Of a DNA stretch of 64,000 nucleotides, positions 1-64,000 are shown one piece after another. Location: assembly GCF_028609845.1 (NCBI RefSeq), contig NZ_CP063191.1:1-64000 (forward strand), written 5' to 3'. The first letter of the stretch is position 1. The number at the start of each line of letters is the position of its first letter. The position numbers were made by a program, and so were the translations under genes. The notes beneath the pieces were generated by a model. The model made no database searches, was not told the origin of the DNA, and worked only from the letters and a program-made list of their open reading frames with translations. Origin of the DNA: Corynebacterium heidelbergense. GTDB taxonomy: Bacteria; Actinomycetota; Actinomycetes; Mycobacteriales; Mycobacteriaceae.

Positions 1-1695
1 ATGAACGAGAACGCTTCGTCCGACCCTGCCGCGGAGTTTCCCTCCCTCTGGTACGACATTGTCACTCGGTGGACCACCGGTAACGACCCGGCTTTCCCAG
101 CGATATCCGCTGGTCGTAGGGGAGTAGTGCGGCAGCTTCGGCCGGTTACGCTGGTGGGATCTATCGCGGTGTTCACTGTCCCTACCCCTTGGGCTAAGAG
201 CGAAGTGGAGGACCACCTCGCCATGCCAATCCAGAACGTCCTTCACCAGGAGCTGGGCCAGCCCATCAGCATCTCGGTGTCCGTCCAGGCCAACCCATCC
301 GAGCCACAGCGATCGGCGCAGGATTTCACCAACCCCTCCGGTAGCTCCAATCCCTCCGAGTACGCGAACTCCAGCAACCCCCGTGACCCCCGCGACTCTC
401 GTGATCTCCGTGGTTCCGGCCCCGGTACCCACACGGGCCCAGAGCAGTTCTCGCAGCCAACCCCAGATGCGGATGCTGCCGCCCAACACGCCAGCTACTA
501 CGAGGCGCGCCGTGGGGATGACGTCGAACCCTCCCCAACCCCGCCAGCCTGGCAACACCTGGCGAACCCCACCACGGCCAGCAGCAGGCCCGGTACTGAT
601 TCGACACATTCCCCGGCTCGCCGTGTCATCCGTACCCCCGGTACCCAGGAACCGGTCCGCGACGACGAGACCATGCTGAACCGGAAGTACACCTTCGATT
701 CTTTTGTCATCGGCAGTTCCAACCAGTTCGCCCATGCCGCCTGCTGCGCAGTCGCCGAGGCCCCGGCACGTGCGTACAACCCCCTGTTCATCTGGGGCGA
801 GTCAGGTTTGGGGAAGACGCACCTGCTCCACGCGATCGGCCACTACGCCCGGGAGCTGCAGCCCAACATGCGGGTCCAGTACGTCTCTAGCGAGGAGCTG
901 ACGAACAACTTCATCAACTCCATCGCCTCCAACACCCGCGAAGCCTTCAAGCGCCGCTACCGCAATCTGGACATGCTCATTGTGGATGACATCCAGTTTC
1001 TCCAGGGCAAAGAATCCACGCAGGAAGAGTTCTTCCACACCTTCAACGCCCTGCACCAGGCCAACAAGCAGATCGTGCTGAGCTCGGATCGGCCCCCGCG
1101 CCAGTTAACCACCTTGGAGGATCGGCTGCGCACCCGTTTCGAGGGGGGCCTCATCACGGATGTGCAAACCCCGGACTTGGATACCCGAATCGCCATCCTG
1201 ACGAAGAAAGCTCATCTGGAGAACAAGGTCCTGCCAGAGGATGTAGCCACCTTTATCGCCACCCGCTACGAGACCTCCATCCGGGAACTGGAAGGTGCTC
1301 TCATCCGCGTGACCGCCTACTGCTCGCTGAGCCGCGTACCGGTCAGCGTGGAGGCTGCCGAGGTGGCGCTGCGCAACAACATGCCCACGGGCGGGGATGT
1401 TGTCATCTCCGCGCAGAACATCATCGAGACGGTGGCGGATTACTACACGCTCACCACCGAGGAGCTGCTGGGGAAGGGGCGAAGCCGAAAAGTGGCCCAT
1501 GCCCGACAGGTCGCGATTTACCTTTGCCGGGAGCTAACCGATCTTTCGCTGCCGAAGCTGGGGGTAGAGTTCGGCGGGCGCGACCACTCGACCGTCCTCT
1601 ACGCGGAACGGCGCATCCGCGAGTCCCTCAACGAAGATCGCAAGACTTTCGATGACGTCCAGCACCTCACGCAGAAGGTCAAGTCCCACTCGTAA
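1..1695 (+). CDS. dnaA: Chromosomal replication initiator protein DnaA
   Basis: DnaA is the AAA+ ATPase that binds DnaA boxes at oriC, melts the origin and recruits the replicative helicase. The 564-residue product has the usual four-part plan. It has an N-terminal helicase-interaction domain (about 1-90) and a long Pro/Ser/Asn-rich linker (about 100-225) of the actinobacterial type. The AAA+ core carries Walker A GESGLGKTH (about 265-273) and Walker B LIVDDIQFL (about 325-333). The C-terminal DNA-binding domain carries the signature GRDHSTVLYAERRI (about 527-540). The ATG is the first base of the window, so its promoter is not visible. The origin lies directly downstream. Identification is secure. 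Confidence 0.98.
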   Translation: MNENASSDPAAEFPSLWYDIVTRWTTGNDPAFPAISAGRRGVVRQLRPVTLVGSIAVFTVPTPWAKSEVEDHLAMPIQNVLHQELGQPISISVSVQANPSEPQRSAQDFTNPSGSSNPSEYANSSNPRDPRDSRDLRGSGPGTHTGPEQFSQPTPDADAAAQHASYYEARRGDDVEPSPTPPAWQHLANPTTASSRPGTDSTHSPARRVIRTPGTQEPVRDDETMLNRKYTFDSFVIGSSNQFAHAACCAVAEAPARAYNPLFIWGESGLGKTHLLHAIGHYARELQPNMRVQYVSSEELTNNFINSIASNTREAFKRRYRNLDMLIVDDIQFLQGKESTQEEFFHTFNALHQANKQIVLSSDRPPRQLTTLEDRLRTRFEGGLITDVQTPDLDTRIAILTKKAHLENKVLPEDVATFIATRYETSIRELEGALIRVTAYCSLSRVPVSVEAAEVALRNNMPTGGDVVISAQNIIETVADYYTLTTEELLGKGRSRKVAHARQVAIYLCRELTDLSLPKLGVEFGGRDHSTVLYAERRIRESLNEDRKTFDDVQHLTQKVKSHS

Positions 1696-2282
1696 CTGCC
1701 GCCGGCCCATCCACTCGGAACTTGTGCGCGCAAATCCGGCGGGCGTGCGCTACCCCCGGGTTCGCCAGCTTTCCACCGTTGTCCACAGGAGATCCGGGGA
1801 TAACTCACCTCATCTGTGGACAACTAGCCGGTCCATGAGCACCGACGAGCACAGTTATCCACATTTCCACAGGCTTTTCCACAGATGTAATTACAAAAGT
1901 GTTCTTCCGGGGGACCCACCCGCCGGGCCCACCTAAACTACACCTCAACCTCACCTTTAAGCCCAGGTTTGGGGAAAACCCACCCAAATCAGCGGACAAA
2001 CCGGTGGATACGATGTGGACAACGCAATCCACGGCAACCTTCTCCCCAACCCCGCCCACTTATGCACAAGCGCCTCCACTGCCCGCCCACATCCCCCGCG
2101 GCACCCGGCACCTGCCAGAACGCCGGGTTTTCCACAGCTTGCACAACCCCTACTACCACTACTGTTCTTCCCCTAGGAGAAAAATAAACAGCACTAGGGC
2201 CTTTGGGATAAGGTGGATCATCGTCTACGAGGCACATCGCTCACCCCATCCCACGGCCGCGGACAAGGAGAACAACGCTCGC
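1696..2282. other. oriC: Chromosomal replication origin (oriC)
   Basis: This 587-base gap between dnaA and dnaN holds a cluster of DnaA-box-like 9-mers on both strands. On plus are TTGTCCACA (1779-1787), TTATCCACA (1855-1863), TTTTCCACA (1875-1883), TTATGCACA (2060-2068) and TTTTCCACA (2128-2136). On minus, written TGTGGACAA on plus, are 1815-1823 and 2014-2022. An ATTTCCACA abuts the second box at 1863-1871. TTATCCACA and TTATGCACA fit the TTATNCACA consensus exactly. Short A/T-rich stretches at about 1884-1905 and 2175-2190 could be the unwinding element, but neither is strong. The dnaN promoter must also lie in this gap. Position and box density make the origin call firm; its exact limits are not defined. 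Confidence 0.9.
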
Positions 2283-3464
2283 ATGGACCAGACAGTCAGT
2301 TTCACGGTGCCGAAGGATGACCTCGCCTCGGCCCTTGCCTGGGTTGCTCGGTCCCTGCCGTCCAAGCCCACCCAGCCGATCCTGCGGGGTGTTCTTATTG
2401 ACGCCACCGACAGCGGCCTGGTCTTAAGTGGCTTCGATCGGGAAGTATCCACGCGCGTGAAGATCAACGCGGAGGTCATGGAGACGGGCAGCCTCCTCGT
2501 CGCCGGCAAGTTGGCCTCCGACATTGTGGGATCCCTGCCCAACAAGCCGATCACCATGGAATACCAGGGATCCAAGGTCCTACTGACCTGCGGCTCCTCC
2601 CGGTTCGAACTTCCCCCGATGACCATCGAGGATTACCCGCCGCTGCCGGACCTGCCGGAGGTCACCGGCACCATCGACCCCCACCTGTTCCAGGAGGCCA
2701 TCGGCCAAGTGGCCATCGCGGCGGGTAAGGATGACACGCTGCCCATGCTTACGGGCATCCGCATGGAAATCGACGGGGACAATGTGGTCCTCGCCGCCAC
2801 CGATCGTTTCCGTCTGGCCGTGCGCACCTTCACATGGAACCCCTCCACCGCCGATGCCCAAGCTGAGCTGCTCATCCCGGCCCGCACGCTGGCAGATACA
2901 GCCCGCTCCATGGGCGTTCACGGTTCCGAACCGGTCTCCATCGCCGTGGGGGCCAGCGGCAACATCGGTCGGGAGGGCCTGCTTGGCATTTCCACCGAAT
3001 CCCGGCACACCACCACCCGCCTGCTGGACGCGGACTTCCCGAAGTTCCGTCCGCTACTGCCTAAGACCCATACCTCTATGGCCTCCGTTGCCATCGAACC
3101 GCTGCAGGATGCCATCCGCCGCGTCTCCCTCGTGGCAGATCGCAATTCCCAGATCCGGATGAACTTCGAGCCCGGCGTTCTCACCCTGTCAGCGGGCGGC
3201 AGCGATGTCGGATCCGCCGAAGAACAGCTCGACTGCGGTTTCGCCGGGGAACCCCTAACCATCGCGTTTAACCCGACCTACCTCAAGGAAGGCCTCGCGG
3301 CGGTCCACTCCCAGCGAGTGGTGTTCGGGTTCACCCAGCCTTCCCGGCCCGCCATCCTTATCCCGGAACAGCCGGACCTTCCGGAAAGCGACGAGGAGGG
3401 AAACTTCCCCACTCCCGCTACGGAGTTCACGTACCTACTCATGCCCGTCCGTCTCCCGGGTTAA
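2283..3464 (+). CDS. dnaN: DNA polymerase III subunit beta (sliding clamp)
   Basis: DnaN is the ring-shaped dimer that tethers DNA polymerase III to its template. The reading frame is open from 1899, but homology to clamp N-termini begins at the ATG at 2283 (MDQTVSF), preceded by a purine-rich GGAGAA. This gives 393 residues, normal for actinobacterial DnaN. Three clamp domains are apparent, including LPILRGVLI-type text near residue 35 (here QPILRGVLIDA) and the C-terminal LLMPVRLPG. Any start upstream of 2283 would place translated DNA-box sequence in the protein and is unlikely. recF follows 36 bases downstream, consistent with a dnaN-recF transcription unit. Confidence 0.97.
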   Translation: MDQTVSFTVPKDDLASALAWVARSLPSKPTQPILRGVLIDATDSGLVLSGFDREVSTRVKINAEVMETGSLLVAGKLASDIVGSLPNKPITMEYQGSKVLLTCGSSRFELPPMTIEDYPPLPDLPEVTGTIDPHLFQEAIGQVAIAAGKDDTLPMLTGIRMEIDGDNVVLAATDRFRLAVRTFTWNPSTADAQAELLIPARTLADTARSMGVHGSEPVSIAVGASGNIGREGLLGISTESRHTTTRLLDADFPKFRPLLPKTHTSMASVAIEPLQDAIRRVSLVADRNSQIRMNFEPGVLTLSAGGSDVGSAEEQLDCGFAGEPLTIAFNPTYLKEGLAAVHSQRVVFGFTQPSRPAILIPEQPDLPESDEEGNFPTPATEFTYLLMPVRLPG

Positions 3465-3500
3465 CCGGGTTTCGACTCGACACAGCTTGCGACGTCTCCC

Positions 3501-4760
3501 GTGTACGTTCGTCACCTGCAGCTCACGGACTTTCGCTCCTGGCCAAACCTGGAGCTGGACCTCACGCCGGGGGTCACCGTGTTCTCCGGGCCCAACGGAC
3601 ATGGGAAGACGAACGTGGTGGAGGCGCTCGGGTACCTGGCGTCCCTAAGCTCCCACCGCGTCAACAGGGACGCCGCACTCGTGCGCGAAGGCCAGGACGT
3701 CGCCTCCGTCAGCGCGACCGCCGTGAACAACGGCCGGGAACTCACCGCTCACATCGCCATCAAGGCCCGCGGCGCCAATCGGGCTCACATCAACCGCACC
3801 GCGTTGAAGAGCGCCAGGGATGTTTTAGGCATTGTGCGTACCACCCTGTTCTCGCCGGAGGACCTCGCCCTCGTGCGAGGCGAGCCGGAACAACGGCGGC
3901 TCTTTCTGGACCAGATCATGGTGGCGCGCTATCCCCGCCTGGCCGGGATCCGCGCGGATTACGATAAGGCCCTGAAACAGCGCAACGCCCTGCTGCGAAA
4001 CAATGCCGCTGAACTGCGGTTTCACGCGGAGTCCGGCATCGACCCGGAGGGTGCCAGCGCCATCGCGACCCTCGACGTGTGGGATGGGCAGCTCGCCTAT
4101 CTCGGCGCGCAGCTCATGAGCGCCCGGGTGCAGATCGTGCACGACCTCAGCTCGCATGTCCTGGCCACGTATCAGCGCCTCGCGCCGGAATCCCGCCCGG
4201 CGCACCTGGCCTACACGTCCACGGTGGACGAGGAACTCGCACAGCTCGGGATCGAACTGGGCCGCAGCCACCCGGGGGAACCGACCGCCGTGCTCAGCCC
4301 GGATATCGCGGAAGCCGTCCTGCTGGAGGCCTTCTCCGCCCGCCGAGACCAGGAGATCGTGCGCGGAACCACGCTGCTCGGGCCCCACCGGGATGACGTG
4401 ATCCTGCGGTTGGGCTCCCAGCCGGCGAAGGGTTATGCCAGCCACGGGGAATCTTGGTCCTACGCCTTGTCCCTGCGCCTGGCAGCGTTTTTCATGCAGC
4501 GCGGGGACGGCACGGAGCCTGTCGTTATCCTGGATGATGTCTTCGCGGAGCTAGACCGCTCCCGGCGGCAACGGCTAGTAGAGCTAGTCCAGGAGGCCGA
4601 ACAGGTGCTCATCACCGCTGCGGTCGACGAGGACATCCCCGCCGAACTGCGCCACGTCGCCACCCTTCACACCGTCGAGGCCCGCGAGACCCCGGATGGC
4701 CGCATATCGTTGGTGGATTCCGCCGATGACAAACCAGGGGGAAGAGGTGAGGTCCAGTGA
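3501..4760 (+). CDS. recF: DNA replication and repair protein RecF
   Basis: RecF is the SMC-like ATPase that helps load RecA at gapped DNA and stalled forks. The 419-residue product starts at GTG (MYVRHLQLTDFRSW, the canonical RecF opening). It has Walker A GPNGHGKT (30-37), a signature-type LLGPHRDD segment near residue 294 and Walker B VVILDDVFAELD near 350. Its last codons overlap the next gene by 4 bp (GTGA), so recF and the DUF721 gene are probably translationally coupled. No RBS of note is seen in front of the GTG. Confidence 0.97.
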   Translation: MYVRHLQLTDFRSWPNLELDLTPGVTVFSGPNGHGKTNVVEALGYLASLSSHRVNRDAALVREGQDVASVSATAVNNGRELTAHIAIKARGANRAHINRTALKSARDVLGIVRTTLFSPEDLALVRGEPEQRRLFLDQIMVARYPRLAGIRADYDKALKQRNALLRNNAAELRFHAESGIDPEGASAIATLDVWDGQLAYLGAQLMSARVQIVHDLSSHVLATYQRLAPESRPAHLAYTSTVDEELAQLGIELGRSHPGEPTAVLSPDIAEAVLLEAFSARRDQEIVRGTTLLGPHRDDVILRLGSQPAKGYASHGESWSYALSLRLAAFFMQRGDGTEPVVILDDVFAELDRSRRQRLVELVQEAEQVLITAAVDEDIPAELRHVATLHTVEARETPDGRISLVDSADDKPGGRGEVQ

Positions 4761-5401
4761 CCGATGCGGTCGAACCTGCGGGTAGCGGGATTGGGGACGC
4801 CACCTATATCAGCGATCCAATACTGCGCGCCGCCAGCGCCCTACGTTTTGCCGGCGGGAAGGGACCAGCACTCCCGCCACAGCCAACGCCCGCGGCCCAG
4901 ACGGGAGGAGGGGCGCTACCGGCATCCGAAGTTTCCCGCGGTGCTCGCGCCGCTGGTGGAAGTCCTGGGCGCCTACGGGCTCGGGCGGGCGTACGCCGGT
5001 ATCGGCGTACCCGACTGGATGGCCGGGAGGACCGCAGTTACCGTGACCCGGCCCCCGCCGGGTCGGTATTAAGTCGGGAAATTCGCCGCCACGGCTGGCA
5101 GCACAACATCGCCGCCGGTCGGCTGGTCCAGGACTGGTCCAGCATCGTCGGCCCGGAGGTCGCGGCACATACTCATGTCCTCGCCTATCACGAGGAGCAA
5201 CGGGAGCTCATCGTGCAGTGCGATTCGACCCCGTGGGCCACCCAGTTGCGCTACATGGCGCCGATGGTGCTGGCAAGTATTGCGGAGACCGTGGGTTCCG
5301 GTGTGGTGGAACACCTGCAGATCAACAACCCCAACTACGGGCCGAAGAGCACCGGCCGGTTGCGGTGGCAGGGCCGCGGTAAGCGGGATGACTGGGGCTG
5401 A
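4757..5401 (+). CDS. DUF721 (DciA-like) family protein
   Basis: This is a conserved actinobacterial protein always found between recF and gyrB. The 214-residue product has a low-complexity N-terminal half (about 1-105, rich in Ala, Pro, Gly and Arg). Its C-terminal half is the DUF721 domain (about 110-190), with motifs such as QDWSSIVGPEVAAHT and a conserved ATQLRYMAP segment. DUF721 proteins include DciA, the ancestral loader of the DnaB helicase, so a role in replication initiation is likely by family and position. The GTG start overlaps the recF stop by 4 bp. The family assignment is secure; the helicase-loading role is inferred. Confidence 0.9.
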   Translation: MTDAVEPAGSGIGDATYISDPILRAASALRFAGGKGPALPPQPTPAAQTGGGALPASEVSRGARAAGGSPGRLRARAGVRRYRRTRLDGREDRSYRDPAPAGSVLSREIRRHGWQHNIAAGRLVQDWSSIVGPEVAAHTHVLAYHEEQRELIVQCDSTPWATQLRYMAPMVLASIAETVGSGVVEHLQINNPNYGPKSTGRLRWQGRGKRDDWG

Positions 5402-5432
5402 TTCGGTACCCCGGATGGGGCCCAGGGCAGGG

Positions 5433-5438
5433 TAGACT
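5433..5438 (+). promoter_or_regulatory. Candidate -10 element for gyrB
   Basis: TAGACT lies 64 bases before the gyrB GTG in the 101-base gap after the DUF721 gene. It matches the sigma-A -10 consensus of high-G+C actinobacteria (TANNNT). No convincing -35 hexamer is present 16-18 bases upstream, which is common in this group. Confidence 0.4.
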
Positions 5439-5496
5439 AGTGGGGTTCATCGGCCGACCTATGCGGGCGGCCAACCTGGGACGCGAAGGAGTATGA

Positions 5497-7543
<2,047 letters not shown>

Positions 7544-7549
<6 letters not shown>

Positions 7550-8752
7550 TTCCTCCGCCCGCCGCGCCACGCTTAGGGGATCCTGCCACAGTCGATGCAG
7601 GGCAACCGCGGTCGCGGCCCGGTGCACCGGGCCCCGAGGGGCGATCTCCAGGGTCACTTCCGGGTGATCGGCTTCGAGGATCCCGCGAATGCGGGTGGCG
7701 GCCAGGGGATCGGCGGTGAAGGCTTCCCCGGCGAGCACGACCCGATGGGGGTCCAGGGTGTCCAAGGCACTGGAGAGCCCTTCGGCCAGCAACCGGGCGC
7801 GGGCGTCCAACAGTTCGCGCGCTGCGGGCTTGGTAGAGCGGGCCAGGTCAGCGACACTTTGTGCGGACAGCCCGCGATGGCGGGCCGCGGAGAGAATGCT
7901 GCTCGCGCTAAGCGGGTGGGCCCCCACTGGGCAGGTTCCGGCGAACAGGCTGCCCCGCCCCAGGGTGTCATACACGATGGGGCTGGATCCGGTCTTCGGC
8001 CGGTGGACAGTGCCCCCCATCATCCAGGCGTGGCTGATGAGCTCCCGGGCGTAGCAATACAGGGTCGAGGCACAGGGTGGCGCTGCCGCCGTGATCGGAT
8101 CCGTGCAGGTCAGCAGATCGCATCCGGCCAAGGCCTGCACGCCGCCGCTGATGCCCACATCCTTGTGCAGGTAGGACCGCAACAGCGGCAGGGCGGGTTG
8201 TTCCTCCCAGCCATAAGCGCTGGAGGTGACGGTGCCATCGGGGCGCACGGCGGCGGAGAAGGCGACGCCCGCGCCAGCGATGCGCGTGCCGGGTGGCGCC
8301 AGGGATCGCAGGGAGTGGCCGATAGCTTCCAGGGTGTCCGCGGCCGGGGTACTGGAGACATCGAAGTTCACCTGCCGCTGGGCCAGGACCGTTCCGGTGG
8401 GATCCACGGCCAACAGCAGGGTGGAGCGAGCCCCGATATGCGCACCGAGCGCGACGAGGCCGGGGTTGTGCGGGATGAGGGTGGCGGTGCGTCTGCCGCC
8501 CCGAGATCCGGGCGTGGTTGCGGACGGTAAGGATGGGGGTAGGTGCTTGTCCTGGACGACCAGGCCGGCCTCGATGAGCGCGGTGACGAGTCGCGTGACG
8601 CTCGGCTGAGATAGACCGAGCTGTCTTTGTAGGAGCGCTCGGGTGACCGTCGGCGGTGCTATCGCGGCATCGGCGGGGTCCGGTCGCGCCGCCCGAATCA
8701 GTTGGAAGCAGCGGGCTGTGGGATCGGTCGGCAGGGCAAACGCTATGGTCAC
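7544..8752 (-). CDS. ssuR: ROK-family transcriptional regulator, SsuR-like
   Basis: This is a ROK-type regulator. An N-terminal winged-helix segment (LLQRQLGLSQPSVTRLV, about residues 45-61 from the start used here) is followed by a ROK sugar-kinase-like domain. Corynebacterium glutamicum has a ROK regulator, SsuR, just downstream of gyrB that controls alkanesulfonate-utilisation genes. Here too the gene follows gyrB and is divergent from an SsuD-like monooxygenase, so the same role is inferred. The GTG at 8752 gives 402 residues. An in-frame TTG at 8809 would add 19 residues and cannot be excluded. The effector and whether it activates or represses cannot be read from sequence. Confidence 0.75.
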
Positions 8753-8842
8753 GACGCGAAACGGCCCCCTGGTAAAAACTCGGTGGGGTGCATCGGGTTT
8801 AGGCTGCAAAGATTCACCATGAATCGAACACTAGCACCTACC

Positions 8843-8858
8843 TAGACAGAATGGTCTA
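8843..8858. promoter_or_regulatory. Candidate operator/promoter upstream of ssuD
   Basis: The inverted repeat TAGAC-6-GTCTA lies immediately before the ssuD start, between the divergent ROK regulator and the monooxygenase. Its right arm overlaps a -10-like TCTACT (8855-8860) that ends 7 bases before the ATG. That is a good position for a regulator to control a leaderless transcript. Assignment to the neighbouring ROK protein is inference. Confidence 0.35.
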
Positions 8859-8867
8859 CTGAACGCC

Positions 8868-10064
8868 ATGACCACTGCACTCTCCACGACCTCCTCCCCG
8901 TCCACTGCGGGGGCTTCAGCTTCGGACCAGCGGGACCTCGTCTTGCACTGGTACCTCCCGACGTATGGAGATTCCCGCGGTGTGATGAGCGGCGGGCACG
9001 GATCTGGCCTATCCCACGGCGAGCGTCCGGCGACGCTCGACTACATGGCCCAGTTGTGCCAGGCTGCGGAGGCCAACGGGTTCGAGTCCGTTCTCATCCC
9101 CACGGGGCAGTGGTGCCAGGAGGGGTGGGTCGTCGCGTCGGCGATGGCGGCGCGGACCAGCAGAGTGAAGTTCCTCGTCGCCGTGCGCCCCGGGCTCGTC
9201 GCCGCACCCCTGCTGGCCCAGCAGGTACAGACCCTCCAGGACCTGTCCGGCGGGCGGGTCGCGGTGAACGTCGTGATCGGCGGGGAGGACTTGGAGCAGC
9301 GCACCTTTGGGGACTTCACCACGAAGCAACAGCGGTACGAGCGGGCCGACGAGGTTCTCGCCGCGGCACAGCACCTGTGGAGCAGCGATGAGCCGCTAAC
9401 GGTCTCCGGCGACTATGTGCAGGTGGAAGGGGCCCAGTTGGCCCAGCGCCCCGCAGTACAGCCCCCGATCTTCTTCGGCGGTTCCTCCCCGATAGGCATC
9501 GAGGTCGCCGGACGCCGGGCCGATGTGTACCTGACCTGGGGGGAAACCCCGGATAAGGTGGCGGCGAAGCTGGACCGCGTGCGCCACGCGGCGGCGGAGG
9601 CTGGGCGGGAAGACATTGACTTCGGCATTCGTCTGCACGTCATTGCTCGGCCCACGGAGGAGGAAGCGTGGGGGGAGGCCCAGCGCCTGCTGGATGGCAT
9701 TGACCCGGCAAAGGTGGCCAGGGTCCAGGCCCGCTTGGCCACATCGCAATCTGAAGGCCAGCGCCTGCAATCGGAACTCCACGGACGGGGGGCCGGCTTC
9801 CACACCGGAACCCCGGCCCGGGACTTGGAGGTCGCCCCCAACCTCTGGGCGGGTATCGGCCTGGTCCGCGGAGGAGCAGGCACATCCCTCATCGGTAGCT
9901 ACGAGCAGGTCGCTCAGCGCCTGGCCGAGTACCGGGCCATCGGCATCCGCCACGTCATCCTCTCCGGTTATCCCCACCTGGAGGAGACCTGGCACGTCGG
10001 GGAGGGCCTGGTGCCCCAGTTGCAGCGGGCCGGCATCGACGTTCGCCACCACACCACGCGCTGA
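8868..10064 (+). CDS. ssuD: FMNH2-dependent alkanesulfonate monooxygenase (SsuD-like)
   Basis: This is a luciferase-like flavin monooxygenase that cleaves C-S bonds of alkanesulfonates, releasing sulfite and an aldehyde, using reduced FMN supplied by a separate reductase. The 398-residue product carries a short Ser/Thr-rich extension (1-20). SsuD family text then follows: HWYLPTYGDSR near 26-36, LVAVRPGLVAAPLLAQQ near 104-120, GRVAVNVVIGG near 132-142 and FFGGSS near 204. The ATG at 8868 follows a -10-like hexamer by 7 bases, suggesting a leaderless mRNA. A flavin reductase gene follows at 10124. No ABC transporter genes for sulfonate uptake are in this module, so uptake would be encoded elsewhere. 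Confidence 0.88.
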   Translation: MTTALSTTSSPSTAGASASDQRDLVLHWYLPTYGDSRGVMSGGHGSGLSHGERPATLDYMAQLCQAAEANGFESVLIPTGQWCQEGWVVASAMAARTSRVKFLVAVRPGLVAAPLLAQQVQTLQDLSGGRVAVNVVIGGEDLEQRTFGDFTTKQQRYERADEVLAAAQHLWSSDEPLTVSGDYVQVEGAQLAQRPAVQPPIFFGGSSPIGIEVAGRRADVYLTWGETPDKVAAKLDRVRHAAAEAGREDIDFGIRLHVIARPTEEEAWGEAQRLLDGIDPAKVARVQARLATSQSEGQRLQSELHGRGAGFHTGTPARDLEVAPNLWAGIGLVRGGAGTSLIGSYEQVAQRLAEYRAIGIRHVILSGYPHLEETWHVGEGLVPQLQRAGIDVRHHTTR

Positions 10065-10123
10065 GGGGCCGCGCCACTACCCGAAACACCCTTACCCACA
10101 ACACTTTGGATGGTGATTTCTCT

Positions 10124-10600
10124 ATGACAACCGCACTCGGAACCGATTTACGCAAAGCCTTGGCGGCCGTACCCACGCCCATCGCCGCCGTCGCCGCCGA
10201 GGTGGATGGTGCCCCGGTGGGCATGATCGTGGGTTCCTTTGTGGGGCTTAGCCTGGATCCGGGCCTGGTGAGCTTCAGCCTGCAGAAAACCTCCACGACG
10301 TGGCCGCAGCTCCGGGCCGCAGAGCGGCTGGGTATCTCCATTCTGACCTCCGACCACAGCCATCAGGTACGCCAACTCGCTGGCCCCGCCGAGCACCGCT
10401 TCGCCGGGGTGAATTACCGCACTGAGGGGGACGCCATCGTGCTGGACGGCGCCACCACCGGGCTCGTCGGCCGCCTGGTCAGCGAGTTTTCCGCCGGCGA
10501 TCATAACGTCGCCATCGTGGAAGTGGAGCAGGCCCACCACAAGCCCCACCCCCAACCGCTGGTCTATCACGGCCGATCCATCGCCCCCCTGAGCCGCTAG
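10124..10600 (+). CDS. Flavin reductase-like domain protein (NAD(P)H:FMN reductase)
   Basis: The 158-residue flavin-reductase-like protein has the split-barrel FMN-binding fold. Typical text includes TPIAAVAAEVDGAPVGM (residues 17-33), GSFVGLSLDPGLVSFSLQ and the H-x-x-x-V-R-Q-LAG segment. Its position behind ssuD makes it the likely source of FMNH2 for that monooxygenase. The ATG at 10124 is chosen because homology begins there; an in-frame TTG at 10106 would add only six residues. Specificity for NADH or NADPH cannot be told. Confidence 0.8.
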   Translation: MTTALGTDLRKALAAVPTPIAAVAAEVDGAPVGMIVGSFVGLSLDPGLVSFSLQKTSTTWPQLRAAERLGISILTSDHSHQVRQLAGPAEHRFAGVNYRTEGDAIVLDGATTGLVGRLVSEFSAGDHNVAIVEVEQAHHKPHPQPLVYHGRSIAPLSR

Positions 10601-10631
10601 CCCAGTGAAACCCCGAGCCGCTAGCTCAGTG
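10591..10631 (+). repeat. 17-bp direct repeat at the end of the flavin reductase gene
   Basis: GAGCCGCTAGCYCAGTG occurs at 10591-10607 and again at 10615-10631, a 24-base period. The first copy contains the TAG stop codon (10598-10600). This looks like a local tandem duplication; no function is evident. Confidence 0.6.
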
Positions 10632-10771
10632 CGAGAAGCCCGCGAGTTTTGCAGCGGAAAGCGGCGAACCGGCCGCGATGGGGTGCGCGGCGGGGTTATC
10701 CTACTGTCCTGCACACCTGTCTCAGCGCGCGATATCCGCCCTGCTGGTTCCCATGAAATCCGAGGACCGTA

Positions 10772-11686
10772 ATGCCCCAGCTCGTGCCCGTGCCCATGCC
10801 GGATAGTTCCCGCTCACCCATTCGGCTTTGGGACGCCACCACCACAGCGCCCGCTGAACCTGCGCCCGGGGAGCCAGCCGCGCCCCCGTCGCGGCCGCTG
10901 ATCATGATCTGGCCGGGCTGGGGCATGGGCGCGCGCTACTACGATCCCATCGCCACCGAGCTGGCGGGCCGGGGATCTCCGGTCGCCATCGGGGAGCTGC
11001 GGGGCCAGGGCGGTAGCACGGCTGTACCGAGCCGCACGCATCGTTGGGGCTATCACCACATGGCCAGCGAGGACTACCCTCTGAGCATCCGGGCAGCGAA
11101 GCGGGAACTGGGTTTGCCCGTGGATTACCCCACGATCCTGCTGTGCCACTCCATGGGCGGGCAAATCGGCTTTCTCTTTCTCTCCCGGCCGGAGGCGGCA
11201 GAGCTGGGCGTCATCGGGTTGATGGGTGTCGGCTCTGGCACCCCGTGCTACCGGGGTTTTACGGGCTGGGCCCGGTGGAGGTTATTCATCGGGTCCTACC
11301 TCATGCGCGCTGTGGCTGTTGGCGTCGGATATCAACCGAACGGCCCTCTGGACGTGGCCGGATACGGGAGACAATCGGGTGACCACGTGATTGAGTGGAC
11401 CCATTATGTGCACAACAATGATCTCTCGGTTTTGCGCCACAGCGATCGGGACTACGTGGCGGCCCAGCGAGAGGTGCGCATACCCGTGCTGCTCACCCGT
11501 TGCAGCAACGACGATGATTGCCCCTTGGAGTCCGCGCGGAACCTCGCCCAGGCGCTGCCCAATGCGGCAGTGGAGGTAGAGGAGATTGCCGAGCCCCTGG
11601 GGCACAACCGCTGGGCGCGGGAACCAGATGTCGTCGCCACTCGCTGTGCCCAGTTCGAGGGGGAGTGCCTGCGGGACGCGACGTAG
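10772..11686 (+). CDS. Alpha/beta hydrolase (serine aminopeptidase-like)
   Basis: The 304-residue cytoplasmic protein has the alpha/beta-hydrolase fold. A nucleophile elbow reads CHSMGG (about residues 128-133), where the first Gly of the usual GxSxG is Cys. An oxyanion-region WPGWGMGARYY lies near 48-58, the candidate acid is in CSNDDDCPLE, and the candidate base His is in PLGHNRWA near 278. It resembles COG4757-type predicted hydrolases. The ATG at 10772 is preceded by GAGGA. The substrate is unknown, and no neighbouring pathway gene helps. Confidence 0.7.
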   Translation: MPQLVPVPMPDSSRSPIRLWDATTTAPAEPAPGEPAAPPSRPLIMIWPGWGMGARYYDPIATELAGRGSPVAIGELRGQGGSTAVPSRTHRWGYHHMASEDYPLSIRAAKRELGLPVDYPTILLCHSMGGQIGFLFLSRPEAAELGVIGLMGVGSGTPCYRGFTGWARWRLFIGSYLMRAVAVGVGYQPNGPLDVAGYGRQSGDHVIEWTHYVHNNDLSVLRHSDRDYVAAQREVRIPVLLTRCSNDDDCPLESARNLAQALPNAAVEVEEIAEPLGHNRWAREPDVVATRCAQFEGECLRDAT

Positions 11687-11712
11687 TCCCTGGCAAGTCT
11701 TTGAGGAGCTCG

Positions 11713-11916
11713 TTAGTCCTGCAGGAGAACGTCGGAGTCCACGTTAATGTCCTCGTACGTCTTCTCCTGGCCATCCTCCTCCAGGATGATGGAGCAGGTG
11801 GAGGGCTCCTTGTTGGCATAACCACGGAACACGCCGGTGACGGGCTCGCCCTGCAGGATCAGCTTGATGGTGCGGCCCTCGAGGCCGTCGAGGTTATCGA
11901 TGCGCTTGTTGTCCAT
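11713..11916 (-). CDS. Small conserved hypothetical protein
   Basis: A 67-residue acidic protein lies between the hydrolase and gyrA on the opposite strand. Its text (for example EGRTIKLILQGEPVTGVF and GYANKEPSTCSIILE) is beta-rich and suggests a small barrel, but I do not recognise the family. The ATG at 11916 is used; an in-frame GTG at 11943 would add nine residues. Codon use matches the neighbours, supporting a real gene. No function is assigned. Confidence 0.55.
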   Translation of the reverse strand: MDNKRIDNLDGLEGRTIKLILQGEPVTGVFRGYANKEPSTCSIILEEDGQEKTYEDINVDSDVLLQD

Positions 11917-12047
11917 ACCGGCGACTTTACCCAAATGCACCACGGGGGTAACTGCACTCGGCGTGCAGGGCGGGGGGAATGGTGAGACCTCGCCGCTTTT
12001 TGGCCCAGGAGCTGGGAATTTCGGATCCCGGGCAAAGCCCGCAGCGG

Positions 12048-12056
12048 TGCTAAAAT
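12048..12056 (+). promoter_or_regulatory. Extended -10 promoter of gyrA
   Basis: TGC-TAAAAT is an extended -10 element (12048-12056) 38 bases before the gyrA GTG. It predicts transcription from about 12063 and a short leader containing the RBS AGAAAGG (12074-12080). Confidence 0.5.
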
Positions 12057-12094
12057 AGCTCAGTCAACCTGAACAGAAAGGCCAACGGACTGCT

Positions 12095-14593
<2,499 letters not shown>

Positions 14594-14669
14594 GCCCGCG
14601 CGCCGGGGTATGCTCCTCTCACAAGCGAGCCGCGAACCAGATCCCGCGACACGAGTTAGGTGAAAGACC

Positions 14670-15431
14670 ATGGCTAATTCCCCCGGAGGGTTTAGCGAGC
14701 AGGGCATGAGCGAGGCCCGTATCCCGGACGCGCAGGGCAATCTGCGGGGTCCAGGTGAGCAGCCGGCGCAGTACGCCGCCGGAGCTGCAGGGTTTGACGC
14801 GTTTGCTCAACAGTCCGCCACGCCTGCGTCGGAGGTAGGCAGCGCGGAACATGTCAGCTCGGAGCATTGTGCTGTGGGGAACAGCGGTTCGGAGCACAGC
14901 GGTTCGGAATATAGCGCTGCGCAGCCGACGGGGGAACCGGTAGAGACCTCGGCGGGGAACGCTGCTGGGTCGGTGGACTACGAGGAGGGCTACGGAGAGG
15001 AATCGGCGGTGTACGAGGCGCAGGCCGAGGATTCCCGCAGCATGCGGGCGATGTCCCGCATCATCCCCGGGTGGAACATCATTGGCGAGGTCGGGGAAAA
15101 CGGGACCACTCGCACCCTGACGAGGATCGATCCGAAGAGCGCTTTCAAGCTGGCGGCGATGTTCAGTGTGGCTCTGTTCCTGGTGTGGCTAGTGGCCATG
15201 CTCATCGTGTGGTTCTTGCTGGTGATCACCGGGATCTGGGGCAAGGCCAATGGAATGCTGGGGGACATCTCTGGGGGCAGCGTGATCGGGACGGGGATGT
15301 ACTTCGGCGTTGTCGTGGGATGGGGGCTACTGGAAATTGTGGTGGTTACCCTATTGGCTCCGGTGATGGCTGCCGTTTACAACGCCTGTGCCTCCCTGGT
15401 CGGTGGGTTGCGGGTCACCTTCGACCGGTGA
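14670..15431 (+). CDS. DUF3566 transmembrane protein
   Basis: This 253-residue membrane protein is conserved downstream of gyrA in Mycobacteriales. Residues 1-130 are a hydrophilic Ser/Glu/Ala-rich segment containing two short SGSEHSGSEY-like repeats. Residues 138-253 form the DUF3566 domain with two hydrophobic segments: about 160-190 (FSVALFLVWLVAMLIVW) and about 208-240 (GMYFGVVVGWGLLEIVVV). A TATGCT hexamer at 14609-14614 and an AGGTGAAAG RBS before the ATG suggest its own promoter. Function is unknown; in mycobacteria it neighbours cell-division genes. Confidence 0.85.
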   Translation: MANSPGGFSEQGMSEARIPDAQGNLRGPGEQPAQYAAGAAGFDAFAQQSATPASEVGSAEHVSSEHCAVGNSGSEHSGSEYSAAQPTGEPVETSAGNAAGSVDYEEGYGEESAVYEAQAEDSRSMRAMSRIIPGWNIIGEVGENGTTRTLTRIDPKSAFKLAAMFSVALFLVWLVAMLIVWFLLVITGIWGKANGMLGDISGGSVIGTGMYFGVVVGWGLLEIVVVTLLAPVMAAVYNACASLVGGLRVTFDR

Positions 15432-15501
15432 GCCGGCCCTAGTCGCCGGTGGGCCCAAAACACGGCCTTCACCTGGCGGTTTACGGGTGCTGGGGGACGA
15501 T

Positions 15502-15531
15502 TTGGTGAATGGCAGGGCCACTGGGTAAGCT
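15502..15531 (+). promoter_or_regulatory. Candidate promoter for the tRNA-Ile/tRNA-Ala pair
   Basis: TTGGTG (15502-15507) and TAAGCT (15526-15531) are separated by 18 bases. They sit 16 bases before the mature 5' end of tRNA-Ile, which is reasonable -35/-10 placement for a stable-RNA transcript. Confidence 0.4.
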
Positions 15532-15546
15532 TCATTCCTGTTCCAC

Positions 15547-15620
15547 GGGCCTATAGCTCAGGCGGTTAGAGCGCTTCGCTGATAACGAAGAGGTCGGAGG
15601 TTCAAGTCCTCCTAGGCCCA
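15547..15620 (+). tRNA. tRNA-Ile (GAT)
   Basis: The full cloverleaf can be drawn. Acceptor GGGCCTA pairs with TAGGCCC. The anticodon loop CTGATAA gives anticodon GAT within stem TTCG/CGAA, and the T-loop is TTCAAGT. Discriminator A is at 15620, and a CCA is encoded at 15621-15623. Confidence 0.97.
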
Positions 15621-15648
15621 CCATTCGAAGACCTCGAATGATCTTCTT

Positions 15649-15721
15649 GGGGCATTAGCTCAATTGGTAGAGCATCTGCTTTGCAAGCAGAAGGTCAGGA
15701 GTTCGATTCTCCTATGCTCCA
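15649..15721 (+). tRNA. tRNA-Ala (TGC)
   Basis: Acceptor GGGGCAT pairs with ATGCTCC (one G-U). The anticodon loop TTTGCAA gives TGC, and the T-loop is TTCGATT. Discriminator A is at 15721 and no CCA is encoded. It lies 28 bases after tRNA-Ile, so the two are probably co-transcribed. No rRNA genes accompany them. Confidence 0.97.
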
Positions 15722-15727
15722 CAGCAC

Positions 15728-15757
15728 AAACCCCCCGGCCCAGTGGTCGGGGGTTTT
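15728..15757 (+). terminator. Intrinsic terminator after tRNA-Ala
   Basis: The stem CCCCCCG (15731-15737) pairs with CGGGGG (15748-15753) around a loop of about 10 bases, followed by TTTT. This is a standard rho-independent terminator for the tRNA transcript. Confidence 0.85.
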
Positions 15758-15821
15758 GCGTTGGCTTATCACGATAAGCTCACTGCAACACCGTGCTTCT
15801 GATCGCGATGCCTCCGGGGGC

Positions 15822-16514
15822 CTATCCGCGGGCGACGTTGAAGCCTGGGACGTCGCCTATAGCGACTCCATAGGTCGTGGAATTGTCGCCGGACGGTCCG
15901 CCTTGGACGATTCCCACAACCCGTCCGTCAGGGGTGATCATGGCTCCGCCGGAATCTCCGCGGGCCGTGCTCATGTTGGTCACGAACACGGGGATCTTGG
16001 CGCTAGTTTGATGGTGGACCTTGGTGATCTTCCCGCAGGATCGGCCGCTGCGGTTTTGGGCGCAAACCTCCAACGCTTCCTTCGGGGCTGCGGTCCCGCG
16101 CACCGGTAGGTTCTCGATGCGGTATTCGCGATTGTTCCATACGGAGTAGAGGCCAATTCCCGGTTGTGCCCCCTTATCGTTGCGCGGTGGGACGGTGACA
16201 ATTGCCCAGTCCTGCCCGGAGCCATCGGAGGGCCATTTCCCGGTGAGGAAAGTGCCGTAGAGGTTCGAGTCCGAATCGCCCAGCAGGATGGGTTTCTTGA
16301 GGTCGAGGGCCTGTGGTTCCTTGGGGTCGAAGCAGTGGCCGGAGGTCACGAAGGCGGTTTTACGCTGGTAGGTCCCACCGGGGCCCAGCATGCAGACGTT
16401 GGCCAGTTGTGCCCCTGCCGAGACCACGCTGGTTCCAGCCGCTGCGGTCGGGGTGGTGCTGATTACTGCCAGCGCGGCGAGGCCAACTGCCGCTGCGGCA
16501 GTGCGTTTTCTCAT
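15822..16514 (-). CDS. Secreted trypsin-like serine protease
   Basis: The 230-residue exported protease has a signal peptide (MRKRTAAAAVGLAALAV, Ala-rich, ending about residue 26). The chymotrypsin-fold triad follows: His in TSGHCF (about 59), Asp in GQDWAIV (about 102) and Ser in RGDSGG (about 188). Four or five Cys residues could form disulfides. The ATG at 16514 is supported by AGAAAGGA 8-10 bases upstream; the open frame extends beyond it without homology. It resembles small S1-family proteases of corynebacteria. No partner gene is apparent and the substrate is unknown. Confidence 0.85.
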   Translation of the reverse strand: MRKRTAAAAVGLAALAVISTTPTAAAGTSVVSAGAQLANVCMLGPGGTYQRKTAFVTSGHCFDPKEPQALDLKKPILLGDSDSNLYGTFLTGKWPSDGSGQDWAIVTVPPRNDKGAQPGIGLYSVWNNREYRIENLPVRGTAAPKEALEVCAQNRSGRSCGKITKVHHQTSAKIPVFVTNMSTARGDSGGAMITPDGRVVGIVQGGPSGDNSTTYGVAIGDVPGFNVARG

Positions 16515-16790
16515 CGACGGATTTCCTTTCTGATAGGCGTGAAGGTCGACAACGAGTGCTACCCGGCAATGGGGCTGCAACTGTGCAGACCTTGCTGGTT
16601 GGCGCTGAAAATAGCGGGTATGGGCTGCCCCCGTCGATAAAAGGTGATGAAAGCCATAGTTCGACCGGTAAACGTACGCAGAGCCCGGTTGCCCTGCAGG
16701 GCCGGCCCCCGGAGAATAGGCTGGCTGTGTGTTCCCACGGGGACGAAGCGACCCCCCGTTCCCTTTCACGTGCAGAAAGGCGTCGTTGTC
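16515..16790. other. Divergent intergenic region, protease / SdpI
   Basis: This 276-base gap separates two divergently transcribed genes and must hold both promoters. A TAGGCT hexamer at about 16717 is a possible -10 for the plus-strand gene. No strong palindrome or RNA gene is seen. Confidence 0.4.
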
Positions 16791-17186
16791 ATGGTGGCCG
16801 TCGGTGCGCTTATTGGAGGAATCGATCTGATTCTGGTCGGCGGTCTGCTCTATGGGATAGCGGGTCAGTTGGAGAACGGGAAGTTTTCCCGCAACAACGC
16901 GATCGGCATCCGCACCAAGCAGACCAAGCTCAGCGATTCGGGGTGGGCAGCCGGGCACAAAAAGGCCGCACCGATTCAGCGACGGGTTGGTTTCGTCGGT
17001 GTGGTCCTGGGAATTCTTATGGTGGTCCTAGCATTTGTGGCGCGGAACCTCACGGCCCTCAACGTGGTGGTGGGCGTGGCCTCCTATGTGTGGCTGATCC
17101 TGGGCATCATCTGGGTTGCAGTCGCTGCGGATCGTGCGGCCGGGGAGGCCAACCGCGCGGCGGCCGGGGCAGAGCAACTCGGTTGA
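16791..17186 (+). CDS. SdpI family membrane protein
   Basis: The 131-residue membrane protein has three hydrophobic segments (about 2-24, 62-82, 86-108). The SdpI motif RTKQTKLSDSGWAAGHK (about 43-59) is the hallmark of the SdpI/YhfL immunity-like family. In Bacillus SdpI gives immunity to the SdpC toxin, but the family is widespread without a toxin partner and none is visible here. The ATG at 16791 is chosen because AGAAAGG sits 10 bases upstream and because the longer frame (from 16644) adds a Arg/Pro-rich stretch without homology. The final Ala-rich tail is cytoplasmic. Confidence 0.8.
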   Translation: MVAVGALIGGIDLILVGGLLYGIAGQLENGKFSRNNAIGIRTKQTKLSDSGWAAGHKKAAPIQRRVGFVGVVLGILMVVLAFVARNLTALNVVVGVASYVWLILGIIWVAVAADRAAGEANRAAAGAEQLG

Positions 17187-17194
17187 CCATATTT

Positions 17195-17206
17195 GACCAA
17201 ACGGTC
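17195..17206. promoter_or_regulatory. Candidate TetR operator
   Basis: The inverted repeat GACC-AAAC-GGTC is a common TetR-type half-site arrangement. It sits 13 bases before the TetR ATG. The following TAGTAT (17207-17212) ends 7 bases before the ATG, so the operator abuts the -10 of a probable leaderless transcript. That fits autorepression. Confidence 0.5.
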
Positions 17207-17219
17207 TAGTATTCAAGTC

Positions 17220-17555
17220 ATGGGCAGGAACCGCACTTTCGACACCGCCGAGGTCCTTGCATCCGCTCGGGTCGCCTTCGAGCGCTCGGGGTACCACGGA
17301 ACCTCTATTGGCGACCTTCTTTCGGCCACGGGAATTCAACGCGCCAGCCTTTATCAGGCCTTTGGTAGCAAACGGGGCGTATTTCTCGCCGCGCTGAAAG
17401 CGGAACCAACGATGGACCTTCTCCTGGTGGCTCTCATGGATCTCGCGGCGGAGGATCCCGAAGTGCGCTCCGTCTGCCGGGATGCCCTCGCGGATGCTGA
17501 AGATCTTGTCCAGGTATTGGGCCGTCAGTTGTTGCTGCGGTCCGGGCTGCGTTGA
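17220..17555 (+). CDS. TetR/AcrR-family regulator, short form
   Basis: The 111-residue protein has a typical TetR helix-turn-helix (SIGDLLSATGIQRASLYQAF, about 32-51) but only about 45 residues after it. Family members are usually about 190 residues, so the ligand-binding/dimerisation domain is largely absent. The stop codon TGA (17553-17555) is the first triplet of a three-copy 19-bp tandem repeat, so the C-terminus may have been lost by a local rearrangement. Reading on past the stop gives no TetR-like sequence. It may still bind DNA, as suggested by its own operator-like repeat, or it may be a decaying gene. Confidence 0.7.
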   Translation: MGRNRTFDTAEVLASARVAFERSGYHGTSIGDLLSATGIQRASLYQAFGSKRGVFLAALKAEPTMDLLLVALMDLAAEDPEVRSVCRDALADAEDLVQVLGRQLLLRSGLR

Positions 17556-17609
17556 CCACCGTCGGCCCCGCTGACCACCGTCAACGTCGCTAACCACCGT
17601 CAACCTCGC
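17553..17609 (+). repeat. Three-copy 19-bp tandem repeat
   Basis: Units at 17553-17571, 17572-17590 and 17591-17609 share TGACCACCGTC followed by a variable CSNCSYCGC-like half. The first unit begins with the stop codon of the TetR gene. The array fills most of the gap to the next gene. Confidence 0.75.
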
Positions 17610-17647
17610 CGCACCCCCCTTCCGGGTGCGAGAAAGGCTGCACCGCC

Positions 17648-18046
17648 ATGCCTCATCCGACCACCACCATTTGCCAAGGAAAAGCCAACACTCTACACAT
17701 CGACGGGGACAACCTCGTCATCACTCCCCGCGGCATGAACAAACTGTGGGGTTTCCGCACCGCGCTGAGCATTCCTCTTCGCCACATCCGCGGCGCCACA
17801 GCCGACGATTCCATCGCCGCCGACAAACGTGGCCTGCGGGCCCCGGGATTGTCGATCCCCGGGAAATACGTCGGGACTTTCCACCGCGATGGCGAGAAAA
17901 TGTACTGGAATGTTCACCGCGGCGAGCAGACCCTTGTCCTGCAGCTCAGGGAAGAGCGATTCGACCGTATCGTTCTGTCTATTCCGGACGCCAAAAGCAC
18001 CGAGCGCCGTCTCAACGCCGCGCTAAATCCTGCAGTTGAAGCGTAA
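17648..18046 (+). CDS. Conserved hypothetical protein, PH-domain-like
   Basis: The 132-residue protein has no signal peptide. It alternates short beta-type segments (TLHIDGDNLVITPRG, SIPLRHIRGATADDS, KYVGTFHRDGEKMYWNV, TLVLQLREERFDRIVLSI) and ends in a helix. That pattern resembles small bacterial pleckstrin-homology-like proteins. The ATG at 17648 is preceded by GAGAAAGG. Function is unknown and no neighbour suggests one. Confidence 0.6.
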   Translation: MPHPTTTICQGKANTLHIDGDNLVITPRGMNKLWGFRTALSIPLRHIRGATADDSIAADKRGLRAPGLSIPGKYVGTFHRDGEKMYWNVHRGEQTLVLQLREERFDRIVLSIPDAKSTERRLNAALNPAVEA

Positions 18047-18122
18047 CCAGTGGTGCGATTCTCGCTAGACTCTAGGGAAAGTTCCCCTCGCGGGGGACCG
18101 TCCCAGTTGAAAGCGAGAATTC

Positions 18123-19244
18123 ATGCGCGTCGTCGTCACAGGCGCATCCGGCAACGCGGGCACGGGAGTGCTCCGAGCACTGGCCGAGACCCCGGGAGTT
18201 ACCTCGGTCCTGGGTATCGCCCGCCGCCTGCCGGATCCCACCGTCCATCCCTACTCCACCTGTGAATGGGCCAGCGTCGATATCGGCGCCCAGAACAGCC
18301 CGACAGCCGCACGTACCGCACTGGAACAGGCCTTTTCCGGTGCTGACGCGGTCATTCACCTGGCCTGGTTGATTCAACCCAACCGGGACCGGGATCTACT
18401 GCGGCGCGTCAACGTGGAGGGCGCGAAAACCGTCGCCCAGGCCGCTGCAGCGGCGGGCGTGAAACAGCTCGTCGTCGCCAGTTCGGTGGGGGCTTACTCC
18501 CCGGATGCGGAATCCCCCAGCACGAAACTGCCGAACACAAACGCCTCGCACACAAACCCCCCGTCGGACACCGATCATGGCATCGGGCCCAACGCTCAAC
18601 CCTTCCCCCTGCGCGACGAAACATGGCCCACCCGGGGCATCCGCTCCTCCCACTACAGCACCGACAAGGCCGACGTGGAGAGCTTCCTGGACGCCTTCGA
18701 GGCCGCGCATCCGGGCATCATTGTCACCCGCATCCGCCCCGCTCTCATCTTCCAATCGGACGCGGGGGCGGAAATTCAACGCTACTTCCTGGGCAGCCTT
18801 TTCCCCGTGCAGGCCCTGCGGGCGGTACGCCTGCCCATCTTGCCGCTGCCCGCGAACCTCCATGTCCAGACCGTGCACAGCAACGATGTGGGCCGCGCCT
18901 ACGCCGCCGCCGTCGCGCATCGGGCCGGGGGTGCTTTCAATATTTGTGCGGACGCCATCCTCACCCCGCGCGATTTGGCGAAAACGCTGAGTTACGGGCG
19001 CTTTTTCCGGGTACCGGCCAAGGCCGTGAGGGCCCTGGTGGCTCTGGCCTACCGGGGCCATCTCAACCCCACAGATCCCGGTTGGTTGGACATGGCACTG
19101 GGGGCCCCGATGATGAGCAACGCCAAAGCCAAAATGGAGCTGGGCTGGTCCCCTCAACACGAAGCTCTGGGCACACTGCGGGAACTCGTGGATGGCATGA
19201 TCGCCGGGCGCGGGGCCCAGTCCCCGGTGCTCCGTCGGCGCTAG
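18123..19244 (+). CDS. NAD-dependent epimerase/dehydratase family protein
   Basis: The 373-residue extended short-chain dehydrogenase/reductase carries an N-terminal dinucleotide motif, GASGNAGTG (7-15). The active-site pair is present as SSHYSTDKAD (about 178-187: Tyr-x-x-x-Lys), with a Ser-rich SSVGAYSP at 120-127. A proline/threonine-rich insertion (about 128-152) is unusual for the family. An upstream TAGACT (about 18065) could be the -10. An alcohol dehydrogenase gene follows on the same strand 84 bases later, so the two may be co-expressed. The substrate cannot be told; sugar-nucleotide or sterol-like substrates are both possible. Confidence 0.75.
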   Translation: MRVVVTGASGNAGTGVLRALAETPGVTSVLGIARRLPDPTVHPYSTCEWASVDIGAQNSPTAARTALEQAFSGADAVIHLAWLIQPNRDRDLLRRVNVEGAKTVAQAAAAAGVKQLVVASSVGAYSPDAESPSTKLPNTNASHTNPPSDTDHGIGPNAQPFPLRDETWPTRGIRSSHYSTDKADVESFLDAFEAAHPGIIVTRIRPALIFQSDAGAEIQRYFLGSLFPVQALRAVRLPILPLPANLHVQTVHSNDVGRAYAAAVAHRAGGAFNICADAILTPRDLAKTLSYGRFFRVPAKAVRALVALAYRGHLNPTDPGWLDMALGAPMMSNAKAKMELGWSPQHEALGTLRELVDGMIAGRGAQSPVLRRR

Positions 19245-19328
19245 GCCCTGCGGAGCTATGCCCGTCTGAACCCTCAAGATCTCCGAAGCACCGCTTCCCC
19301 ACCAACGTAGAAACGAGAAAACCGCCCC

Positions 19329-20510
19329 ATGAAGGCTCTCACATGGCAAGGCAAGCGCAAGGTCAGCGTGGAAACCGTGCCGGACCCCACACTCCAGCAG
19401 GACACGGACGCGATCATCGAGGTCACTTCCACCGCTGTCTGCGGCTCTGACCTGCACCTCTACGAACTCCTGGGGCCCTTCATGAGCCCGGGGGACATCA
19501 TTGGCCATGAGCCGATGGGCCGCGTCGTGGAAGCGGGAAGCGCCACCAACCTCAAGGAGGGGGATCGCGTTGTCATCCCCTTCACCATCTGCTGCGGGTC
19601 CTGCTGGATGTGCCGGCGCCAGCTTTACAGCCAGTGCGAGGCCACGCAGGTGACGGAGCAGGGCTCCGGCGCCAAGCTATTCGGCTACTCCAAACTGTAC
19701 GGCTCCGTCCCGGGCGGACAGGCTGAGTACCTGCGCGTTCCCTATGCCAACTTCGGACCGATCCGCATCGGGGAGGAGCTGCCCGATCACCGCTACCTCT
19801 TTCTCAGCGACATCCTGCCCACAGCCTGGCAGGGCGTGCAGTTCACCCAACTGGGGAAGGGCGATAGCCTCGCCGTCTTCGGACTGGGCCCGGTCGGGCA
19901 ATTCGCGGCCCGTATCGGGGTGCACTTGGGCATGCGAGTGTTCGGCATCGACCCGGTTCCCGAACGCCGCGCCATGGCCGCCCGACACGGCGTGGAGGTG
20001 TTCACCGACGGGGACGACACGATCCAGGAGATCAAGGATGCCACCCAGGGCCGCGGCCCGGATGGGGCCGTGGACGCAGTTGGGATGGAGGCCCACGGCT
20101 CCCCGCTGGGCCATGCTGCCCACCAGGCCGTGGGGCTCCTGCCGGATCCCCTCGCGGCGAAGATGATGAAGACCACCGGGGTGGACCGACTCGCAGCCCT
20201 TCACGGCGCAGTGGATTTGGTGCGCCGGGGCGGGACGATCTCTATCAGCGGGGTGTACGGCGGAGAGGCTAGCCCCATGCCGCTGATGACGATGTTTGAC
20301 AAGCAGTTGCAGTTCCGGATGGGACAGTGCAACGTGAAGCGGTGGATCGACGATCTATTGCCGTTGGTGGAGGATCCCGCCGACCCGCTAGGGGTAGAGG
20401 ACTTGGTGACCCACCGGGTTCCCCTGGCCCAGGCACCGGAGGCCTACGAGATGTTCCAGAAGAAGACAGACGGCTGCATCAAGGTAGTCCTGGACCCGCA
20501 GGCCAAGTAG
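19329..20510 (+). CDS. Zinc-dependent alcohol dehydrogenase
   Basis: The 393-residue medium-chain dehydrogenase is of the class that includes glutathione-independent formaldehyde dehydrogenases. The catalytic zinc ligand Cys is in VCGSDLHLYE (about 38), with GHE at 58-60. The structural zinc cluster is CGSCWMCRRQLYSQC (about 85-101), and the nucleotide fold is GLGPVGQFAARIG (about 185-197). The family oxidises alcohols or hydrated aldehydes with NAD. No mycothiol or glutathione requirement can be read from sequence. Confidence 0.83.
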   Translation: MKALTWQGKRKVSVETVPDPTLQQDTDAIIEVTSTAVCGSDLHLYELLGPFMSPGDIIGHEPMGRVVEAGSATNLKEGDRVVIPFTICCGSCWMCRRQLYSQCEATQVTEQGSGAKLFGYSKLYGSVPGGQAEYLRVPYANFGPIRIGEELPDHRYLFLSDILPTAWQGVQFTQLGKGDSLAVFGLGPVGQFAARIGVHLGMRVFGIDPVPERRAMAARHGVEVFTDGDDTIQEIKDATQGRGPDGAVDAVGMEAHGSPLGHAAHQAVGLLPDPLAAKMMKTTGVDRLAALHGAVDLVRRGGTISISGVYGGEASPMPLMTMFDKQLQFRMGQCNVKRWIDDLLPLVEDPADPLGVEDLVTHRVPLAQAPEAYEMFQKKTDGCIKVVLDPQAK

Positions 20511-20534
20511 GAACAGGTAGGAAACAGCGCCCGG

Positions 20535-21740
20535 CTACAAGCGCGACGCCGCCGTCAACCCCGCGCCGAGGCCCACGGCCACGGCCGCGAGGGTGAACGC
20601 GGTGCCCACGGACTGCCCGATCACCACAGCCACCAGCGCGGGTCCAGCCACCTGGCCCAGGGAGTACCACGTGGTCAGCCGTGCCGCCGCCCCGGGCATG
20701 CCGCTATTGGCGCCGGTGGCGATGCTTAGCATGGTCACCCCCATGAAGGTCCCGCCAAAGAGGAACGCCGCGATCACTAGGCCCGGGATGGAGTGCCCAA
20801 ACACTGCCGCCACGGCACCGATGAATTGCAGGAGGTAGCAGGCGAGAAGGGCGTGGCGTCGCCCAAAACGATCCGCGATCCGGGACCACAGAACCGGTGA
20901 CGGAATGGCCGCCACCCCGGCAATGATCCACGTCAGTGCCGCCGCCGTCGGCCCAAACACCGGGCCAGCCAGCACCACCAGGTAGGTACCGATGATGATG
21001 TAGCCGAACCCCTCGAAGAAGTACCCGGTGCTGAGCAGGCGGCTGCGGTTGGCCGGCGGTGGGGTTGGTGCGCCGTCTGCGCTCTTATCTGCGTCGTTAT
21101 CTGTGCTGGCGTCCGCGTTGCTTGTGGACGCCTTTTCCGCGGCGCGCTCAGGACCTTCCGCGCGGGCTGGCCAGCTCCACGCCGCAATGCTGAATACCGC
21201 GCTGATGGCCGCAGCGACCAGCCACAATCCTTGCCAACCGACGGCGTTGCCCAGCAGCCACACAGCAAGGCCGGATACGGTGATGCCGGTACCCACACCC
21301 CCGTACACCAGGCCCGCTGAGGCCGGCCGCTTGAGCACACCGCCCAACACCTGGGTGATACACACGAAGATGAGGGCGGAGGCAAAACCCGCCGCCGTGC
21401 GCACGAGCATTTGCCACGGCACGGCGGGCGAGACGACGACAGCGGCCAACAACGCGGTGGAGGCGACCAAGCTGATGCGGTAGGTCACGGGGTGGGGCCG
21501 CAGCCATCCGCGCGCCATAACTGCAGATCCCAGCAGATAACCGACGTAATTCGCCGTCGCGGTCCAGGCGGAATCTGAGGAGGTCCAGTGCAGGGCCGCG
21601 ATCATGAGGGGCAGCACGGGCGTGTAGAAGAACCGCCCGATGCCCATGGCCACCGCCAACCCCAGCGTGCCCTGCAACCCCCGGGGCTCGACATTCAATT
21701 TTCCGTTCGATCGCTGGGTGCTGGTTGTCCTGGTGGACAC
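20535..21740 (-). CDS. YbfB/YjiJ-family MFS transporter
   Basis: The 401-residue integral membrane protein has about 12 hydrophobic segments and a hydrophilic central loop (about 200-240, Ala/Ser/Asp-rich), as in major-facilitator transporters. The N-terminal GIGRFFYTPVLPLMI motif is typical of the YbfB/YjiJ group. A strong AGGAGG RBS precedes the GTG at 21740. It lies 34 bases downstream of the pyruvate oxidase gene on the same strand, so it is probably in that transcript. The substrate is unknown. Confidence 0.8.
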   Translation of the reverse strand: MSTRTTSTQRSNGKLNVEPRGLQGTLGLAVAMGIGRFFYTPVLPLMIAALHWTSSDSAWTATANYVGYLLGSAVMARGWLRPHPVTYRISLVASTALLAAVVVSPAVPWQMLVRTAAGFASALIFVCITQVLGGVLKRPASAGLVYGGVGTGITVSGLAVWLLGNAVGWQGLWLVAAAISAVFSIAAWSWPARAEGPERAAEKASTSNADASTDNDADKSADGAPTPPPANRSRLLSTGYFFEGFGYIIIGTYLVVLAGPVFGPTAAALTWIIAGVAAIPSPVLWSRIADRFGRRHALLACYLLQFIGAVAAVFGHSIPGLVIAAFLFGGTFMGVTMLSIATGANSGMPGAAARLTTWYSLGQVAGPALVAVVIGQSVGTAFTLAAVAVGLGAGLTAASRL

Positions 21741-21774
21741 GGCTCGCGCCTCCTAGCTCTATTGCGGGGTTCGG

Positions 21775-23520
21775 TTACTTGGTCAGCGCTTCCGGGAGCA
21801 GCTCCATCGTCTTGGCCTTGGCGAAGCCGAAGACCTGGGAGGGTTCGATCTCCCCGGGCACGGAGACCTCGTTCGGGTTCGTAATGACCTCCACCAGGGC
21901 GGGCTTGGGGGAGTTCACCGCGCGGCGCAGGGCATCCTCTAGCTCCCGGGCGTCCTCCACGCGGACGGACTCGTAGCCCATCGCGGTGCCCAGCTCGGCG
22001 AAGTTGGGGTTATCCAGGTCCGTACCGTACTCCGGTAGGCCGACCTGCTCCTGCTCCAGCTTGACCATGCCGAGCTTGGAGTTGTTGAACACCACCACCG
22101 TGATGGGAAGGTCATAGGTCACGGCGGTACGCAGGTCCCCAACGAGCATCATCAGGCCACCATCGCCGGCGAAGGCCACGACCTGGCGCTTCGGGTCCAG
22201 CGCCTGGGCGCCCAGGGCCATGGGCATGGCGTTGGCCATGGAGCCCAGGTTGTAGGAACCAATGAGGTGGCGCTGCCCGGTCATCGGCAGCAGGCGGGCC
22301 GGCCACACGGTGGACATACCGGTGTCGCTGGTGAAGATCGTGTCCTGCGCGCACACCTTGTCCAGGGCGCGGGCCACGGCCTCCGGGCGGATCTTGTGGT
22401 CCGGGTTGTCCCCGAGGGAGCGCAGCTTGCCCAGTAGGGACCGGTTGAAGTCCGGCTGGGCTAGCTGGCCCTGGCCCTCGAGCCATTTCTCGTACTTCTC
22501 CTTGAGCTCTTCGGCCCACTTGGTGTTCTTCTTCAGCTTGTCCTTTTTGGGCAGGCTGTCCAGCAGTGCCCGCAGTGTCGGCTTACTGTGGCCCACCAGC
22601 GCCACGTTGACCTGGGTGCGTCGGCCGATGTGTTCTGCGTTGGCATCCAACTGAATGACCGTCTTGCCCTCGGGGATCCACTCCCGGTAGGGGAAGTCCG
22701 TGCCGATGAGGAAGAGCACGTCGCACTCGTTCATGGCCTTCACGGCGGCGGGGTTACCAATCAGCCCGCTTTGCCCCACCTGCCAGGGGTTAGTGTCCTC
22801 CATCCCCGTCTTGCCCTTGAGGGTGAGGACCTGGGGTGCCCCAAGTCGCTCGGAGAGTTCCATGACCTCCGCGCGGGCTTCCCGGGCCCCGCAGCCGACG
22901 AGCAGTGTCACTTTGCTTTCGCCGCTGAGCGCTGTGGTGGCGGCGTCGATAGAAGAGGGGCCGGGAATGGAATCGCCGGGGGCGGGGGCAAAGCGCGGGG
23001 GACGCACCTCATCCGGCAGCTTTTCGCCGCTGATGTCGGCGGGCACGGACAGCACTGCCACACCTCGGCGGGCGATGGCGGTGTTGACGGCCTGCTCGAA
23101 GAGGTGTGGCATCTGGTCCGGCGTGTTCACGGTCGCGGTGAATTCGGCGACGTCGCTAAAGACCACGTCGTTGTTGACCTCCTGGAAGAACTCCGTGCCG
23201 ATGGAGGCGGAGGGCACCTGACCGACGATGGCGAGCACCGGGGCGTGGGACTTCTTCGCGTCGTACAACCCGTTAAGCAGGTGAATCGCGCCGGGGCCGA
23301 CGGTGCCCATGCACACGGCGAGCTCCCCGGTAAGTTGGGCCTGGGCGGAGGCGGCGAAGGCCCCGGCCTCTTCGTGCCGCACGCCGTACCACTGCACGCG
23401 GTCTTCGCGGCGGATGGCGTCCACGATGGGGTTGAGGGCATCGCCGACCACGCCCCAGATGCTTTTCACGCCATTGTTGGCCAGGGCCTCGACGATCAAT
23501 TCGCCTACGTTTTTACTCAT
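21775..23520 (-). CDS. pqo: Pyruvate dehydrogenase (quinone) / pyruvate oxidase
   Basis: Pqo is a thiamine-diphosphate and FAD enzyme that oxidatively decarboxylates pyruvate to acetate and CO2 and passes electrons to membrane quinone. The 581-residue product has the PYR domain with catalytic Glu in RHEEAGAFAA (about 49-58). The FAD domain lies in the middle, and the PP domain has the ThDP motif GDGG at about 431-434 followed by NNSKLGMV. A C-terminal amphipathic tail (about 555-581) is consistent with membrane docking. A GAGGAG RBS precedes the ATG at 23520. It corresponds to PoxB of Escherichia coli and Pqo of C. glutamicum. Confidence 0.92.
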   Translation of the reverse strand: MSKNVGELIVEALANNGVKSIWGVVGDALNPIVDAIRREDRVQWYGVRHEEAGAFAASAQAQLTGELAVCMGTVGPGAIHLLNGLYDAKKSHAPVLAIVGQVPSASIGTEFFQEVNNDVVFSDVAEFTATVNTPDQMPHLFEQAVNTAIARRGVAVLSVPADISGEKLPDEVRPPRFAPAPGDSIPGPSSIDAATTALSGESKVTLLVGCGAREARAEVMELSERLGAPQVLTLKGKTGMEDTNPWQVGQSGLIGNPAAVKAMNECDVLFLIGTDFPYREWIPEGKTVIQLDANAEHIGRRTQVNVALVGHSKPTLRALLDSLPKKDKLKKNTKWAEELKEKYEKWLEGQGQLAQPDFNRSLLGKLRSLGDNPDHKIRPEAVARALDKVCAQDTIFTSDTGMSTVWPARLLPMTGQRHLIGSYNLGSMANAMPMALGAQALDPKRQVVAFAGDGGLMMLVGDLRTAVTYDLPITVVVFNNSKLGMVKLEQEQVGLPEYGTDLDNPNFAELGTAMGYESVRVEDARELEDALRRAVNSPKPALVEVITNPNEVSVPGEIEPSQVFGFAKAKTMELLPEALTK

Positions 23521-23612
23521 GGTGACACTCCTCGGTGTTCGTGTTGGTGTGGGTGCTTTTGGGTGTTGCCTGCAGTGGGTTTGGGCCGCAGTGGCCCGGT
23601 GGGTGGCCGAGG

Positions 23613-25154
23613 CTAGCGGCGGGGCCGTGCATCCGGGGTGCCAGGCCGGAAGGTTTGCGCGCTGGCGTGATTCCAGTAGTCACCCCAGGTACCGGTGGGG
23701 TTGTCCAATAGTTCTCCCTCCCTGAGCCAGGGGTAGAGCTCCGCGTAGGTCTTCGTCTCCGTTGCGCTGATGACCTTGCGCAGCAGGTGGGGGGACAAGT
23801 CGGAAGGGTGCTCCACGCCCATGGAGGCCATGAGGCGCTCGGCCTCCTTCACGGTGCCCGCGTGGTAGTTGCGGACCCGCTCTGCTTTTTCGTCGACATC
23901 GATGGCCCGCTGCCGCCACCCGCTCTGCGTCGCCACGCCCACCGGGCACTTCCCCGTGTTGCATTTCTGGGCCTGGATACACCCGGCGGCCATCATCATG
24001 GGACGCGCTGCGAAGGTCATGTCGGCGCCCTGAATCATGCGGCGCACGATGTCGTTGCCCCCGGCGATCTTGCCGGCCGCACCGATGGCGATGTCATCGC
24101 GCAAGCCCGAGCCCACCAGGGCGTTGTGAACGGTCATGAGGCCATCGGTCAGCCGCATGCCCACGTGATCCTCGAACTCCACGGGGGCCGCGCCCGTGCC
24201 GCCCTCAGCGCCGTCCACGGTGATGAAATCCGGCGCGGTGCCCACTTCCAGGATGGCTTTGCAGATGGACAGGATGTCCGTCCTAGCACCGACACACAAC
24301 TTGAAGCCCACCGGTTTCCCGCCGGATAGCTCCCGGAGCTCCGCGAGGAACTCAATGAACTCGATGGGGGTAGAGAACTCCTTATGAGCAGCGGGGGATA
24401 CGCAGTCCTCGCCGCGGGGGACCCCGCGGATGTCCGCGATCTCGGCGGTGATCTTCGCTGCGGGCAGTACGCCGCCGATACCCGGCTTGGCCCCTTGGGA
24501 CAGCTTGATGGCCACCATCTTCACGTTGTCCAGCTGGGCCTTTTCTTTAAACAACCCCCGGTCTAAGCGGCCGTCCTTGGTGCGGGAGGAGAAGTAACCG
24601 GAACCGAGCTCCCAGATGAGGTCCGCCTCGTATTCGAGGTGGTATTTGGTCAGGCCGCCCTCGCCCGTGTCCTGCGCAAAGCCCCCCATGGCCGCTCCCT
24701 TGTTCATGGCCCGCACGGCGTTGGCCGAAAGGGCGCCGAAGCTCATGGCGCTGATATTGAAGCGAGAGATGTCGTAGGGCTGGGTGCAGTCCGGGCCGCC
24801 GATGTGGGCACGGAAGGGCAGGGAGAGTTCATTGAGGGGGTGGGCCGAGTGGACCAGGGATTCATACCCGAAGCCTTCGATATCCCGTTCCGTACCGAAC
24901 GCAGCCTCCGAACTGTCCTTCTTCGCCCGCCGGTAAATCATGGAGCGGGTGCTGCGGTCGAAGGGCCGACCGTCGTCGTCGCGCTCGATGAAGTACTGCT
25001 GAACCTCGGGTCGGATCGTTTCAGCAAGAAAGCGCAGGTGGCCGGCGACGGGGTAGTTGCGCAGGATGGCGTGGCGTTTTTGGGTGAGATCCCGGGCGGC
25101 GAGGCCCGCGGCTGCCGCAGCGGCAGCAGCGGCGGCGGTTGTGACAAGTCTCAT
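23613..25154 (-). CDS. FMN-binding glutamate synthase family protein
   Basis: The 513-residue protein resembles the FMN/3Fe-4S central domain of glutamate synthase without the amidotransferase domain. An Ala-rich hydrophobic N-terminus (1-20) may be a membrane anchor. The FMN barrel spans about 90-440. The cluster motif CIQAQKCNTGKCP lies near 390-402, and TVDGAEGGTGAAP lies near 308-320. Stand-alone versions are common in actinobacteria and their substrate is unproven. It is upstream of pqo on the same strand (92-base gap). A run of ten C on its coding strand lies 26 bases before the start. Confidence 0.8.
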   Translation of the reverse strand: MRLVTTAAAAAAAAAAGLAARDLTQKRHAILRNYPVAGHLRFLAETIRPEVQQYFIERDDDGRPFDRSTRSMIYRRAKKDSSEAAFGTERDIEGFGYESLVHSAHPLNELSLPFRAHIGGPDCTQPYDISRFNISAMSFGALSANAVRAMNKGAAMGGFAQDTGEGGLTKYHLEYEADLIWELGSGYFSSRTKDGRLDRGLFKEKAQLDNVKMVAIKLSQGAKPGIGGVLPAAKITAEIADIRGVPRGEDCVSPAAHKEFSTPIEFIEFLAELRELSGGKPVGFKLCVGARTDILSICKAILEVGTAPDFITVDGAEGGTGAAPVEFEDHVGMRLTDGLMTVHNALVGSGLRDDIAIGAAGKIAGGNDIVRRMIQGADMTFAARPMMMAAGCIQAQKCNTGKCPVGVATQSGWRQRAIDVDEKAERVRNYHAGTVKEAERLMASMGVEHPSDLSPHLLRKVISATETKTYAELYPWLREGELLDNPTGTWGDYWNHASAQTFRPGTPDARPRR

Positions 25155-25180
25155 GGGTGACTACACCTTCGAATGCAAGC

Positions 25181-25190
25181 GGGGGGGGGG
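25181..25190 (-). repeat. C10 homopolymer upstream of the FMN/Fe-S protein gene
   Basis: Ten consecutive G on plus (C on the coding strand) lie 26 bases before the ATG at 25154, in the promoter or leader. Such tracts can change length by slippage and alter transcription or leader spacing; they are also prone to sequencing error. Confidence 0.7.
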
Positions 25191-25252
25191 CGCCCTGTGC
25201 TCCCTCATTGCAGATCAATCGTAATCTTCCCAGCGGGCTAGTGTGGCGAAGC

Positions 25253-25663
25253 TCAACTCCGCACCATCAGTGCCCGGACATCCGCGTTGTCAACAATCCG
25301 CTTGCCGAAGGGGAAGCAGGTCACGGGAATGAGCTTGATATTCGCCCACGCCAGCGGCAGGCCAATCACCGTCACGGCCTGCCCGAACGCGGTCACGACA
25401 TGCCCGATGGCCAGCCACAGACCGGCGACGAGGAACCAGATCACGTTGCCCACGGCGCTCAGGCCAGTCGGGTCCTCCACGCGGACGACCTCCCGGCCGA
25501 AAGGCCAGAGCACGAAGTTGGCGATGCGGAAGCTGGCCAAACCGAAGGGGATGGTCACGATAAAGATGCAGGCCACGGCGCCAAAGACGACATAAGCCAG
25601 GAAGAGCCAAAGTCCGGCGGTGAGGAGCCAGGCGATGTTCAGCAAGAGCAGTAGAGGCTTCAT
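25253..25663 (-). CDS. YccF domain-containing membrane protein
   Basis: The 136-residue inner-membrane protein is of the YccF family. Its two related halves each have a hydrophobic stretch followed by a conserved PFG motif: TIPFGLASFRIANFVLWPFGR (about 37-57), then VIGLPLAWANIKLIP...PFGKRIV. Start at the ATG 25663 fits the family; the longer frame upstream is unrelated Arg/Gly-rich sequence. Function is unknown. Confidence 0.88.
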   Translation of the reverse strand: MKPLLLLLNIAWLLTAGLWLFLAYVVFGAVACIFIVTIPFGLASFRIANFVLWPFGREVVRVEDPTGLSAVGNVIWFLVAGLWLAIGHVVTAFGQAVTVIGLPLAWANIKLIPVTCFPFGKRIVDNADVRALMVRS

Positions 25664-25743
25664 GCCACACACCCTATACCCGGCGGGGGACAGGGGCAGG
25701 GCTACAAGTGTGGGCCCTGGGTCGGTATGTCCACTCCCGCCTG

Positions 25744-27279
25744 TCAATCGACTGTTGCCTGGAGGGCCTCGAGTAGGGGGCGGGCTTTGACCAGCGTTTC
25801 CTCCCATTCCTCGCCCGGATTCGAGTCCGCCACGACGGCGCCACCGACGCCGAACGAGGTGCTGGTGGCGTCCGAAACAATGGTCCGGATGGTGATGGAA
25901 AGATCCGCGGCGCCATCGAACCCAAACCACCCAATTGCTCCGCTATAGAACCCGCGGGCGCGGTCCTCGAGCTCCTCGATGATCTCCATCGTGCGCACTT
26001 TCGGCGCCCCCGTCATCGAGCCGCCCGGGAAGCAGGCCGAGAGGCAATCCACGGCAGAGCGGCCCTCCCGCAGCCGCCCCCGGATTGTGCTCACCATTTG
26101 ATGGACGTGGCTGAAGCTCTCTATCCCAAACAGCACAGGCACGTGCACGCTGCCGATTTCGCACACCCGACTCAGATCATTGCGCAGCAGGTCCACGATC
26201 ATGAGGTTTTCCGCCCTGTCCTTCGGGCTGTTGTGCAGCTCGCGGCGGATTTTTCTATCGGACGCCACCTCCACCCCGCGCGGGCGGGTGCCTTTGATCG
26301 GTTTGGCCTCCACCTCGCCTGTGGCGCTGACCTGTAGGAATCGCTCCGGGGAGGCGCTGAGGATGGCGAGCGGACCGTGGGCGTGGGTCCCCTGGGCGTG
26401 TCGGATGTAGGCGCCGTAGGGGACGGGGCTTATCGCGCGCAGGCGACGGTACGTCTGCCAGGGATCCGGAAGGGCGGGGCCGGTGGCGGTGTTGGTCAGG
26501 CAGATCTCGTAGCTCTCGCCGGCGGCGATGAAGGCCTGGCATTTCCGAACGGCGGCCATGTAGTGGGCCTTGGGCTTGTCGAAGCGGTAGGGGGTGGTGG
26601 GGGTAGGGGTAGGAGAAAGGGCGGGTGAGTCGGTGGGGTGAGGCGCACCTGCGATAATCTGCAGCGCCTGTTCCGTGTGGGCGAACCATTTGTGCTGCTC
26701 GCGGCGGCGAGAGTCCGACTCTGCTGCGGGGCAGAGGGCCAGCAGGATGGTCTCGCCGCGTGCGTGGTCAACAACGACAGCGCGATCGGCGAGGATGACG
26801 AGCGCATCGGGGTGGGGGCTTTTTCTACTGCGGTGATTCGGGCCGCGGGGGACGCCGGTCGCCTCGTGCTTTAACTCGTATCCGAGGGCGCAGATCACTC
26901 CCAGGCTGAATTCGCAGGGGAGGTCTTCGGGGATATCTACGGGCTGGGCGAGGAACTGACGGATCGTCTCTGCGGCGGTAGCTGAGGGTTGCCAGACGTC
27001 GTGCTCGATCACTTGGGCCAGCGGGCCGGAGGTATCCCCAAGAACGGAATACCGGGCAGCCTGGGCTGGTGGGCGGATGGAGGTATCCAGCCAGAAGGCC
27101 GTGGGGGAGTTGGCGAAGAGGGCACCGAAGATTGCCTCGGCGGGGGGTTCGGCGGGAAGGCGGCGCCATTCTAGGCGGAGGCGGTCTGCGCCGCAGGGGG
27201 GAACTGGCTGCAGCGTGTCTGTGGCTGGGGCGGGAAAAGCGGTGGGCGGGTGGGGGGTCACAGGGTGTGTGTCTTTCAA
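25744..27279 (-). CDS. pabB: Aminodeoxychorismate synthase component I
   Basis: PabB converts chorismate plus ammonia to 4-amino-4-deoxychorismate for folate synthesis. The 511-residue product has the chorismate-binding fold, including PIKGTRPRGV (about 328-337), GSMTGAPK (about 422-429) and IGWFGFDGAADLSITIRT near the C-terminus. The PIKGT motif, rather than PIAGT, marks aminodeoxychorismate synthase as opposed to anthranilate synthase. The TTG start at 27279 is tentative because the first about 25 residues are Pro/Thr-rich and without homology. The glutamine amidotransferase partner pabA is 3.7 kb away on the other strand. Confidence 0.85.
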   Translation of the reverse strand: MKDTHPVTPHPPTAFPAPATDTLQPVPPCGADRLRLEWRRLPAEPPAEAIFGALFANSPTAFWLDTSIRPPAQAARYSVLGDTSGPLAQVIEHDVWQPSATAAETIRQFLAQPVDIPEDLPCEFSLGVICALGYELKHEATGVPRGPNHRSRKSPHPDALVILADRAVVVDHARGETILLALCPAAESDSRRREQHKWFAHTEQALQIIAGAPHPTDSPALSPTPTPTTPYRFDKPKAHYMAAVRKCQAFIAAGESYEICLTNTATGPALPDPWQTYRRLRAISPVPYGAYIRHAQGTHAHGPLAILSASPERFLQVSATGEVEAKPIKGTRPRGVEVASDRKIRRELHNSPKDRAENLMIVDLLRNDLSRVCEIGSVHVPVLFGIESFSHVHQMVSTIRGRLREGRSAVDCLSACFPGGSMTGAPKVRTMEIIEELEDRARGFYSGAIGWFGFDGAADLSITIRTIVSDATSTSFGVGGAVVADSNPGEEWEETLVKARPLLEALQATVD

Positions 27280-27405
27280 CTCCCGAAAAGGGTCCCCCCA
27301 CCTTTCCCTGGGAAGTTGGAGTGCGCAGGGGAGGTGGGGGGATTTTGGGGGGGTCCGACCGGGGGGGGGTGGGACCAGCGGCCGGAGTGGGGTGTCCCGG
27401 AAGGA
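27280..27405. other. G-tract-rich gap between pabB and the H1-like gene
   Basis: This 126-base region upstream of pabB contains G7 (27347-27353) and G9 (27361-27369) runs; on the pabB coding strand these are C runs. They could vary in length. No other element is recognised. Confidence 0.5.
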
Positions 27406-29154
27406 CTACAGGCGGTGGCGGCCGCCCTCGTCGGTTTCGCCGGCCTTCGGGGCCTGGGGCTTCGGAGCACCCGGGGCCTTCGGCGCAGCGTTGCCCTGCG
27501 GCTTCTTGGGGGCACCGGCGGAGGGTGCGGCGGGTGCGGAGGGGGCCGGGGTCTTCACCGGCTTGGTGGCACCGGCGGTCGGCTCCTGCGCCGTGGCCCC
27601 GCTGGCCTGGGGGGCCTTCGGTGCACCGTTAGCCGCGGCGGGCTTGTCCGGGGCGGGGACACCTGCGGAGGGGCCGGCCTGCTTGGAAAGCTTGGCCTCT
27701 TCCTTCGCGGCGGCCTCGGCCTCGGCGGTCTTCTTGTCAGCGGCCTGCTTGGCTTCGACGGCTTTGTCCTCGGCTTTGTCCTTGGCTTCGGCGGCCTTGT
27801 CCTCAGCCTGATCCTTGGCCTCGGCGGCGGCACCCTTGACCTGGTCCGCAGTCTCCTTGGCCTTTAGCTCGGCCTCGGCAGCTACGTTCTTCGCGGCTTC
27901 CTTGACTTCCTGGGCCTTAGCCTTGGCAGCATTGCCCGTGGTGTTCTGCTTGGAGTAGTCCTCCACCCGCGGGGACTGCTGCGAGGCGCTCTTCTTCTTG
28001 CCCAAGATGGCGTAGGCAGCACCACCTGCGGCGAGCAAGGCCAGCAGGATGGAGGCCCAACCCCAGCCGCCGGACTTCTGCTGGCGCTTGAGCTTCTTGT
28101 TAGCGGCCTTCTCGGCCCGCTTCTGCAGTACCTGGCGGTTCTTCGCCGTGGCCTTCGCACGCCTCTTCGCGGCCTTAGAAAGCTGCTTGTTCTTCTTGCG
28201 CGCATCCTTCTTCAGGCTCTTGGCATTGGCCTTCGCGTCCTTCTTCAGCGACGCTGCATTCTTGCGCGCTGCCTTCTTGGCGTCCTTTGCATTGGACTCC
28301 AGGGAGCTCTTTGCGGCTTCCAGGCCGGCCTTGTTAGCGGCCGCTGCGGTGGTCAGTGCCCCCGCGACGGTGCCCACCAGAGCAGAGCTCTTATCGGAAG
28401 CTGCGGAGGCGACGTCCTTGGCTTGGTCCGCACCGGTTTCGAAGCGCTCCTTGGCCTGGGCCTGCAGTTCTGCGCCAATCTTGCGTGCGCTATCGGCATC
28501 GAAGCCGTGCTTCTTGGCGAACTTCCGGTTCTGCTTGACCAGCTTCTTGGCCTTCTTCTGCATCTTGGAGGTGCGCTTGTCTGTCTTGCGGCTGGCCTTG
28601 GCCGCGCGCTTGCGCAGGTCCTTCTTGGCCTTGTCCACGTCGAAATCGTCCAGCATGTCTGCTGCCTGTTCCTTCCTATCGTTGAGGGCATCTCCGGCCT
28701 GATCGCCGATCTTTGAACCCGCCTTGGCGGCCAATCCAGCCACAGCGCCGGCCTTCAACCCGCGCTTCACACCACGGGCGGTGTCTTCGCTGTGATCCTT
28801 GCGCTCACCGGGGGCATCGAGGTCCTGCCACGTGTCCTTACCGAAAGCGTACTGGGTGGCGGGAGTTTCCCCGGTTTCGTAAGACTTCGTTTCGCCGTAG
28901 GCCGCATGGGCGCCCCGTGCCTTCTTCAGTGCCTTAGCGGCTCCGTCTTCCTTCACCATCAACTCCGCAACGGCTGCCACGTGCGCGGGCGAGTTTGCGA
29001 ACATCTCCCGGCGTTCTTCGTCGGTGGCAACGGACTTGCGCAGGGTGGATAGCGCGTCGAAATCCCGCTGCGCCTTTTCCTCCTGGCGGTTCTTCAACAT
29101 GGATTTCGCCTGCTTAGCGGCAGACAGCACCATCCTGATGGTGGTGGGATTCAT
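27406..29154 (-). CDS. Histone-H1-like Lys/Ala-rich single-pass membrane protein
   Basis: This 582-residue protein has a striking modular composition. Residues 1-175 are mixed, with a Gly/Ala stretch near 132-150. Residues about 175-365 are extremely Lys/Ala/Arg-rich, with repeated (K/A)-K-K-A-type helices like bacterial histone-H1-like proteins. A single hydrophobic segment (WASILLALLAAGGAAYAILG, about 375-395) follows. Residues about 415-485 form a Lys/Glu/Ala heptad-like region with repeated AEDKAAEAKDKAE units, resembling LEA or apolipophorin-type helices. Residues 490-582 are Pro/Ala-rich. The basic half could bind nucleic acid or acidic polymer at the membrane. I do not recognise a named family; position next to ppiA is typical of corynebacteria. 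Confidence 0.7.
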   Translation of the reverse strand: MNPTTIRMVLSAAKQAKSMLKNRQEEKAQRDFDALSTLRKSVATDEERREMFANSPAHVAAVAELMVKEDGAAKALKKARGAHAAYGETKSYETGETPATQYAFGKDTWQDLDAPGERKDHSEDTARGVKRGLKAGAVAGLAAKAGSKIGDQAGDALNDRKEQAADMLDDFDVDKAKKDLRKRAAKASRKTDKRTSKMQKKAKKLVKQNRKFAKKHGFDADSARKIGAELQAQAKERFETGADQAKDVASAASDKSSALVGTVAGALTTAAAANKAGLEAAKSSLESNAKDAKKAARKNAASLKKDAKANAKSLKKDARKKNKQLSKAAKRRAKATAKNRQVLQKRAEKAANKKLKRQQKSGGWGWASILLALLAAGGAAYAILGKKKSASQQSPRVEDYSKQNTTGNAAKAKAQEVKEAAKNVAAEAELKAKETADQVKGAAAEAKDQAEDKAAEAKDKAEDKAVEAKQAADKKTAEAEAAAKEEAKLSKQAGPSAGVPAPDKPAAANGAPKAPQASGATAQEPTAGATKPVKTPAPSAPAAPSAGAPKKPQGNAAPKAPGAPKPQAPKAGETDEGGRHRL

Positions 29155-29313
29155 GGGTTACTCCGGCTCCTTTAGTCGTGGTGTCAGCTCCTGGGAGGCG
29201 GGGCGGATCTTCTCCGGCGCGAATCGTCCAGGACACGCATCCATACTAGGCAAAGCAGGGAACATGCGGCTGCGAAAAGTGTTCGCCCGCACGGGCAGAT
29301 GGGGGTGATTGCG

Positions 29314-29327
29314 TACACTTGGCCGCG
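29314..29327 (+). promoter_or_regulatory. Candidate leaderless promoter of ppiA
   Basis: TACACT (29314-29319) ends 7 bases before the ppiA GTG at 29327, and no Shine-Dalgarno sequence is present. This is the geometry of a leaderless actinobacterial transcript. Confidence 0.5.
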
Positions 29328-29851
29328 TGAGTAACAAAACGGCAACCGCAATTCTGCACACCAACCACGGCGATATCGCCATCGACCTGTTCGGCAACCA
29401 CGCCCCGGCAACGGTGGACAACTTCGTCGGCCTGGCCAAGGGCACCAAAGAGTACAGCCAGGCGAACGCGTCCGGCACCAATGAAGGACCCTTCTACGAC
29501 GGTGCCATCTTTCACCGCATCATCGACGGCTTCATGATCCAGGGCGGGGACCCGACGGGTACCGGCCGAGGGGGCCCGGGCTACCAATTCGCCGACGAGT
29601 TCCACCCGGAGCTTCAGTTTGACCGCCCCTTCCTGCTGGCTATGGCCAACGCCGGCCCGGGCACGAATGGTTCCCAGTTCTTCATCACCACCACCGCAAC
29701 CCCGCACCTGAACAACCGCCACACCATCTTCGGGGAGGTCACGGACCCGGAGTCTCAGAAGGTGGTCGCGAAGATCTCCCGCGTGCGCACCGGGCGGATG
29801 GACCGGCCGGTGGAGGACGTGGTGATCAACTCCATCGAGATCCAGGAGTAG
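29327..29851 (+). CDS. ppiA: Peptidyl-prolyl cis-trans isomerase (cyclophilin)
   Basis: The 174-residue cytoplasmic cyclophilin catalyses proline isomerisation during protein folding. Hallmarks are FHRIIDGFMIQGGDPTGTG (about 64-82), with Arg of FHRI and the Phe/Gln of FMIQGGD, and NGSQFFITT (about 112-120). The GTG at 29327 is favoured because family similarity starts there (SNKTATAILHT). An in-frame TTG at 29309 would add six residues. In mycobacteria and corynebacteria this gene sits in the same place, between the replication block and crgA. Confidence 0.93.
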   Translation: MSNKTATAILHTNHGDIAIDLFGNHAPATVDNFVGLAKGTKEYSQANASGTNEGPFYDGAIFHRIIDGFMIQGGDPTGTGRGGPGYQFADEFHPELQFDRPFLLAMANAGPGTNGSQFFITTTATPHLNNRHTIFGEVTDPESQKVVAKISRVRTGRMDRPVEDVVINSIEIQE

Positions 29852-29903
29852 GCCTCCAGCCGCGCCACCTACCGCCGTACCGCACCGGTATAGCGTGGTG
29901 AGC

Positions 29904-30632
29904 ATGTCTGCTTACCAGCCCTTCCCACGCCGCCTCAAGTGGAGCGATGCCCCGCTGACGGGTGGCGTGATTGCTGTGAGCTGCGGCGTCTACCTCCTCA
30001 TGGCCGTTCAGGCCGCGCAGCGCGAGGGCCTGTCCGCCGCCATCACAGACCCCCTGCAAGACCCGCAGAACCTGGGCTGGAAGCTCATGCTCATGGGCGG
30101 GTACATCAAGGCCTACGACGAGGGGTGGCGGGTACTCACGGCCGCCGTTGTGCACCTCAACCTCACCCACCTGGTGCTCAACTGCATTTTCCTGGCGCTC
30201 TTCGGCCGTCCGCTGGAGCGAAACCTCGGCAGCGCCGTGATGGCCGGGCTGGCGCTGACGTCTGCCGCTGGGGGTGCGGGGGCCAGCTTGCTCATGCACC
30301 CGGAGGCGCCGATGGGCGGGGCATCAACGATCGCCTACGGCATGATGGCTCTGCTGCTGGGGTTGCAGTGGACCCACCGGGACCAGTTGGGGGCAACGCT
30401 CGTTCTGGTCGTCCTCAATTTCGGTTTCACGCTGACCACGCCCGGTATTTCCCTGTGGGGCCACGTGGGCGGATTTGTTGCTGGTCTGGCGGTGTTTGCC
30501 GTGGTTCGATCCGCTGGGAATCGACGACACCAAGCCGCGCGCCGCTGTTTAGCTCTCGGGGTGGTGAGCGTGCTCGCGGCCGGGGCCTATGGGGTGTTCG
30601 GCTTGGGGGCTACTTCCATCCCATTGTCATGA
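29904..30632 (+). CDS. Rhomboid-family intramembrane serine protease
   Basis: The 242-residue membrane protein has about six hydrophobic segments. [10 protein letters not shown] (about 89-98) is the rhomboid loop with paired His. The serine motif reads [11 protein letters not shown] (about 137-147, Gly-Ala-Ser), and the catalytic His is in [11 protein letters not shown] (about 191-201). This is the rhomboid gene that accompanies ppiA and crgA in Mycobacteriales. The ATG at 29904 is used; GTG codons at 29895 and 29898 are in frame just upstream. The last 23 bases overlap the convergent crgA gene. Confidence 0.88.
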
Positions 30633-30888
30633 GCAGGCCAATGATGAACAGGCCAAACCCGATGAGGTAGTTCCAGGGACCGAGGGCAACCATGAAGGGG
30701 ATCGAGGGGCCCGCGATGTAGTTCACGACCAGCCAGGCCAGGCCCACGATCCAGAAGGCGATCATGAGGGCGATGTACCACCGGGGGGTGCCGGTGGCAT
30801 TGAGTTTCACCGGGGTACGGTTTGTTGGGGTGGAGCTGGGCTTGCTGCTAGCAGCGGTGGCCCCGGTGTTGACCTTTGCCTTTGGCAC
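30610..30888 (-). CDS. crgA: Cell division protein CrgA
   Basis: CrgA is a small FtsZ/PBP-interacting membrane protein that helps assemble the septal peptidoglycan machinery in actinobacteria. The 92-residue product has a basic Ser/Thr/Pro-rich N-terminus, two transmembrane helices (about 37-59 and 69-88) and the conserved NPTPRWYI-like text (here [10 protein letters not shown]). Length and position beside pabA and the pknB operon are classic. Its 3' end overlaps the rhomboid gene by 23 bases in convergent orientation. Confidence 0.93.
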
Positions 30889-31000
30889 TACGTTTACCTC
30901 CTGCGCTGTTCGCCCGAGTGCGCTGAGTGCCCCGGCGGCGGATGTGCTGTGGGGAGGATTCTAGCAGCTCCGGGCGCTATGGACCGTCGCTGGTGGCCGG

Positions 31001-31015
31001 TACACTCGGTGGCTA
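31001..31015 (+). promoter_or_regulatory. Candidate leaderless promoter of pabA
   Basis: TACACT (31001-31006) ends 8 bases before the ATG at 31015, with no Shine-Dalgarno sequence. It is almost identical in arrangement to the ppiA element. Confidence 0.5.
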
Positions 31016-31704
31016 TGCGCATCCTCGTGGTCGATAACTTCGACAGCTTTGTATATAACCTGGTCCAGTATGTCGGTCAGTTGGGTTTGGCGGGGGAGAA
31101 CTGCGTGGTCTGGCGCAACAATGCGCCAGAGCTGGGGGAGAACCCGGAAGAAGTTGAGCGGGCGGTGGGGGAGTTCGACGCGGTACTGCTGTCCCCGGGG
31201 CCCGGGGAGCCCGCGCACGCCGGGTGCACGATGGAGATCGTGCGAGCATGCGCGGCCCGGCGGATCCCGCTGTTTGGCGTGTGCCTTGGGCACCAGGCGA
31301 TCGGCCACCATTTTGGGGGCAGCGTGGTTCGCGCCCAGGAACTGTTCCACGGCAAGACATCGCCGGTGGCACACGATGGCTCCGGGGTCATGCGGGGCAT
31401 TCCCAGCCCCTGTGTCGTCACCCGCTACCACTCCCTGACGGTGGATCCGGCAACGTTGCCGGAGGAGTTGGTGGTCACCGGCCGGGTCGAGTCCGGGATG
31501 ATCATGTCCATGCGGCACCGGGATTTGCCGATACACAGCGTGCAGTTCCACCCGGAGTCGGTGATGACGCAGTACGGCCACCGGATGCTGGCCAATTGGC
31601 TGGCGGAGGCGGGGTACGCCGTTCCGGAGGCCGTGCTGGCCGAGGTGGAGCGGGCCCAGCTCGAGCTGACCGGTAGCCTGCAGGCCACGGTGGATTCCAG
31701 CTAG
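31015..31704 (+). CDS. pabA: Aminodeoxychorismate/anthranilate synthase component II
   Basis: This is the glutamine amidotransferase subunit that supplies ammonia to PabB, and in some bacteria also to TrpE. The 229-residue product begins DNFDSFVYNLVQY. It carries the nucleophile Cys in GVCLGHQAIG (about 84-93) and the His-x-Glu pair in QFHPES (about 171-176). The ATG at 31015 is the only sensible start. The gene ends directly against pknB, with the two TAG stop codons back to back (31702-31704 and 31705-31707). That leaves no room for a separate terminator. Confidence 0.92.
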   Translation: MRILVVDNFDSFVYNLVQYVGQLGLAGENCVVWRNNAPELGENPEEVERAVGEFDAVLLSPGPGEPAHAGCTMEIVRACAARRIPLFGVCLGHQAIGHHFGGSVVRAQELFHGKTSPVAHDGSGVMRGIPSPCVVTRYHSLTVDPATLPEELVVTGRVESGMIMSMRHRDLPIHSVQFHPESVMTQYGHRMLANWLAEAGYAVPEAVLAEVERAQLELTGSLQATVDSS

Positions 31705-33795
31705 CTAGGGCAGAAGCGAGAAGACGTTTGCTTTGACCTCGATGGAGGCATCCCGGCGGATGGACTCCCCGGCCCGCGGGGTCTGCGCCACAACGCGGTC
31801 CAGCTGGCCTAGGTCAGGGGTGTTTGCATTCGTGCGGGTCAATTGGCCCGGGGATCCGCGCCATCCCGCGCGCTGCAGTTCCCCGTACACGTCGTTGTAG
31901 TTCTTGCCCACAAGGTTGGGCATGGTGAACATGTTCCCGCGGGAGACCTCGAGGCGAATCTCCGTGCCCCTCGGCTGCTGGGTGCCCTGCTGCGCGGCTT
32001 GGAGGACGCGCCCCTCTGGTTCGGCAGAATCCACTTGTACGACGTTGACACTAAAGCCCGCGGCTTCCAGGTTGGACCGAGCGTTATCTAGGGTCTGCCC
32101 CGTGACCACGGGCACCCGAATATTCTCCGGGCCGGTGGACACGGTGATCATGACCTGTGTGCCGCGGGAGACCTGCGACCCTTGTGCCGGGGCCTGGGTG
32201 ATGACCTGCCCGGCGGGAATGGTGGAGTTGGGTTCCTCCTGTACGCGCTGGTTAAGCCCCAGACCAGCAGCTTGAAGGGCATTGGCAGCCTGCTCCGTGG
32301 TCATGCCGCTGAGATCGGGTACTTCCGTGATCTCCTTGCCGGAGGAGATTAGGAGCGTCACCCGAGTATTAGAGGGGACGGAGGAACCAACGGCCGGTTC
32401 CGTGCCGATGGAGTTGCCCCGGGGGATGGACTCGTGAGCGCGCTCTGTAACGTCGAACTCCAAGCCTGCGTTGCGCATCCGCTTCTCGGCTTCAGCACGG
32501 GGCAGGTTCTCTACGTTGGGAATACTGACCTGCTGGTTGGGGGTTGCGTCTTGGCCGTTGCCGAACACTTCATAGGCGCCAAAAGCCACCCCGCCTAGCA
32601 GAAGAAGGGCAACGAGGGACCACAAAATGCTAGCCAACCTGCTACGCCGGGGCCGGGGGGCAGCGCGGTGGTCGCCGCGCTGGGCGGGGCGATTGTTCTG
32701 CGCCTCACCCTGCTCTGGCGGCGTGGCCACGTACCCGCCTTGGGGTTTACGCTCGCCCTCATCGGATGGCTCGGCGTAGTGGCCCCGCCCGTGCGGGGCC
32801 CGCTGCCCGGCCGGGTTGGGGATAGCCGCGGCTGCCGGGGCGTAGGGCCCGGGTGCACCATCCCCAGCTCCTCGGCGAGGACTGGACTCGAACACTTCGG
32901 TGCGCGGTTCGGTATACGCCTGCGCCACGAGGGGGAGCTGAGCGTCCGCTAGACGGCGGAGGTCCGTGGATAGTTGCGCCGCGTCGTCGTAGCGATCGGC
33001 CGGGTTCTTGGCCATCGCGTGCATGATGATGGAGTCGAGGGAGAGCGCCTCTCGATCCGCTAGGTGCATGCCGGGTATCTGCGAGGGGCGCGGCGGCTCG
33101 TCTTGAACATGTTGGAAGGCCACGGAAAACGGGGATTCCCCTTCGAATGGCGGCCGACCTGTTACCAGCTCGTAAAACACGCAGCCGGTGGCGTAGATAT
33201 CCGAGCGGGAATCCGCGGACTTGCCGCGTGCCTGCTCGGGGGAGAGGTATTGGGCAGTCCCGATCACCGCTGCCGTCTGGGTCATGGCCGCAGACGAATC
33301 CGACAGCGCCCGCGCAATGCCGAAGTCCATCACCTTCACCGCGCCGGTATTGGTGATCATGATGTTCGCGGGTTTGATATCGCGGTGAATGATCCCCGCT
33401 TCGTGCGAGAAGTGCAGGGCGTCTGCCACCCGGGAGATCACCGAGGCCGCATCGGCGAGGTTCATCTTCCCGTAGTCCTGGACGATGTCCCGCAGGGTCT
33501 CCCCGCGGACGCGTTCCATGACGATGTAGGGCACGCTGCCTTCGGCAGGGTCGGTCTGTCCCGTGTCGTACACGGCGACTATCGCGGGGTGGTTGAGTTT
33601 CGCGGCGTTCTGCGCCTCGCGCCGGAACCGTTCGAGGAAGGAGGTGTCCCGCGCCAGATCGGGGCGCATCATCTTCACTGCCACATCGCGGCCGAGGAGC
33701 TCGTCTGTCGCTGCGTAGACATCAGACATGCCACCGGTGCCGATCTTGGCCCCCAGGCGGTAGCGTCCGCCCAGGGTGGTACCGTCACGGTCCAC
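31705..33795 (-). CDS. pknB: Serine/threonine protein kinase PknB with PASTA domains
   Basis: PknB is the membrane kinase that senses peptidoglycan fragments or lipid II and phosphorylates cell-wall and division proteins. The 696-residue product has an N-terminal kinase domain (about 11-275: Lys41, HRDIKPANIM, DFGIA). Its activation loop, MTQTAAVIGTAQYLSPEQ, is identical in type to mycobacterial PknB. A linker, one transmembrane helix (about 393-412) and four PASTA domains (about 420-690) follow. It is the last gene of the fhaA-to-pknB operon, 101 bases after pknA. No defect is seen. Confidence 0.95.
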   Translation of the reverse strand: MDRDGTTLGGRYRLGAKIGTGGMSDVYAATDELLGRDVAVKMMRPDLARDTSFLERFRREAQNAAKLNHPAIVAVYDTGQTDPAEGSVPYIVMERVRGETLRDIVQDYGKMNLADAASVISRVADALHFSHEAGIIHRDIKPANIMITNTGAVKVMDFGIARALSDSSAAMTQTAAVIGTAQYLSPEQARGKSADSRSDIYATGCVFYELVTGRPPFEGESPFSVAFQHVQDEPPRPSQIPGMHLADREALSLDSIIMHAMAKNPADRYDDAAQLSTDLRRLADAQLPLVAQAYTEPRTEVFESSPRRGAGDGAPGPYAPAAAAIPNPAGQRAPHGRGHYAEPSDEGERKPQGGYVATPPEQGEAQNNRPAQRGDHRAAPRPRRSRLASILWSLVALLLLGGVAFGAYEVFGNGQDATPNQQVSIPNVENLPRAEAEKRMRNAGLEFDVTERAHESIPRGNSIGTEPAVGSSVPSNTRVTLLISSGKEITEVPDLSGMTTEQAANALQAAGLGLNQRVQEEPNSTIPAGQVITQAPAQGSQVSRGTQVMITVSTGPENIRVPVVTGQTLDNARSNLEAAGFSVNVVQVDSAEPEGRVLQAAQQGTQQPRGTEIRLEVSRGNMFTMPNLVGKNYNDVYGELQRAGWRGSPGQLTRTNANTPDLGQLDRVVAQTPRAGESIRRDASIEVKANVFSLLP

Positions 33796-33896
33796 GTCTG
33801 GCCCCTTTCTGCAATCTCGGGAAAATACTTCTGCGGCCTACGCAGAGCAAGTGACCCATTAAGCCACAATAGTCACGAGCTAGACAAGGCAGGGTG

Positions 33897-35792
33897 CTAA
33901 GCCCGGCCGCCCTGCGTCGCCGGGGTAGTACCGCCACCCCCGGCTATCGCGGAGGCACCGGGCGCACCTCCACCAGCCCCGTTGGCGGTATTCCCGGTGC
34001 CTGAACCCCGGCCCGTGCCCGCGCCGCCCTGGCCGCCGCCAGTGCCACCGGCACCGGTTCCAGGCCGGTCGCCCTGGCCCGTGCCCGCGCCGCCCTGGCC
34101 GCCGCCAGTGCCACCGGCACCGGTTCCCGGCCGACCGCCCTGGCCTTGCGTAGAGTTGTTGCCCGCGCCGCCAGTGCCATTTCCGCCGTTGCCGGCGCCG
34201 TTGCCTCCGCCGCCGCCGTTGCCGTTGGAGTTCCCATTGCCGCCCAGCCCCGGTAGGCCGGGGATCTCCGGCAGGCGGGGCCGGTCGGGCGCGGTGGTAG
34301 CGCCATTGGGGGTGTTCGGGTTGTCCTGGCCGTTGTCATTCCCGGCGCCGCCTTGGTCCGCGCCGCCGGGTAGCTGGGGACGCCAACCACCCGACCCCGA
34401 GCCACTGCCCGACCCAGCGCCATTACCGCCCGTTTCCTGCGGGGTGGTGGGTACTTCGCTCGTCACGGTGGTGGTCTGCCCGTCCGGGGAGGGCTTGGTG
34501 GACCCCCCAAAGGAAAGGTAGGCCACGAGGGCCACCGCAAATAGGGAGACCAGGACGAGCACGATCCACAAGGCCGAGGAGGAGCCCGACCGGCGCGGCA
34601 GTGTGGGGGCTGCTGCCTGGGCCGCCGCAGCAACCGGCGGTCGGCCCGGTTGCGGGTGCTGGACCGCCCGGCCCGGCGGGCAATGGGCAAATTGCGCGGC
34701 GCGTGGATCTGGCGCTGGGGTGGGTTGGCGTCCAGAAGAATTGGGGGGCATGCCCAACTGCGGCGGCACGACCGGAACGGCGGGTCCCTGACGCGGCGGA
34801 ACAGCGGTGCCCTGGCCCGTAGCCACCTGCGCCAACTCCTCCGTGTGGGGTTGATCCCCGATATCGATCGCCGGCACCAAGTGGGGCCGCGGTGGGCGTT
34901 GGCCGCGGGAGACGAAGACGGTGGCCTGGGCCAGTTCCTCCCCATCGGCGAACCGGCGGGAGGGATCCTTGCGCAGGCAGATACCGATCAGTTCCCGCAT
35001 CGGTCCGGACACGCTCTGCGGCAGGGGTTGCGGTGCTTCGCTGATGTGCTTGATGGCTACGGATACGGAGGAATCCCCACTGAAGGGGCGGTGTCCCGCG
35101 AGGATCTCGTAACCCACCACGCCCAGCGAGTAGATGTCGGAGGCTGGGCCCACCCGCAGGCCCTGGGCTTGCTCGGGGGAAACATACTGGGCGGTTCCCA
35201 CCACCATGCCCGTGCGCGTCAACGGCACGGCCTCGGCGGCCTTGGCAATGCCAAAGTCCGTCACCTTCACCACGCCCTGGGGGGTAATGAGCAGATTCGC
35301 GGGCTTGATGTCACGGTGGACCATCCCGGCCTCGTGAATCGCGTGCAGCCCCTTGGCGGTCTGCGCCATCACGTCGAGCGAAAGGGCCTCCGGTAGTACC
35401 TGTTCCCGGCGCAGAACGTCCGCCAGCGTCTCGCCGCGGACGTATTCCATGACGATGAAGCAGAACACCGCGCCGTTTTCGCGGACCTCGCCGTAGTCGT
35501 ACGTGGTCACCACGTTTTCGGAACGCAGCGCCTCCGCGGCCTCGGACTCGTTGCGGAACCTGGCCCGAAACTCCGGGTTTTCCGTGTACTCCGGCTTGAG
35601 GATCTTCACCGCCACGTCGCGGTCGGCCTCGTGGTCGAAGGCCAACCAGACGGTGGACATGCCGCCCCGGCCGATGATCCAACTGAGCTCGTAGCGGGGG
35701 CCCAGCAGGTGCTGGGTGCGGTCGATGTCCGTCCGGTCCGGCTGGTCCGGGTCCACGATGGGTTCTGGGTGCTTGGGTTCCATCATGCTCAC
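33897..35792 (-). CDS. pknA: Serine/threonine protein kinase PknA with glycine-rich tail
   Basis: PknA is the partner kinase of PknB in control of cell shape and division. Its kinase domain (about 33-295) has GRGGMSTVW, VAVKIL, HRDIKPANLL and DFGIAKA. A Pro-rich linker and one transmembrane helix (about 425-447) follow. The roughly 185-residue extracytoplasmic tail (about 447-631) is unusually Gly/Asn/Thr-rich and includes a 22-residue tandem repeat. Typical PknA is about 430-470 residues, so the tail is an extension. The ATG overlaps the pbpA stop codon (ATGA). Confidence 0.93.
   Translation of the reverse strand: MSMMEPKHPEPIVDPDQPDRTDIDRTQHLLGPRYELSWIIGRGGMSTVWLAFDHEADRDVAVKILKPEYTENPEFRARFRNESEAAEALRSENVVTTYDYGEVRENGAVFCFIVMEYVRGETLADVLRREQVLPEALSLDVMAQTAKGLHAIHEAGMVHRDIKPANLLITPQGVVKVTDFGIAKAAEAVPLTRTGMVVGTAQYVSPEQAQGLRVGPASDIYSLGVVGYEILAGHRPFSGDSSVSVAIKHISEAPQPLPQSVSGPMRELIGICLRKDPSRRFADGEELAQATVFVSRGQRPPRPHLVPAIDIGDQPHTEELAQVATGQGTAVPPRQGPAVPVVPPQLGMPPNSSGRQPTPAPDPRAAQFAHCPPGRAVQHPQPGRPPVAAAAQAAAPTLPRRSGSSSALWIVLVLVSLFAVALVAYLSFGGSTKPSPDGQTTTVTSEVPTTPQETGGNGAGSGSGSGSGGWRPQLPGGADQGGAGNDNGQDNPNTPNGATTAPDRPRLPEIPGLPGLGGNGNSNGNGGGGGNGAGNGGNGTGGAGNNSTQGQGGRPGTGAGGTGGGQGGAGTGQGDRPGTGAGGTGGGQGGAGTGRGSGTGNTANGAGGGAPGASAIAGGGGTTPATQGGRA
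34010..34141 (-). repeat. 66-bp tandem repeat inside pknA
   Basis: Two copies with a 66-base period, starting at 34010 and 34076, are identical over at least 52 bases. They encode a 22-residue Gly/Thr/Gln repeat in the extracytoplasmic tail of PknA. The unit preserves frame, so copy number could vary between strains. Confidence 0.8.
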
Positions 35793-37255
35793 CGTCCCGA
35801 TCCCGTGGCGGCGATTGCGCCGACGGCGGAGTTGATGACGGCGCGGCCGATGGGGCCGGCCACGGAGTTACCCGTGGCCTCCTGGCCCAGGTCGCCACCG
35901 TTTTCCACGAGCACAGCCACGGCTACGTCGGCCTCCGTGGAGAAGGCGATGTACCAGGTGTGCGGCTTGGAGCTGCGGCTGTCCTCGCCGTGCTCCGCGG
36001 TGCCCGTCTTGCTGGCGATGTTGCTCTGCCCGTTGGCCCACTTTTCGGCAGCGAGCATGAGCTCCTTTTCCTGGTCGGCGACCTCCTTGGAAATCGCCCG
36101 GTCCGCGACCTTCGGGGTGTAGGTGCGCAAGGGCTTGAGATCCGCGCCGGTGATCTGGTGGATGAGGTGGGGCTGCATCCGCACGCCGCCGTTGGCAATT
36201 GTCGCCGCATTGATGGCGTTTTGCAGCGGGGTGAGGGCGACGTCGCGCTGCCCAATCGCGGACTGACCCAGCGCCGCGCCGTCGGGCAGGTCCCCGAGGC
36301 GGGAGGTTTCCACCGGCAGCCCGAGCTGGGGATAGTCCCCGCCGATGCCGAAAGCGTTCGCCGTCTTGCGGAACACGTCCGCGCCGTTCTTCGTGGCGAG
36401 TTGAACGAAGGGGGCGTTGCAGGAGCGGCGGAAGGCCTCGTAGAGGGTGGTTTGGGAGCCGGAGCCGCAGGTTTCGCCGTTGTAGTTCTCCAGGGTGGTC
36501 GCCGTGTCCGGCAGAGTGATCTTGTTGGCTGCGGTGACCGGGGTGTTCTTGTTATCGCCGCTCTGCAGCGCGGCGGCGGTGGTGATGACCTTGAACGTGG
36601 AGCCCGGGGGCTGGGTTTGCTGCGTGGCCCGGTCCAGGAGGGGGGCATTGCTGTCTTGGGACAGGGCGTTGAAGGCCGCGGCGGAGGCATCCGGGTCCGG
36701 GGAGGCGATGGCCGAGGGGTCGAAAGAGGGCGTGGAGGCCATAGCTAGAACATCGCCGGTGGAGGGCCGGATCGCTACAACCGAGCCGGAGTAACCTTTG
36801 CTGCTCAGCTCGTTGAATGCCGTCTCCTGCACCGCGGGCAGGAGGGTGAGCTCAACATTGGCCCCCTGGGTGGGCTTGCCGGTGAGGTTGTCCCAGGTCC
36901 GCTTCGCGAATAGCGAGTCATCCTCGCCTGTGAGGATGGAGTTCTGGGATTGCTCGATGCCCGCCGCGCCGAAGCGGTCGGAGGCATAGCCCACGACGGA
37001 ACCGAAGGCCTGCGGGTTGTAGGGGTAGCGCCGGTCGTACATGCCTTCCGCATCCGCGACGGATTCGGCCAGCACCTGGCCCCCGGCGGAAATTTGCCCG
37101 CGCGGCCGGTGCTTCATCTCGAGGAATTGGCGGTTGTTCAGGGGGTTTTCGGCCAGGGACTTTGTTTGAAAGGCCTGGATGTAGGTGAGGTTGGCGATGA
37201 GCGCGACGATGAGGAGGAAGCTGAACAGGGTGACGGCACGGATGGACTTGTTCAT
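35789..37255 (-). CDS. pbpA: Penicillin-binding protein PbpA (class B transpeptidase)
   Basis: This is the membrane-anchored D,D-transpeptidase that crosslinks peptidoglycan with the RodA polymerase. The 488-residue product has one N-terminal transmembrane helix (about 7-28). The three active-site motifs are present: SxxK in PPGSTFKV (about 216-223), SxN in RRSCNAPF (about 276-283) and KTG in ASKTGTAEH (about 417-425). The ATG overlaps the rodA stop (ATGA) and its end overlaps pknA, so the three are translationally coupled. It corresponds to PbpA of Mycobacterium tuberculosis. Confidence 0.95.
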   Translation of the reverse strand: MNKSIRAVTLFSFLLIVALIANLTYIQAFQTKSLAENPLNNRQFLEMKHRPRGQISAGGQVLAESVADAEGMYDRRYPYNPQAFGSVVGYASDRFGAAGIEQSQNSILTGEDDSLFAKRTWDNLTGKPTQGANVELTLLPAVQETAFNELSSKGYSGSVVAIRPSTGDVLAMASTPSFDPSAIASPDPDASAAAFNALSQDSNAPLLDRATQQTQPPGSTFKVITTAAALQSGDNKNTPVTAANKITLPDTATTLENYNGETCGSGSQTTLYEAFRRSCNAPFVQLATKNGADVFRKTANAFGIGGDYPQLGLPVETSRLGDLPDGAALGQSAIGQRDVALTPLQNAINAATIANGGVRMQPHLIHQITGADLKPLRTYTPKVADRAISKEVADQEKELMLAAEKWANGQSNIASKTGTAEHGEDSRSSKPHTWYIAFSTEADVAVAVLVENGGDLGQEATGNSVAGPIGRAVINSAVGAIAATGSGR

Positions 37256-38679
37256 CGTTGCTTCTCCTTTCGTCGCGTCTTTCGGGATACGTGGGCGGCC
37301 GCGGCGGGGTCTGCTTGGGCCGCGTCCCCCGCACCCGGTCCGGCGGCTGGGGCCTCCGCTGCGGCAGCCGATGCGGCGGAGGGGTCAGGGGGGCTGACCA
37401 GCGGTGATCGGGCCGAGTTGGAGATCCGCAGGATCAGCGCAAGCAGGATATAGTTCGCCAGCAGGGAAGACCCGCCGTGCGCGAGGAAGGGCGTGGTTAG
37501 ACCGGTCATGGGCAGCAGCCGGGACACGCCACCGGTGACCACGAACACCTGAACCGCGATGGTGAGGGCCAGGCCGGCGCAGACGAGCTTGCCGTAGGAG
37601 TCCCGGGCCAGCATCGCGGCGGTGAAGCCGCGCGAGACGAGGATGGCGTAGAGCACGAGGATGGCGGCCAGGCCGATGAGGCCAAGCTCCTCGCCGATGG
37701 CCGCGAGGATGAAGTCCGAGTGAGCGACGGGCACCTGCTGGGGATATCCTTTGCCCAGGCCGCGGCCGGTAACTCCCCCGAAGCTCATACCGAACAGGGC
37801 CTGCGAGAGTTGATAGCCATTGCCGTCGTAGTGGGCCACGGGGTCTAGGAAATTGGAGACGCGGTCTTGGATCTTGGCGGAGATGTTATAGACGCCAATT
37901 GCCCCGATCGCGGCCAAACCGAAGCCGATGAGAAGCCAGCTTGCCCGGCCGGTGGCGATGTAGAGCATCCCCAGCACGGTGGCGAACAGCAGTAGGGCGG
38001 GGCCGAAGTCGTTCTGGGCGGCGGAGATAAACAGCGCCAGGCCCCAAACCAGTAGCAGCGGCCCGAGATCCCGCAGTCGGGGGAATTGCAGCCCGAGCAC
38101 GCGCTTGCCCGCCACGGTGAAGAGGCGGCGCTTGTTGACCAGCAGGGTGGCGAAGAACAGCAGTAGGAGGATCTTCGCGAACTCCCCCGGCTGGATGGAG
38201 AACGGCCCGATGGAGATCCAGACGTTGGCGTCCGCGTTCAAGCTGGTGGGCCACACGATGGGCAGCGCGGACAGCACAAGCCCCACGAATCCCAGCAGGT
38301 AGGAGTAGTTCTGCAGTCGGCGGTGGTCGCGGACGATCACGAGGACTGCAACCATGAGGCCCACGCCGATGACTGTCCACATGATCTGCGAGTTGGCTAG
38401 GGAAGCCCCCGTGGACAGGTCCAACCGGTAGATCATGACTAACCCGATGCCGTTGAGTATCGCAGCGATGGGCAGGATGACTTGATCGGCGTGCGGGGCC
38501 ACCCAGCACAGCACGAGGTGGGCGACGAGGAAGATGACCGCAAACCCACCCACGAGGTAGAAGATGCTGGTCTTGATCTCGTGGCCTTGGGCGAGCTCCA
38601 GGGCCACGATGGCCACGAGGAGCAACAGGGCCGCGATGAGCAGCAGGCCCGCCTCGGTGCGTCGGCTAAACAGCTTCAT
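37252..38679 (-). CDS. rodA: Peptidoglycan glycosyltransferase RodA (FtsW/RodA/SpoVE family)
   Basis: RodA is the SEDS-family polymerase that elongates glycan strands and works with PbpA. The 475-residue product has about 12 hydrophobic segments and the SEDS signature around DFILAAIGEELGL (about 312-324), including the catalytic Asp region. It ends in a cytoplasmic Pro/Ala-rich tail. The ATG at 38679 overlaps the pstP stop (ATGA) and begins MKLFSRRTE. The longer upstream frame is inside pstP and has no homology. Confidence 0.94.
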   Translation of the reverse strand: MKLFSRRTEAGLLLIAALLLLVAIVALELAQGHEIKTSIFYLVGGFAVIFLVAHLVLCWVAPHADQVILPIAAILNGIGLVMIYRLDLSTGASLANSQIMWTVIGVGLMVAVLVIVRDHRRLQNYSYLLGFVGLVLSALPIVWPTSLNADANVWISIGPFSIQPGEFAKILLLLFFATLLVNKRRLFTVAGKRVLGLQFPRLRDLGPLLLVWGLALFISAAQNDFGPALLLFATVLGMLYIATGRASWLLIGFGLAAIGAIGVYNISAKIQDRVSNFLDPVAHYDGNGYQLSQALFGMSFGGVTGRGLGKGYPQQVPVAHSDFILAAIGEELGLIGLAAILVLYAILVSRGFTAAMLARDSYGKLVCAGLALTIAVQVFVVTGGVSRLLPMTGLTTPFLAHGGSSLLANYILLALILRISNSARSPLVSPPDPSAASAAAAEAPAAGPGAGDAAQADPAAAAHVSRKTRRKEKQR

Positions 38680-40619
38680 CGGTTGCTCACCTCCCGGCAG
38701 GACACTCCCGGGGTGGTCAGATCTTCCGGCGCGGAAGCCTCGGGGGTCTTCGCGTCGGCGGGTTCTGCGGCGGCAGAGGGTGCGTTGTTCTCCGGTGCAG
38801 GGGCGCCGGGTGTACTCGGTGCGGCGGAGGGATTGGCGGGTTGCCCGCCACCGGGGGTGCTCCCCGGCTTGTCGGCCGCTGGTTCCCGGGTCACGCATAC
38901 GGGCAAAGTCTGTGCGGCCAGCCGGTGGAGTTGCCCCACCACATCCTCGAAGGAGGCCTCCGGCATGGATTCCAGCAGGGAGCGGGCGGAGGGCTTGAGG
39001 TCTGTGGTGCTAAACCGGTGGCAATTGTCAGAGGATTGTGGGTCGATCAGTTGCAGCTTCGCGTTCTTATCCAGGCAGACTTCGTGGTCCGGTCGGTTGA
39101 GTGCCAGGCCCAGTACGGAGGTGTCGAAGCCCTTGCGGATAGCGATCTGCTCGCTGTTGCGGGCAAGGAAGTAGCTGGATTGGTAGCGCTGGTACCCCAG
39201 GAAACCCCCGATAATAAGGGCCAGGATAACGAGCAGCGCGAAGCCGCCAAGCAGCAACCGGCCGCGGGACTTCCGCTTGGACCGCCCCGTCGAGCCGCCC
39301 TCTAGGTCCTCATCGGCCGGCGGTTCCCCCGTTGCGGAATTCCGCCCCGGTCCGGCGGGGCGGCTTTTGCGGGCACGGCCCGTTGCGGAGCCGCCTGCAG
39401 CTCCGGCAGCCTCGGCAGTTCCGGCAACTCTGCCGGCGGTCGCGGCGGCGGCGTTCGCCCCTGTTGCCCGCTCATCGCTGCCTGTGCCGGAGTCGTGCCC
39501 GGGGGCCTGGACCACGTCGAAGCCATCGGTGGTGGCATCCGGGTCCACCCGGCCGGAGCCGCGCTGCGGTGCGCCTTCCGGGCGCGAGGGGCTGGCCATC
39601 GCGGGGCCCGCCGCGGAAGCGCTAGGGGTAGAGGTGGCGTCCTCACCCTGACTGGGCTCGGAGACCCCCTGCTCATCCTCGCCTTCGTCTTCCTCCTGGC
39701 CCACAATCGGCGAGACGGGCCGTGGGTCCTGTGTGTGTCGCAGGGAGGAGCCCAGCGCCGCCGCACGGGAGGCCGCGGAGTTCGGGCGGGGGAACTCGGC
39801 GGCGTCCGGGGCCACGGCTCCGGCGAGAACAGCGGCAGCGGGTAACTGCACGTTCTTATCCAGGGGAATCCCGCGCTCGTCGGTGGCCACCACGTCGGCG
39901 ACAATCACCGTGACATTATCCGGTCCGCCGCTGCGCAGGGCCATCTCCACGAGGCGCCGGGAGACGTGCTCCGGGGTGCCTTCGGCGAGCACTTCCTCGA
40001 TCGTCGAGAAGCTCACCGGGTCCGAGAGGCCATCGGAGCACAGCATGAAGCGGTCCCCGGCCTTGATCCGCACGGTGGTGAGCGTCGGCGTCACCGGCCG
40101 CCCGGTGAGGGCCTTAAGGATGAGGGAGCGTTGGGGGTGGGAGCTGACGTCGGCGGCGTCCAGCCGACCCTCGTCGACGAGGGACTGGACGAATGTGTCG
40201 TCCTTCGTGACCTGCTTCAGCGTGCCGCCGCGGACCCGGTAGGCCCGGGAGTCCCCGACGTGGCACACGGCTGCTTCGCTTCCCCGGAACAACAGGGCAG
40301 TGAGAGTGCAGCCCATGCCCTCTAGCTGGGGGTTCTCGTCGACGTGAGCTGCGATGTCCCGGTTTCCCTGGTCCGCTGCGGCGGCCAGGAGGGTGACGGG
40401 GCGGTCGGTCTGTTGGGGGTCGTCCAGCAGGGGCGAGTCAAGGGGTCGAAACGCGTCGATAAGGAATTGGGACGCCACCTCACCGGCCGCGTGTCCACCC
40501 ATCCCATCGGCAAGGGCAAGCAGGCGCGGGCCGGCGTAGGCGGAGTCCTCGTTATTTCCCCGCACCAGGCCCCGGTCCGAGCAGGCAGCGAAGTTTAGCG
40601 CCAGGTAGGTCCCGCTCAT
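38676..40619 (-). CDS. pstP: PP2C-family Ser/Thr phosphatase PstP
   Basis: PstP is the membrane phosphatase that reverses PknA/PknB phosphorylation. The 647-residue product has an N-terminal PP2C domain (about 8-240) with metal-binding motifs RGNNEDSAY, ALADGMGGHAAGE and GGPDNVTVIVAD. A very long Ala/Pro/Ser/Glu-rich linker (about 245-475), a transmembrane helix (about 486-508) and a 140-residue extracytoplasmic domain follow. M. tuberculosis PstP is 514 residues, so the linker is expanded here. The ATG overlaps the fhaB stop (ATGA). Its last 4 bases overlap rodA. Confidence 0.94.
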   Translation of the reverse strand: MSGTYLALNFAACSDRGLVRGNNEDSAYAGPRLLALADGMGGHAAGEVASQFLIDAFRPLDSPLLDDPQQTDRPVTLLAAAADQGNRDIAAHVDENPQLEGMGCTLTALLFRGSEAAVCHVGDSRAYRVRGGTLKQVTKDDTFVQSLVDEGRLDAADVSSHPQRSLILKALTGRPVTPTLTTVRIKAGDRFMLCSDGLSDPVSFSTIEEVLAEGTPEHVSRRLVEMALRSGGPDNVTVIVADVVATDERGIPLDKNVQLPAAAVLAGAVAPDAAEFPRPNSAASRAAALGSSLRHTQDPRPVSPIVGQEEDEGEDEQGVSEPSQGEDATSTPSASAAGPAMASPSRPEGAPQRGSGRVDPDATTDGFDVVQAPGHDSGTGSDERATGANAAAATAGRVAGTAEAAGAAGGSATGRARKSRPAGPGRNSATGEPPADEDLEGGSTGRSKRKSRGRLLLGGFALLVILALIIGGFLGYQRYQSSYFLARNSEQIAIRKGFDTSVLGLALNRPDHEVCLDKNAKLQLIDPQSSDNCHRFSTTDLKPSARSLLESMPEASFEDVVGQLHRLAAQTLPVCVTREPAADKPGSTPGGGQPANPSAAPSTPGAPAPENNAPSAAAEPADAKTPEASAPEDLTTPGVSCREVSNR

Positions 40620-41119
40620 GCGTCCATCCTCAGGTGGGTTTGGCCGATCCGAATCTCGGACCCGGCTGCCAGCTGCTCCGGCTGGTCCAGGCGTTGATTG
40701 CCGATCCAGGTCCCGTTGCGGGAGTCGAGGTCCTCCACGTACCACTCCGGGCCGCGCCGGATGAGGCGGGCGTGGGTTCCGGAGGCGAAGTCGTCGTCAA
40801 CGACGAGGGTGCAGTTGGGGGAGCGGCCGATGAGGATTTCGGAATATCCTTCAAAGTCGAGTTGAGTTCCGGCCAGCGGCCCGGAGATGACGGTGAGGGC
40901 TTGGGGCGCGCGGCTGCGGCGCAGGCCCCGGGAGCCCCCCGCCGCTGCGGCGGTGGGGCCGAGGGCAGCACCGGATGCGTATGGACTCATACCGGCCGCG
41001 GCCATACCGGCGGAGGCGCGCCGGGCGTCCTTGTTGAGGCCGCGAATTGCCATCCAGATGAAGAACCACAGGACGACCAGCAGGCCCACCTTGGCCACCA
41101 GCAGCAGCGTGGTTTGCAC
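40616..41119 (-). CDS. fhaB: FHA-domain protein FhaB (FipA-like)
   Basis: FhaB is a phosphothreonine-reading adaptor of the PknA/PknB system, with one N-terminal transmembrane helix. The 167-residue product starts at GTG 41119 with AAGGAG upstream. Residues 5-26 are hydrophobic (LLLVAKVGLLVVLWFFIWMA). Residues 85-165 form the FHA domain, with the conserved ILIGRSPNC, GTHARL and SRNGTWI segments. The longer upstream frame is not supported. Confidence 0.92.
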   Translation of the reverse strand: MQTTLLLVAKVGLLVVLWFFIWMAIRGLNKDARRASAGMAAAGMSPYASGAALGPTAAAAGGSRGLRRSRAPQALTVISGPLAGTQLDFEGYSEILIGRSPNCTLVVDDDFASGTHARLIRRGPEWYVEDLDSRNGTWIGNQRLDQPEQLAAGSEIRIGQTHLRMDA

Positions 41120-41292
41120 AGTCCTCAACTCCTTGGGGTTTTGGGCACCGAAGGTGTGTTCACCTGGGGTTCTGATAGGGCCGCTACCTGGCCTTTTCTG
41201 CACTCCGGGCGCAACCGTTGGCAGTGCGTGGGGGAGGGAAGCGGCGGCATTTTAGCGGACGTGAACAGCCTAGTGTAACGGTGTCGAGACTC

Positions 41293-42522
41293 CTAGAGGA
41301 ACTGCACCTCGATCTCGGAGTGACCGAGGGAAATCACATCTCCGTCGGCCAGGAGCCAGTTTTCGATGGGCATGTCGTTGACGGTGGTTCCGTTGGTGGA
41401 TTGCAGGTCGGTGAGGACGGCGTCGTAACCGTCCCACTGAATTTCGGCGTGTTGTCGGGACACCCCGGTATCTGGGATGCGGAGGTCCACCCCGCTGCCC
41501 CGGCCGATAAGGTTCATGCCTCGCTGGAGCCGGTAGGTGCGGTTGCTGCCGTCCCGCAACAACAGGGTAACCGTGGGTTGCGGGGAGTCCACCGGGGCGC
41601 TATCCGGTACTGCGGGGTCTTGCCTTGCGGGGTTAGGCGGCTCGGGGTTGGGTGATTCGGAGTTTGATGGTTCGGAGTTCGGTGCGCCGCGCTCTGGTGG
41701 CTCGGGGTTTGGTTCAGCCGCATTGGGTGCTGCCGAGCTGCCATAAGCGTCTTCACCGGGGTGGCGGTCGCGTTGAGGTCCGGGATTGACGAGTGCAGCG
41801 AGCGATGGGTTGTTGGCGTCCTGAGACGATGCCGGGACGGCGGCCACCGAGGGTGAGGAGACCGACTGGCCGGGATCGGAGGAGGCAGAATTTTCTTCTG
41901 GGCCATCTGGCCGGTGCTGGTTCGCAGACCAGCTGTAAGGGTTGGGTGCGCCGGGATTTTGGGTGCCGCCCGGGGAGTGGCGGAAGTCCTGCGCCGAGGG
42001 TGCGTAGGAGGCACCGGTATCACCCGGGTTGTGATTCACGGGATAGTTCTCCGCCGGGTAACCCCATTGGGCATTCTGGGCATCTGATTGGGGTGTGGGC
42101 TGGGCGCCCGGCTGCGAACGCGGGTCCTGCGGCGGGCGCTGGGGGCGGTCGAAGTGGCAATCGCTTTTCAACTGGCCGGAGTGCAGCGAGCGTTCCGCGA
42201 TGATCTCGATCGCAATGGGCCCGTTGGTACGCCAACCCTGGTTGCGGATAAACCGCGTCAGCTTGTCGGCCAGGAACTCCGCGAGGTCCGGACGCTTTTC
42301 TATCAAACTGAGGTGATCGTGCTCCGAGACGAATACACCGTAAAAACTGGGTGCCAGCGCTTCCCCGTCGGAGTTCACCATAACGGAGCTTTCGGCCTGC
42401 TGCTTGAGCAGATCGTCAATCTCCGCTGGGACCACTTCGCCCCCGAAAACGCGCGCGAAGCCGTTGTCCAGCCCACGTTGCAGCGAGCTGTCCAACTTTC
42501 GGAACTTGCCGAACAGGTCCAT
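41293..42522 (-). CDS. fhaA: FHA-domain protein FhaA (DUF3662)
   Basis: FhaA is the first gene of the operon, a PknB-interacting regulator of cell-wall synthesis. The 409-residue product begins MDLFGKFRKLDSSLQRGLDN. It has the DUF3662 domain (about 1-115) and a long Asn/Pro/Gln/Ser-rich low-complexity linker (about 118-325). The C-terminal FHA domain (about 330-409) has NLIGRGSGVDL, VSRQHAEI and STNGTTVND. The linker contains short EPSNSESPNPEPPNP-like repeats. The ATG at 42522 fits family N-termini; an in-frame TTG lies 15 bases upstream. Confidence 0.93.
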   Translation of the reverse strand: MDLFGKFRKLDSSLQRGLDNGFARVFGGEVVPAEIDDLLKQQAESSVMVNSDGEALAPSFYGVFVSEHDHLSLIEKRPDLAEFLADKLTRFIRNQGWRTNGPIAIEIIAERSLHSGQLKSDCHFDRPQRPPQDPRSQPGAQPTPQSDAQNAQWGYPAENYPVNHNPGDTGASYAPSAQDFRHSPGGTQNPGAPNPYSWSANQHRPDGPEENSASSDPGQSVSSPSVAAVPASSQDANNPSLAALVNPGPQRDRHPGEDAYGSSAAPNAAEPNPEPPERGAPNSEPSNSESPNPEPPNPARQDPAVPDSAPVDSPQPTVTLLLRDGSNRTYRLQRGMNLIGRGSGVDLRIPDTGVSRQHAEIQWDGYDAVLTDLQSTNGTTVNDMPIENWLLADGDVISLGHSEIEVQFL

Positions 42523-42579
42523 AAACCACCAAATCAAAGCCTCGGGAACGAAGGAGCGCCGTGGCGCATTTTCTGCTCC

Positions 42580-42585
42580 AGTATA
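42580..42585 (-). promoter_or_regulatory. Candidate -10 element of the fhaA-pknB operon
   Basis: TATACT on the minus strand (AGTATA on plus) lies about 58 bases before the fhaA ATG. It is a near-perfect -10 hexamer and would serve the whole cell-wall operon. No clear -35 is seen. Confidence 0.45.
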
Positions 42586-42899
42586 GGGCCGCGGGGAATG
42601 CCGGCAGTTACCTCCTGAGGCGCGGTCCCCGTGGCTCTACAGAGTTACGCCCAGGGCCGGGGGCGCAACGGCGGAAGCATTGAAGACCCGTGGGCCGGGA
42701 CGAGGGGTGATAGTTCGTTGGGGTTATCGTCGAGTGGCTCGGCCGGTCGAAATGACGACCCTGGAGCGGGGTGGCTGAAGCAGCGACGATCTGCCCTTTT
42801 GGAGGTACCGCGCGTGCCGTGCTAACGTTTTGGCTCGTCGCACCCGGGTGGCAGCAGTGCCCGCAAGTGTGACTACAACAGTAGAGATGTTGGAGCCAC
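42586..42899. other. Gap between fhaA promoter and tRNA-Leu
   Basis: These roughly 310 bases are G+C-rich, with no frame that resembles a known protein and no RNA gene I recognise. The promoter of tRNA-Leu should lie near its right end. Confidence 0.4.
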
Positions 42900-42983
42900 G
42901 GGCGAGTGGCGGAATGGCAGACGCGCTGGCTTCAGGTGCCAGTGTCCTTTTAGGACGTGGGGGTTCAAGTCCCCCTTCGCCCA
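42900..42983 (+). tRNA. tRNA-Leu (CAG)
   Basis: Acceptor GGGCGAG pairs with TTCGCCC. The anticodon loop TTCAGGT gives CAG within stem CTGGC/GCCAG. A long variable arm (TGTCCTTTTAGGACG) marks a class II tRNA, and the T-loop is TTCAAGT. Discriminator A is followed by an encoded CCA (42984-42986). The lower-G+C island begins just downstream, so this gene is a possible integration site. Confidence 0.96.
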
Positions 42984-43008
42984 CCAAGCGGAATTTTCCA
43001 AACTGCGG

Positions 43009-43060
43009 GACCGGAGGTCACGGACTCAATAAGAGTTCGCGGCCTCCGGTCTTTCTGTTT
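43009..43060 (+). terminator. Terminator after tRNA-Leu
   Basis: ACCGGAGG (43010-43017) and CCTCCGGT (43043-43050) form an 8-bp stem around a 25-base loop, followed by CTTTCTGTTT. It is a plausible rho-independent terminator. Confidence 0.65.
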
Positions 43061-43701
43061 CCCAAGGTGGTCGTTGCGCGAGCAATTAGATTTGGGCCGC
43101 GAGGGCGCTGGCCTGCAGCAACGCAGCGGAGCCTTGAACCTGCTGTAGATGGGCGCGGCTGCCCACTGATCGACTAGAAGCGGTGCTTCAGCCGGGTCGG
43201 CTCATCGTCTTGACCAGCGCAGTTGACTATATAGGTGATAGGTGGGCTGAAGGTTCGGTTCGCACGGTGGGGTGGGGGGTGCACTTGCAAATCTGCCTGG
43301 ACCAGCGGGCTGAGGCGACGCTGCAAAGAAAGGCCGCGAAAGTTGGTGCGTGGTGGGCTCACCCAAACGTTTGTAGGAGTTCGAGAGCGACGTGCCAACG
43401 AGAGTCGGATAACGTTGCTGCGTAGTGGGTCCGTACTAACGTTTGGTGGGTGGCTGCCGTGGCGCCGCCGGTGGCACACTCCGGCCTAGTTCTGTCCGGG
43501 GTCTGGCTTAGCGTGCCACCAGCGGGTCGTCGGTAGGCATAGCTTAGGACGCAGATTTGCCAAGTAGGTTCTACGGCTACCGTGATGGTGACTGGGGCGC
43601 TAGACCGGCAACGACCGCGGAGAAGCACCAGCGGGCGGATCCCAGCATCTGTTTAGTGATAGCAAGCAATCTATCTGACTACGGATGTTGATCGGAAGAA
43701 C
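43061..43701. other. Left end of the island, no recognisable gene
   Basis: These 641 bases have no frame that I can assign to a protein family. They contain an imperfect inverted repeat, CACCCAAACGTTTG (43360-43373) against AACGTTTGGTGGGTGG (43438-43453), and scattered GTTGACTATATAGG-like A/T patches. They look like eroded intergenic or former mobile DNA; no transposase text is recognised. Confidence 0.4.
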
Positions 43702-43794
43702 GTGAAACCAGAAGACTACGAAAGCACCGATTTTGGAGAAGTCTGCATCGAAGCTGGAGTTAAAAACCCGTTTCACCTCTAGCTGCCCAAGCCG

Positions 43795-44877
43795 TTGCCC
43801 AGGGAGCTTGAGTACTCCAGCGAATTGGTAAGAGAACTTACGCGAGCTTCTTCCGCTTTGGGGCATTTGAAAGGGTTAAATGTTCTAATTTCTGACCCCA
43901 GGGTCCTCATTGGACCATATATCAAAAGGGAAGCGCTTGCTAGCTCGCGTATCGAGGGAACCCAAGCTTCACTGTCAGACGTGTTTGAGTCCGAAGTGTC
44001 GGAGGACGAAGTGTCCGATGATATTAAGGAGGTACAACGCTATCTCGATGCAAGTAAGTTAGCGTTTGAACTGCGCGAAAAGTTACCAATGACGCAACGG
44101 CTCTTGCTCAAGGTCCATAGAGTCCTGATGGAAGGAGTCCGTGGAGAGGAGAGGCAGCCCGGGAAGCTCAGAACCAGTCCCGTGTGGATCGGCGCATCCG
44201 GTGATACGCCCTCGACAGCACCCTTTGTTCCCCCATTACCGCAGTATCTCGGAGATCTCTTAACCGACTGGGAGAAATTCGTTAACGACGACGGCCAAAG
44301 ATTACCGACGGTCATCCAGGCGGCGCTGATGCATTATCAATTCGAGACGATTCACCCATTTCTTGACGGCAATGGCCGCATAGGGCGTCTCTTGATCAAT
44401 CTACTTCTTAGGGAGAGAAATGAACTGGAACACCCACTTCTATACCTCTTTCACTACTTTGAAACGCATCGGGCAGAGTACTACAACGCTTTACAGGGCG
44501 TGAGAGAGAAGGGGGACATCGAGAACTGGCTCAAATTCTTCTGCCGTGCTGTTTCGGAACAGGCAGACGACGCTGTTTTCCGGCCGATAAAAATGGTAGA
44601 ACTAATCGAGGCTTATCGCGCACAGGCGGCAAGCGCCCGGTCAAACCTCCCTAGGCTGATAGACATTATCTCCATCAACCCAATCGTGACTGTGAGGTCG
44701 GTTGCTAAAGCACTTGGCATTACAGAACAGGGGGCCAGGAACATCCTTCGAACCGATGCCTCTAGTGAATTCGCATGGATAGATCGTAGTGGTACATCTG
44801 GACGGGGTGGTCGCGAGCGTTGGGTCGCAAGGGATTTCCTGGAAAGCATGGAGGGCCCAATGACGTATCTCGAATGA
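43795..44877 (+). CDS. Fic-family protein, N-terminus cut by an in-frame TAG
   Basis: Fic proteins transfer AMP or other phosphate-containing groups to target proteins. The frame from TTG 43795 (360 residues) holds the whole Fic_N-Fic-winged-helix arrangement. An inhibitory motif, SSRIEG (50-55), fits the S/T-x-x-x-E-G/N pattern. The catalytic loop is HPFLDGNGR (187-195), followed by IGRLLINLL. A C-terminal winged helix lies near 300-330 (SVAKALGITEQGARNIL). The gene is probably meant to start at GTG 43702, which has GGAAGA upstream, but codon 27 of that frame is TAG (43780-43782). Reading through it restores FHL-x-LPKPLPREL, typical of Fic N-termini. Whether a functional protein is made from the inner TTG is unknown. 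Confidence 0.75.
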   Translation: MPRELEYSSELVRELTRASSALGHLKGLNVLISDPRVLIGPYIKREALASSRIEGTQASLSDVFESEVSEDEVSDDIKEVQRYLDASKLAFELREKLPMTQRLLLKVHRVLMEGVRGEERQPGKLRTSPVWIGASGDTPSTAPFVPPLPQYLGDLLTDWEKFVNDDGQRLPTVIQAALMHYQFETIHPFLDGNGRIGRLLINLLLRERNELEHPLLYLFHYFETHRAEYYNALQGVREKGDIENWLKFFCRAVSEQADDAVFRPIKMVELIEAYRAQAASARSNLPRLIDIISINPIVTVRSVAKALGITEQGARNILRTDASSEFAWIDRSGTSGRGGRERWVARDFLESMEGPMTYLE

Positions 44878-44944
44878 TCCGACTCTAGGCTCACCTTCGT
44901 CCGTACGTGATAAAAACCCCTTTGGGGAAAAATGCTTTGAGTTC
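44878..44944. terminator. Possible minus-strand terminator after the Fic gene
   Basis: CCCC-TTT-GGGG (44917-44927) is flanked by A runs. On the minus strand this reads as a short hairpin followed by TTTTTA. The stem is only 4 bp, so it is weak. Confidence 0.25.
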
Positions 44945-45468
44945 GTGTCCGAAACGCCCGTGGCTCGAAGACCACTTAAGCTACTGCTTCTCGTGACATG
45001 TGCGGAATTGGGGCCGCGACTAGCAACTCAGCCCCTTGCACAGGATCAGTCCGCATCCGTCGCGTCGCCGACCGGCTGCACCTCGGAGTCAGTGGGAGGA
45101 GTCACAGGTCCGACTACCGGCCAATTGACCCCTAGCCACACCGATCACGCTCCGATATCGACCGGCACTCCCATGCTCCGGTGCTGGCAACGGAGGAGGG
45201 CTTAGTTGGTGCCGATACCGAAGAACCCCCGTGGAGGGGCCGCGCCAAGAGCGCTGCGGTGATTTTCTCTAGGCCAACAAATCCCGAGGCTCAGCCCCGG
45301 TATGGCTTCTCCGACGCGCACCCGAACCCCGTGGGTGCAAGCATTACCGATCTCGAGAGCGGGAGGCAGATCTGCGCCGAGCTGGACCGGGCGATCGTCA
45401 CGGTGTTCTTGGCAGGCGCATCGGTCTGCAACGCAGTAGGCGAACGGGCGGAGGGTGAGCGGGGGTAG
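44945..45468 (+). pseudogene. Probable decayed secreted-protein gene
   Basis: Two frames appear to belong together. The first (from GTG 44945) begins with a basic then hydrophobic stretch, RRPLKLLLLVTCAEL, followed by Ala/Ser/Thr-rich text as in a signal peptide, and stops at 45205. The second (45181-45468) continues in another frame and contains TDLESGRQICAELDRAIV. A related peptide, KDLNEPRLVRAMVAEF, is encoded in the second copy of the duplication at about 46990-47040. That supports former coding function followed by frameshift. I do not recognise a family. Confidence 0.35.
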
Positions 45469-45565
45469 CAAGTTTCCTTCCACCCCCAGCGCCCACCCGC
45501 GGGCTGTGTAAGCTTCCCATTGCACACCTTCCCTCCAGCTCGCACCAAGTCTAAAGAGAGGTCGC

Positions 45566-45993
45566 ATGAAGCGTTTTGCATCTGTCGCCGCCTTGGCGCT
45601 CACGGCAGTAGATTACTGCCCTGCTGCCTAGGCCGAAGAAGACCCAATCAGGTTGTCGTCCATAGGGGTCAAGGAGCCTGAATTGACCCCTGGACAAGCC
45701 GCAGTCCTCCCAAAAAAGGAAAAGGCGCCGGGGTGGCGGTTGTACTCGGTCAGTCTCAGAATGACTTTCGATCAAAAGCTAGGCGCCTTACTTCTAACTG
45801 TATTGAGGCCAAACAGGAAGAGCTGATGGTCCAGGACTACATCAAGGCCCGTAGTTTTGAACCCACCCAAGTAAGGGTTGGGATCCCTTGCGGGGATGAT
45901 GGAGAGTGTAAGTCGGCTGCGGCGGGGACCAGGACTAGTATCGGAACGATTGTGCCTCCCCTCCAGCCCATCGATGCTCTTCGCTTGTATTAG
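45566..45993 (+). pseudogene. Secreted-protein gene broken by TAG and a frameshift
   Basis: The frame from ATG 45566 gives MKRFASVAALALTAV, a clear signal peptide, then PAA, then TAG at 45629-45631, then AEEDPIRLSS. Replacing TAG by CAG restores an A-Q-A cleavage site, so this is probably a C-to-T nonsense change. Further on the frame shifts near 45730. The +1 frame continues to a stop at 45993 with QEELMVQDYIKAR and a GIPCGDDGEC Cys pair. An RBS (AGAGAGG) precedes the ATG. Intact, the protein would be about 140 residues and exported. The family is not recognised. It lies upstream of another small secreted protein gene. Confidence 0.6.
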
Positions 45994-46008
45994 TAAAGGA
46001 GTCAAGCC

Positions 46009-46350
46009 ATGAACAGCGTTCGTAGAAGGGTCTCCATGGGGCTGCTCACGGCGGCGGTGACGACGGCTGTCTTCACGCCGCAGGCCGGGGCGCTCGGACA
46101 GGATGACCAACGGGTCAAAGATGAACTGGGAACCTATACTGTGAAATGCGAGGTCCATCAGAAATCCGCAGGAGATCCGGTCGTTGGATTTGTTTACGGA
46201 AACAGTTCTAAGAGCGGTGAAGACGCCGAGCAGAGCTCGGGTGATTTCGTGAGTCTTTTCGGCCCGGATTATACAAAACGGCACTGTGAGACCCAACTGC
46301 GATACACACCTCTGGGTGCCTACAACGTCGATGGCCGACCGAAGGAGTAG
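46009..46350 (+). CDS. Small secreted protein of unknown function
   Basis: The 113-residue protein has a signal peptide (about 1-29: MNSVRRRVSMGLLTAAVTTA, cleavage near AGA-LGQ). A mature part of about 85 hydrophilic residues follows, with two Cys (about 45 and 93) that could form a disulfide. AAGGAG lies 6-11 bases before the ATG. It is followed after 7 bases by the 159-residue gene, so the two form an operon; a shortened remnant of this gene precedes the second paralogue at 47244. I do not recognise the family. Confidence 0.6.
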   Translation: MNSVRRRVSMGLLTAAVTTAVFTPQAGALGQDDQRVKDELGTYTVKCEVHQKSAGDPVVGFVYGNSSKSGEDAEQSSGDFVSLFGPDYTKRHCETQLRYTPLGAYNVDGRPKE

Positions 46351-46357
46351 ATGAGTT

Positions 46358-46837
46358 ATGTACATCGGGACAGAACCGTGGTGTTTCTTCACCGATTTTG
46401 TGTGTGCCTACAATGATCTACAGCAAGCGAAGGTGCGGCACATGGGGGCTATAGACGGGGTTCGGCACCTTTACTTCACCGAAGACGCCGACAACCGCAC
46501 CGAGTTTTCTGAGATTGTTCTCTGTTCGGAGCAGGCTCTTCATCAAGGCCATAATCAGCCCTTTTTCGACGAGATGTTTTCTCGCATAGTTGACACGAAT
46601 GAGGATGTGAGCTGGGATGACAAGGGCGCATATGCAAACTTCTGCTTTATGGCTGTCATCAATATACCGGCGCTGAACCAGTACCGGAAAGAAAAGCACA
46701 TCGAAAAGCTGGCCAGTATGCTAGCCCTCGAGTTTGAGGACCCGGAGGACCCGAAACCGGTCAGATTTCCGTCGAAAACCCGAGCTATTCGTGTCAGCAA
46801 GGATGCCCGGGAAATCCCAGGCTGCTCCTACCAGTAG
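46358..46837 (+). CDS. Unknown protein, paralogue A of a tandem pair
   Basis: The 159-residue acidic protein has no signal peptide and no membrane segment. Text includes TEPWCFFTDFVC, YFTEDADNR, QGHNQPFFDEMFS and IPALNQYRKEKHIEK. It is about 80 percent identical by eye to the product of 47244-47720. Five Cys are shared or nearly so. AAGGAG precedes the ATG. The pairing with a small secreted protein and the duplication resemble toxin-immunity or effector-immunity loci, where the cytoplasmic partner is often duplicated, but nothing in the sequence proves that. It ends Ser-Tyr-Gln-TAG. Confidence 0.65.
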   Translation: MYIGTEPWCFFTDFVCAYNDLQQAKVRHMGAIDGVRHLYFTEDADNRTEFSEIVLCSEQALHQGHNQPFFDEMFSRIVDTNEDVSWDDKGAYANFCFMAVINIPALNQYRKEKHIEKLASMLALEFEDPEDPKPVRFPSKTRAIRVSKDAREIPGCSYQ

Positions 46838-47243
46838 TCTGAGGTGTGACCGCGCCCGGTGAGGCCAACGGTCCAACCGAGAATTTCCCTCCCGACCGGC
46901 AACTCAATCCCGCAAGGGAGCCATCGTTTTCGCGCCGTCCATCTGAGCCCGGAACGAGACGCCCATGAGGAGTCGATGTCACTGTTGTTAAGGACTTGAA
47001 CGAGCCCAGGCTGGTCCGGGCGATGGTAGCCGAGTTCCTTTTGACCTTCCGTTCAGCCAAGCTCTTACTGAACGTGTGGGAGACGAACCGGGGTCAACGG
47101 TTGTTTTCCCGCCCCTGGCACCGCGCAGACTCCCGTGATAACTCTCCATTGTACACTTCCCATCGAAAATAGCCAGGCCAAGTCGACGTATACCCCTGCG
47201 TGTGCCTGAGATACTGATGTCCGACCGATGGAGTATATAAGTC
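46838..47243. pseudogene. Eroded left part of the second duplication copy
   Basis: These 406 bases align with DNA upstream of paralogue A. The part around 47010 matches 45385 (CTGGNCCGGGCGAT). About 47110-47165 matches 45495-45535 (CCATTGYACAC context). The last 60 bases match the 3' end of the secreted gene 46009-46350 (ATAC-CC, GCCTRC, GACCGANGGAGTA). About 0.75 kb containing most of two secreted-protein genes is missing from this copy. No intact gene remains. Confidence 0.5.
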
Positions 47244-47720
47244 ATGTATATCGAGACCGAACCGTGGTGTTTCATCACCGAATTCGTGTGTTCCTATAAC
47301 GAACTGCAAGATGCGAAGCTTCGGCATAGAATGTCCGTAGACGGCATTCGGCACCTGTTCTTTACCGAAGACGCCGACAACCGTTCTGAGCTTTCTGAGA
47401 TTGTCTTCTGCTCTGAGCAGGCTCTCCACCAAGGGCACAATCAGCCCTTCTTCGATGAGATGTTTTCGCTCATTGTCGACACAAATGAGAATGTGAGCTG
47501 GGATGATAAGGGTGCATACGGAAGCTTTTGCTTTATGGCTGTCATCAACATTCCGGCGCTGAACCAGTACCGAAAAGAAAAGCACATCGAAAAGATGGCC
47601 TATATGCTATCCCTCGAGTTTGAGGACCCGGAGGACCCGAAACCCCGCAGGGCTCCGTCGAGAACCCGAGCTATACGTGTGAGCAAGGATGCCCGGGAAA
47701 TCGAAGGCTGCTCCTATTAG
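47244..47720 (+). CDS. Unknown protein, paralogue B of a tandem pair
   Basis: The 158-residue protein is closely similar to paralogue A along its entire length (for example identical SEQALHQGHNQPFFDEMFS and LNQYRKEKHIEK). Differences are mostly conservative, so both copies look maintained. GATGGAG precedes the ATG. Where paralogue A ends TAC-CAG-TAG, this copy ends TAT-TAG-TAG: the final Gln codon has become TAG. Its secreted upstream partner has been deleted. Function unknown. Confidence 0.65.
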   Translation: MYIETEPWCFITEFVCSYNELQDAKLRHRMSVDGIRHLFFTEDADNRSELSEIVFCSEQALHQGHNQPFFDEMFSLIVDTNENVSWDDKGAYGSFCFMAVINIPALNQYRKEKHIEKMAYMLSLEFEDPEDPKPRRAPSRTRAIRVSKDAREIEGCSY

Positions 47721-48968
47721 TAGTTAGATAGCGAGGCGAGAAGACCGCGGTTAACGCTGCGGTGCCACATCCCGACGGCACAAACGCGTTCGCCGCCCCC
47801 AGGCAGTCCACAACGGGTCCACCGAGAGCGTATCCGATGAGCATCGCAGCTGAGTTCGTCGAACCCATTGTGGAGAATGCCTTTCGCCGGACATCTGCCG
47901 GTACCGCTGAGGACACGATCAACCGCAGGGCACTGACTTGCCCCGAGTTGCATACGCCAGCAACGAACAGAAGGGCGATGTATGTCGGCAGGTTCCGCCC
48001 GAAGCCCACGGCCAGCAGAGCCAACCCCATGACAATACCGCCAGTGGTGAGAACCCTCGCAGCGTGCTGGCGGCCGAGTCGAGAGGCCGCCCTAGCCCCG
48101 AGTAGCCTACCGACCAGAAACGCTTGGGTCAGGATAGCGAAGGTTATCCCTCCGGCCCGAAGGGTGTCTAGTGCGAAGAAGACCAGCGCCACGTTGTAGA
48201 TCGATGTGAAAATGATCGCGGCCCAAATTATCTGGAACGCGCGCCGCGATGCAGGATCTTGGAGAAGCAACCTTGGCGCCTGGGTTATCTTCGAGACGAA
48301 GCTCTGCTGTCCGCCATGTTCGGACGCCGCGGGCCTTCCCTCCGGGCAAAGACGGCAAGACAACATCCCATTATCACTGCCGCTGCCATCTCGGAGGAAA
48401 CGGCTAACCTCAGTCCGCCGATCTAGAAGAGAACACCGCCGATTCCCGGTCCGATTAAGCCGCCTAGTAACCGGGCGGTGTCCAGACGCACATAGCCCTT
48501 TGCCTCCGCATGCTCTCCTGAATCGGGACCGATCAGACTGACGAGGTGATAAATCGACGGGCACATGATCCCCGCAGTGATCGAACCAATTACAGTACAA
48601 ACCAGCAACACAGGAAAACTAGGCAGAATAAGGATCAGCGCTAGTGAGGCGAGATCCACAACGGATGCAAATAGCGCAACTCGGCGTGGCGACCATCCGT
48701 CAAGGATGGGTACCGTTAATGGGACTAGCGCGATGTTTGCAATCGCGTTACACAGCAAGATACTCGACACCGCTGCAGCGCCATGGCCGTGACGAGCCGC
48801 AAACACGGAAACCGCCACCGTTGTCATGGCGCCGGTTAAAGAGGCTACGAAGTAAGCCAGTATTAGCGGCGAGGTCGCCGGGCGACGTCGCTTAATCAAC
48901 CTTCTTGCACCCAATGATCCATCAAAGTGTTTCTGTGATCGGCTCCGAAACTCGGAAGAGCCGTGCAC
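47671..48968 (-). pseudogene. MFS transporter, broken by TAG and frameshift
   Basis: The N-terminal half (48968-48426) has five or six membrane segments with MFS text (LILAYFVASLTGAMTTVAVS, GPDSGEHAEAKGYVRLDTAR, LLGGLIGPGIGGVLF). It ends at TAG (48423-48425 on minus). Reading through gives IGGLRLAVSSEMAAAVIMG, the expected next helix, so the TAG interrupts one gene. A frameshift near 48310-48350 then moves to the frame that encodes the C-terminal half (from SFVSKITQAPRLLLQD to about 47720). The last about 50 bases overlap paralogue B on the other strand, so the original end is uncertain. Intact it would be about 400 residues; resemblance is to multidrug or sugar-efflux type MFS. Confidence 0.7.
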
Positions 48969-49049
48969 CGGCAGCGTCCCAGGGCCGTCCCCGGGGCGGC
49001 AGGTCGGGTTAGCCCCCGTCCACCGTTCCCGGCCCCTACCCCCTACCCC

Positions 49050-49382
49050 CTACTCCGCTTCGGCCGGCTTAAACGTCACTGCGGTGCCGCTGGCGGAGAC
49101 CATCACCATGTTTCCCTGGCCCAGGGTGAGGTAGTCGATGTCCACCCCCACAATCCCCTGAGCACCGAGCTGCATGGCCCGCTCCACCATTTCTCCCAGC
49201 GCGGTTTCTCGAGCCTGCAGGATTTCGCTTTCGTAGGAGCCGGAGCGTCCGCCGACGATGTTGCGGAAGCCCGCTCCGATATCCTTCAGGGCATTGATAC
49301 CCGCGACGGTTTCGCCCGCTACCACGCGGATGTACTGGTCGATTTGCAGTCCCTGGACTTCGGGGGTGGTTGTCACAATCAT
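49050..49382 (-). CDS. YbjQ family protein (UPF0145)
   Basis: The 110-residue cytoplasmic protein is of the YbjQ/heavy-metal-binding-domain family, which forms pentameric rings. Hallmarks are [11 protein letters not shown] (4-14), [18 protein letters not shown] (about 44-61) and [12 protein letters not shown] (about 73-84). The function of the family is unproven. An AGAAAGGATG-type RBS precedes the ATG at 49382. This marks the return to core-like composition after the island. Confidence 0.88.
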
Positions 49383-49520
49383 GGGGGTTCATCCTTTCTG
49401 CGCCGTGTCTGTCCGGTAGCAGGTGGCGCCCCACGTCCCGCCGCCCTCTGGCGAGGATGAACCGCCACGTGCGGATTTAGACTTTATCCGGGGCCAACCT
49501 CCTCCGCTGACCAAACGGCT

Positions 49521-51191
49521 TTACGTCCAGTTGCGGACCTTCGCAAAAACCTCCGGCCACCGCCGTTCTAGGCGCTTCCCGGCAAGCTGCCTGCCCAAGA
49601 AAAACCCGCCGATACCCAACCCCAGGTTGAGCACCGCCCCGGCCCAGAACAGCCCGCCACCGGCGTTCATCATGACGATCCCTGGGATCATCGGCACCCA
49701 CACGCCGACAAGTACCAGCAGCATCGTCACGAATGCGCCGCTGGAGTAACCGCTGCGGTCCTTCATGGGGTTTGTGCCCGGCCGAGCCGTGGGGAATGGA
49801 TTCGCCACGCTGAGATAGGCCCCCAAACCTAGCCCCCCAAGCAGGCCCGCCACGCACGTCACGGCCAGCAGCATCCAGGTGCCGTCAAAGCCCGCCATCG
49901 CTCCGAGCACGGCAAGGTATGCCATGAGGAAGGGGGCGCTGACCGTCGCGGATACTGCCATTCTTGCGGTCACCATCGTTCGCCCGCGCACTCCAGCGGC
50001 GATGTGTACCCAGTTCCCCGGCCCGTCGTAGCCGTAGTCGTTGCACATGTTCAGCGCCCCGGTGGTTGCCAGCAGGAATGCCCCGAACATTTGGTTGCCG
50101 ACAATCCCGCCGCCGGCACTCTCGCCGCCGCCCTGGAAGACCCCCGTGAGCAGGAAAAACACGGCCAGCAGTGGCATGGTGAAGATCGTGTAGAGGAACC
50201 GCGTGTCCCGCCGCCAGTAGCGAAGCGCCCGGGAGTACAGCGCCCCGCCGACGGTATTCTGCGTCCACGGCACCAGCAGCTTTCCAGTGCCCCGGGTAGT
50301 TCGGTTGCTCTCGCTTGTCTCGGCCACTTTTTTCATTGCGGACGCCAAGCCCGAGCGCCACGTCACCCACCCCACCCAGATAGTTCCGGCGGCAATAACT
50401 AGCTGGGCGGCGCCATACAGCCACTGCCCGTAGGCGAGGGACACTCCCATACCCCCGGCTGCGCCCAGTGGGGTCCAGCCGAGGACGGTGCCGAGCCGCG
50501 CGAGGGAATTGGCGTCCACACCCATATTGATCAGGACGTTGAATCCCAGAATGAGGACGATGAACGCAAAAGATCCGACGAGGGCCAAGCGTTCTTTGAG
50601 CGTCCGGGTGCCAACGGAGGATCCGAGGCTGGCTATCGCCTCACCGCCGACAATCGTGACAAGAAGTGCCAGGACCACGGCCACGGCCCACCCGGCGATC
50701 GCAACGGCCAAGGGGGCGGGGAGGGCGCCTCGGTCGGCGGCGGAAATGAGTGCTGCCGTGCCGAAAGCGAAGGTGATCAGCGAGTTCACCACCGCCAGGA
50801 TGCCGCGGGTCTGCAACACAGCGGCCCACATCAACCCGGGAGTGATGCTGCGTATGGATAGCGGCAGCGTGACGATTCGGCCGGGCTCCAACTGGTTTTC
50901 CCCGCTGGGGTACATGACTGTGATGAGCCAGTACATCAGCGTGCCGGCGGTGAGGGTCAACCCCATGGCCCGGAAATCGGCCCGGCTTGCAGCGTCGATG
51001 ATGAAGCCGCCCAGGCCCAGGCATCCGAGCAGGCCGTAGATCACCACGAAGATGGCGAAGAAGACTTGGCTGGGATTCTTGCGGAAACTACGCCGCCACA
51101 GGACCCGATGCAGGCGCAGCAGTGTGCCGGTGGTGGCCCCGGTGGCAGGGGCTTGCCGAGCGGGGGCGGGTTGCTGGATGGGGGCGCTCAT
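49521..51191 (-). CDS. ABC transporter permease
   Basis: The 556-residue integral membrane protein has about 12 hydrophobic segments in two halves, typical of fused ABC-2-type exporter permeases of actinobacteria. The middle cytoplasmic loop (about 285-325) includes VPWTQNTVGGALYSRALRYWRRD. Its ATG overlaps the stop of the preceding ATPase gene by 4 bases (ATGA), so the two are coupled. Export direction is inferred from the lack of a binding-protein gene; the substrate is unknown. Confidence 0.82.
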   Translation of the reverse strand: MSAPIQQPAPARQAPATGATTGTLLRLHRVLWRRSFRKNPSQVFFAIFVVIYGLLGCLGLGGFIIDAASRADFRAMGLTLTAGTLMYWLITVMYPSGENQLEPGRIVTLPLSIRSITPGLMWAAVLQTRGILAVVNSLITFAFGTAALISAADRGALPAPLAVAIAGWAVAVVLALLVTIVGGEAIASLGSSVGTRTLKERLALVGSFAFIVLILGFNVLINMGVDANSLARLGTVLGWTPLGAAGGMGVSLAYGQWLYGAAQLVIAAGTIWVGWVTWRSGLASAMKKVAETSESNRTTRGTGKLLVPWTQNTVGGALYSRALRYWRRDTRFLYTIFTMPLLAVFFLLTGVFQGGGESAGGGIVGNQMFGAFLLATTGALNMCNDYGYDGPGNWVHIAAGVRGRTMVTARMAVSATVSAPFLMAYLAVLGAMAGFDGTWMLLAVTCVAGLLGGLGLGAYLSVANPFPTARPGTNPMKDRSGYSSGAFVTMLLVLVGVWVPMIPGIVMMNAGGGLFWAGAVLNLGLGIGGFFLGRQLAGKRLERRWPEVFAKVRNWT

Positions 51192-52054
51192 CGGCGGGCC
51201 TCCCCGAGCCAGCCGAGGGAGTCGGCATCCAGGGATCGGCCACCCACGAGCTGCACGAACAGGTCCGAGAGGGATTGCTGTCCCCGCACCTCGTCGATCT
51301 GGCCGCTGGCCAGCACCTGCCCCCGGGCAATGACGGCCACGTGATCGCAGATCCCCTGCACAAGCTCCATCACGTGGGAGCTCATCACCACCGTGCCCCC
51401 GGCAGCCACGTAGTTGTGCAGGATCTGGCGGATGACCTGTCCGGAAACGGGGTCCACCGCCTCGAAGGGTTCGTCCAGGATGAGGATTTCCGGACGGTGC
51501 AGCAGCGCGCCAGCCAGCAGAATCTTCTTGGTCATGCCGGCGGAGTAATCGACGATGTATTTGTCCTGCGCCTCCGCCAGGTCCAGCGCGCCGAGCAGGT
51601 CCTTGCTGCGCTTGTCCACCACGCTGGCGTCCATCCCCCGCAGCAGCCCCAGGTACTCGAGGTACTCCCGTCCGGAGAGCCTGTCGAACACGGGTAGGCC
51701 GTCGGCCAGCAGGCCATAGGCCGCCTTGGCGGCGAGGACCTCGGCGCCATCGGGTTCTGGGTGCTGGCCCGTGCCGGCGGCCCAGATGTCGTGGCCGCAG
51801 ACAACGGCGGTGCCCGCGTCCGGTCGCAGCAGGCCGGTGGCCATCATGATTGTGGTGGTTTTGCCCGCCCCGTTGGGGCCCACCAGACCGTAGAAACTAC
51901 CCCGCGGGATGTCCAGGGAGAGGTTGTGCACCGCCGGTGAGCCCTCGAAGGCCTTGGCGAGGCCCCGCAGGGCGAGGGCGGGCTGGCGTGGGTCCTGAGC
52001 GATGGGTGCGATGTGCGCTGGGGTCCTGGCGTCCATAAGAACTGAGATTTGCAC
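51188..52054 (-). CDS. ABC transporter ATP-binding protein
   Basis: The 288-residue ATPase subunit is for the permease encoded next. Walker A is GPNGAGKTTT (about 59-68), the Q-loop region is near residue 106, and the signature motif is a variant, YSAGMTKK (about 171-178) in place of LSGGQ. Walker B is ILILDEPFEAVDP (about 191-203), with H-loop His in SSHVMEL. The GTG at 52054 has AGGGGG upstream; an ATG at 52036 is the alternative start. It belongs to the CcmA-like exporter group (COG1131). Confidence 0.87.
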   Translation of the reverse strand: MQISVLMDARTPAHIAPIAQDPRQPALALRGLAKAFEGSPAVHNLSLDIPRGSFYGLVGPNGAGKTTTIMMATGLLRPDAGTAVVCGHDIWAAGTGQHPEPDGAEVLAAKAAYGLLADGLPVFDRLSGREYLEYLGLLRGMDASVVDKRSKDLLGALDLAEAQDKYIVDYSAGMTKKILLAGALLHRPEILILDEPFEAVDPVSGQVIRQILHNYVAAGGTVVMSSHVMELVQGICDHVAVIARGQVLASGQIDEVRGQQSLSDLFVQLVGGRSLDADSLGWLGEARR

Positions 52055-52110
52055 AGGCCCCCTGGGCGCGCAACAGCAGACCTGATTTCGATCGAGGGTG
52101 GGCTAGGCTT

Positions 52111-52833
52111 CTACGCCCTGCTGACCAGGCCGATGGTGTTGATGGTTCTCTCTGGCCCGGAGATCGTGAAGCTGTTGGACCCGGATGAGCAGCGCAATAC
52201 TTGATCGGCAGGTTTGGCACAGGTGACTGCGCCGATAGTGACCTGCTGGCCGGTTTCCAATGCTGGCTGGGAGGGAGAGAGCACCTCGAAGACGGTATAC
52301 CGCAGGCCCTGCGAATTCAGGGTGATGCCATTGGGACGGCTCTCATGAAAGGCTTCCCCGCTCACCCCAGGTACTGAGGGGTCAGCCTTGCCGCTGCAGG
52401 TAGTTCCGCTGTCGTTAGCTCCGCAAACCACCACCTTGTTGCCGCCCCAAGCGGCCTTGAACTCGTATAGGGAGCTGCCCCGCCGAAACGATTCCGGGGA
52501 GACCGCCTGCAGCGTCGCCGTTGCCGCCGAGCCCGCGTCCGATTGCGGCGAGCCACCCTGGTTCCCGCCGGGGGAGGGGTTGGTTGATTCCATTGCGGAC
52601 GCCGATGCCCCCGCGCCGGCTGAGGCAGACGAGGACGAGACCGCGCTGCTTTGGTTGGAGAACGCGGCGGTGCTCGCTTCGCCTGGGGTGTCGTCACCGT
52701 TGCACGCGATCAGACCGAAGCTGAGGGTTCCCAGGCTCAATGCGGTGCCGAAGATGACGATCGCGGGTTGGCAGCGCGGCCGCGGCAGTGTGGAAGCGGC
52801 GGAAGTGGGCACGGAGGCATTGTGTTCGGTCAT
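52111..52833 (-). CDS. Putative lipoprotein of unknown function
   Basis: The 240-residue exported protein has a charged N-terminus, a hydrophobic stretch (about 24-43) and a lipobox LIAC (41-44), so Cys44 is probably lipid-modified. A Ser/Ala/Gly-rich low-complexity spacer (about 52-100) is followed by a compact domain (about 108-240). That domain has several Cys (CGANDSGTTCSG, VTCAKPADQVLRCSSG), suggesting disulfides. The family is not recognised. It is divergent from the aldehyde dehydrogenase gene. Confidence 0.65.
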   Translation of the reverse strand: MTEHNASVPTSAASTLPRPRCQPAIVIFGTALSLGTLSFGLIACNGDDTPGEASTAAFSNQSSAVSSSSASAGAGASASAMESTNPSPGGNQGGSPQSDAGSAATATLQAVSPESFRRGSSLYEFKAAWGGNKVVVCGANDSGTTCSGKADPSVPGVSGEAFHESRPNGITLNSQGLRYTVFEVLSPSQPALETGQQVTIGAVTCAKPADQVLRCSSGSNSFTISGPERTINTIGLVSRA

Positions 52834-52927
52834 ACCGCGAACCTAGGCAGGCTTCGGCCCCCGGAGCTTTAGTTCTAGGGAACTGTCCCCAACGCAAAAC
52901 CTTCTCACGGCCTGAAATTGTGACGTG

Positions 52928-52941
52928 TATAACGGTGGCCA
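52928..52941 (+). promoter_or_regulatory. Candidate leaderless promoter of the aldehyde dehydrogenase gene
   Basis: TG-TATAAC (hexamer 52928-52933) ends 7 bases before the ATG at 52941. No Shine-Dalgarno sequence is present. Confidence 0.45.
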
Positions 52942-54344
52942 TGGCTACCTTTGCACTCGAAAACCCAAACACCGGGCAAACGGAAAAGACGTTTGACCGC
53001 ATCGACGATTCCGATCGCGATGCCATCCTGGACCGCGCCACCGAGGCCTACCAGCCCTGGCGCACCACGGACATCGCCACCCGCGCCGAGGTCCTGCGGA
53101 AGGTTGCGGATCTCTACGACGAGCGCGCCGACGAGCTGGCCGACCACATCGGCCGCGAGATGGGCAAGCTGCTGCGCTGGGGCAAGGCGGAGCTGCAGAT
53201 CGTCTCCGGCATCTACCGCTACTACGCCGAGCACGCCTACGAACTGCTGGCCCCGGAGGAGCTGCCCGCCCAGGGTGCCATCCGCAGCTACGTTGAGAAG
53301 GAACCGATCGGCGTTCTCCTTGGCGTGATGCCGTGGAACTTCCCCTACTACCAGGTGGCTCGCTGGGCCGCCCCCAACCTGCTGCTGGGCAACACCCTCG
53401 TGCTTAAGCACGCCTCCATTTGCCCGCTGTCCTCCCAGGCCTGCCAGGATCTGCTGGAGGAGGCGGGTCTGCCCAAGGGTGTCTTCCAGAACATCTACGC
53501 ATCCGGTTCCCAGATGGATGCTTTCATTGCCGACAAGCGGGTGGCCGGGGTTTCCCTCACCGGTTCGGAGGGTGCCGGGTCCGCCGTCGCATCGACCGCC
53601 GGTGAGCACTACAAGAAGTCCCTACTCGAGCTCGGCGGTAATGATCCTTTCCTGATTCTTGACGACGCCAACCTAGACAGCGTTTTGGAACAATTCGTCA
53701 AGATCCGGATGTACAACACCGGCCAGGCCTGCAACGCCCCTAAGCGGCTGATCGTTCAGCGCAGCTTCTACGACCGCACCGTCGAGCTATTGGAGCAGAA
53801 GATCTCCGCCCTGACTGTGGGCACCTACGATGACGAGAGCGCGGACGTGGGTCCGCTGAGCTCCATCGGCGCGCGGGACGACATCGTCGAGCGCCTGGAA
53901 AAGGCCACCGCAGCCGGGGAAGCCACCGTCCGTGTGGGCGGCAAGGCCCTGGACCGGGACGGCGCCTACATGGAACCGACGCTGCTCACCGACGTAGACC
54001 CGAGCGCAGATGTGGGCTGCAATGAGATTTTCGGCCCCGTCGCCATCGTCTACCCGGCCGACAGCGTGGAAGAGGCTGTGAGCATCGCCAACAACTCGGA
54101 CTACGGCCTGTCCAGCTCCGTGTGGAGCACCGACCTGGACAAGGCCCACGAGGTGGCCCGTCAGCTCGAGGACGGCATGACCTTCGTCAACGAGCACTCC
54201 GTCACCGCGCCGGGCCTGCCCTTCGGCGGGGTGGGACGCTCCGGCTACGGCCGCGAACTCGGCCGCTGGGGTGTTGGCGAGTTCGTCAACGAGCACCTCT
54301 ACCGGGTGCGTCCCCAGGACGGCGGCGGGAACTCCCCGGCCTAA
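52941..54344 (+). CDS. NAD(P)-dependent succinate-semialdehyde-type aldehyde dehydrogenase
   Basis: The 467-residue aldehyde dehydrogenase is of the class that oxidises succinate semialdehyde (GabD/SsdA-like). The catalytic Cys is in NTGQACNAPKR (about 254-264), the general-base Glu is in LELGGNDPF (about 231-239), and the oxyanion Asn is in MPWNFPYYQ (about 131-139). The start is taken at ATG 52941, where the family text MATFALENPNTG begins; the frame is open further upstream without homology. The stop codon shares bases with the stop of the convergent gene 54341-54967. The physiological substrate is inferred only from overall similarity. Confidence 0.85.
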   Translation: MATFALENPNTGQTEKTFDRIDDSDRDAILDRATEAYQPWRTTDIATRAEVLRKVADLYDERADELADHIGREMGKLLRWGKAELQIVSGIYRYYAEHAYELLAPEELPAQGAIRSYVEKEPIGVLLGVMPWNFPYYQVARWAAPNLLLGNTLVLKHASICPLSSQACQDLLEEAGLPKGVFQNIYASGSQMDAFIADKRVAGVSLTGSEGAGSAVASTAGEHYKKSLLELGGNDPFLILDDANLDSVLEQFVKIRMYNTGQACNAPKRLIVQRSFYDRTVELLEQKISALTVGTYDDESADVGPLSSIGARDDIVERLEKATAAGEATVRVGGKALDRDGAYMEPTLLTDVDPSADVGCNEIFGPVAIVYPADSVEEAVSIANNSDYGLSSSVWSTDLDKAHEVARQLEDGMTFVNEHSVTAPGLPFGGVGRSGYGRELGRWGVGEFVNEHLYRVRPQDGGGNSPA

Positions 54345-54967
54345 CCCGTCTGCGCGGGCTGGTCACCGGAGCTGGGGTTAGCACTGGGTCCACCGTTCGG
54401 TCCGTCCGGTCCCCGATCGCCCTCCTGGGCTTCGTGCTGCTGGTGCATCTCATCCATGGCCTGGGTGACCTTGGAAACATCGATGCCCAGGGCATCGGCA
54501 AGCTCCTGGTCCATCTGCTTCTTCTTCGCCTCCATCTCCTCCTTGGAGGGCTTCTGATGCGGCTGGCCGGGCTGGCCCTGCTCCGCGCCGGGCTTGGGCT
54601 TGTCGTCCTGGTGTTTCTGCCGGACGGTCTCCAAAGCGTTGTGTAGCTTGTCCTGGCTCACCCCCAACTTCTGGGCCAGGGCGGCCTCGTCGAGCTTCGG
54701 GCCGTGATGCCCATGGCCGCCGCGGTGGCCCCCGTGGGGCTTGCCCGGTTTGTCCGGCTTGCCACCCTGATCCGCCCCGGGCTGGGGTTGGTCCTTCTGG
54801 GCGTCGGGAGCACCCGGCTGAGCTTCCCGCTGGATTGCCGTCTGGCTCCCGGTCTGTTCCGCCGACGGGTTCCCGGAAGCGTGGGCCAAGCCAGCTCCGG
54901 CGGACAGAGCCACTGCCGTTATGCCCCCGGCCAGAGCCAACTTTTGGGGCCATTTCACGTTGCGCAT
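54341..54967 (-). CDS. Secreted His/Gln/Pro-rich protein
   Basis: The 208-residue exported protein has a signal peptide (about 1-30, MRNVKWPQKLALAGGITAVA, cleavage near AHA-SGN). A Pro/Gln/Gly-rich stretch follows, then a cluster HGGHRGGHGHHG (about 77-88) that could bind metal. Two similar short helical units follow, ALAQKLGVSQDKLHNALE and ELADALGIDVSKVTQAMD, like repeated clp/YqfQ-type mini-domains. AAGGAG lies before the ATG at 54967. I know similar repeats in actinobacterial secreted proteins, but the function is unknown. Confidence 0.65.
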   Translation of the reverse strand: MRNVKWPQKLALAGGITAVALSAGAGLAHASGNPSAEQTGSQTAIQREAQPGAPDAQKDQPQPGADQGGKPDKPGKPHGGHRGGHGHHGPKLDEAALAQKLGVSQDKLHNALETVRQKHQDDKPKPGAEQGQPGQPHQKPSKEEMEAKKKQMDQELADALGIDVSKVTQAMDEMHQQHEAQEGDRGPDGPNGGPSANPSSGDQPAQTG

Positions 54968-55368
54968 GTTCCTAGTCTCCTTAGGTCTCGATTGCGCGGA
55001 CAATGTGAACCCGACGACGCTCGAGAAACCCAGAGGGAAGGGGGTGGAGGGCAGCGCGATGAGCCTGTCTCTTTTACCGCCCGGCCCTCCGGCTATTCGG
55101 TGGAGCGATGTGACCGTCGGGGCCACTGAAGAGACAAGGTAACGATGCACTGTTGCTGCAGCATGAACCTATCCGGGCAGGTCAGTAGGGATTTATTCGA
55201 GGGCTTCTGCCCCCTACACGGGGAGGGTGTGGGGGCGCCCTGTTTAAGACGTCCCCAGCACATTTGATTCCTCTCGCCGGCCTGGTAAAGGGCGGTAGGC
55301 CGACCCCAAGGGGGCCAACCAAGCGCTGTCAGGGGCTCCCGAAACTCCCTAGACACCCAGGTCAGTAC
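54968..55368. other. Gap between the His-rich protein and lipase genes
   Basis: These 401 bases carry no convincing gene. They contain a hairpin, CCCCCTACAC (55210-55219) with GTGTGGGGG (55228-55236, one bulged T), which may end transcription of the lipase gene or structure the leader of 54967. No clear -10 was found. Confidence 0.4.
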
Positions 55369-56808
55369 CTAGAACTGGCCACAATTGGACGGGGCCGGAA
55401 CATTATTGAACCGGTCGATCAGGTAACCATACGAGGTCGGAAGCTGCTCGATAAGGGGGAGGGCGTGGTTAACCGCCGATTTCGGCAGGATCGGTGGTAT
55501 CTCGCTGGCGACAAACTGCACCGCGGAGCCCGTAGAACAATAGTCGGCGGCCATTTGCCGGGCTTGACCAAATGGAATGGTGTCGTCGGCCCGTCCATTG
55601 ATCACCAGCATCGGGGCGTTGAGCTTTCGCTTACCTAGAATCTGCGCGTCCACAATCGCCCGCAGGTCGGGGAGACGATCGAGGAGCTCGTTGAACGATT
55701 CACCGGTCTTCGTCAGTGTTCGAGTGTCGGTGAAACCGTAGGCACCGACCGTGTCGACGATGCAGCGATCCTCTGTTTCCTCCAGGAAACGCTTACCCTT
55801 TTCGTTGAATTCCTGGTCCACCAAGTAGGCCAACTGAGGTTCCCGCTCGAGTTCTCCGTTGAGTACATAACCGAGTACACCCGCGATGGCGTTGCCGTCC
55901 ACGGCCTTGGCAACCTCGTACAGGTTGGACGGCGGGGCACCGGCGTAAGTGCCCTTGAGGTTGATGTCCGGGGCATATTCCTCGGCGTACTCGGCGGCTG
56001 CAGCAGTAGCGCCCCCGCCTTGGGAGTAACCGTAGAACCCCACAGGGGAATCCGCAGGCAGCTTCAGCGCGGCCAGTCCGGCGCGGGCGGCATCTAGGGT
56101 GGCGTGTGCTTCGTCTCGCGTGTTGACGTAGGTGTGGGCGCCGGGGGTGCCGAGCCCGATGAGGTCCGTGGCCACCACGCGGATGCCCATTGCGCTGGCC
56201 AGATACATAAAGGGCAGTTCGTAGTCCAGGCCCACGGACAGGTTGTTCGGGTTCGCTGCGGCAAACAGAGCGGCTTCCCGGGAGGGGGCGCACACATCCG
56301 CAGCGCCGCGGGTGCCCGGGGCGAAGACGATGGTGGGGGTGGGACCCTTGCCGCGCCATGAGGTCACCGGCTCGATAGTGAAACCGCTGACGGCGACGGG
56401 GTCGCCCTTTTCCGTGGTAGAGCTGTACAAAATCTTCTGGGCCGAGCCCGCCCCGCCGTTGGCGAAGGGGTTGAGCAGCTGCGGTGCGGGCTCCGTGCGA
56501 ATTAGGGAACCGGGCTTGGTGGGAAGGTTGGCGGGGGGAAGGTAGAAGGGGTCGTTGGGGTTGTACACCCCCGGTAGCGTCTCGGGCAGCGCAAAGCCAG
56601 GGTTGAAAGGCACGGTCTGGCCGAGGACCGTAGATCCGGCAAGGCCCGGGTCCGCTGGGCTGACGGCGCCGGGGGGAGTTGCCGGGGTGGCCTCGGGCTG
56701 TGCAGCGGCCGGGGCAGCGAGGAGGGCGGAGACGCCAGCTTGAATGGCAAGGGCGCTGGCCACAGCGGTGATGGCGGCGCCGACTCGGGAGGGCTTTAGA
56801 GTTCGCAT
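55369..56808 (-). CDS. Secreted lipase (LIP family)
   Basis: The 479-residue exported alpha/beta hydrolase is of the secretory-lipase family found in lipophilic corynebacteria and mycobacteria. It has a signal peptide (about 1-38, ending AAPAAA-QPE), a Pro-rich spacer, then the lipase fold. The nucleophile elbow is GYSQGGGAT (about 243-251), and a likely Asp/His pair lies in INGRADDTIPF (about 411-421) and AVNHALPLIE (about 452-461). The ATG at 56808 starts MRTLKPSRVG; the frame extends 16 codons upstream without support. Fatty-acid release from host or environmental lipids is the family role. Confidence 0.82.
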   Translation of the reverse strand: MRTLKPSRVGAAITAVASALAIQAGVSALLAAPAAAQPEATPATPPGAVSPADPGLAGSTVLGQTVPFNPGFALPETLPGVYNPNDPFYLPPANLPTKPGSLIRTEPAPQLLNPFANGGAGSAQKILYSSTTEKGDPVAVSGFTIEPVTSWRGKGPTPTIVFAPGTRGAADVCAPSREAALFAAANPNNLSVGLDYELPFMYLASAMGIRVVATDLIGLGTPGAHTYVNTRDEAHATLDAARAGLAALKLPADSPVGFYGYSQGGGATAAAAEYAEEYAPDINLKGTYAGAPPSNLYEVAKAVDGNAIAGVLGYVLNGELEREPQLAYLVDQEFNEKGKRFLEETEDRCIVDTVGAYGFTDTRTLTKTGESFNELLDRLPDLRAIVDAQILGKRKLNAPMLVINGRADDTIPFGQARQMAADYCSTGSAVQFVASEIPPILPKSAVNHALPLIEQLPTSYGYLIDRFNNVPAPSNCGQF

Positions 56809-56936
56809 GACGGTGAATGTAGTGCTTTTCCCAACAAAGCATGAAGGTTTTGACAAACTAAATGCGCGATTCTTCAGATGCTCTGCGGAACGCCATTGTG
56901 AGTCGGTCAGGACCCCACGTTAAAGAGGTAGGAACT

Positions 56937-56949
56937 ACCGTCGTGGGCC
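56937..56949. promoter_or_regulatory. Candidate operator upstream of the SbnA-like operon
   Basis: The perfect inverted repeat GGTAG-GAA-CTACC lies in the divergent gap between the lipase and SbnA-like genes, 102 bases before the latter's ATG. Outer CACG/CGTG arms extend the symmetry. The binding regulator is unknown; it does not match the DtxR consensus. Confidence 0.35.
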
Positions 56950-57037
56950 GTGTAAAAGGTGCACGTGATCCGCAAACCGAGGGCTTGTAGGGCACCATAC
57001 TTATAGCCGAATAACTAAGGGACTGCCGTTTCGTCCG

Positions 57038-57051
57038 TATCATGGCGGCCA
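57038..57051 (+). promoter_or_regulatory. Candidate leaderless promoter of the SbnA-like gene
   Basis: TATCAT (57038-57043) ends 7 bases before ATG 57051. This favours 57051 over the ATG at 57042, which lies inside the hexamer. Confidence 0.4.
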
Positions 57052-58094
57052 TGACAACAGCTCGGCCCACGCAGGTAGGGTTTCTCGACACTCTTGGTAA
57101 TACCCCCCTAGTACGGCTGGATAAGGTAAACCCCTCCGACGCCGTCACGCTTTGGGGGAAGCTGGAGCAATTCAACCCAGGCGGCAGTGCCAAGGACCGG
57201 ACCGCTGCTGCTCTGGTGGAGGCCGCAGTGGCCAACGGCACCCTGAGCGAGGGCGCCACCCTCGTCGAATCGAGTTCCGGCAACCTGGGAATCGCCCTGG
57301 CCCGCCAGGCCCTAGTCAACGGTTGGGGCTTTCGTTGCGTGGTGGACCCGCGGGTCAACCGTGCAACCGTGGCGATGATGGAGGCACTGGGGGCCACGGT
57401 GGAGTTCGTTACCGAGCCAGACCCGGAGACAGGGGACTGGCTGGTAGCGCGCCGCAAGAAAGTTCGGGATTTGGTGGATTCCATCCCGGGTGCGGTGAAC
57501 CTGGACCAGTACTCCAACCCGGCTGCCCGCCGCGCGCACTCGGAGGGCACGATGCGGGAGATCGTGCGGGACTTGGGCCGAGCCCCGGACTGGCTCTTCG
57601 TGGCGGTGAGCACGACCGGCACCATCGGCGGCTGCGCGGACTATGCGGAGGCCATCGGGGCGGATACCCGCATCGTCGGGGTGGACGCGGAAGGCTCCGT
57701 GCTCTTCGGCGGGAAACGCGGCGATAGGCACCTGCCCGGGTTCGGGGCTGGGGCCGTGCCGGATCTCTCCCTGAGCGTGAAACCCGCCCGGGTGGATCGG
57801 ATTGACGACGTGTCCAGCGTGGTGGGTGCCCGCGTACTCGCGGCGACCGAGGGCATCCTGCCGGGGGCTTCCGGGGGCGCGGTCATTACCGCGGCTCTGC
57901 GGGCGGTCGAGGCAATGGATCCCGGCAGCTCGGCGGTCCTCATCTTCCACGATGCAGGATCCGCTTACTTGGACACCGTCTACAACGACGAGTGGGTGCA
58001 AGACACGTTCGGCGTGGCCCCGCAGGAGTTGCAACGCCGTGTCGACACCGTGGTCGCCGAGTGCGCCGGCCCGTCGCAGGTAGTGAGGAATTAG
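57051..58094 (+). CDS. PLP-dependent cysteine-synthase-like enzyme, SbnA type
   Basis: The 347-residue fold-type II PLP enzyme has the Schiff-base Lys in NPGGSAKDRTA (Lys48 from this start). The substrate loop reads SSGNLGIALA, as in SbnA (N-(2-amino-2-carboxyethyl)-L-glutamate synthase) rather than the TSGNTG of cysteine synthases. The phosphate-binding loop is STTGTIGG (about 187-194). SbnA joins O-phosphoserine and glutamate in the route to 2,3-diaminopropionate. The gene is followed after 3 bases by the fusion gene 58098-61358, so the two form one operon. SbnA-like specificity is inferred from the loop; no SbnB gene is adjacent. Confidence 0.8.
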   Translation: MTTARPTQVGFLDTLGNTPLVRLDKVNPSDAVTLWGKLEQFNPGGSAKDRTAAALVEAAVANGTLSEGATLVESSSGNLGIALARQALVNGWGFRCVVDPRVNRATVAMMEALGATVEFVTEPDPETGDWLVARRKKVRDLVDSIPGAVNLDQYSNPAARRAHSEGTMREIVRDLGRAPDWLFVAVSTTGTIGGCADYAEAIGADTRIVGVDAEGSVLFGGKRGDRHLPGFGAGAVPDLSLSVKPARVDRIDDVSSVVGARVLAATEGILPGASGGAVITAALRAVEAMDPGSSAVLIFHDAGSAYLDTVYNDEWVQDTFGVAPQELQRRVDTVVAECAGPSQVVRN

Positions 58095-58097
58095 GAC

Positions 58098-61000
58098 ATG
58101 GAGAAGGCTGCGGAATCGGCAATGGAACGCCACGAGGGAACTACCTTGGGGGAGCCTTCGACCGCCTGGCGGGTGGGCATTATCGGCGGCGGTCCCCGCG
58201 CGCTGTGGGCCGTGGAGGAGTTGGTGGGCCAGGCCCGGCGGCGCGGTGTATCGCTGCAGGTGGAGGTGTGGGATCCGTTCCAGCCTGGCGCGGGCCGGGT
58301 TTACCGGGAGGAACAGCCGAGCTACTACCGGTTGAACGTGCGCTCTGATGTGGTTTTCTCCGCCCTGGGGACGCTTAACCAGTGGCGGGGCAGCTCCACG
58401 TTCTTCCCGCCGCGCCGCGAGGTGGGTGCTTTCCTCAGTGCATCCTTCCGCCATGCCCAGCGCACGGCACCGCCGAATTGCCGCATCGAACACATCCCCG
58501 AGTACGTCTCGGATCTCTCCCCCATCCCGGTGGGGCTCGGCGGCCAGACTGCGGCAGCAGAGGGAACACACGAGACCGCCGAGAGGTCGGGGCGCTGGCA
58601 GATCACCGGGGCCTCCGGGCAGCGTCGCTATGACGAAGTCTTGTTGTGCACCGGCCATGCCGATCGTTGGCCGGGCGCGTTGAGTCCCGGTGTTGTTGGG
58701 GGTCCCGGTCTTCTTGACCTTGGGGACGCCACCTCCCCGATCGTGGGCAGCCCGTATCGCGGGGCCGCAACTGGGGGTGACCCGACGGATTCGGGGGCGC
58801 CATCCCAAGTGCCCCTAGAGTTGATCCCCGAGGGCGAAGCGGTGGGCGTTCGCGGCGCCGCCCTGACATTCATCGACACCTGCATGGCCCTAAGCGAGGG
58901 TCGCGGGGGAGCGTTCCGCGAACGTGCGGACGGCAGCGGCCTGCTGGACTATCACCGGTCCCCAGATGCCGGTGGGCCCCGGGAACCCAACGTCATCTAT
59001 CCGGTTAGTCGGGGTGGGCGGTTCATGGAGGTCAAACCGGACCCCAGCGGAAGCCTGAACGGGTTGTGCACCCGCGAGTTAGAGGGCTACAGCCAGCAGA
59101 TTCGGCAGGCCAAGGGCTTCGCGGATGTTCGGCAGGCCCTGGCGCGGGCGGCCGTGGATCTCCTGTGCGTGGGTCGCCTCGTCAGCCCGCGGGAGGGTGA
59201 GCAATTGACCCCCGCCGCGGCCCGCGACCAGGTGGAGGCCGTCCTGAACGGAACGGATACCGATCCGCAGCAGCACAGCCCGCTCGAGGAATTCCGGCGC
59301 TCCTACCTGGTGGCCATCGGCAAGGCCCCGGCGTCGGCGGCCTGGGCGGTGGGGGAGGCGCTGCGAAGGCTCTACCCCGCCCTCGTCCAGCGGGCCTCCT
59401 ACGGGGGTCGCCGCCTCCTGGAGGGCGAGGCCAAGGCCTTCACCGGATTGACCCGGAGGCTCGAGCGGGTGGCTTTTGGCCCGCCACCGCAGACGGCGGG
59501 CGCGGTAATTGCACTGGCGGATGCGGGCCTGGTAGATGATCGATTTATGGGTTCTGCGGAGGTGATCGACCACTGGATGGACGGGAAGGCCGAGCCCGGC
59601 GAGGGCATCGCGGTCACCGCGCTCGTGGATGCCGTCATCCCCCCGCCGGGCCTCGTGGAGGGCACGCTCACACAGCGGCTGAGCGCCCGTGGGCTGCTCG
59701 AAAAGGACGAGCTCACCGGGAGTGTACTCACAAACCCGGATGCCTCCGTCCCCGCCCAGCCCGGCCTTGCGGTGGTCGGGCGCGATGTAGAGGGCACGGT
59801 TCTGGGCCACGACACCCTCAACCGCACCATGCACCCAGAAATACCCAGGTGGGCCCATGCTGTCGGCCAGCGCGCCGCTGCACAGACAGGCACGCAGCAG
59901 GGCACCTTGGACCGCCGCATGCAGGCCCTCCAGCCGCTGACGGCCCGCCTGGAACCGTGGGCCGAGGATCTGTGCGCGAACCAGGAACTGTGCGCGGAGC
60001 TCGTCGAAAAGTGGGGAAGCCCGGTGAACGTGCTGCACCCAGAGGTACTGCCCGCCAACGCCGTGGAACTCGTACAGGCTGGGGCCGATGCCGGGGTTGA
60101 TGTCCGCATCTTCTTCGCCCGGAAGGCCAATAAGGCCCTGGGGTTTGTGGACGCCGCTCACCGCGCGGGGCATGGCGTGGATGTAGCCAGCCAACGGGAA
60201 CTCACCCAAGTACTGGACCGGGGTGTCCCGGGGGAGAAGATCATCCTGTCCGCCGCGATTAAGCCGGATGCGCTACTGGATATTGCGATCCGCGCCGGGG
60301 CTGTGATCTCCGTGGATAGCGTGGCCGAGCTCCGCCGCATCGAGGAAAGGGCCCGGGCCTTGGCCAAGGGCTCCCCGGAGCTTCGGGCGAAGATTGCCCC
60401 ACGCGTAGCCCCGGAACCCGACACGCTGCCGCCCACCCGCTTCGGGGAACGCGCCGGGGTCTGGCTCGCGGCCCTGTCCCGCGACGGCCTGGACTCACAC
60501 GTTTCCCTCGTGGGCGTGCACCTGCACCTGCACGGGTATTCGGAAGGGGACCGGCGCATCGCGCTCGGCCAGGCCCTGGGCCTCATCGACGAGGTGCGTG
60601 AGTTGGGCCACCGGCCGGAATTCGTCGACCTCGGCGGAGGCGTGCCCATGAGCTACCTGGATGACGCCAACGAGTGGCATCAGTTCTGCGCCCGCAGGCA
60701 GAACCTCCAGGACCGGCTGGACGCCGGGGTGGCCATCCCCGGCGAGGAAGAATTCACGTGGAAGATGGACCCCCTGCGGAACACCTACCCCTTCCACCAA
60801 AGCCCGACACGGGGTTCCTGGCTGGTCCAACTGCTGGCCGGCGAGCTGCCCGGTGCCGTGTCGGCAGCCCAGGCGCTGAAAGACCGGGGGCTGCGCCTGC
60901 ACCTCGAACCAGGTCGCAGCATCCTCGACGGGGGAGGCGTCATCCTGGCCCGCGTGGCCTTCGTCAAGACTCGCAGTGATGGCGTGGGCCTCGTGGGGCT

Positions 61001-61358
61001 CGAGATGAACCGCACCCAGTGCCGGACCACGGCAGATGACATCTTGGCGGATCCACTCCTCATCGCGCCCGGTGGGGTGGCGTCGCCAAGAAAACGAGAC
61101 AACATTGGCCTGGAGGCATACCTCGTCGGTGCGTACTGCATCGAAGATGAAGTGATTGTGCGCCGGAAAATGGTCTTCCCCCAAGGGGTCTGCGCGGGGG
61201 ACATCGTGGCCATCCCCAACACCGCCGGGTACTTCATGCACATCCTGGAAAGCGCCTCCCACCAAATCCCGCTGGCGAAAAACGTGTTGCTGGACGGGCG
61301 CGGGACAGCCAGGCTGGACGATATCGACAGGCCAATGGCACACGGTACCGGCAACTGA
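58098..61358 (+). CDS. FAD/NAD(P)-binding protein fused to a PLP-dependent decarboxylase-fold enzyme
   Basis: The 1086-residue two-domain protein is the core of the operon. Residues about 24-600 are an FAD/NAD(P)-binding oxidoreductase of the NAD_binding_9/COG4529 type, with GIIGGGPRALWA (27-38), YYRLNVRSD and a second dinucleotide-like region. Residues about 608-1086 have the fold-type III PLP decarboxylase arrangement of diaminopimelate/ornithine decarboxylases, closest to the Y4yA-like group. The PLP Lys676 is in FFARKANKA, HLHLHGYSEGD is the next motif, then LHLEPGRS (about 934-941) and GAYCIEDE (about 1013-1020). Stand-alone homologues of both parts exist, so this is a fusion. Predicted chemistry is oxidation plus decarboxylation of an SbnA-type product; the actual product is unknown. 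Confidence 0.8.
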   Translation: MEKAAESAMERHEGTTLGEPSTAWRVGIIGGGPRALWAVEELVGQARRRGVSLQVEVWDPFQPGAGRVYREEQPSYYRLNVRSDVVFSALGTLNQWRGSSTFFPPRREVGAFLSASFRHAQRTAPPNCRIEHIPEYVSDLSPIPVGLGGQTAAAEGTHETAERSGRWQITGASGQRRYDEVLLCTGHADRWPGALSPGVVGGPGLLDLGDATSPIVGSPYRGAATGGDPTDSGAPSQVPLELIPEGEAVGVRGAALTFIDTCMALSEGRGGAFRERADGSGLLDYHRSPDAGGPREPNVIYPVSRGGRFMEVKPDPSGSLNGLCTRELEGYSQQIRQAKGFADVRQALARAAVDLLCVGRLVSPREGEQLTPAAARDQVEAVLNGTDTDPQQHSPLEEFRRSYLVAIGKAPASAAWAVGEALRRLYPALVQRASYGGRRLLEGEAKAFTGLTRRLERVAFGPPPQTAGAVIALADAGLVDDRFMGSAEVIDHWMDGKAEPGEGIAVTALVDAVIPPPGLVEGTLTQRLSARGLLEKDELTGSVLTNPDASVPAQPGLAVVGRDVEGTVLGHDTLNRTMHPEIPRWAHAVGQRAAAQTGTQQGTLDRRMQALQPLTARLEPWAEDLCANQELCAELVEKWGSPVNVLHPEVLPANAVELVQAGADAGVDVRIFFARKANKALGFVDAAHRAGHGVDVASQRELTQVLDRGVPGEKIILSAAIKPDALLDIAIRAGAVISVDSVAELRRIEERARALAKGSPELRAKIAPRVAPEPDTLPPTRFGERAGVWLAALSRDGLDSHVSLVGVHLHLHGYSEGDRRIALGQALGLIDEVRELGHRPEFVDLGGGVPMSYLDDANEWHQFCARRQNLQDRLDAGVAIPGEEEFTWKMDPLRNTYPFHQSPTRGSWLVQLLAGELPGAVSAAQALKDRGLRLHLEPGRSILDGGGVILARVAFVKTRSDGVGLVGLEMNRTQCRTTADDILADPLLIAPGGVASPRKRDNIGLEAYLVGAYCIEDEVIVRRKMVFPQGVCAGDIVAIPNTAGYFMHILESASHQIPLAKNVLLDGRGTARLDDIDRPMAHGTGN

Positions 61359-61537
61359 CTAGGTACCCTGGGCTGCACGACCCGATCGACCGCACGATCC
61401 GATCGGCTGTGCGGCGCTGTGGATGCGAGCCCACTGGTTTTCGCTCCTTGTTGTTCACCTCCCCCCGGTGTTTGTATCGAGAGGTAGACGCGCCGCCCTC
61501 CCCCATCCCAGCCGCGATGATTACGAAGGATGAACCG
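61359..61537. other. Gap after the fusion gene
   Basis: These 179 bases contain the probable promoter and leader of the next gene. No terminator with a U-tract is evident. Confidence 0.35.
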
Positions 61538-62239
61538 ATGAGCTACCGCAACGGAAATCACGACAATTACGACGATCAAACCCGCCAACTGAACATGAAC
61601 GACTACCAGGGCGGGCGCAATAGTTACGGCAACTCCGGTGGTGATTTCTACCGGGACGAGGATTACGGGCGTTCCGGGGAATACGGCTCCCGGGACAGCC
61701 GCGCCCAGCAGGGTTACCAGAGCTACCAGCAGGGCTATCAACCGGAATACGCCGCACCGGCTGGCAACGCGGCTCCAGCTCCCTCGGCCACCCCGCCTGC
61801 GGCGCCGAAGCAGTCCCTCATCGCGGGGCGGTTCGATACCAAGAAGGTCATCGTCAACCTGGTGATGCTCGGCCTGCTGTCCGCCGTGGTGACCTTCGCC
61901 CTGGTGTACGTGGTGGACCTTTTGGTCGGCCTGCTGCCGGGCATGGTGTCCCTGGGGATGGGGCCGGCGGTGATGTCCGGGGTGATTGCCGGGGTTCTAG
62001 GCGTGGTCGCTGGTCTGCTCTACATCCCCGTCGCCGGAACGGGCAACGAGCACCTCTTCGGCCTGGCCGTCATCGCGCTCGCCGTGGTGGCGATCGTGGT
62101 GTGGGTGGTGCTCGGCGGCCTGCTCAACGGGGACTGGCGCACCCTCGTGACGCTCACGGGAATCATCTGCACCGCCGCGACGGCATACGCTACGCCCTCC
62201 CGCATCGAGTCCGCTGACGTGCGGGGATACGCCCGCTAG
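61538..62239 (+). CDS. Membrane protein with Tyr/Asn/Gly-rich N-terminal tail
   Basis: This is a 233-residue protein. Residues 1-85 are highly hydrophilic and rich in Tyr, Asn, Gly, Gln and Asp (RNGNHDNYDDQTR, YQSYQQGYQPEY), a low-complexity prion-like composition. Residues about 108-225 form four hydrophobic segments. GAAGGA precedes the ATG at 61538 by 7 bases, which decides against the longer frame from 61409. The family is not recognised. The tail resembles those of actinobacterial membrane proteins with disordered cytoplasmic segments. Confidence 0.65.
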   Translation: MSYRNGNHDNYDDQTRQLNMNDYQGGRNSYGNSGGDFYRDEDYGRSGEYGSRDSRAQQGYQSYQQGYQPEYAAPAGNAAPAPSATPPAAPKQSLIAGRFDTKKVIVNLVMLGLLSAVVTFALVYVVDLLVGLLPGMVSLGMGPAVMSGVIAGVLGVVAGLLYIPVAGTGNEHLFGLAVIALAVVAIVVWVVLGGLLNGDWRTLVTLTGIICTAATAYATPSRIESADVRGYAR

Positions 62240-62587
62240 ACCCGTCTCCATGGCCCGGGCGCACACCCTGGCCGGAGCGTGAACCTTTCCTGGAAATCCT
62301 TTCAGCTACGCGGTCTTGGCTTGACCGCAGTGGGGGAGGCTTGCGTAGGTTGGCGGGCCGTGGGTGGCCACCGGAACTTCCGTGGCCGAGATCTCAGTGC
62401 CGGAGTTGGGCGTACCTATCCGCCCAGGCGGATAAAGAAATCCCCCTCCCTGGCACGGCAGACACCTTGTACATCGCCCCAGCTTCGTAGCACTTGCTGC
62501 GCTGCGGCCGCACGCGCCGAACCCGACGTTCGAGTCCCGCGAGGGCCGCTTCAAAGCGAAATAAGTACTCGAGCAGGAGTTTCTTTC
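62240..62587 (+). promoter_or_regulatory. Long structured leader of rpf; possible c-di-AMP riboswitch
   Basis: These 348 bases without a gene contain a hairpin, GGCCAC (62366-62371) with GTGGCC (62382-62387), and a perfect 8+2+8 palindrome TATCCGCC-CA-GGCGGATA (62417-62434). Near the 3' end, CCGAACCCG (62517-62525) is followed by a GCGAGGG segment. The last part resembles the 3' core of ydaO/yuaA c-di-AMP riboswitches (CCGAAYCCG), which often precede rpf genes in actinobacteria. I could not place the 5' core, so the riboswitch call is tentative; the palindrome could instead be an operator. Confidence 0.35.
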
Positions 62588-62917
62588 ATGCGTAAGTCCG
62601 TTAAGACCACCTTGACCCGCTTTGCCCTGGCCGCCGGAACCGCTGGTGCCGTGGCCGCTGCCGCCCCGGCCGCGAACGCCAGCCAGTGGGATCAGGTCGC
62701 AGCCTGCGAGTCCGATGGTAACTGGTCCACGAACACCGGCAACGGCTTCTACGGTGGCCTGCAGTTCACCGCCGAAACCTGGAACGGGTACGGCGGCGGG
62801 CAGTACGCCCCGACTGCGGACCAGGCGTCCAGGGAACAGCAGATCGAGATCGCGGAGAAGGTTCTTGCCGGGCAGGGCGCAGGTGCCTGGCCGGTGTGCG
62901 GCGGCCCGGTCGCTTAA
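62588..62917 (+). CDS. rpf: Resuscitation-promoting factor
   Basis: Rpf proteins are secreted peptidoglycan-cleaving enzymes that stimulate growth of dormant actinobacteria. The 109-residue product is a signal peptide (about 1-32, ending AANA-SQW) plus the Rpf domain only. That domain includes the catalytic Glu in [11 protein letters not shown] (about 37-47), [12 protein letters not shown] (about 54-65) and paired Cys. AGGAG lies 10-14 bases before the ATG. It lacks the LysM, DUF348 or G5 modules of larger Rpf proteins, so it is the small RpfA/RpfC-like form. Confidence 0.92.
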
Positions 62918-62993
62918 CTCGGTCGACTAAACCGTTCACTTCATCGCCCGCCGAGCCCCCCGGGGGCCACCGCAATCCCGGGCGAACCCAGAC

Positions 62994-63746
62994 CTACTGG
63001 GGCAGCAGTTCCTGTGGAATGCCCATCCCCAGTAGGTCTTCGCGCGTCATCTCGGACTTCTCCAACGCAGCGGCGGCCACATGCCGCATCTGCTCCTCCG
63101 GCGCAGGGATGCGGCGCTGCTCGCTCATGAGGACCGTCAGGGTCTCCGGGTGATCCCGGAAGGCTTGCCACACCAGGGACGTGGCCAGCGCCTCCAGCAC
63201 CAGCCCCCGTGGGCGCCGGGCCTGCTCCGGGACGGGGGCTCGCTTCCCGCCGCCGCGGGGGCGCACGTGCAGATCTTGCTGCCCGATTCCAACGACCGAG
63301 CCATCGCGGTTACGCACCACGGTGGTGTAGGGGACATTGCAGTAGCCGTCCTTCGCGATGCATTCCTTGATCCAGGCAATGAGCTCATCGCTGACCTCCA
63401 CCTCCAGGTAGGCGCCGTTGCGCCCGGGCGTGAGGAACTGGAAGGTGCCGGTGCGGGTCCAGGCCTCGAAGTCCTTGCCCATACGGCGGTTGACCAGGGT
63501 GCCGAAGAGCACGTCTGTCATGGAGAAGAGCGTGCCGCCGAAGGCAGCCGCGTGCATGTTGAGGTTGAGGAAGTTCAGCCGCAGCTCCAGCCGCCCCCCG
63601 GACCAGTCCGGTTCGATGTGGGTGATGCGAATACCGGAGCCGAACAGCGGGGTCCAGGCGCTCATCATGCGGCGGGCTAACTGTGGGGAGGACAGGGCCT
63701 GCGCGGCGAGGCGGGAGGGGTGTAGGAGGTTTTTGACGAATCCCAT
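62994..63746 (-). CDS. DUF4442 hotdog-fold protein (PaaI-like thioesterase relative)
   Basis: The 250-residue cytoplasmic protein has a single hotdog-type domain (about 15-160). Text includes LNFLNLNMHAAAFGGTLFSM (about 51-70), the region that in thioesterases carries the catalytic residues. The C-terminal Arg/Pro-rich part and acidic tail are not conserved. The ATG at 63746 is preferred because homology starts at GFVKNLLHP; a GTG at 63770 would add eight residues. Acyl-CoA thioester hydrolysis is a family guess. Confidence 0.7.
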   Translation of the reverse strand: MGFVKNLLHPSRLAAQALSSPQLARRMMSAWTPLFGSGIRITHIEPDWSGGRLELRLNFLNLNMHAAAFGGTLFSMTDVLFGTLVNRRMGKDFEAWTRTGTFQFLTPGRNGAYLEVEVSDELIAWIKECIAKDGYCNVPYTTVVRNRDGSVVGIGQQDLHVRPRGGGKRAPVPEQARRPRGLVLEALATSLVWQAFRDHPETLTVLMSEQRRIPAPEEQMRHVAAAALEKSEMTREDLLGMGIPQELLPQ

Positions 63747-63866
63747 ACTGCTGATTGTGTCACAACTCACTTATCGCTCGAGTGCAGATAACTATAAGTG
63801 CAGCACTGTCGCCGGAGTCGGCGAAACCGGCGTTCTCCCCGTCCACCTGCCATTACCCTCGAAGCC

Positions 63867-64000
63867 ATGGCGAACACGGAACCGCGCAGCGATGCTCCCC
63901 GCACGGAGAAGGTCACCTTCAGTGCTACCGACGGGCACCCCTTGGTCGGTGAGTTGTTTCTTCCGCCCGCACTGGAGGTCCCTGGCGTCCCGAAGAACAT
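63867..64000 (+). CDS. Start of an alpha/beta hydrolase-like gene, cut by the window end
   Basis: Forty-four codons from ATG 63867 are visible. KVTFSATDGHPLVGELFLPP resembles the N-terminus of alpha/beta hydrolases and dienelactone-hydrolase-like proteins, which begin with a substrate-facing strand of this kind. TACCCT (63854-63859) ends 7 bases before the ATG, again suggesting a leaderless transcript. The catalytic motifs are beyond the window. Confidence 0.5.
   Translation, partial: MANTEPRSDAPRTEKVTFSATDGHPLVGELFLPPALEVPGVPKN

Follow-up and report, generated by a model that had tools for sequence, protein, structure and literature searches.

The operon analysed here encodes a compact pathway of three enzymes, an SbnA-type synthase, a flavoprotein and a PLP decarboxylase, with no partner genes conserved beside the trio. 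Gene content and order, conservation, catalytic signatures and folds together lead us to propose that these enzymes would carry out SbnA-type coupling, N-oxygenation and decarboxylation, to yield a small N-oxidised diamine or aminopolycarboxylate. The reactions, the substrates and the product are predicted ones, and we give the proposal an even chance of being right.

The window, by which we mean the whole stretch of DNA analysed (64,000 nucleotides), forms the start of the larger contig in a two-contig Corynebacterium genome of 2.33 Mb. The original prediction placed in it one open reading frame for a synthase and one for a fusion protein, and both are confirmed at that place. The SbnA-type PLP beta-substitution synthase (350 aa) lies at 57042..58094 on the plus strand, its start being at 57042 or at a second, in-frame ATG at 57051, and its stop at 58094. 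After a gap of 3 bp it is followed, also on the plus strand, by the gene for the flavoprotein-PLP decarboxylase fusion (1086 aa, 58098..61358), of which the flavoprotein half (aa 1-600), a distant relative of the aspartate N-hydroxylase FzmM, occupies 58098..59897 (+), and the fold-type-III PLP decarboxylase half (aa 601-1086) occupies 59898..61355 (+). Ten flanking genes between 48426 and 63770 were scanned with Pfam. Matches were obtained for a lipase, an aldehyde dehydrogenase, a transglycosylase-domain protein, a DUF4442 protein, an ABC ATPase (51188-52054) and an MFS fragment (48423-48968), while four genes had no match above the cut-off, and no nitrosuccinate lyase was found among the ten. 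The ABC ATPase and the MFS fragment, the closest transport genes, are at least 5 kb upstream and on the opposite strand, and the claim that no NRPS, NIS synthetase or exporter is adjacent thus holds for the immediate neighbours. With shuffled sequences as the comparison, no promoter-like site was found in 56700-61700, and the one terminator-like site, inside the fusion gene, is not more than the shuffles contain.

The synthase matches PALP in Pfam (186 bits) and, among the NCBIfam models, is best matched by SbnA TIGR03945 (338.8 bits, slightly below the curated cut-off of 349.95), with lower scores for CBS (199.7 bits), CysKM (193.5 bits) and CysK (178.1 bits, against a cut-off of 351). Both orthologues tested, from Brachybacterium (L057, 359) and Blastopirellula (L129, 383.5), pass the TIGR03945 cut-off. 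Among solved chains, SbnA of S. aureus (5d84) is the closest, at 225 bits, the next enzyme scoring 157, and the alignment to it marks K51 as the PLP lysine and pairs R137, Y157 and S190 with SbnA R132, Y152 and S185. The latter two we take to set the specificity of SbnA, and R132, together with its role, we presume to be a mark of SbnA-type active sites. The Tyr and Ser are found in 21 of 21 operon-linked synthases, while three outgroup synthases have His/His/Phe and Gly/Gly/Gly at these positions. According to the available part of PMC12414870, SbnA converts O-phosphoserine and glutamate into ACEGA, and Y152 and S185 are active-site residues that have been substituted. An SbnA-like synthase had been proposed originally, and the top profile, the top structure and the retained active-site residues all argue for it; neither profile nor residues place the enzyme with the cysteine synthases, and a distinct CysK is encoded in this genome, scoring 434 bits, above the cut-off of 351. 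The likeness to the SbnA of staphyloferrin B biosynthesis (TIGR03945, PDB 5D84) covers the best profile, the best solved match and the equivalents of R132, Y152 and S185. Unlike SbnA of that pathway, the window synthase has neither SbnB nor an NIS synthetase as a neighbour, the 80 loci described below have no conserved SbnB-like neighbour that could serve as a dehydrogenase partner, and the window's genome has no match to the SbnB family model TIGR03944.

The flavoprotein had been expected to oxidise the SbnA adduct as SbnB does, and this is now doubtful, as neither Pfam nor NCBIfam matches it to SbnB or OCD, and as its only solved relative found over the whole half is an N-hydroxylating monooxygenase; on the former ground, an identity as an SbnB-like dehydrogenase was rejected. 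NCBIfam has no family for this half, and Pfam places NAD_binding_9 (PF13454) at aa 28-159 of the fusion. The relative in question is FzmM, matched over the whole length, with 25% identity in a structural alignment and 42 bits as a single sequence. In the predicted structure of the fusion (mean pLDDT 81.6), this half has the three-domain fold of class-B flavin monooxygenases; the list of fold matches holds 50 rows, mostly decarboxylases, so a fold missing there proves nothing. As in FzmM and CreE (PDB 8CP2, 8CP5; PMC10404684), there are three domains, a catalytic Asn (N80, the equivalent of Asn62, in 28 of 28 rows of alignment A6 and 34 of 34 rows of A1), and an Arg or Lys at the position of Arg13. 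Unlike in FzmM, the aspartate entry-chamber residues N413 and R416 are not kept in the family (Asn in 0 and Arg in 3 of the 28 rows, respectively), suggesting a substrate that differs from that of FzmM. The position of FzmM R266 is a Lys in all 28 rows, and the column of R577 is not surely placed, R576 being the candidate equivalent. The family also has invariant residues of its own, R562, D572 and W585, which are lacking or variable in ten other flavoproteins. These belong to a set of twelve found with profile A2 (whose alignment has one row, L019, with a long run of unknown letters) among 394 genomes of the class; two of the twelve, L044 and L049, were left out of the residue table because their called ORFs looked too long.

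How near the family is to FzmM can be judged from the same twelve. FzmM scores 180 bits against the family profile A6, and these uncharacterised relatives score as high (168-203 bits). One of them, an FzmM orthologue, has 193 bits against A6 and 847 bits to 8cp2, and another, L046, which is no FzmM orthologue, has 252 bits to 8cp2 and is closer to FzmM than the window half is. Both of the two scanned with Pfam carry PF13454. Within PF13454, the family thus stands as a branch of its own and not as close kin of FzmM. As the twelve score equally, the N-hydroxylase reading rests on the superfamily, the fold and the catalytic Asn, not on any special nearness to FzmM, which leads the matches in part because no other solved member was found.

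Among the matches listed, the flavoprotein occurs in three Corynebacterium genomes that lack an SbnA-type gene (G002, G037 and G038), one of them (G002) retaining a decarboxylase remnant of 56 residues. This persistence is an observation against a tight pathway. Between G002 and G038, the lone flavoprotein shows a dN of 0.034 and a dS of 0.474, and a neighbouring PhzF-family gene a dN of 0.035 and a dS of 0.374. With dN far below dS, as in that neighbour, the lone flavoprotein is under purifying selection, and its substrate, therefore, may not need the synthase. This substrate may be a common amino acid, which the enzyme would perhaps oxidise ahead of the synthase reaction.

In the other half of the fusion, Pfam recognises Orn_Arg_deC_N (PF02784) at aa 668-875, and the PLP lysine K676, the GGG at 846-848, the EPGR at 937-940 and C1014 are invariant in all 34 rows of alignment A1, the window included. 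Fold type III, the PLP Lys, the EPGR and the catalytic Cys are shared with the diaminopimelate and D-ornithine/D-lysine decarboxylases and with SbnH (6KNH). Unlike the LysA-type decarboxylases, this half forms a subfamily of its own, scoring 97.7 bits with LysA TIGR01048, far below the cut-off of 297.9, while the genome's own LysA reaches 447.9 bits. The databases nevertheless label such fusions 'diaminopimelate decarboxylase', and some of the synthase orthologues 'cysteine synthase'. A search for homologues of the fusion gave 179 proteins at E<=0.001 among 7992 scored candidates (120 of the 179 listed), and the closest named fusion protein, 96% identical, is that of C. heidelbergense; Corynebacterium callunae is another relative with the trio. 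With Pfam domains and with cofactor and catalytic signatures in both halves, a single chain of an oxidoreductase and a PLP decarboxylase is borne out, and the retained signatures suggest that neither PLP nor FAD binding has been lost.

The fused state has arisen or been reversed repeatedly. In a quick IQ-TREE phylogeny of 81 decarboxylases and two outgroups, in which each fused protein was represented by its last 470 residues, 27 fused and 54 split forms imply at least seven state changes, at least five of them forced by the starred branches; one decarboxylase labelled split (L112) is probably fused, through an error of the simple gene caller, which also erred at L105 and L126. One group of fused forms comprises those of Corynebacterium, Rothia and Propioniciclava sinopodophylli, while those of Phycicoccus, Kocuria palustris and Brachybacterium tyrofermentans stand apart from it. 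The description of a two-gene operon is thus right as to the short operon and too narrow otherwise, as separate genes predominate among the 81 decarboxylases, the two-gene arrangement being a fused version. The gene order is identical in every fusion, though adjacent genes can fuse only in the order in which they stand. The repeated fusion in the same order suggests that an intermediate is handed over between the sites, and fits the coupled active sites envisaged originally.

The same gene set recurs in other genomes. Profile A7, which separates SbnA-type synthases (at least 437 bits) from the CysK group (at most 331 bits), with five matches in between, all in SbnB-type or paralogous loci, detects an SbnA-type gene in 48 of 101 Corynebacterium genomes. 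Among the matches listed, 47 of the 48 have a flavoprotein match immediately downstream of the synthase and on its strand, a count that includes a flavoprotein remnant in G094. All 48 have a decarboxylase match, and flavoprotein and decarboxylase follow the synthase in 46: G092 has its decarboxylase on another contig than the synthase with the flavoprotein, and G094 has the short remnant beside the synthase and the rest of the fusion some 43 kb off, on the other strand. The distance from synthase to flavoprotein is about 1.65 kb in G020 and L105, with an opposite-strand ORF in between in G020. A scan of genome contigs with the decarboxylase gave 268 stretches and 213 relatives, of which the best 80 loci were analysed; found through the decarboxylase, they cannot show how frequent the other genes are without it. 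The order synthase, flavoprotein, decarboxylase is present in 74 of these 80, L105 among them, five of the remainder being cut by contig ends and one, L076, having a flavoprotein (a 537-aa ORF) too divergent for tblastn. In several loci the genes of the trio overlap by a few bases, as in translational coupling. The hosts are many Actinomycetota, including Brachybacterium, Microbacterium, Kocuria, Hoyosella, Arthrobacter, Glutamicibacter, Demequina, Jonesia, Tessaracoccus, Rothia, Patulibacter, Phycicoccus and Corynebacterium, and one planctomycete, Blastopirellula marina.

Outside the trio, even the most frequent neighbour cluster is present in only 13 of the 80 loci. Unlike those of FzmM and CreE, the flavoprotein loci have no third conserved gene, such as one for a nitrosuccinate lyase, in addition to the synthase and decarboxylase, nor is a transporter conserved beside the trio across the 80. 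Upstream of 19 operons, no close match to DtxR or Zur sites was found with consensus strings, the best agreeing, by raw count, in 12 of 19 and 13 of 18 bases. With neither transporter nor regulator, the surroundings give no pointer to the function of the trio.

A second type of cluster shares the synthase and decarboxylase core with the trio. It consists of an SbnB-like gene, a decarboxylase, a PALP synthase and a MATE gene, and is found in five of the 101 Corynebacterium genomes (G054, G069, G013, G043 and G068; loci L031, L032 and L141-L143), none of which has the SbnA-type trio. It has an SbnB-like OCD-family gene where the trio has the flavoprotein, and the synthase in L031 and L032 has a GTGG loop, unlike that of the trio. 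The MATE gene is recognised by Pfam in L031, L141 and L143 and by likeness in L032 and L142, and a metal-type ABC importer stands beside L031 (by Pfam) and L032 (by likeness). From this gene content, these are likely EDDS-type metallophore clusters. Their decarboxylases are 24-31% identical to those of the trio, and the decarboxylase half is nearer to them (71-149 bits, five genomes) than to the other matches of the LysA region (at most 38 bits in the rows listed).

Several other explanations of the trio have to be weighed. One is that the flavoprotein replaces SbnB: it would oxidise ACEGA at its secondary amine, either dehydrogenating it or N-oxygenating it to a nitrone prone to hydrolysis, and so set free 2-oxoglutarate and 2,3-diaminopropionate (or its N-hydroxy form), whose decarboxylation would yield (N-hydroxy)ethylenediamine. 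The flavoprotein does hold the slot of the SbnB-like enzyme of the five trio-free genomes, and the window's genome is free of SbnB-family matches; however, five genomes are too few for such exclusion to weigh, the missing SbnB/OCD match counts against the substitution, the class-B monooxygenase fold and the catalytic Asn favour oxygenation over simple dehydrogenation, and three genomes have kept the flavoprotein but have no SbnA-type synthase. We consider this replacement unlikely. We are a little more sceptical of an EDDS-like aminopolycarboxylate metallophore, which would be made by SbnA-type coupling, loss of a carboxylate to leave an N-(2-aminoethyl) amino acid, and addition by the flavoprotein of a metal-binding N-OH. 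In the available parts of the respective papers, an antiSMASH 7 cluster call of 'EDDS-like aminopolycarboxylic acid' is given for C. striatum (PMC10486106), and the antiSMASH aminopolycarboxylic-acid cluster type for skin corynebacteria (PMC12542688). In C. striatum ATCC 6940 (G051, L122), the trio is the only SbnA-type locus found: at E<=1e-60 its SbnA-family matches are the trio synthase and one of the CysK group, and it has no SbnB-type match. The published EDDS-like label in C. striatum may thus refer to the trio operon. Against a metallophore, neither an exporter nor a metal importer is conserved beside the trio, and no site near the DtxR/Zur consensus strings was found upstream of the 19 operons.

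It is highly improbable that the trio supplies a Dap-type or N-hydroxydiamine block to an NIS siderophore built elsewhere in the genome. The window's own genome does have an NIS synthetase gene (PF04183), at about 2.0 Mb, and none is linked to the operon within the window; NIS synthetases are present in 11 of the 101 Corynebacterium genomes, and their distribution does not follow that of the SbnA-type gene (five genomes with both, six with NIS only, 43 with the SbnA-type gene only and 47 with neither; Fisher p = 1). For want of co-occurrence at the genome level in these 101 genomes, the role of NIS precursor supplier was rejected. A part in ordinary amino-acid metabolism, in which the synthase would be a further cysteine synthase or a related one and the fusion a variant diaminopimelate decarboxylase, is what the database names would imply, and is equally hard to credit given how far both proteins fall below the LysA and CysK cut-offs, the genome's own LysA and CysK above them, and the SbnA-type residues of the synthase.

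The pathway of coupling, N-oxygenation and decarboxylation is the one that we develop here. Like SbnA, the synthase would likely couple O-phosphoserine to an amino acid (by analogy glutamate) through the amino group of the latter, producing N-(2-amino-2-carboxyethyl)-glutamate (ACEGA) or a close analogue. The flavoprotein half, as a class-B flavin monooxygenase of the PF13454 superfamily, would then use NADPH and O2 to oxygenate an amine nitrogen, either of this compound or of its amino-acid precursor. The PLP decarboxylase half would likely remove a carboxylate, most plausibly at the diaminopropionate end, and an unstable N-oxidised intermediate may be passed between the fused sites, as the repeated fusion of flavoprotein and decarboxylase suggests. 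A bolder form of the proposal, which we put forward tentatively and with more doubt than confidence, is that the trio forms a self-contained route, spread sporadically, to small diamines or amino acids that are N-oxidised and of a new class, and that N-oxygenation, perhaps iterative, replaces SbnB in opening the adduct; conceivable products include diaminopropionate, ethylenediamine or N-(2-aminoethyl)glutamate in N-hydroxy or nitro form. Overall, the observation behind the original prediction is confirmed, and its interpretation is partly supported.

The enzymes are of known kinds, and their combination was not found in the open papers of PubMed Central. The same literature yielded no pairing of N-oxygenation and decarboxylation in one fused enzyme and no paper on an SbnA-decarboxylase siderophore pathway in Corynebacterium, and the operon is not described in the available parts of PMC12096840 and PMC11296517. 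The route was called undescribed, and this stands as far as the combination is concerned, with the caveat that the EDDS-like call in C. striatum, as given in the available part of PMC10486106, may be the trio. Since two or three proteins seem to make up the whole pathway, it lends itself to reconstitution in a laboratory strain with a direct readout of the product. The trio is present in nearly half of the sampled Corynebacterium genomes and in many Actinomycetota, under misleading names such as diaminopimelate decarboxylase. If our proposal is true, these bacteria would share a new small metabolite, widespread in Corynebacterium and other Actinomycetota, one fused enzyme would couple the oxygenation of nitrogen to decarboxylation, and the EDDS-like label that genome mining may give to the trio locus would be clarified.

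The flavoprotein occurs without an adjoining synthase or decarboxylase at four loci, namely L022 (9592-11040), L145 (about 7770-9202), L023 (8817-10190) and L055 (9276-10913), and a comparison of two Corynebacterium genomes, G002 and G038, reveals purifying selection on this lone flavoprotein. Other variants concern the operon itself. In a few Corynebacterium genomes, second copies of the synthase and/or the decarboxylase, partly degraded, are found close to the operon (locus L021, 18304-18997; G016:C1:1062576-1064396 and G049:C1:1047454-1048590). In genome G020, an ORF on the opposite strand separates the synthase from the flavoprotein (locus L144, 4406-5743), and in Corynebacterium jeikeium (locus L105), as in G020, these two genes lie 1.65 kb apart.

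As to transport-like genes, the window encodes, on the reverse strand, an ABC-type ATPase (PF00005) with an adjoining frame of 556 amino acids (49521-52054); this frame has no match in Pfam, and its sequence reads like that of a membrane protein. The genome itself encodes, beyond the window, an NIS siderophore synthetase (PF04183; G000:C1:1999229-1999990), the match being located inside an open frame of 872 amino acids.

Five of the 101 Corynebacterium genomes possess consecutive genes for an SbnB-like protein, a decarboxylase, a PALP synthase and a MATE protein (L031, 8282-16580, adjoined by a Peripla_BP_2/FecCD/ATPase importer; L032, 7879-16276, adjoined by a similar importer; L141, 6550-11385; L142, 5696-10519; L143, 5387-10635). 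This four-gene arrangement looks like a cluster for a metallophore of the EDDS (aminopolycarboxylate) type.
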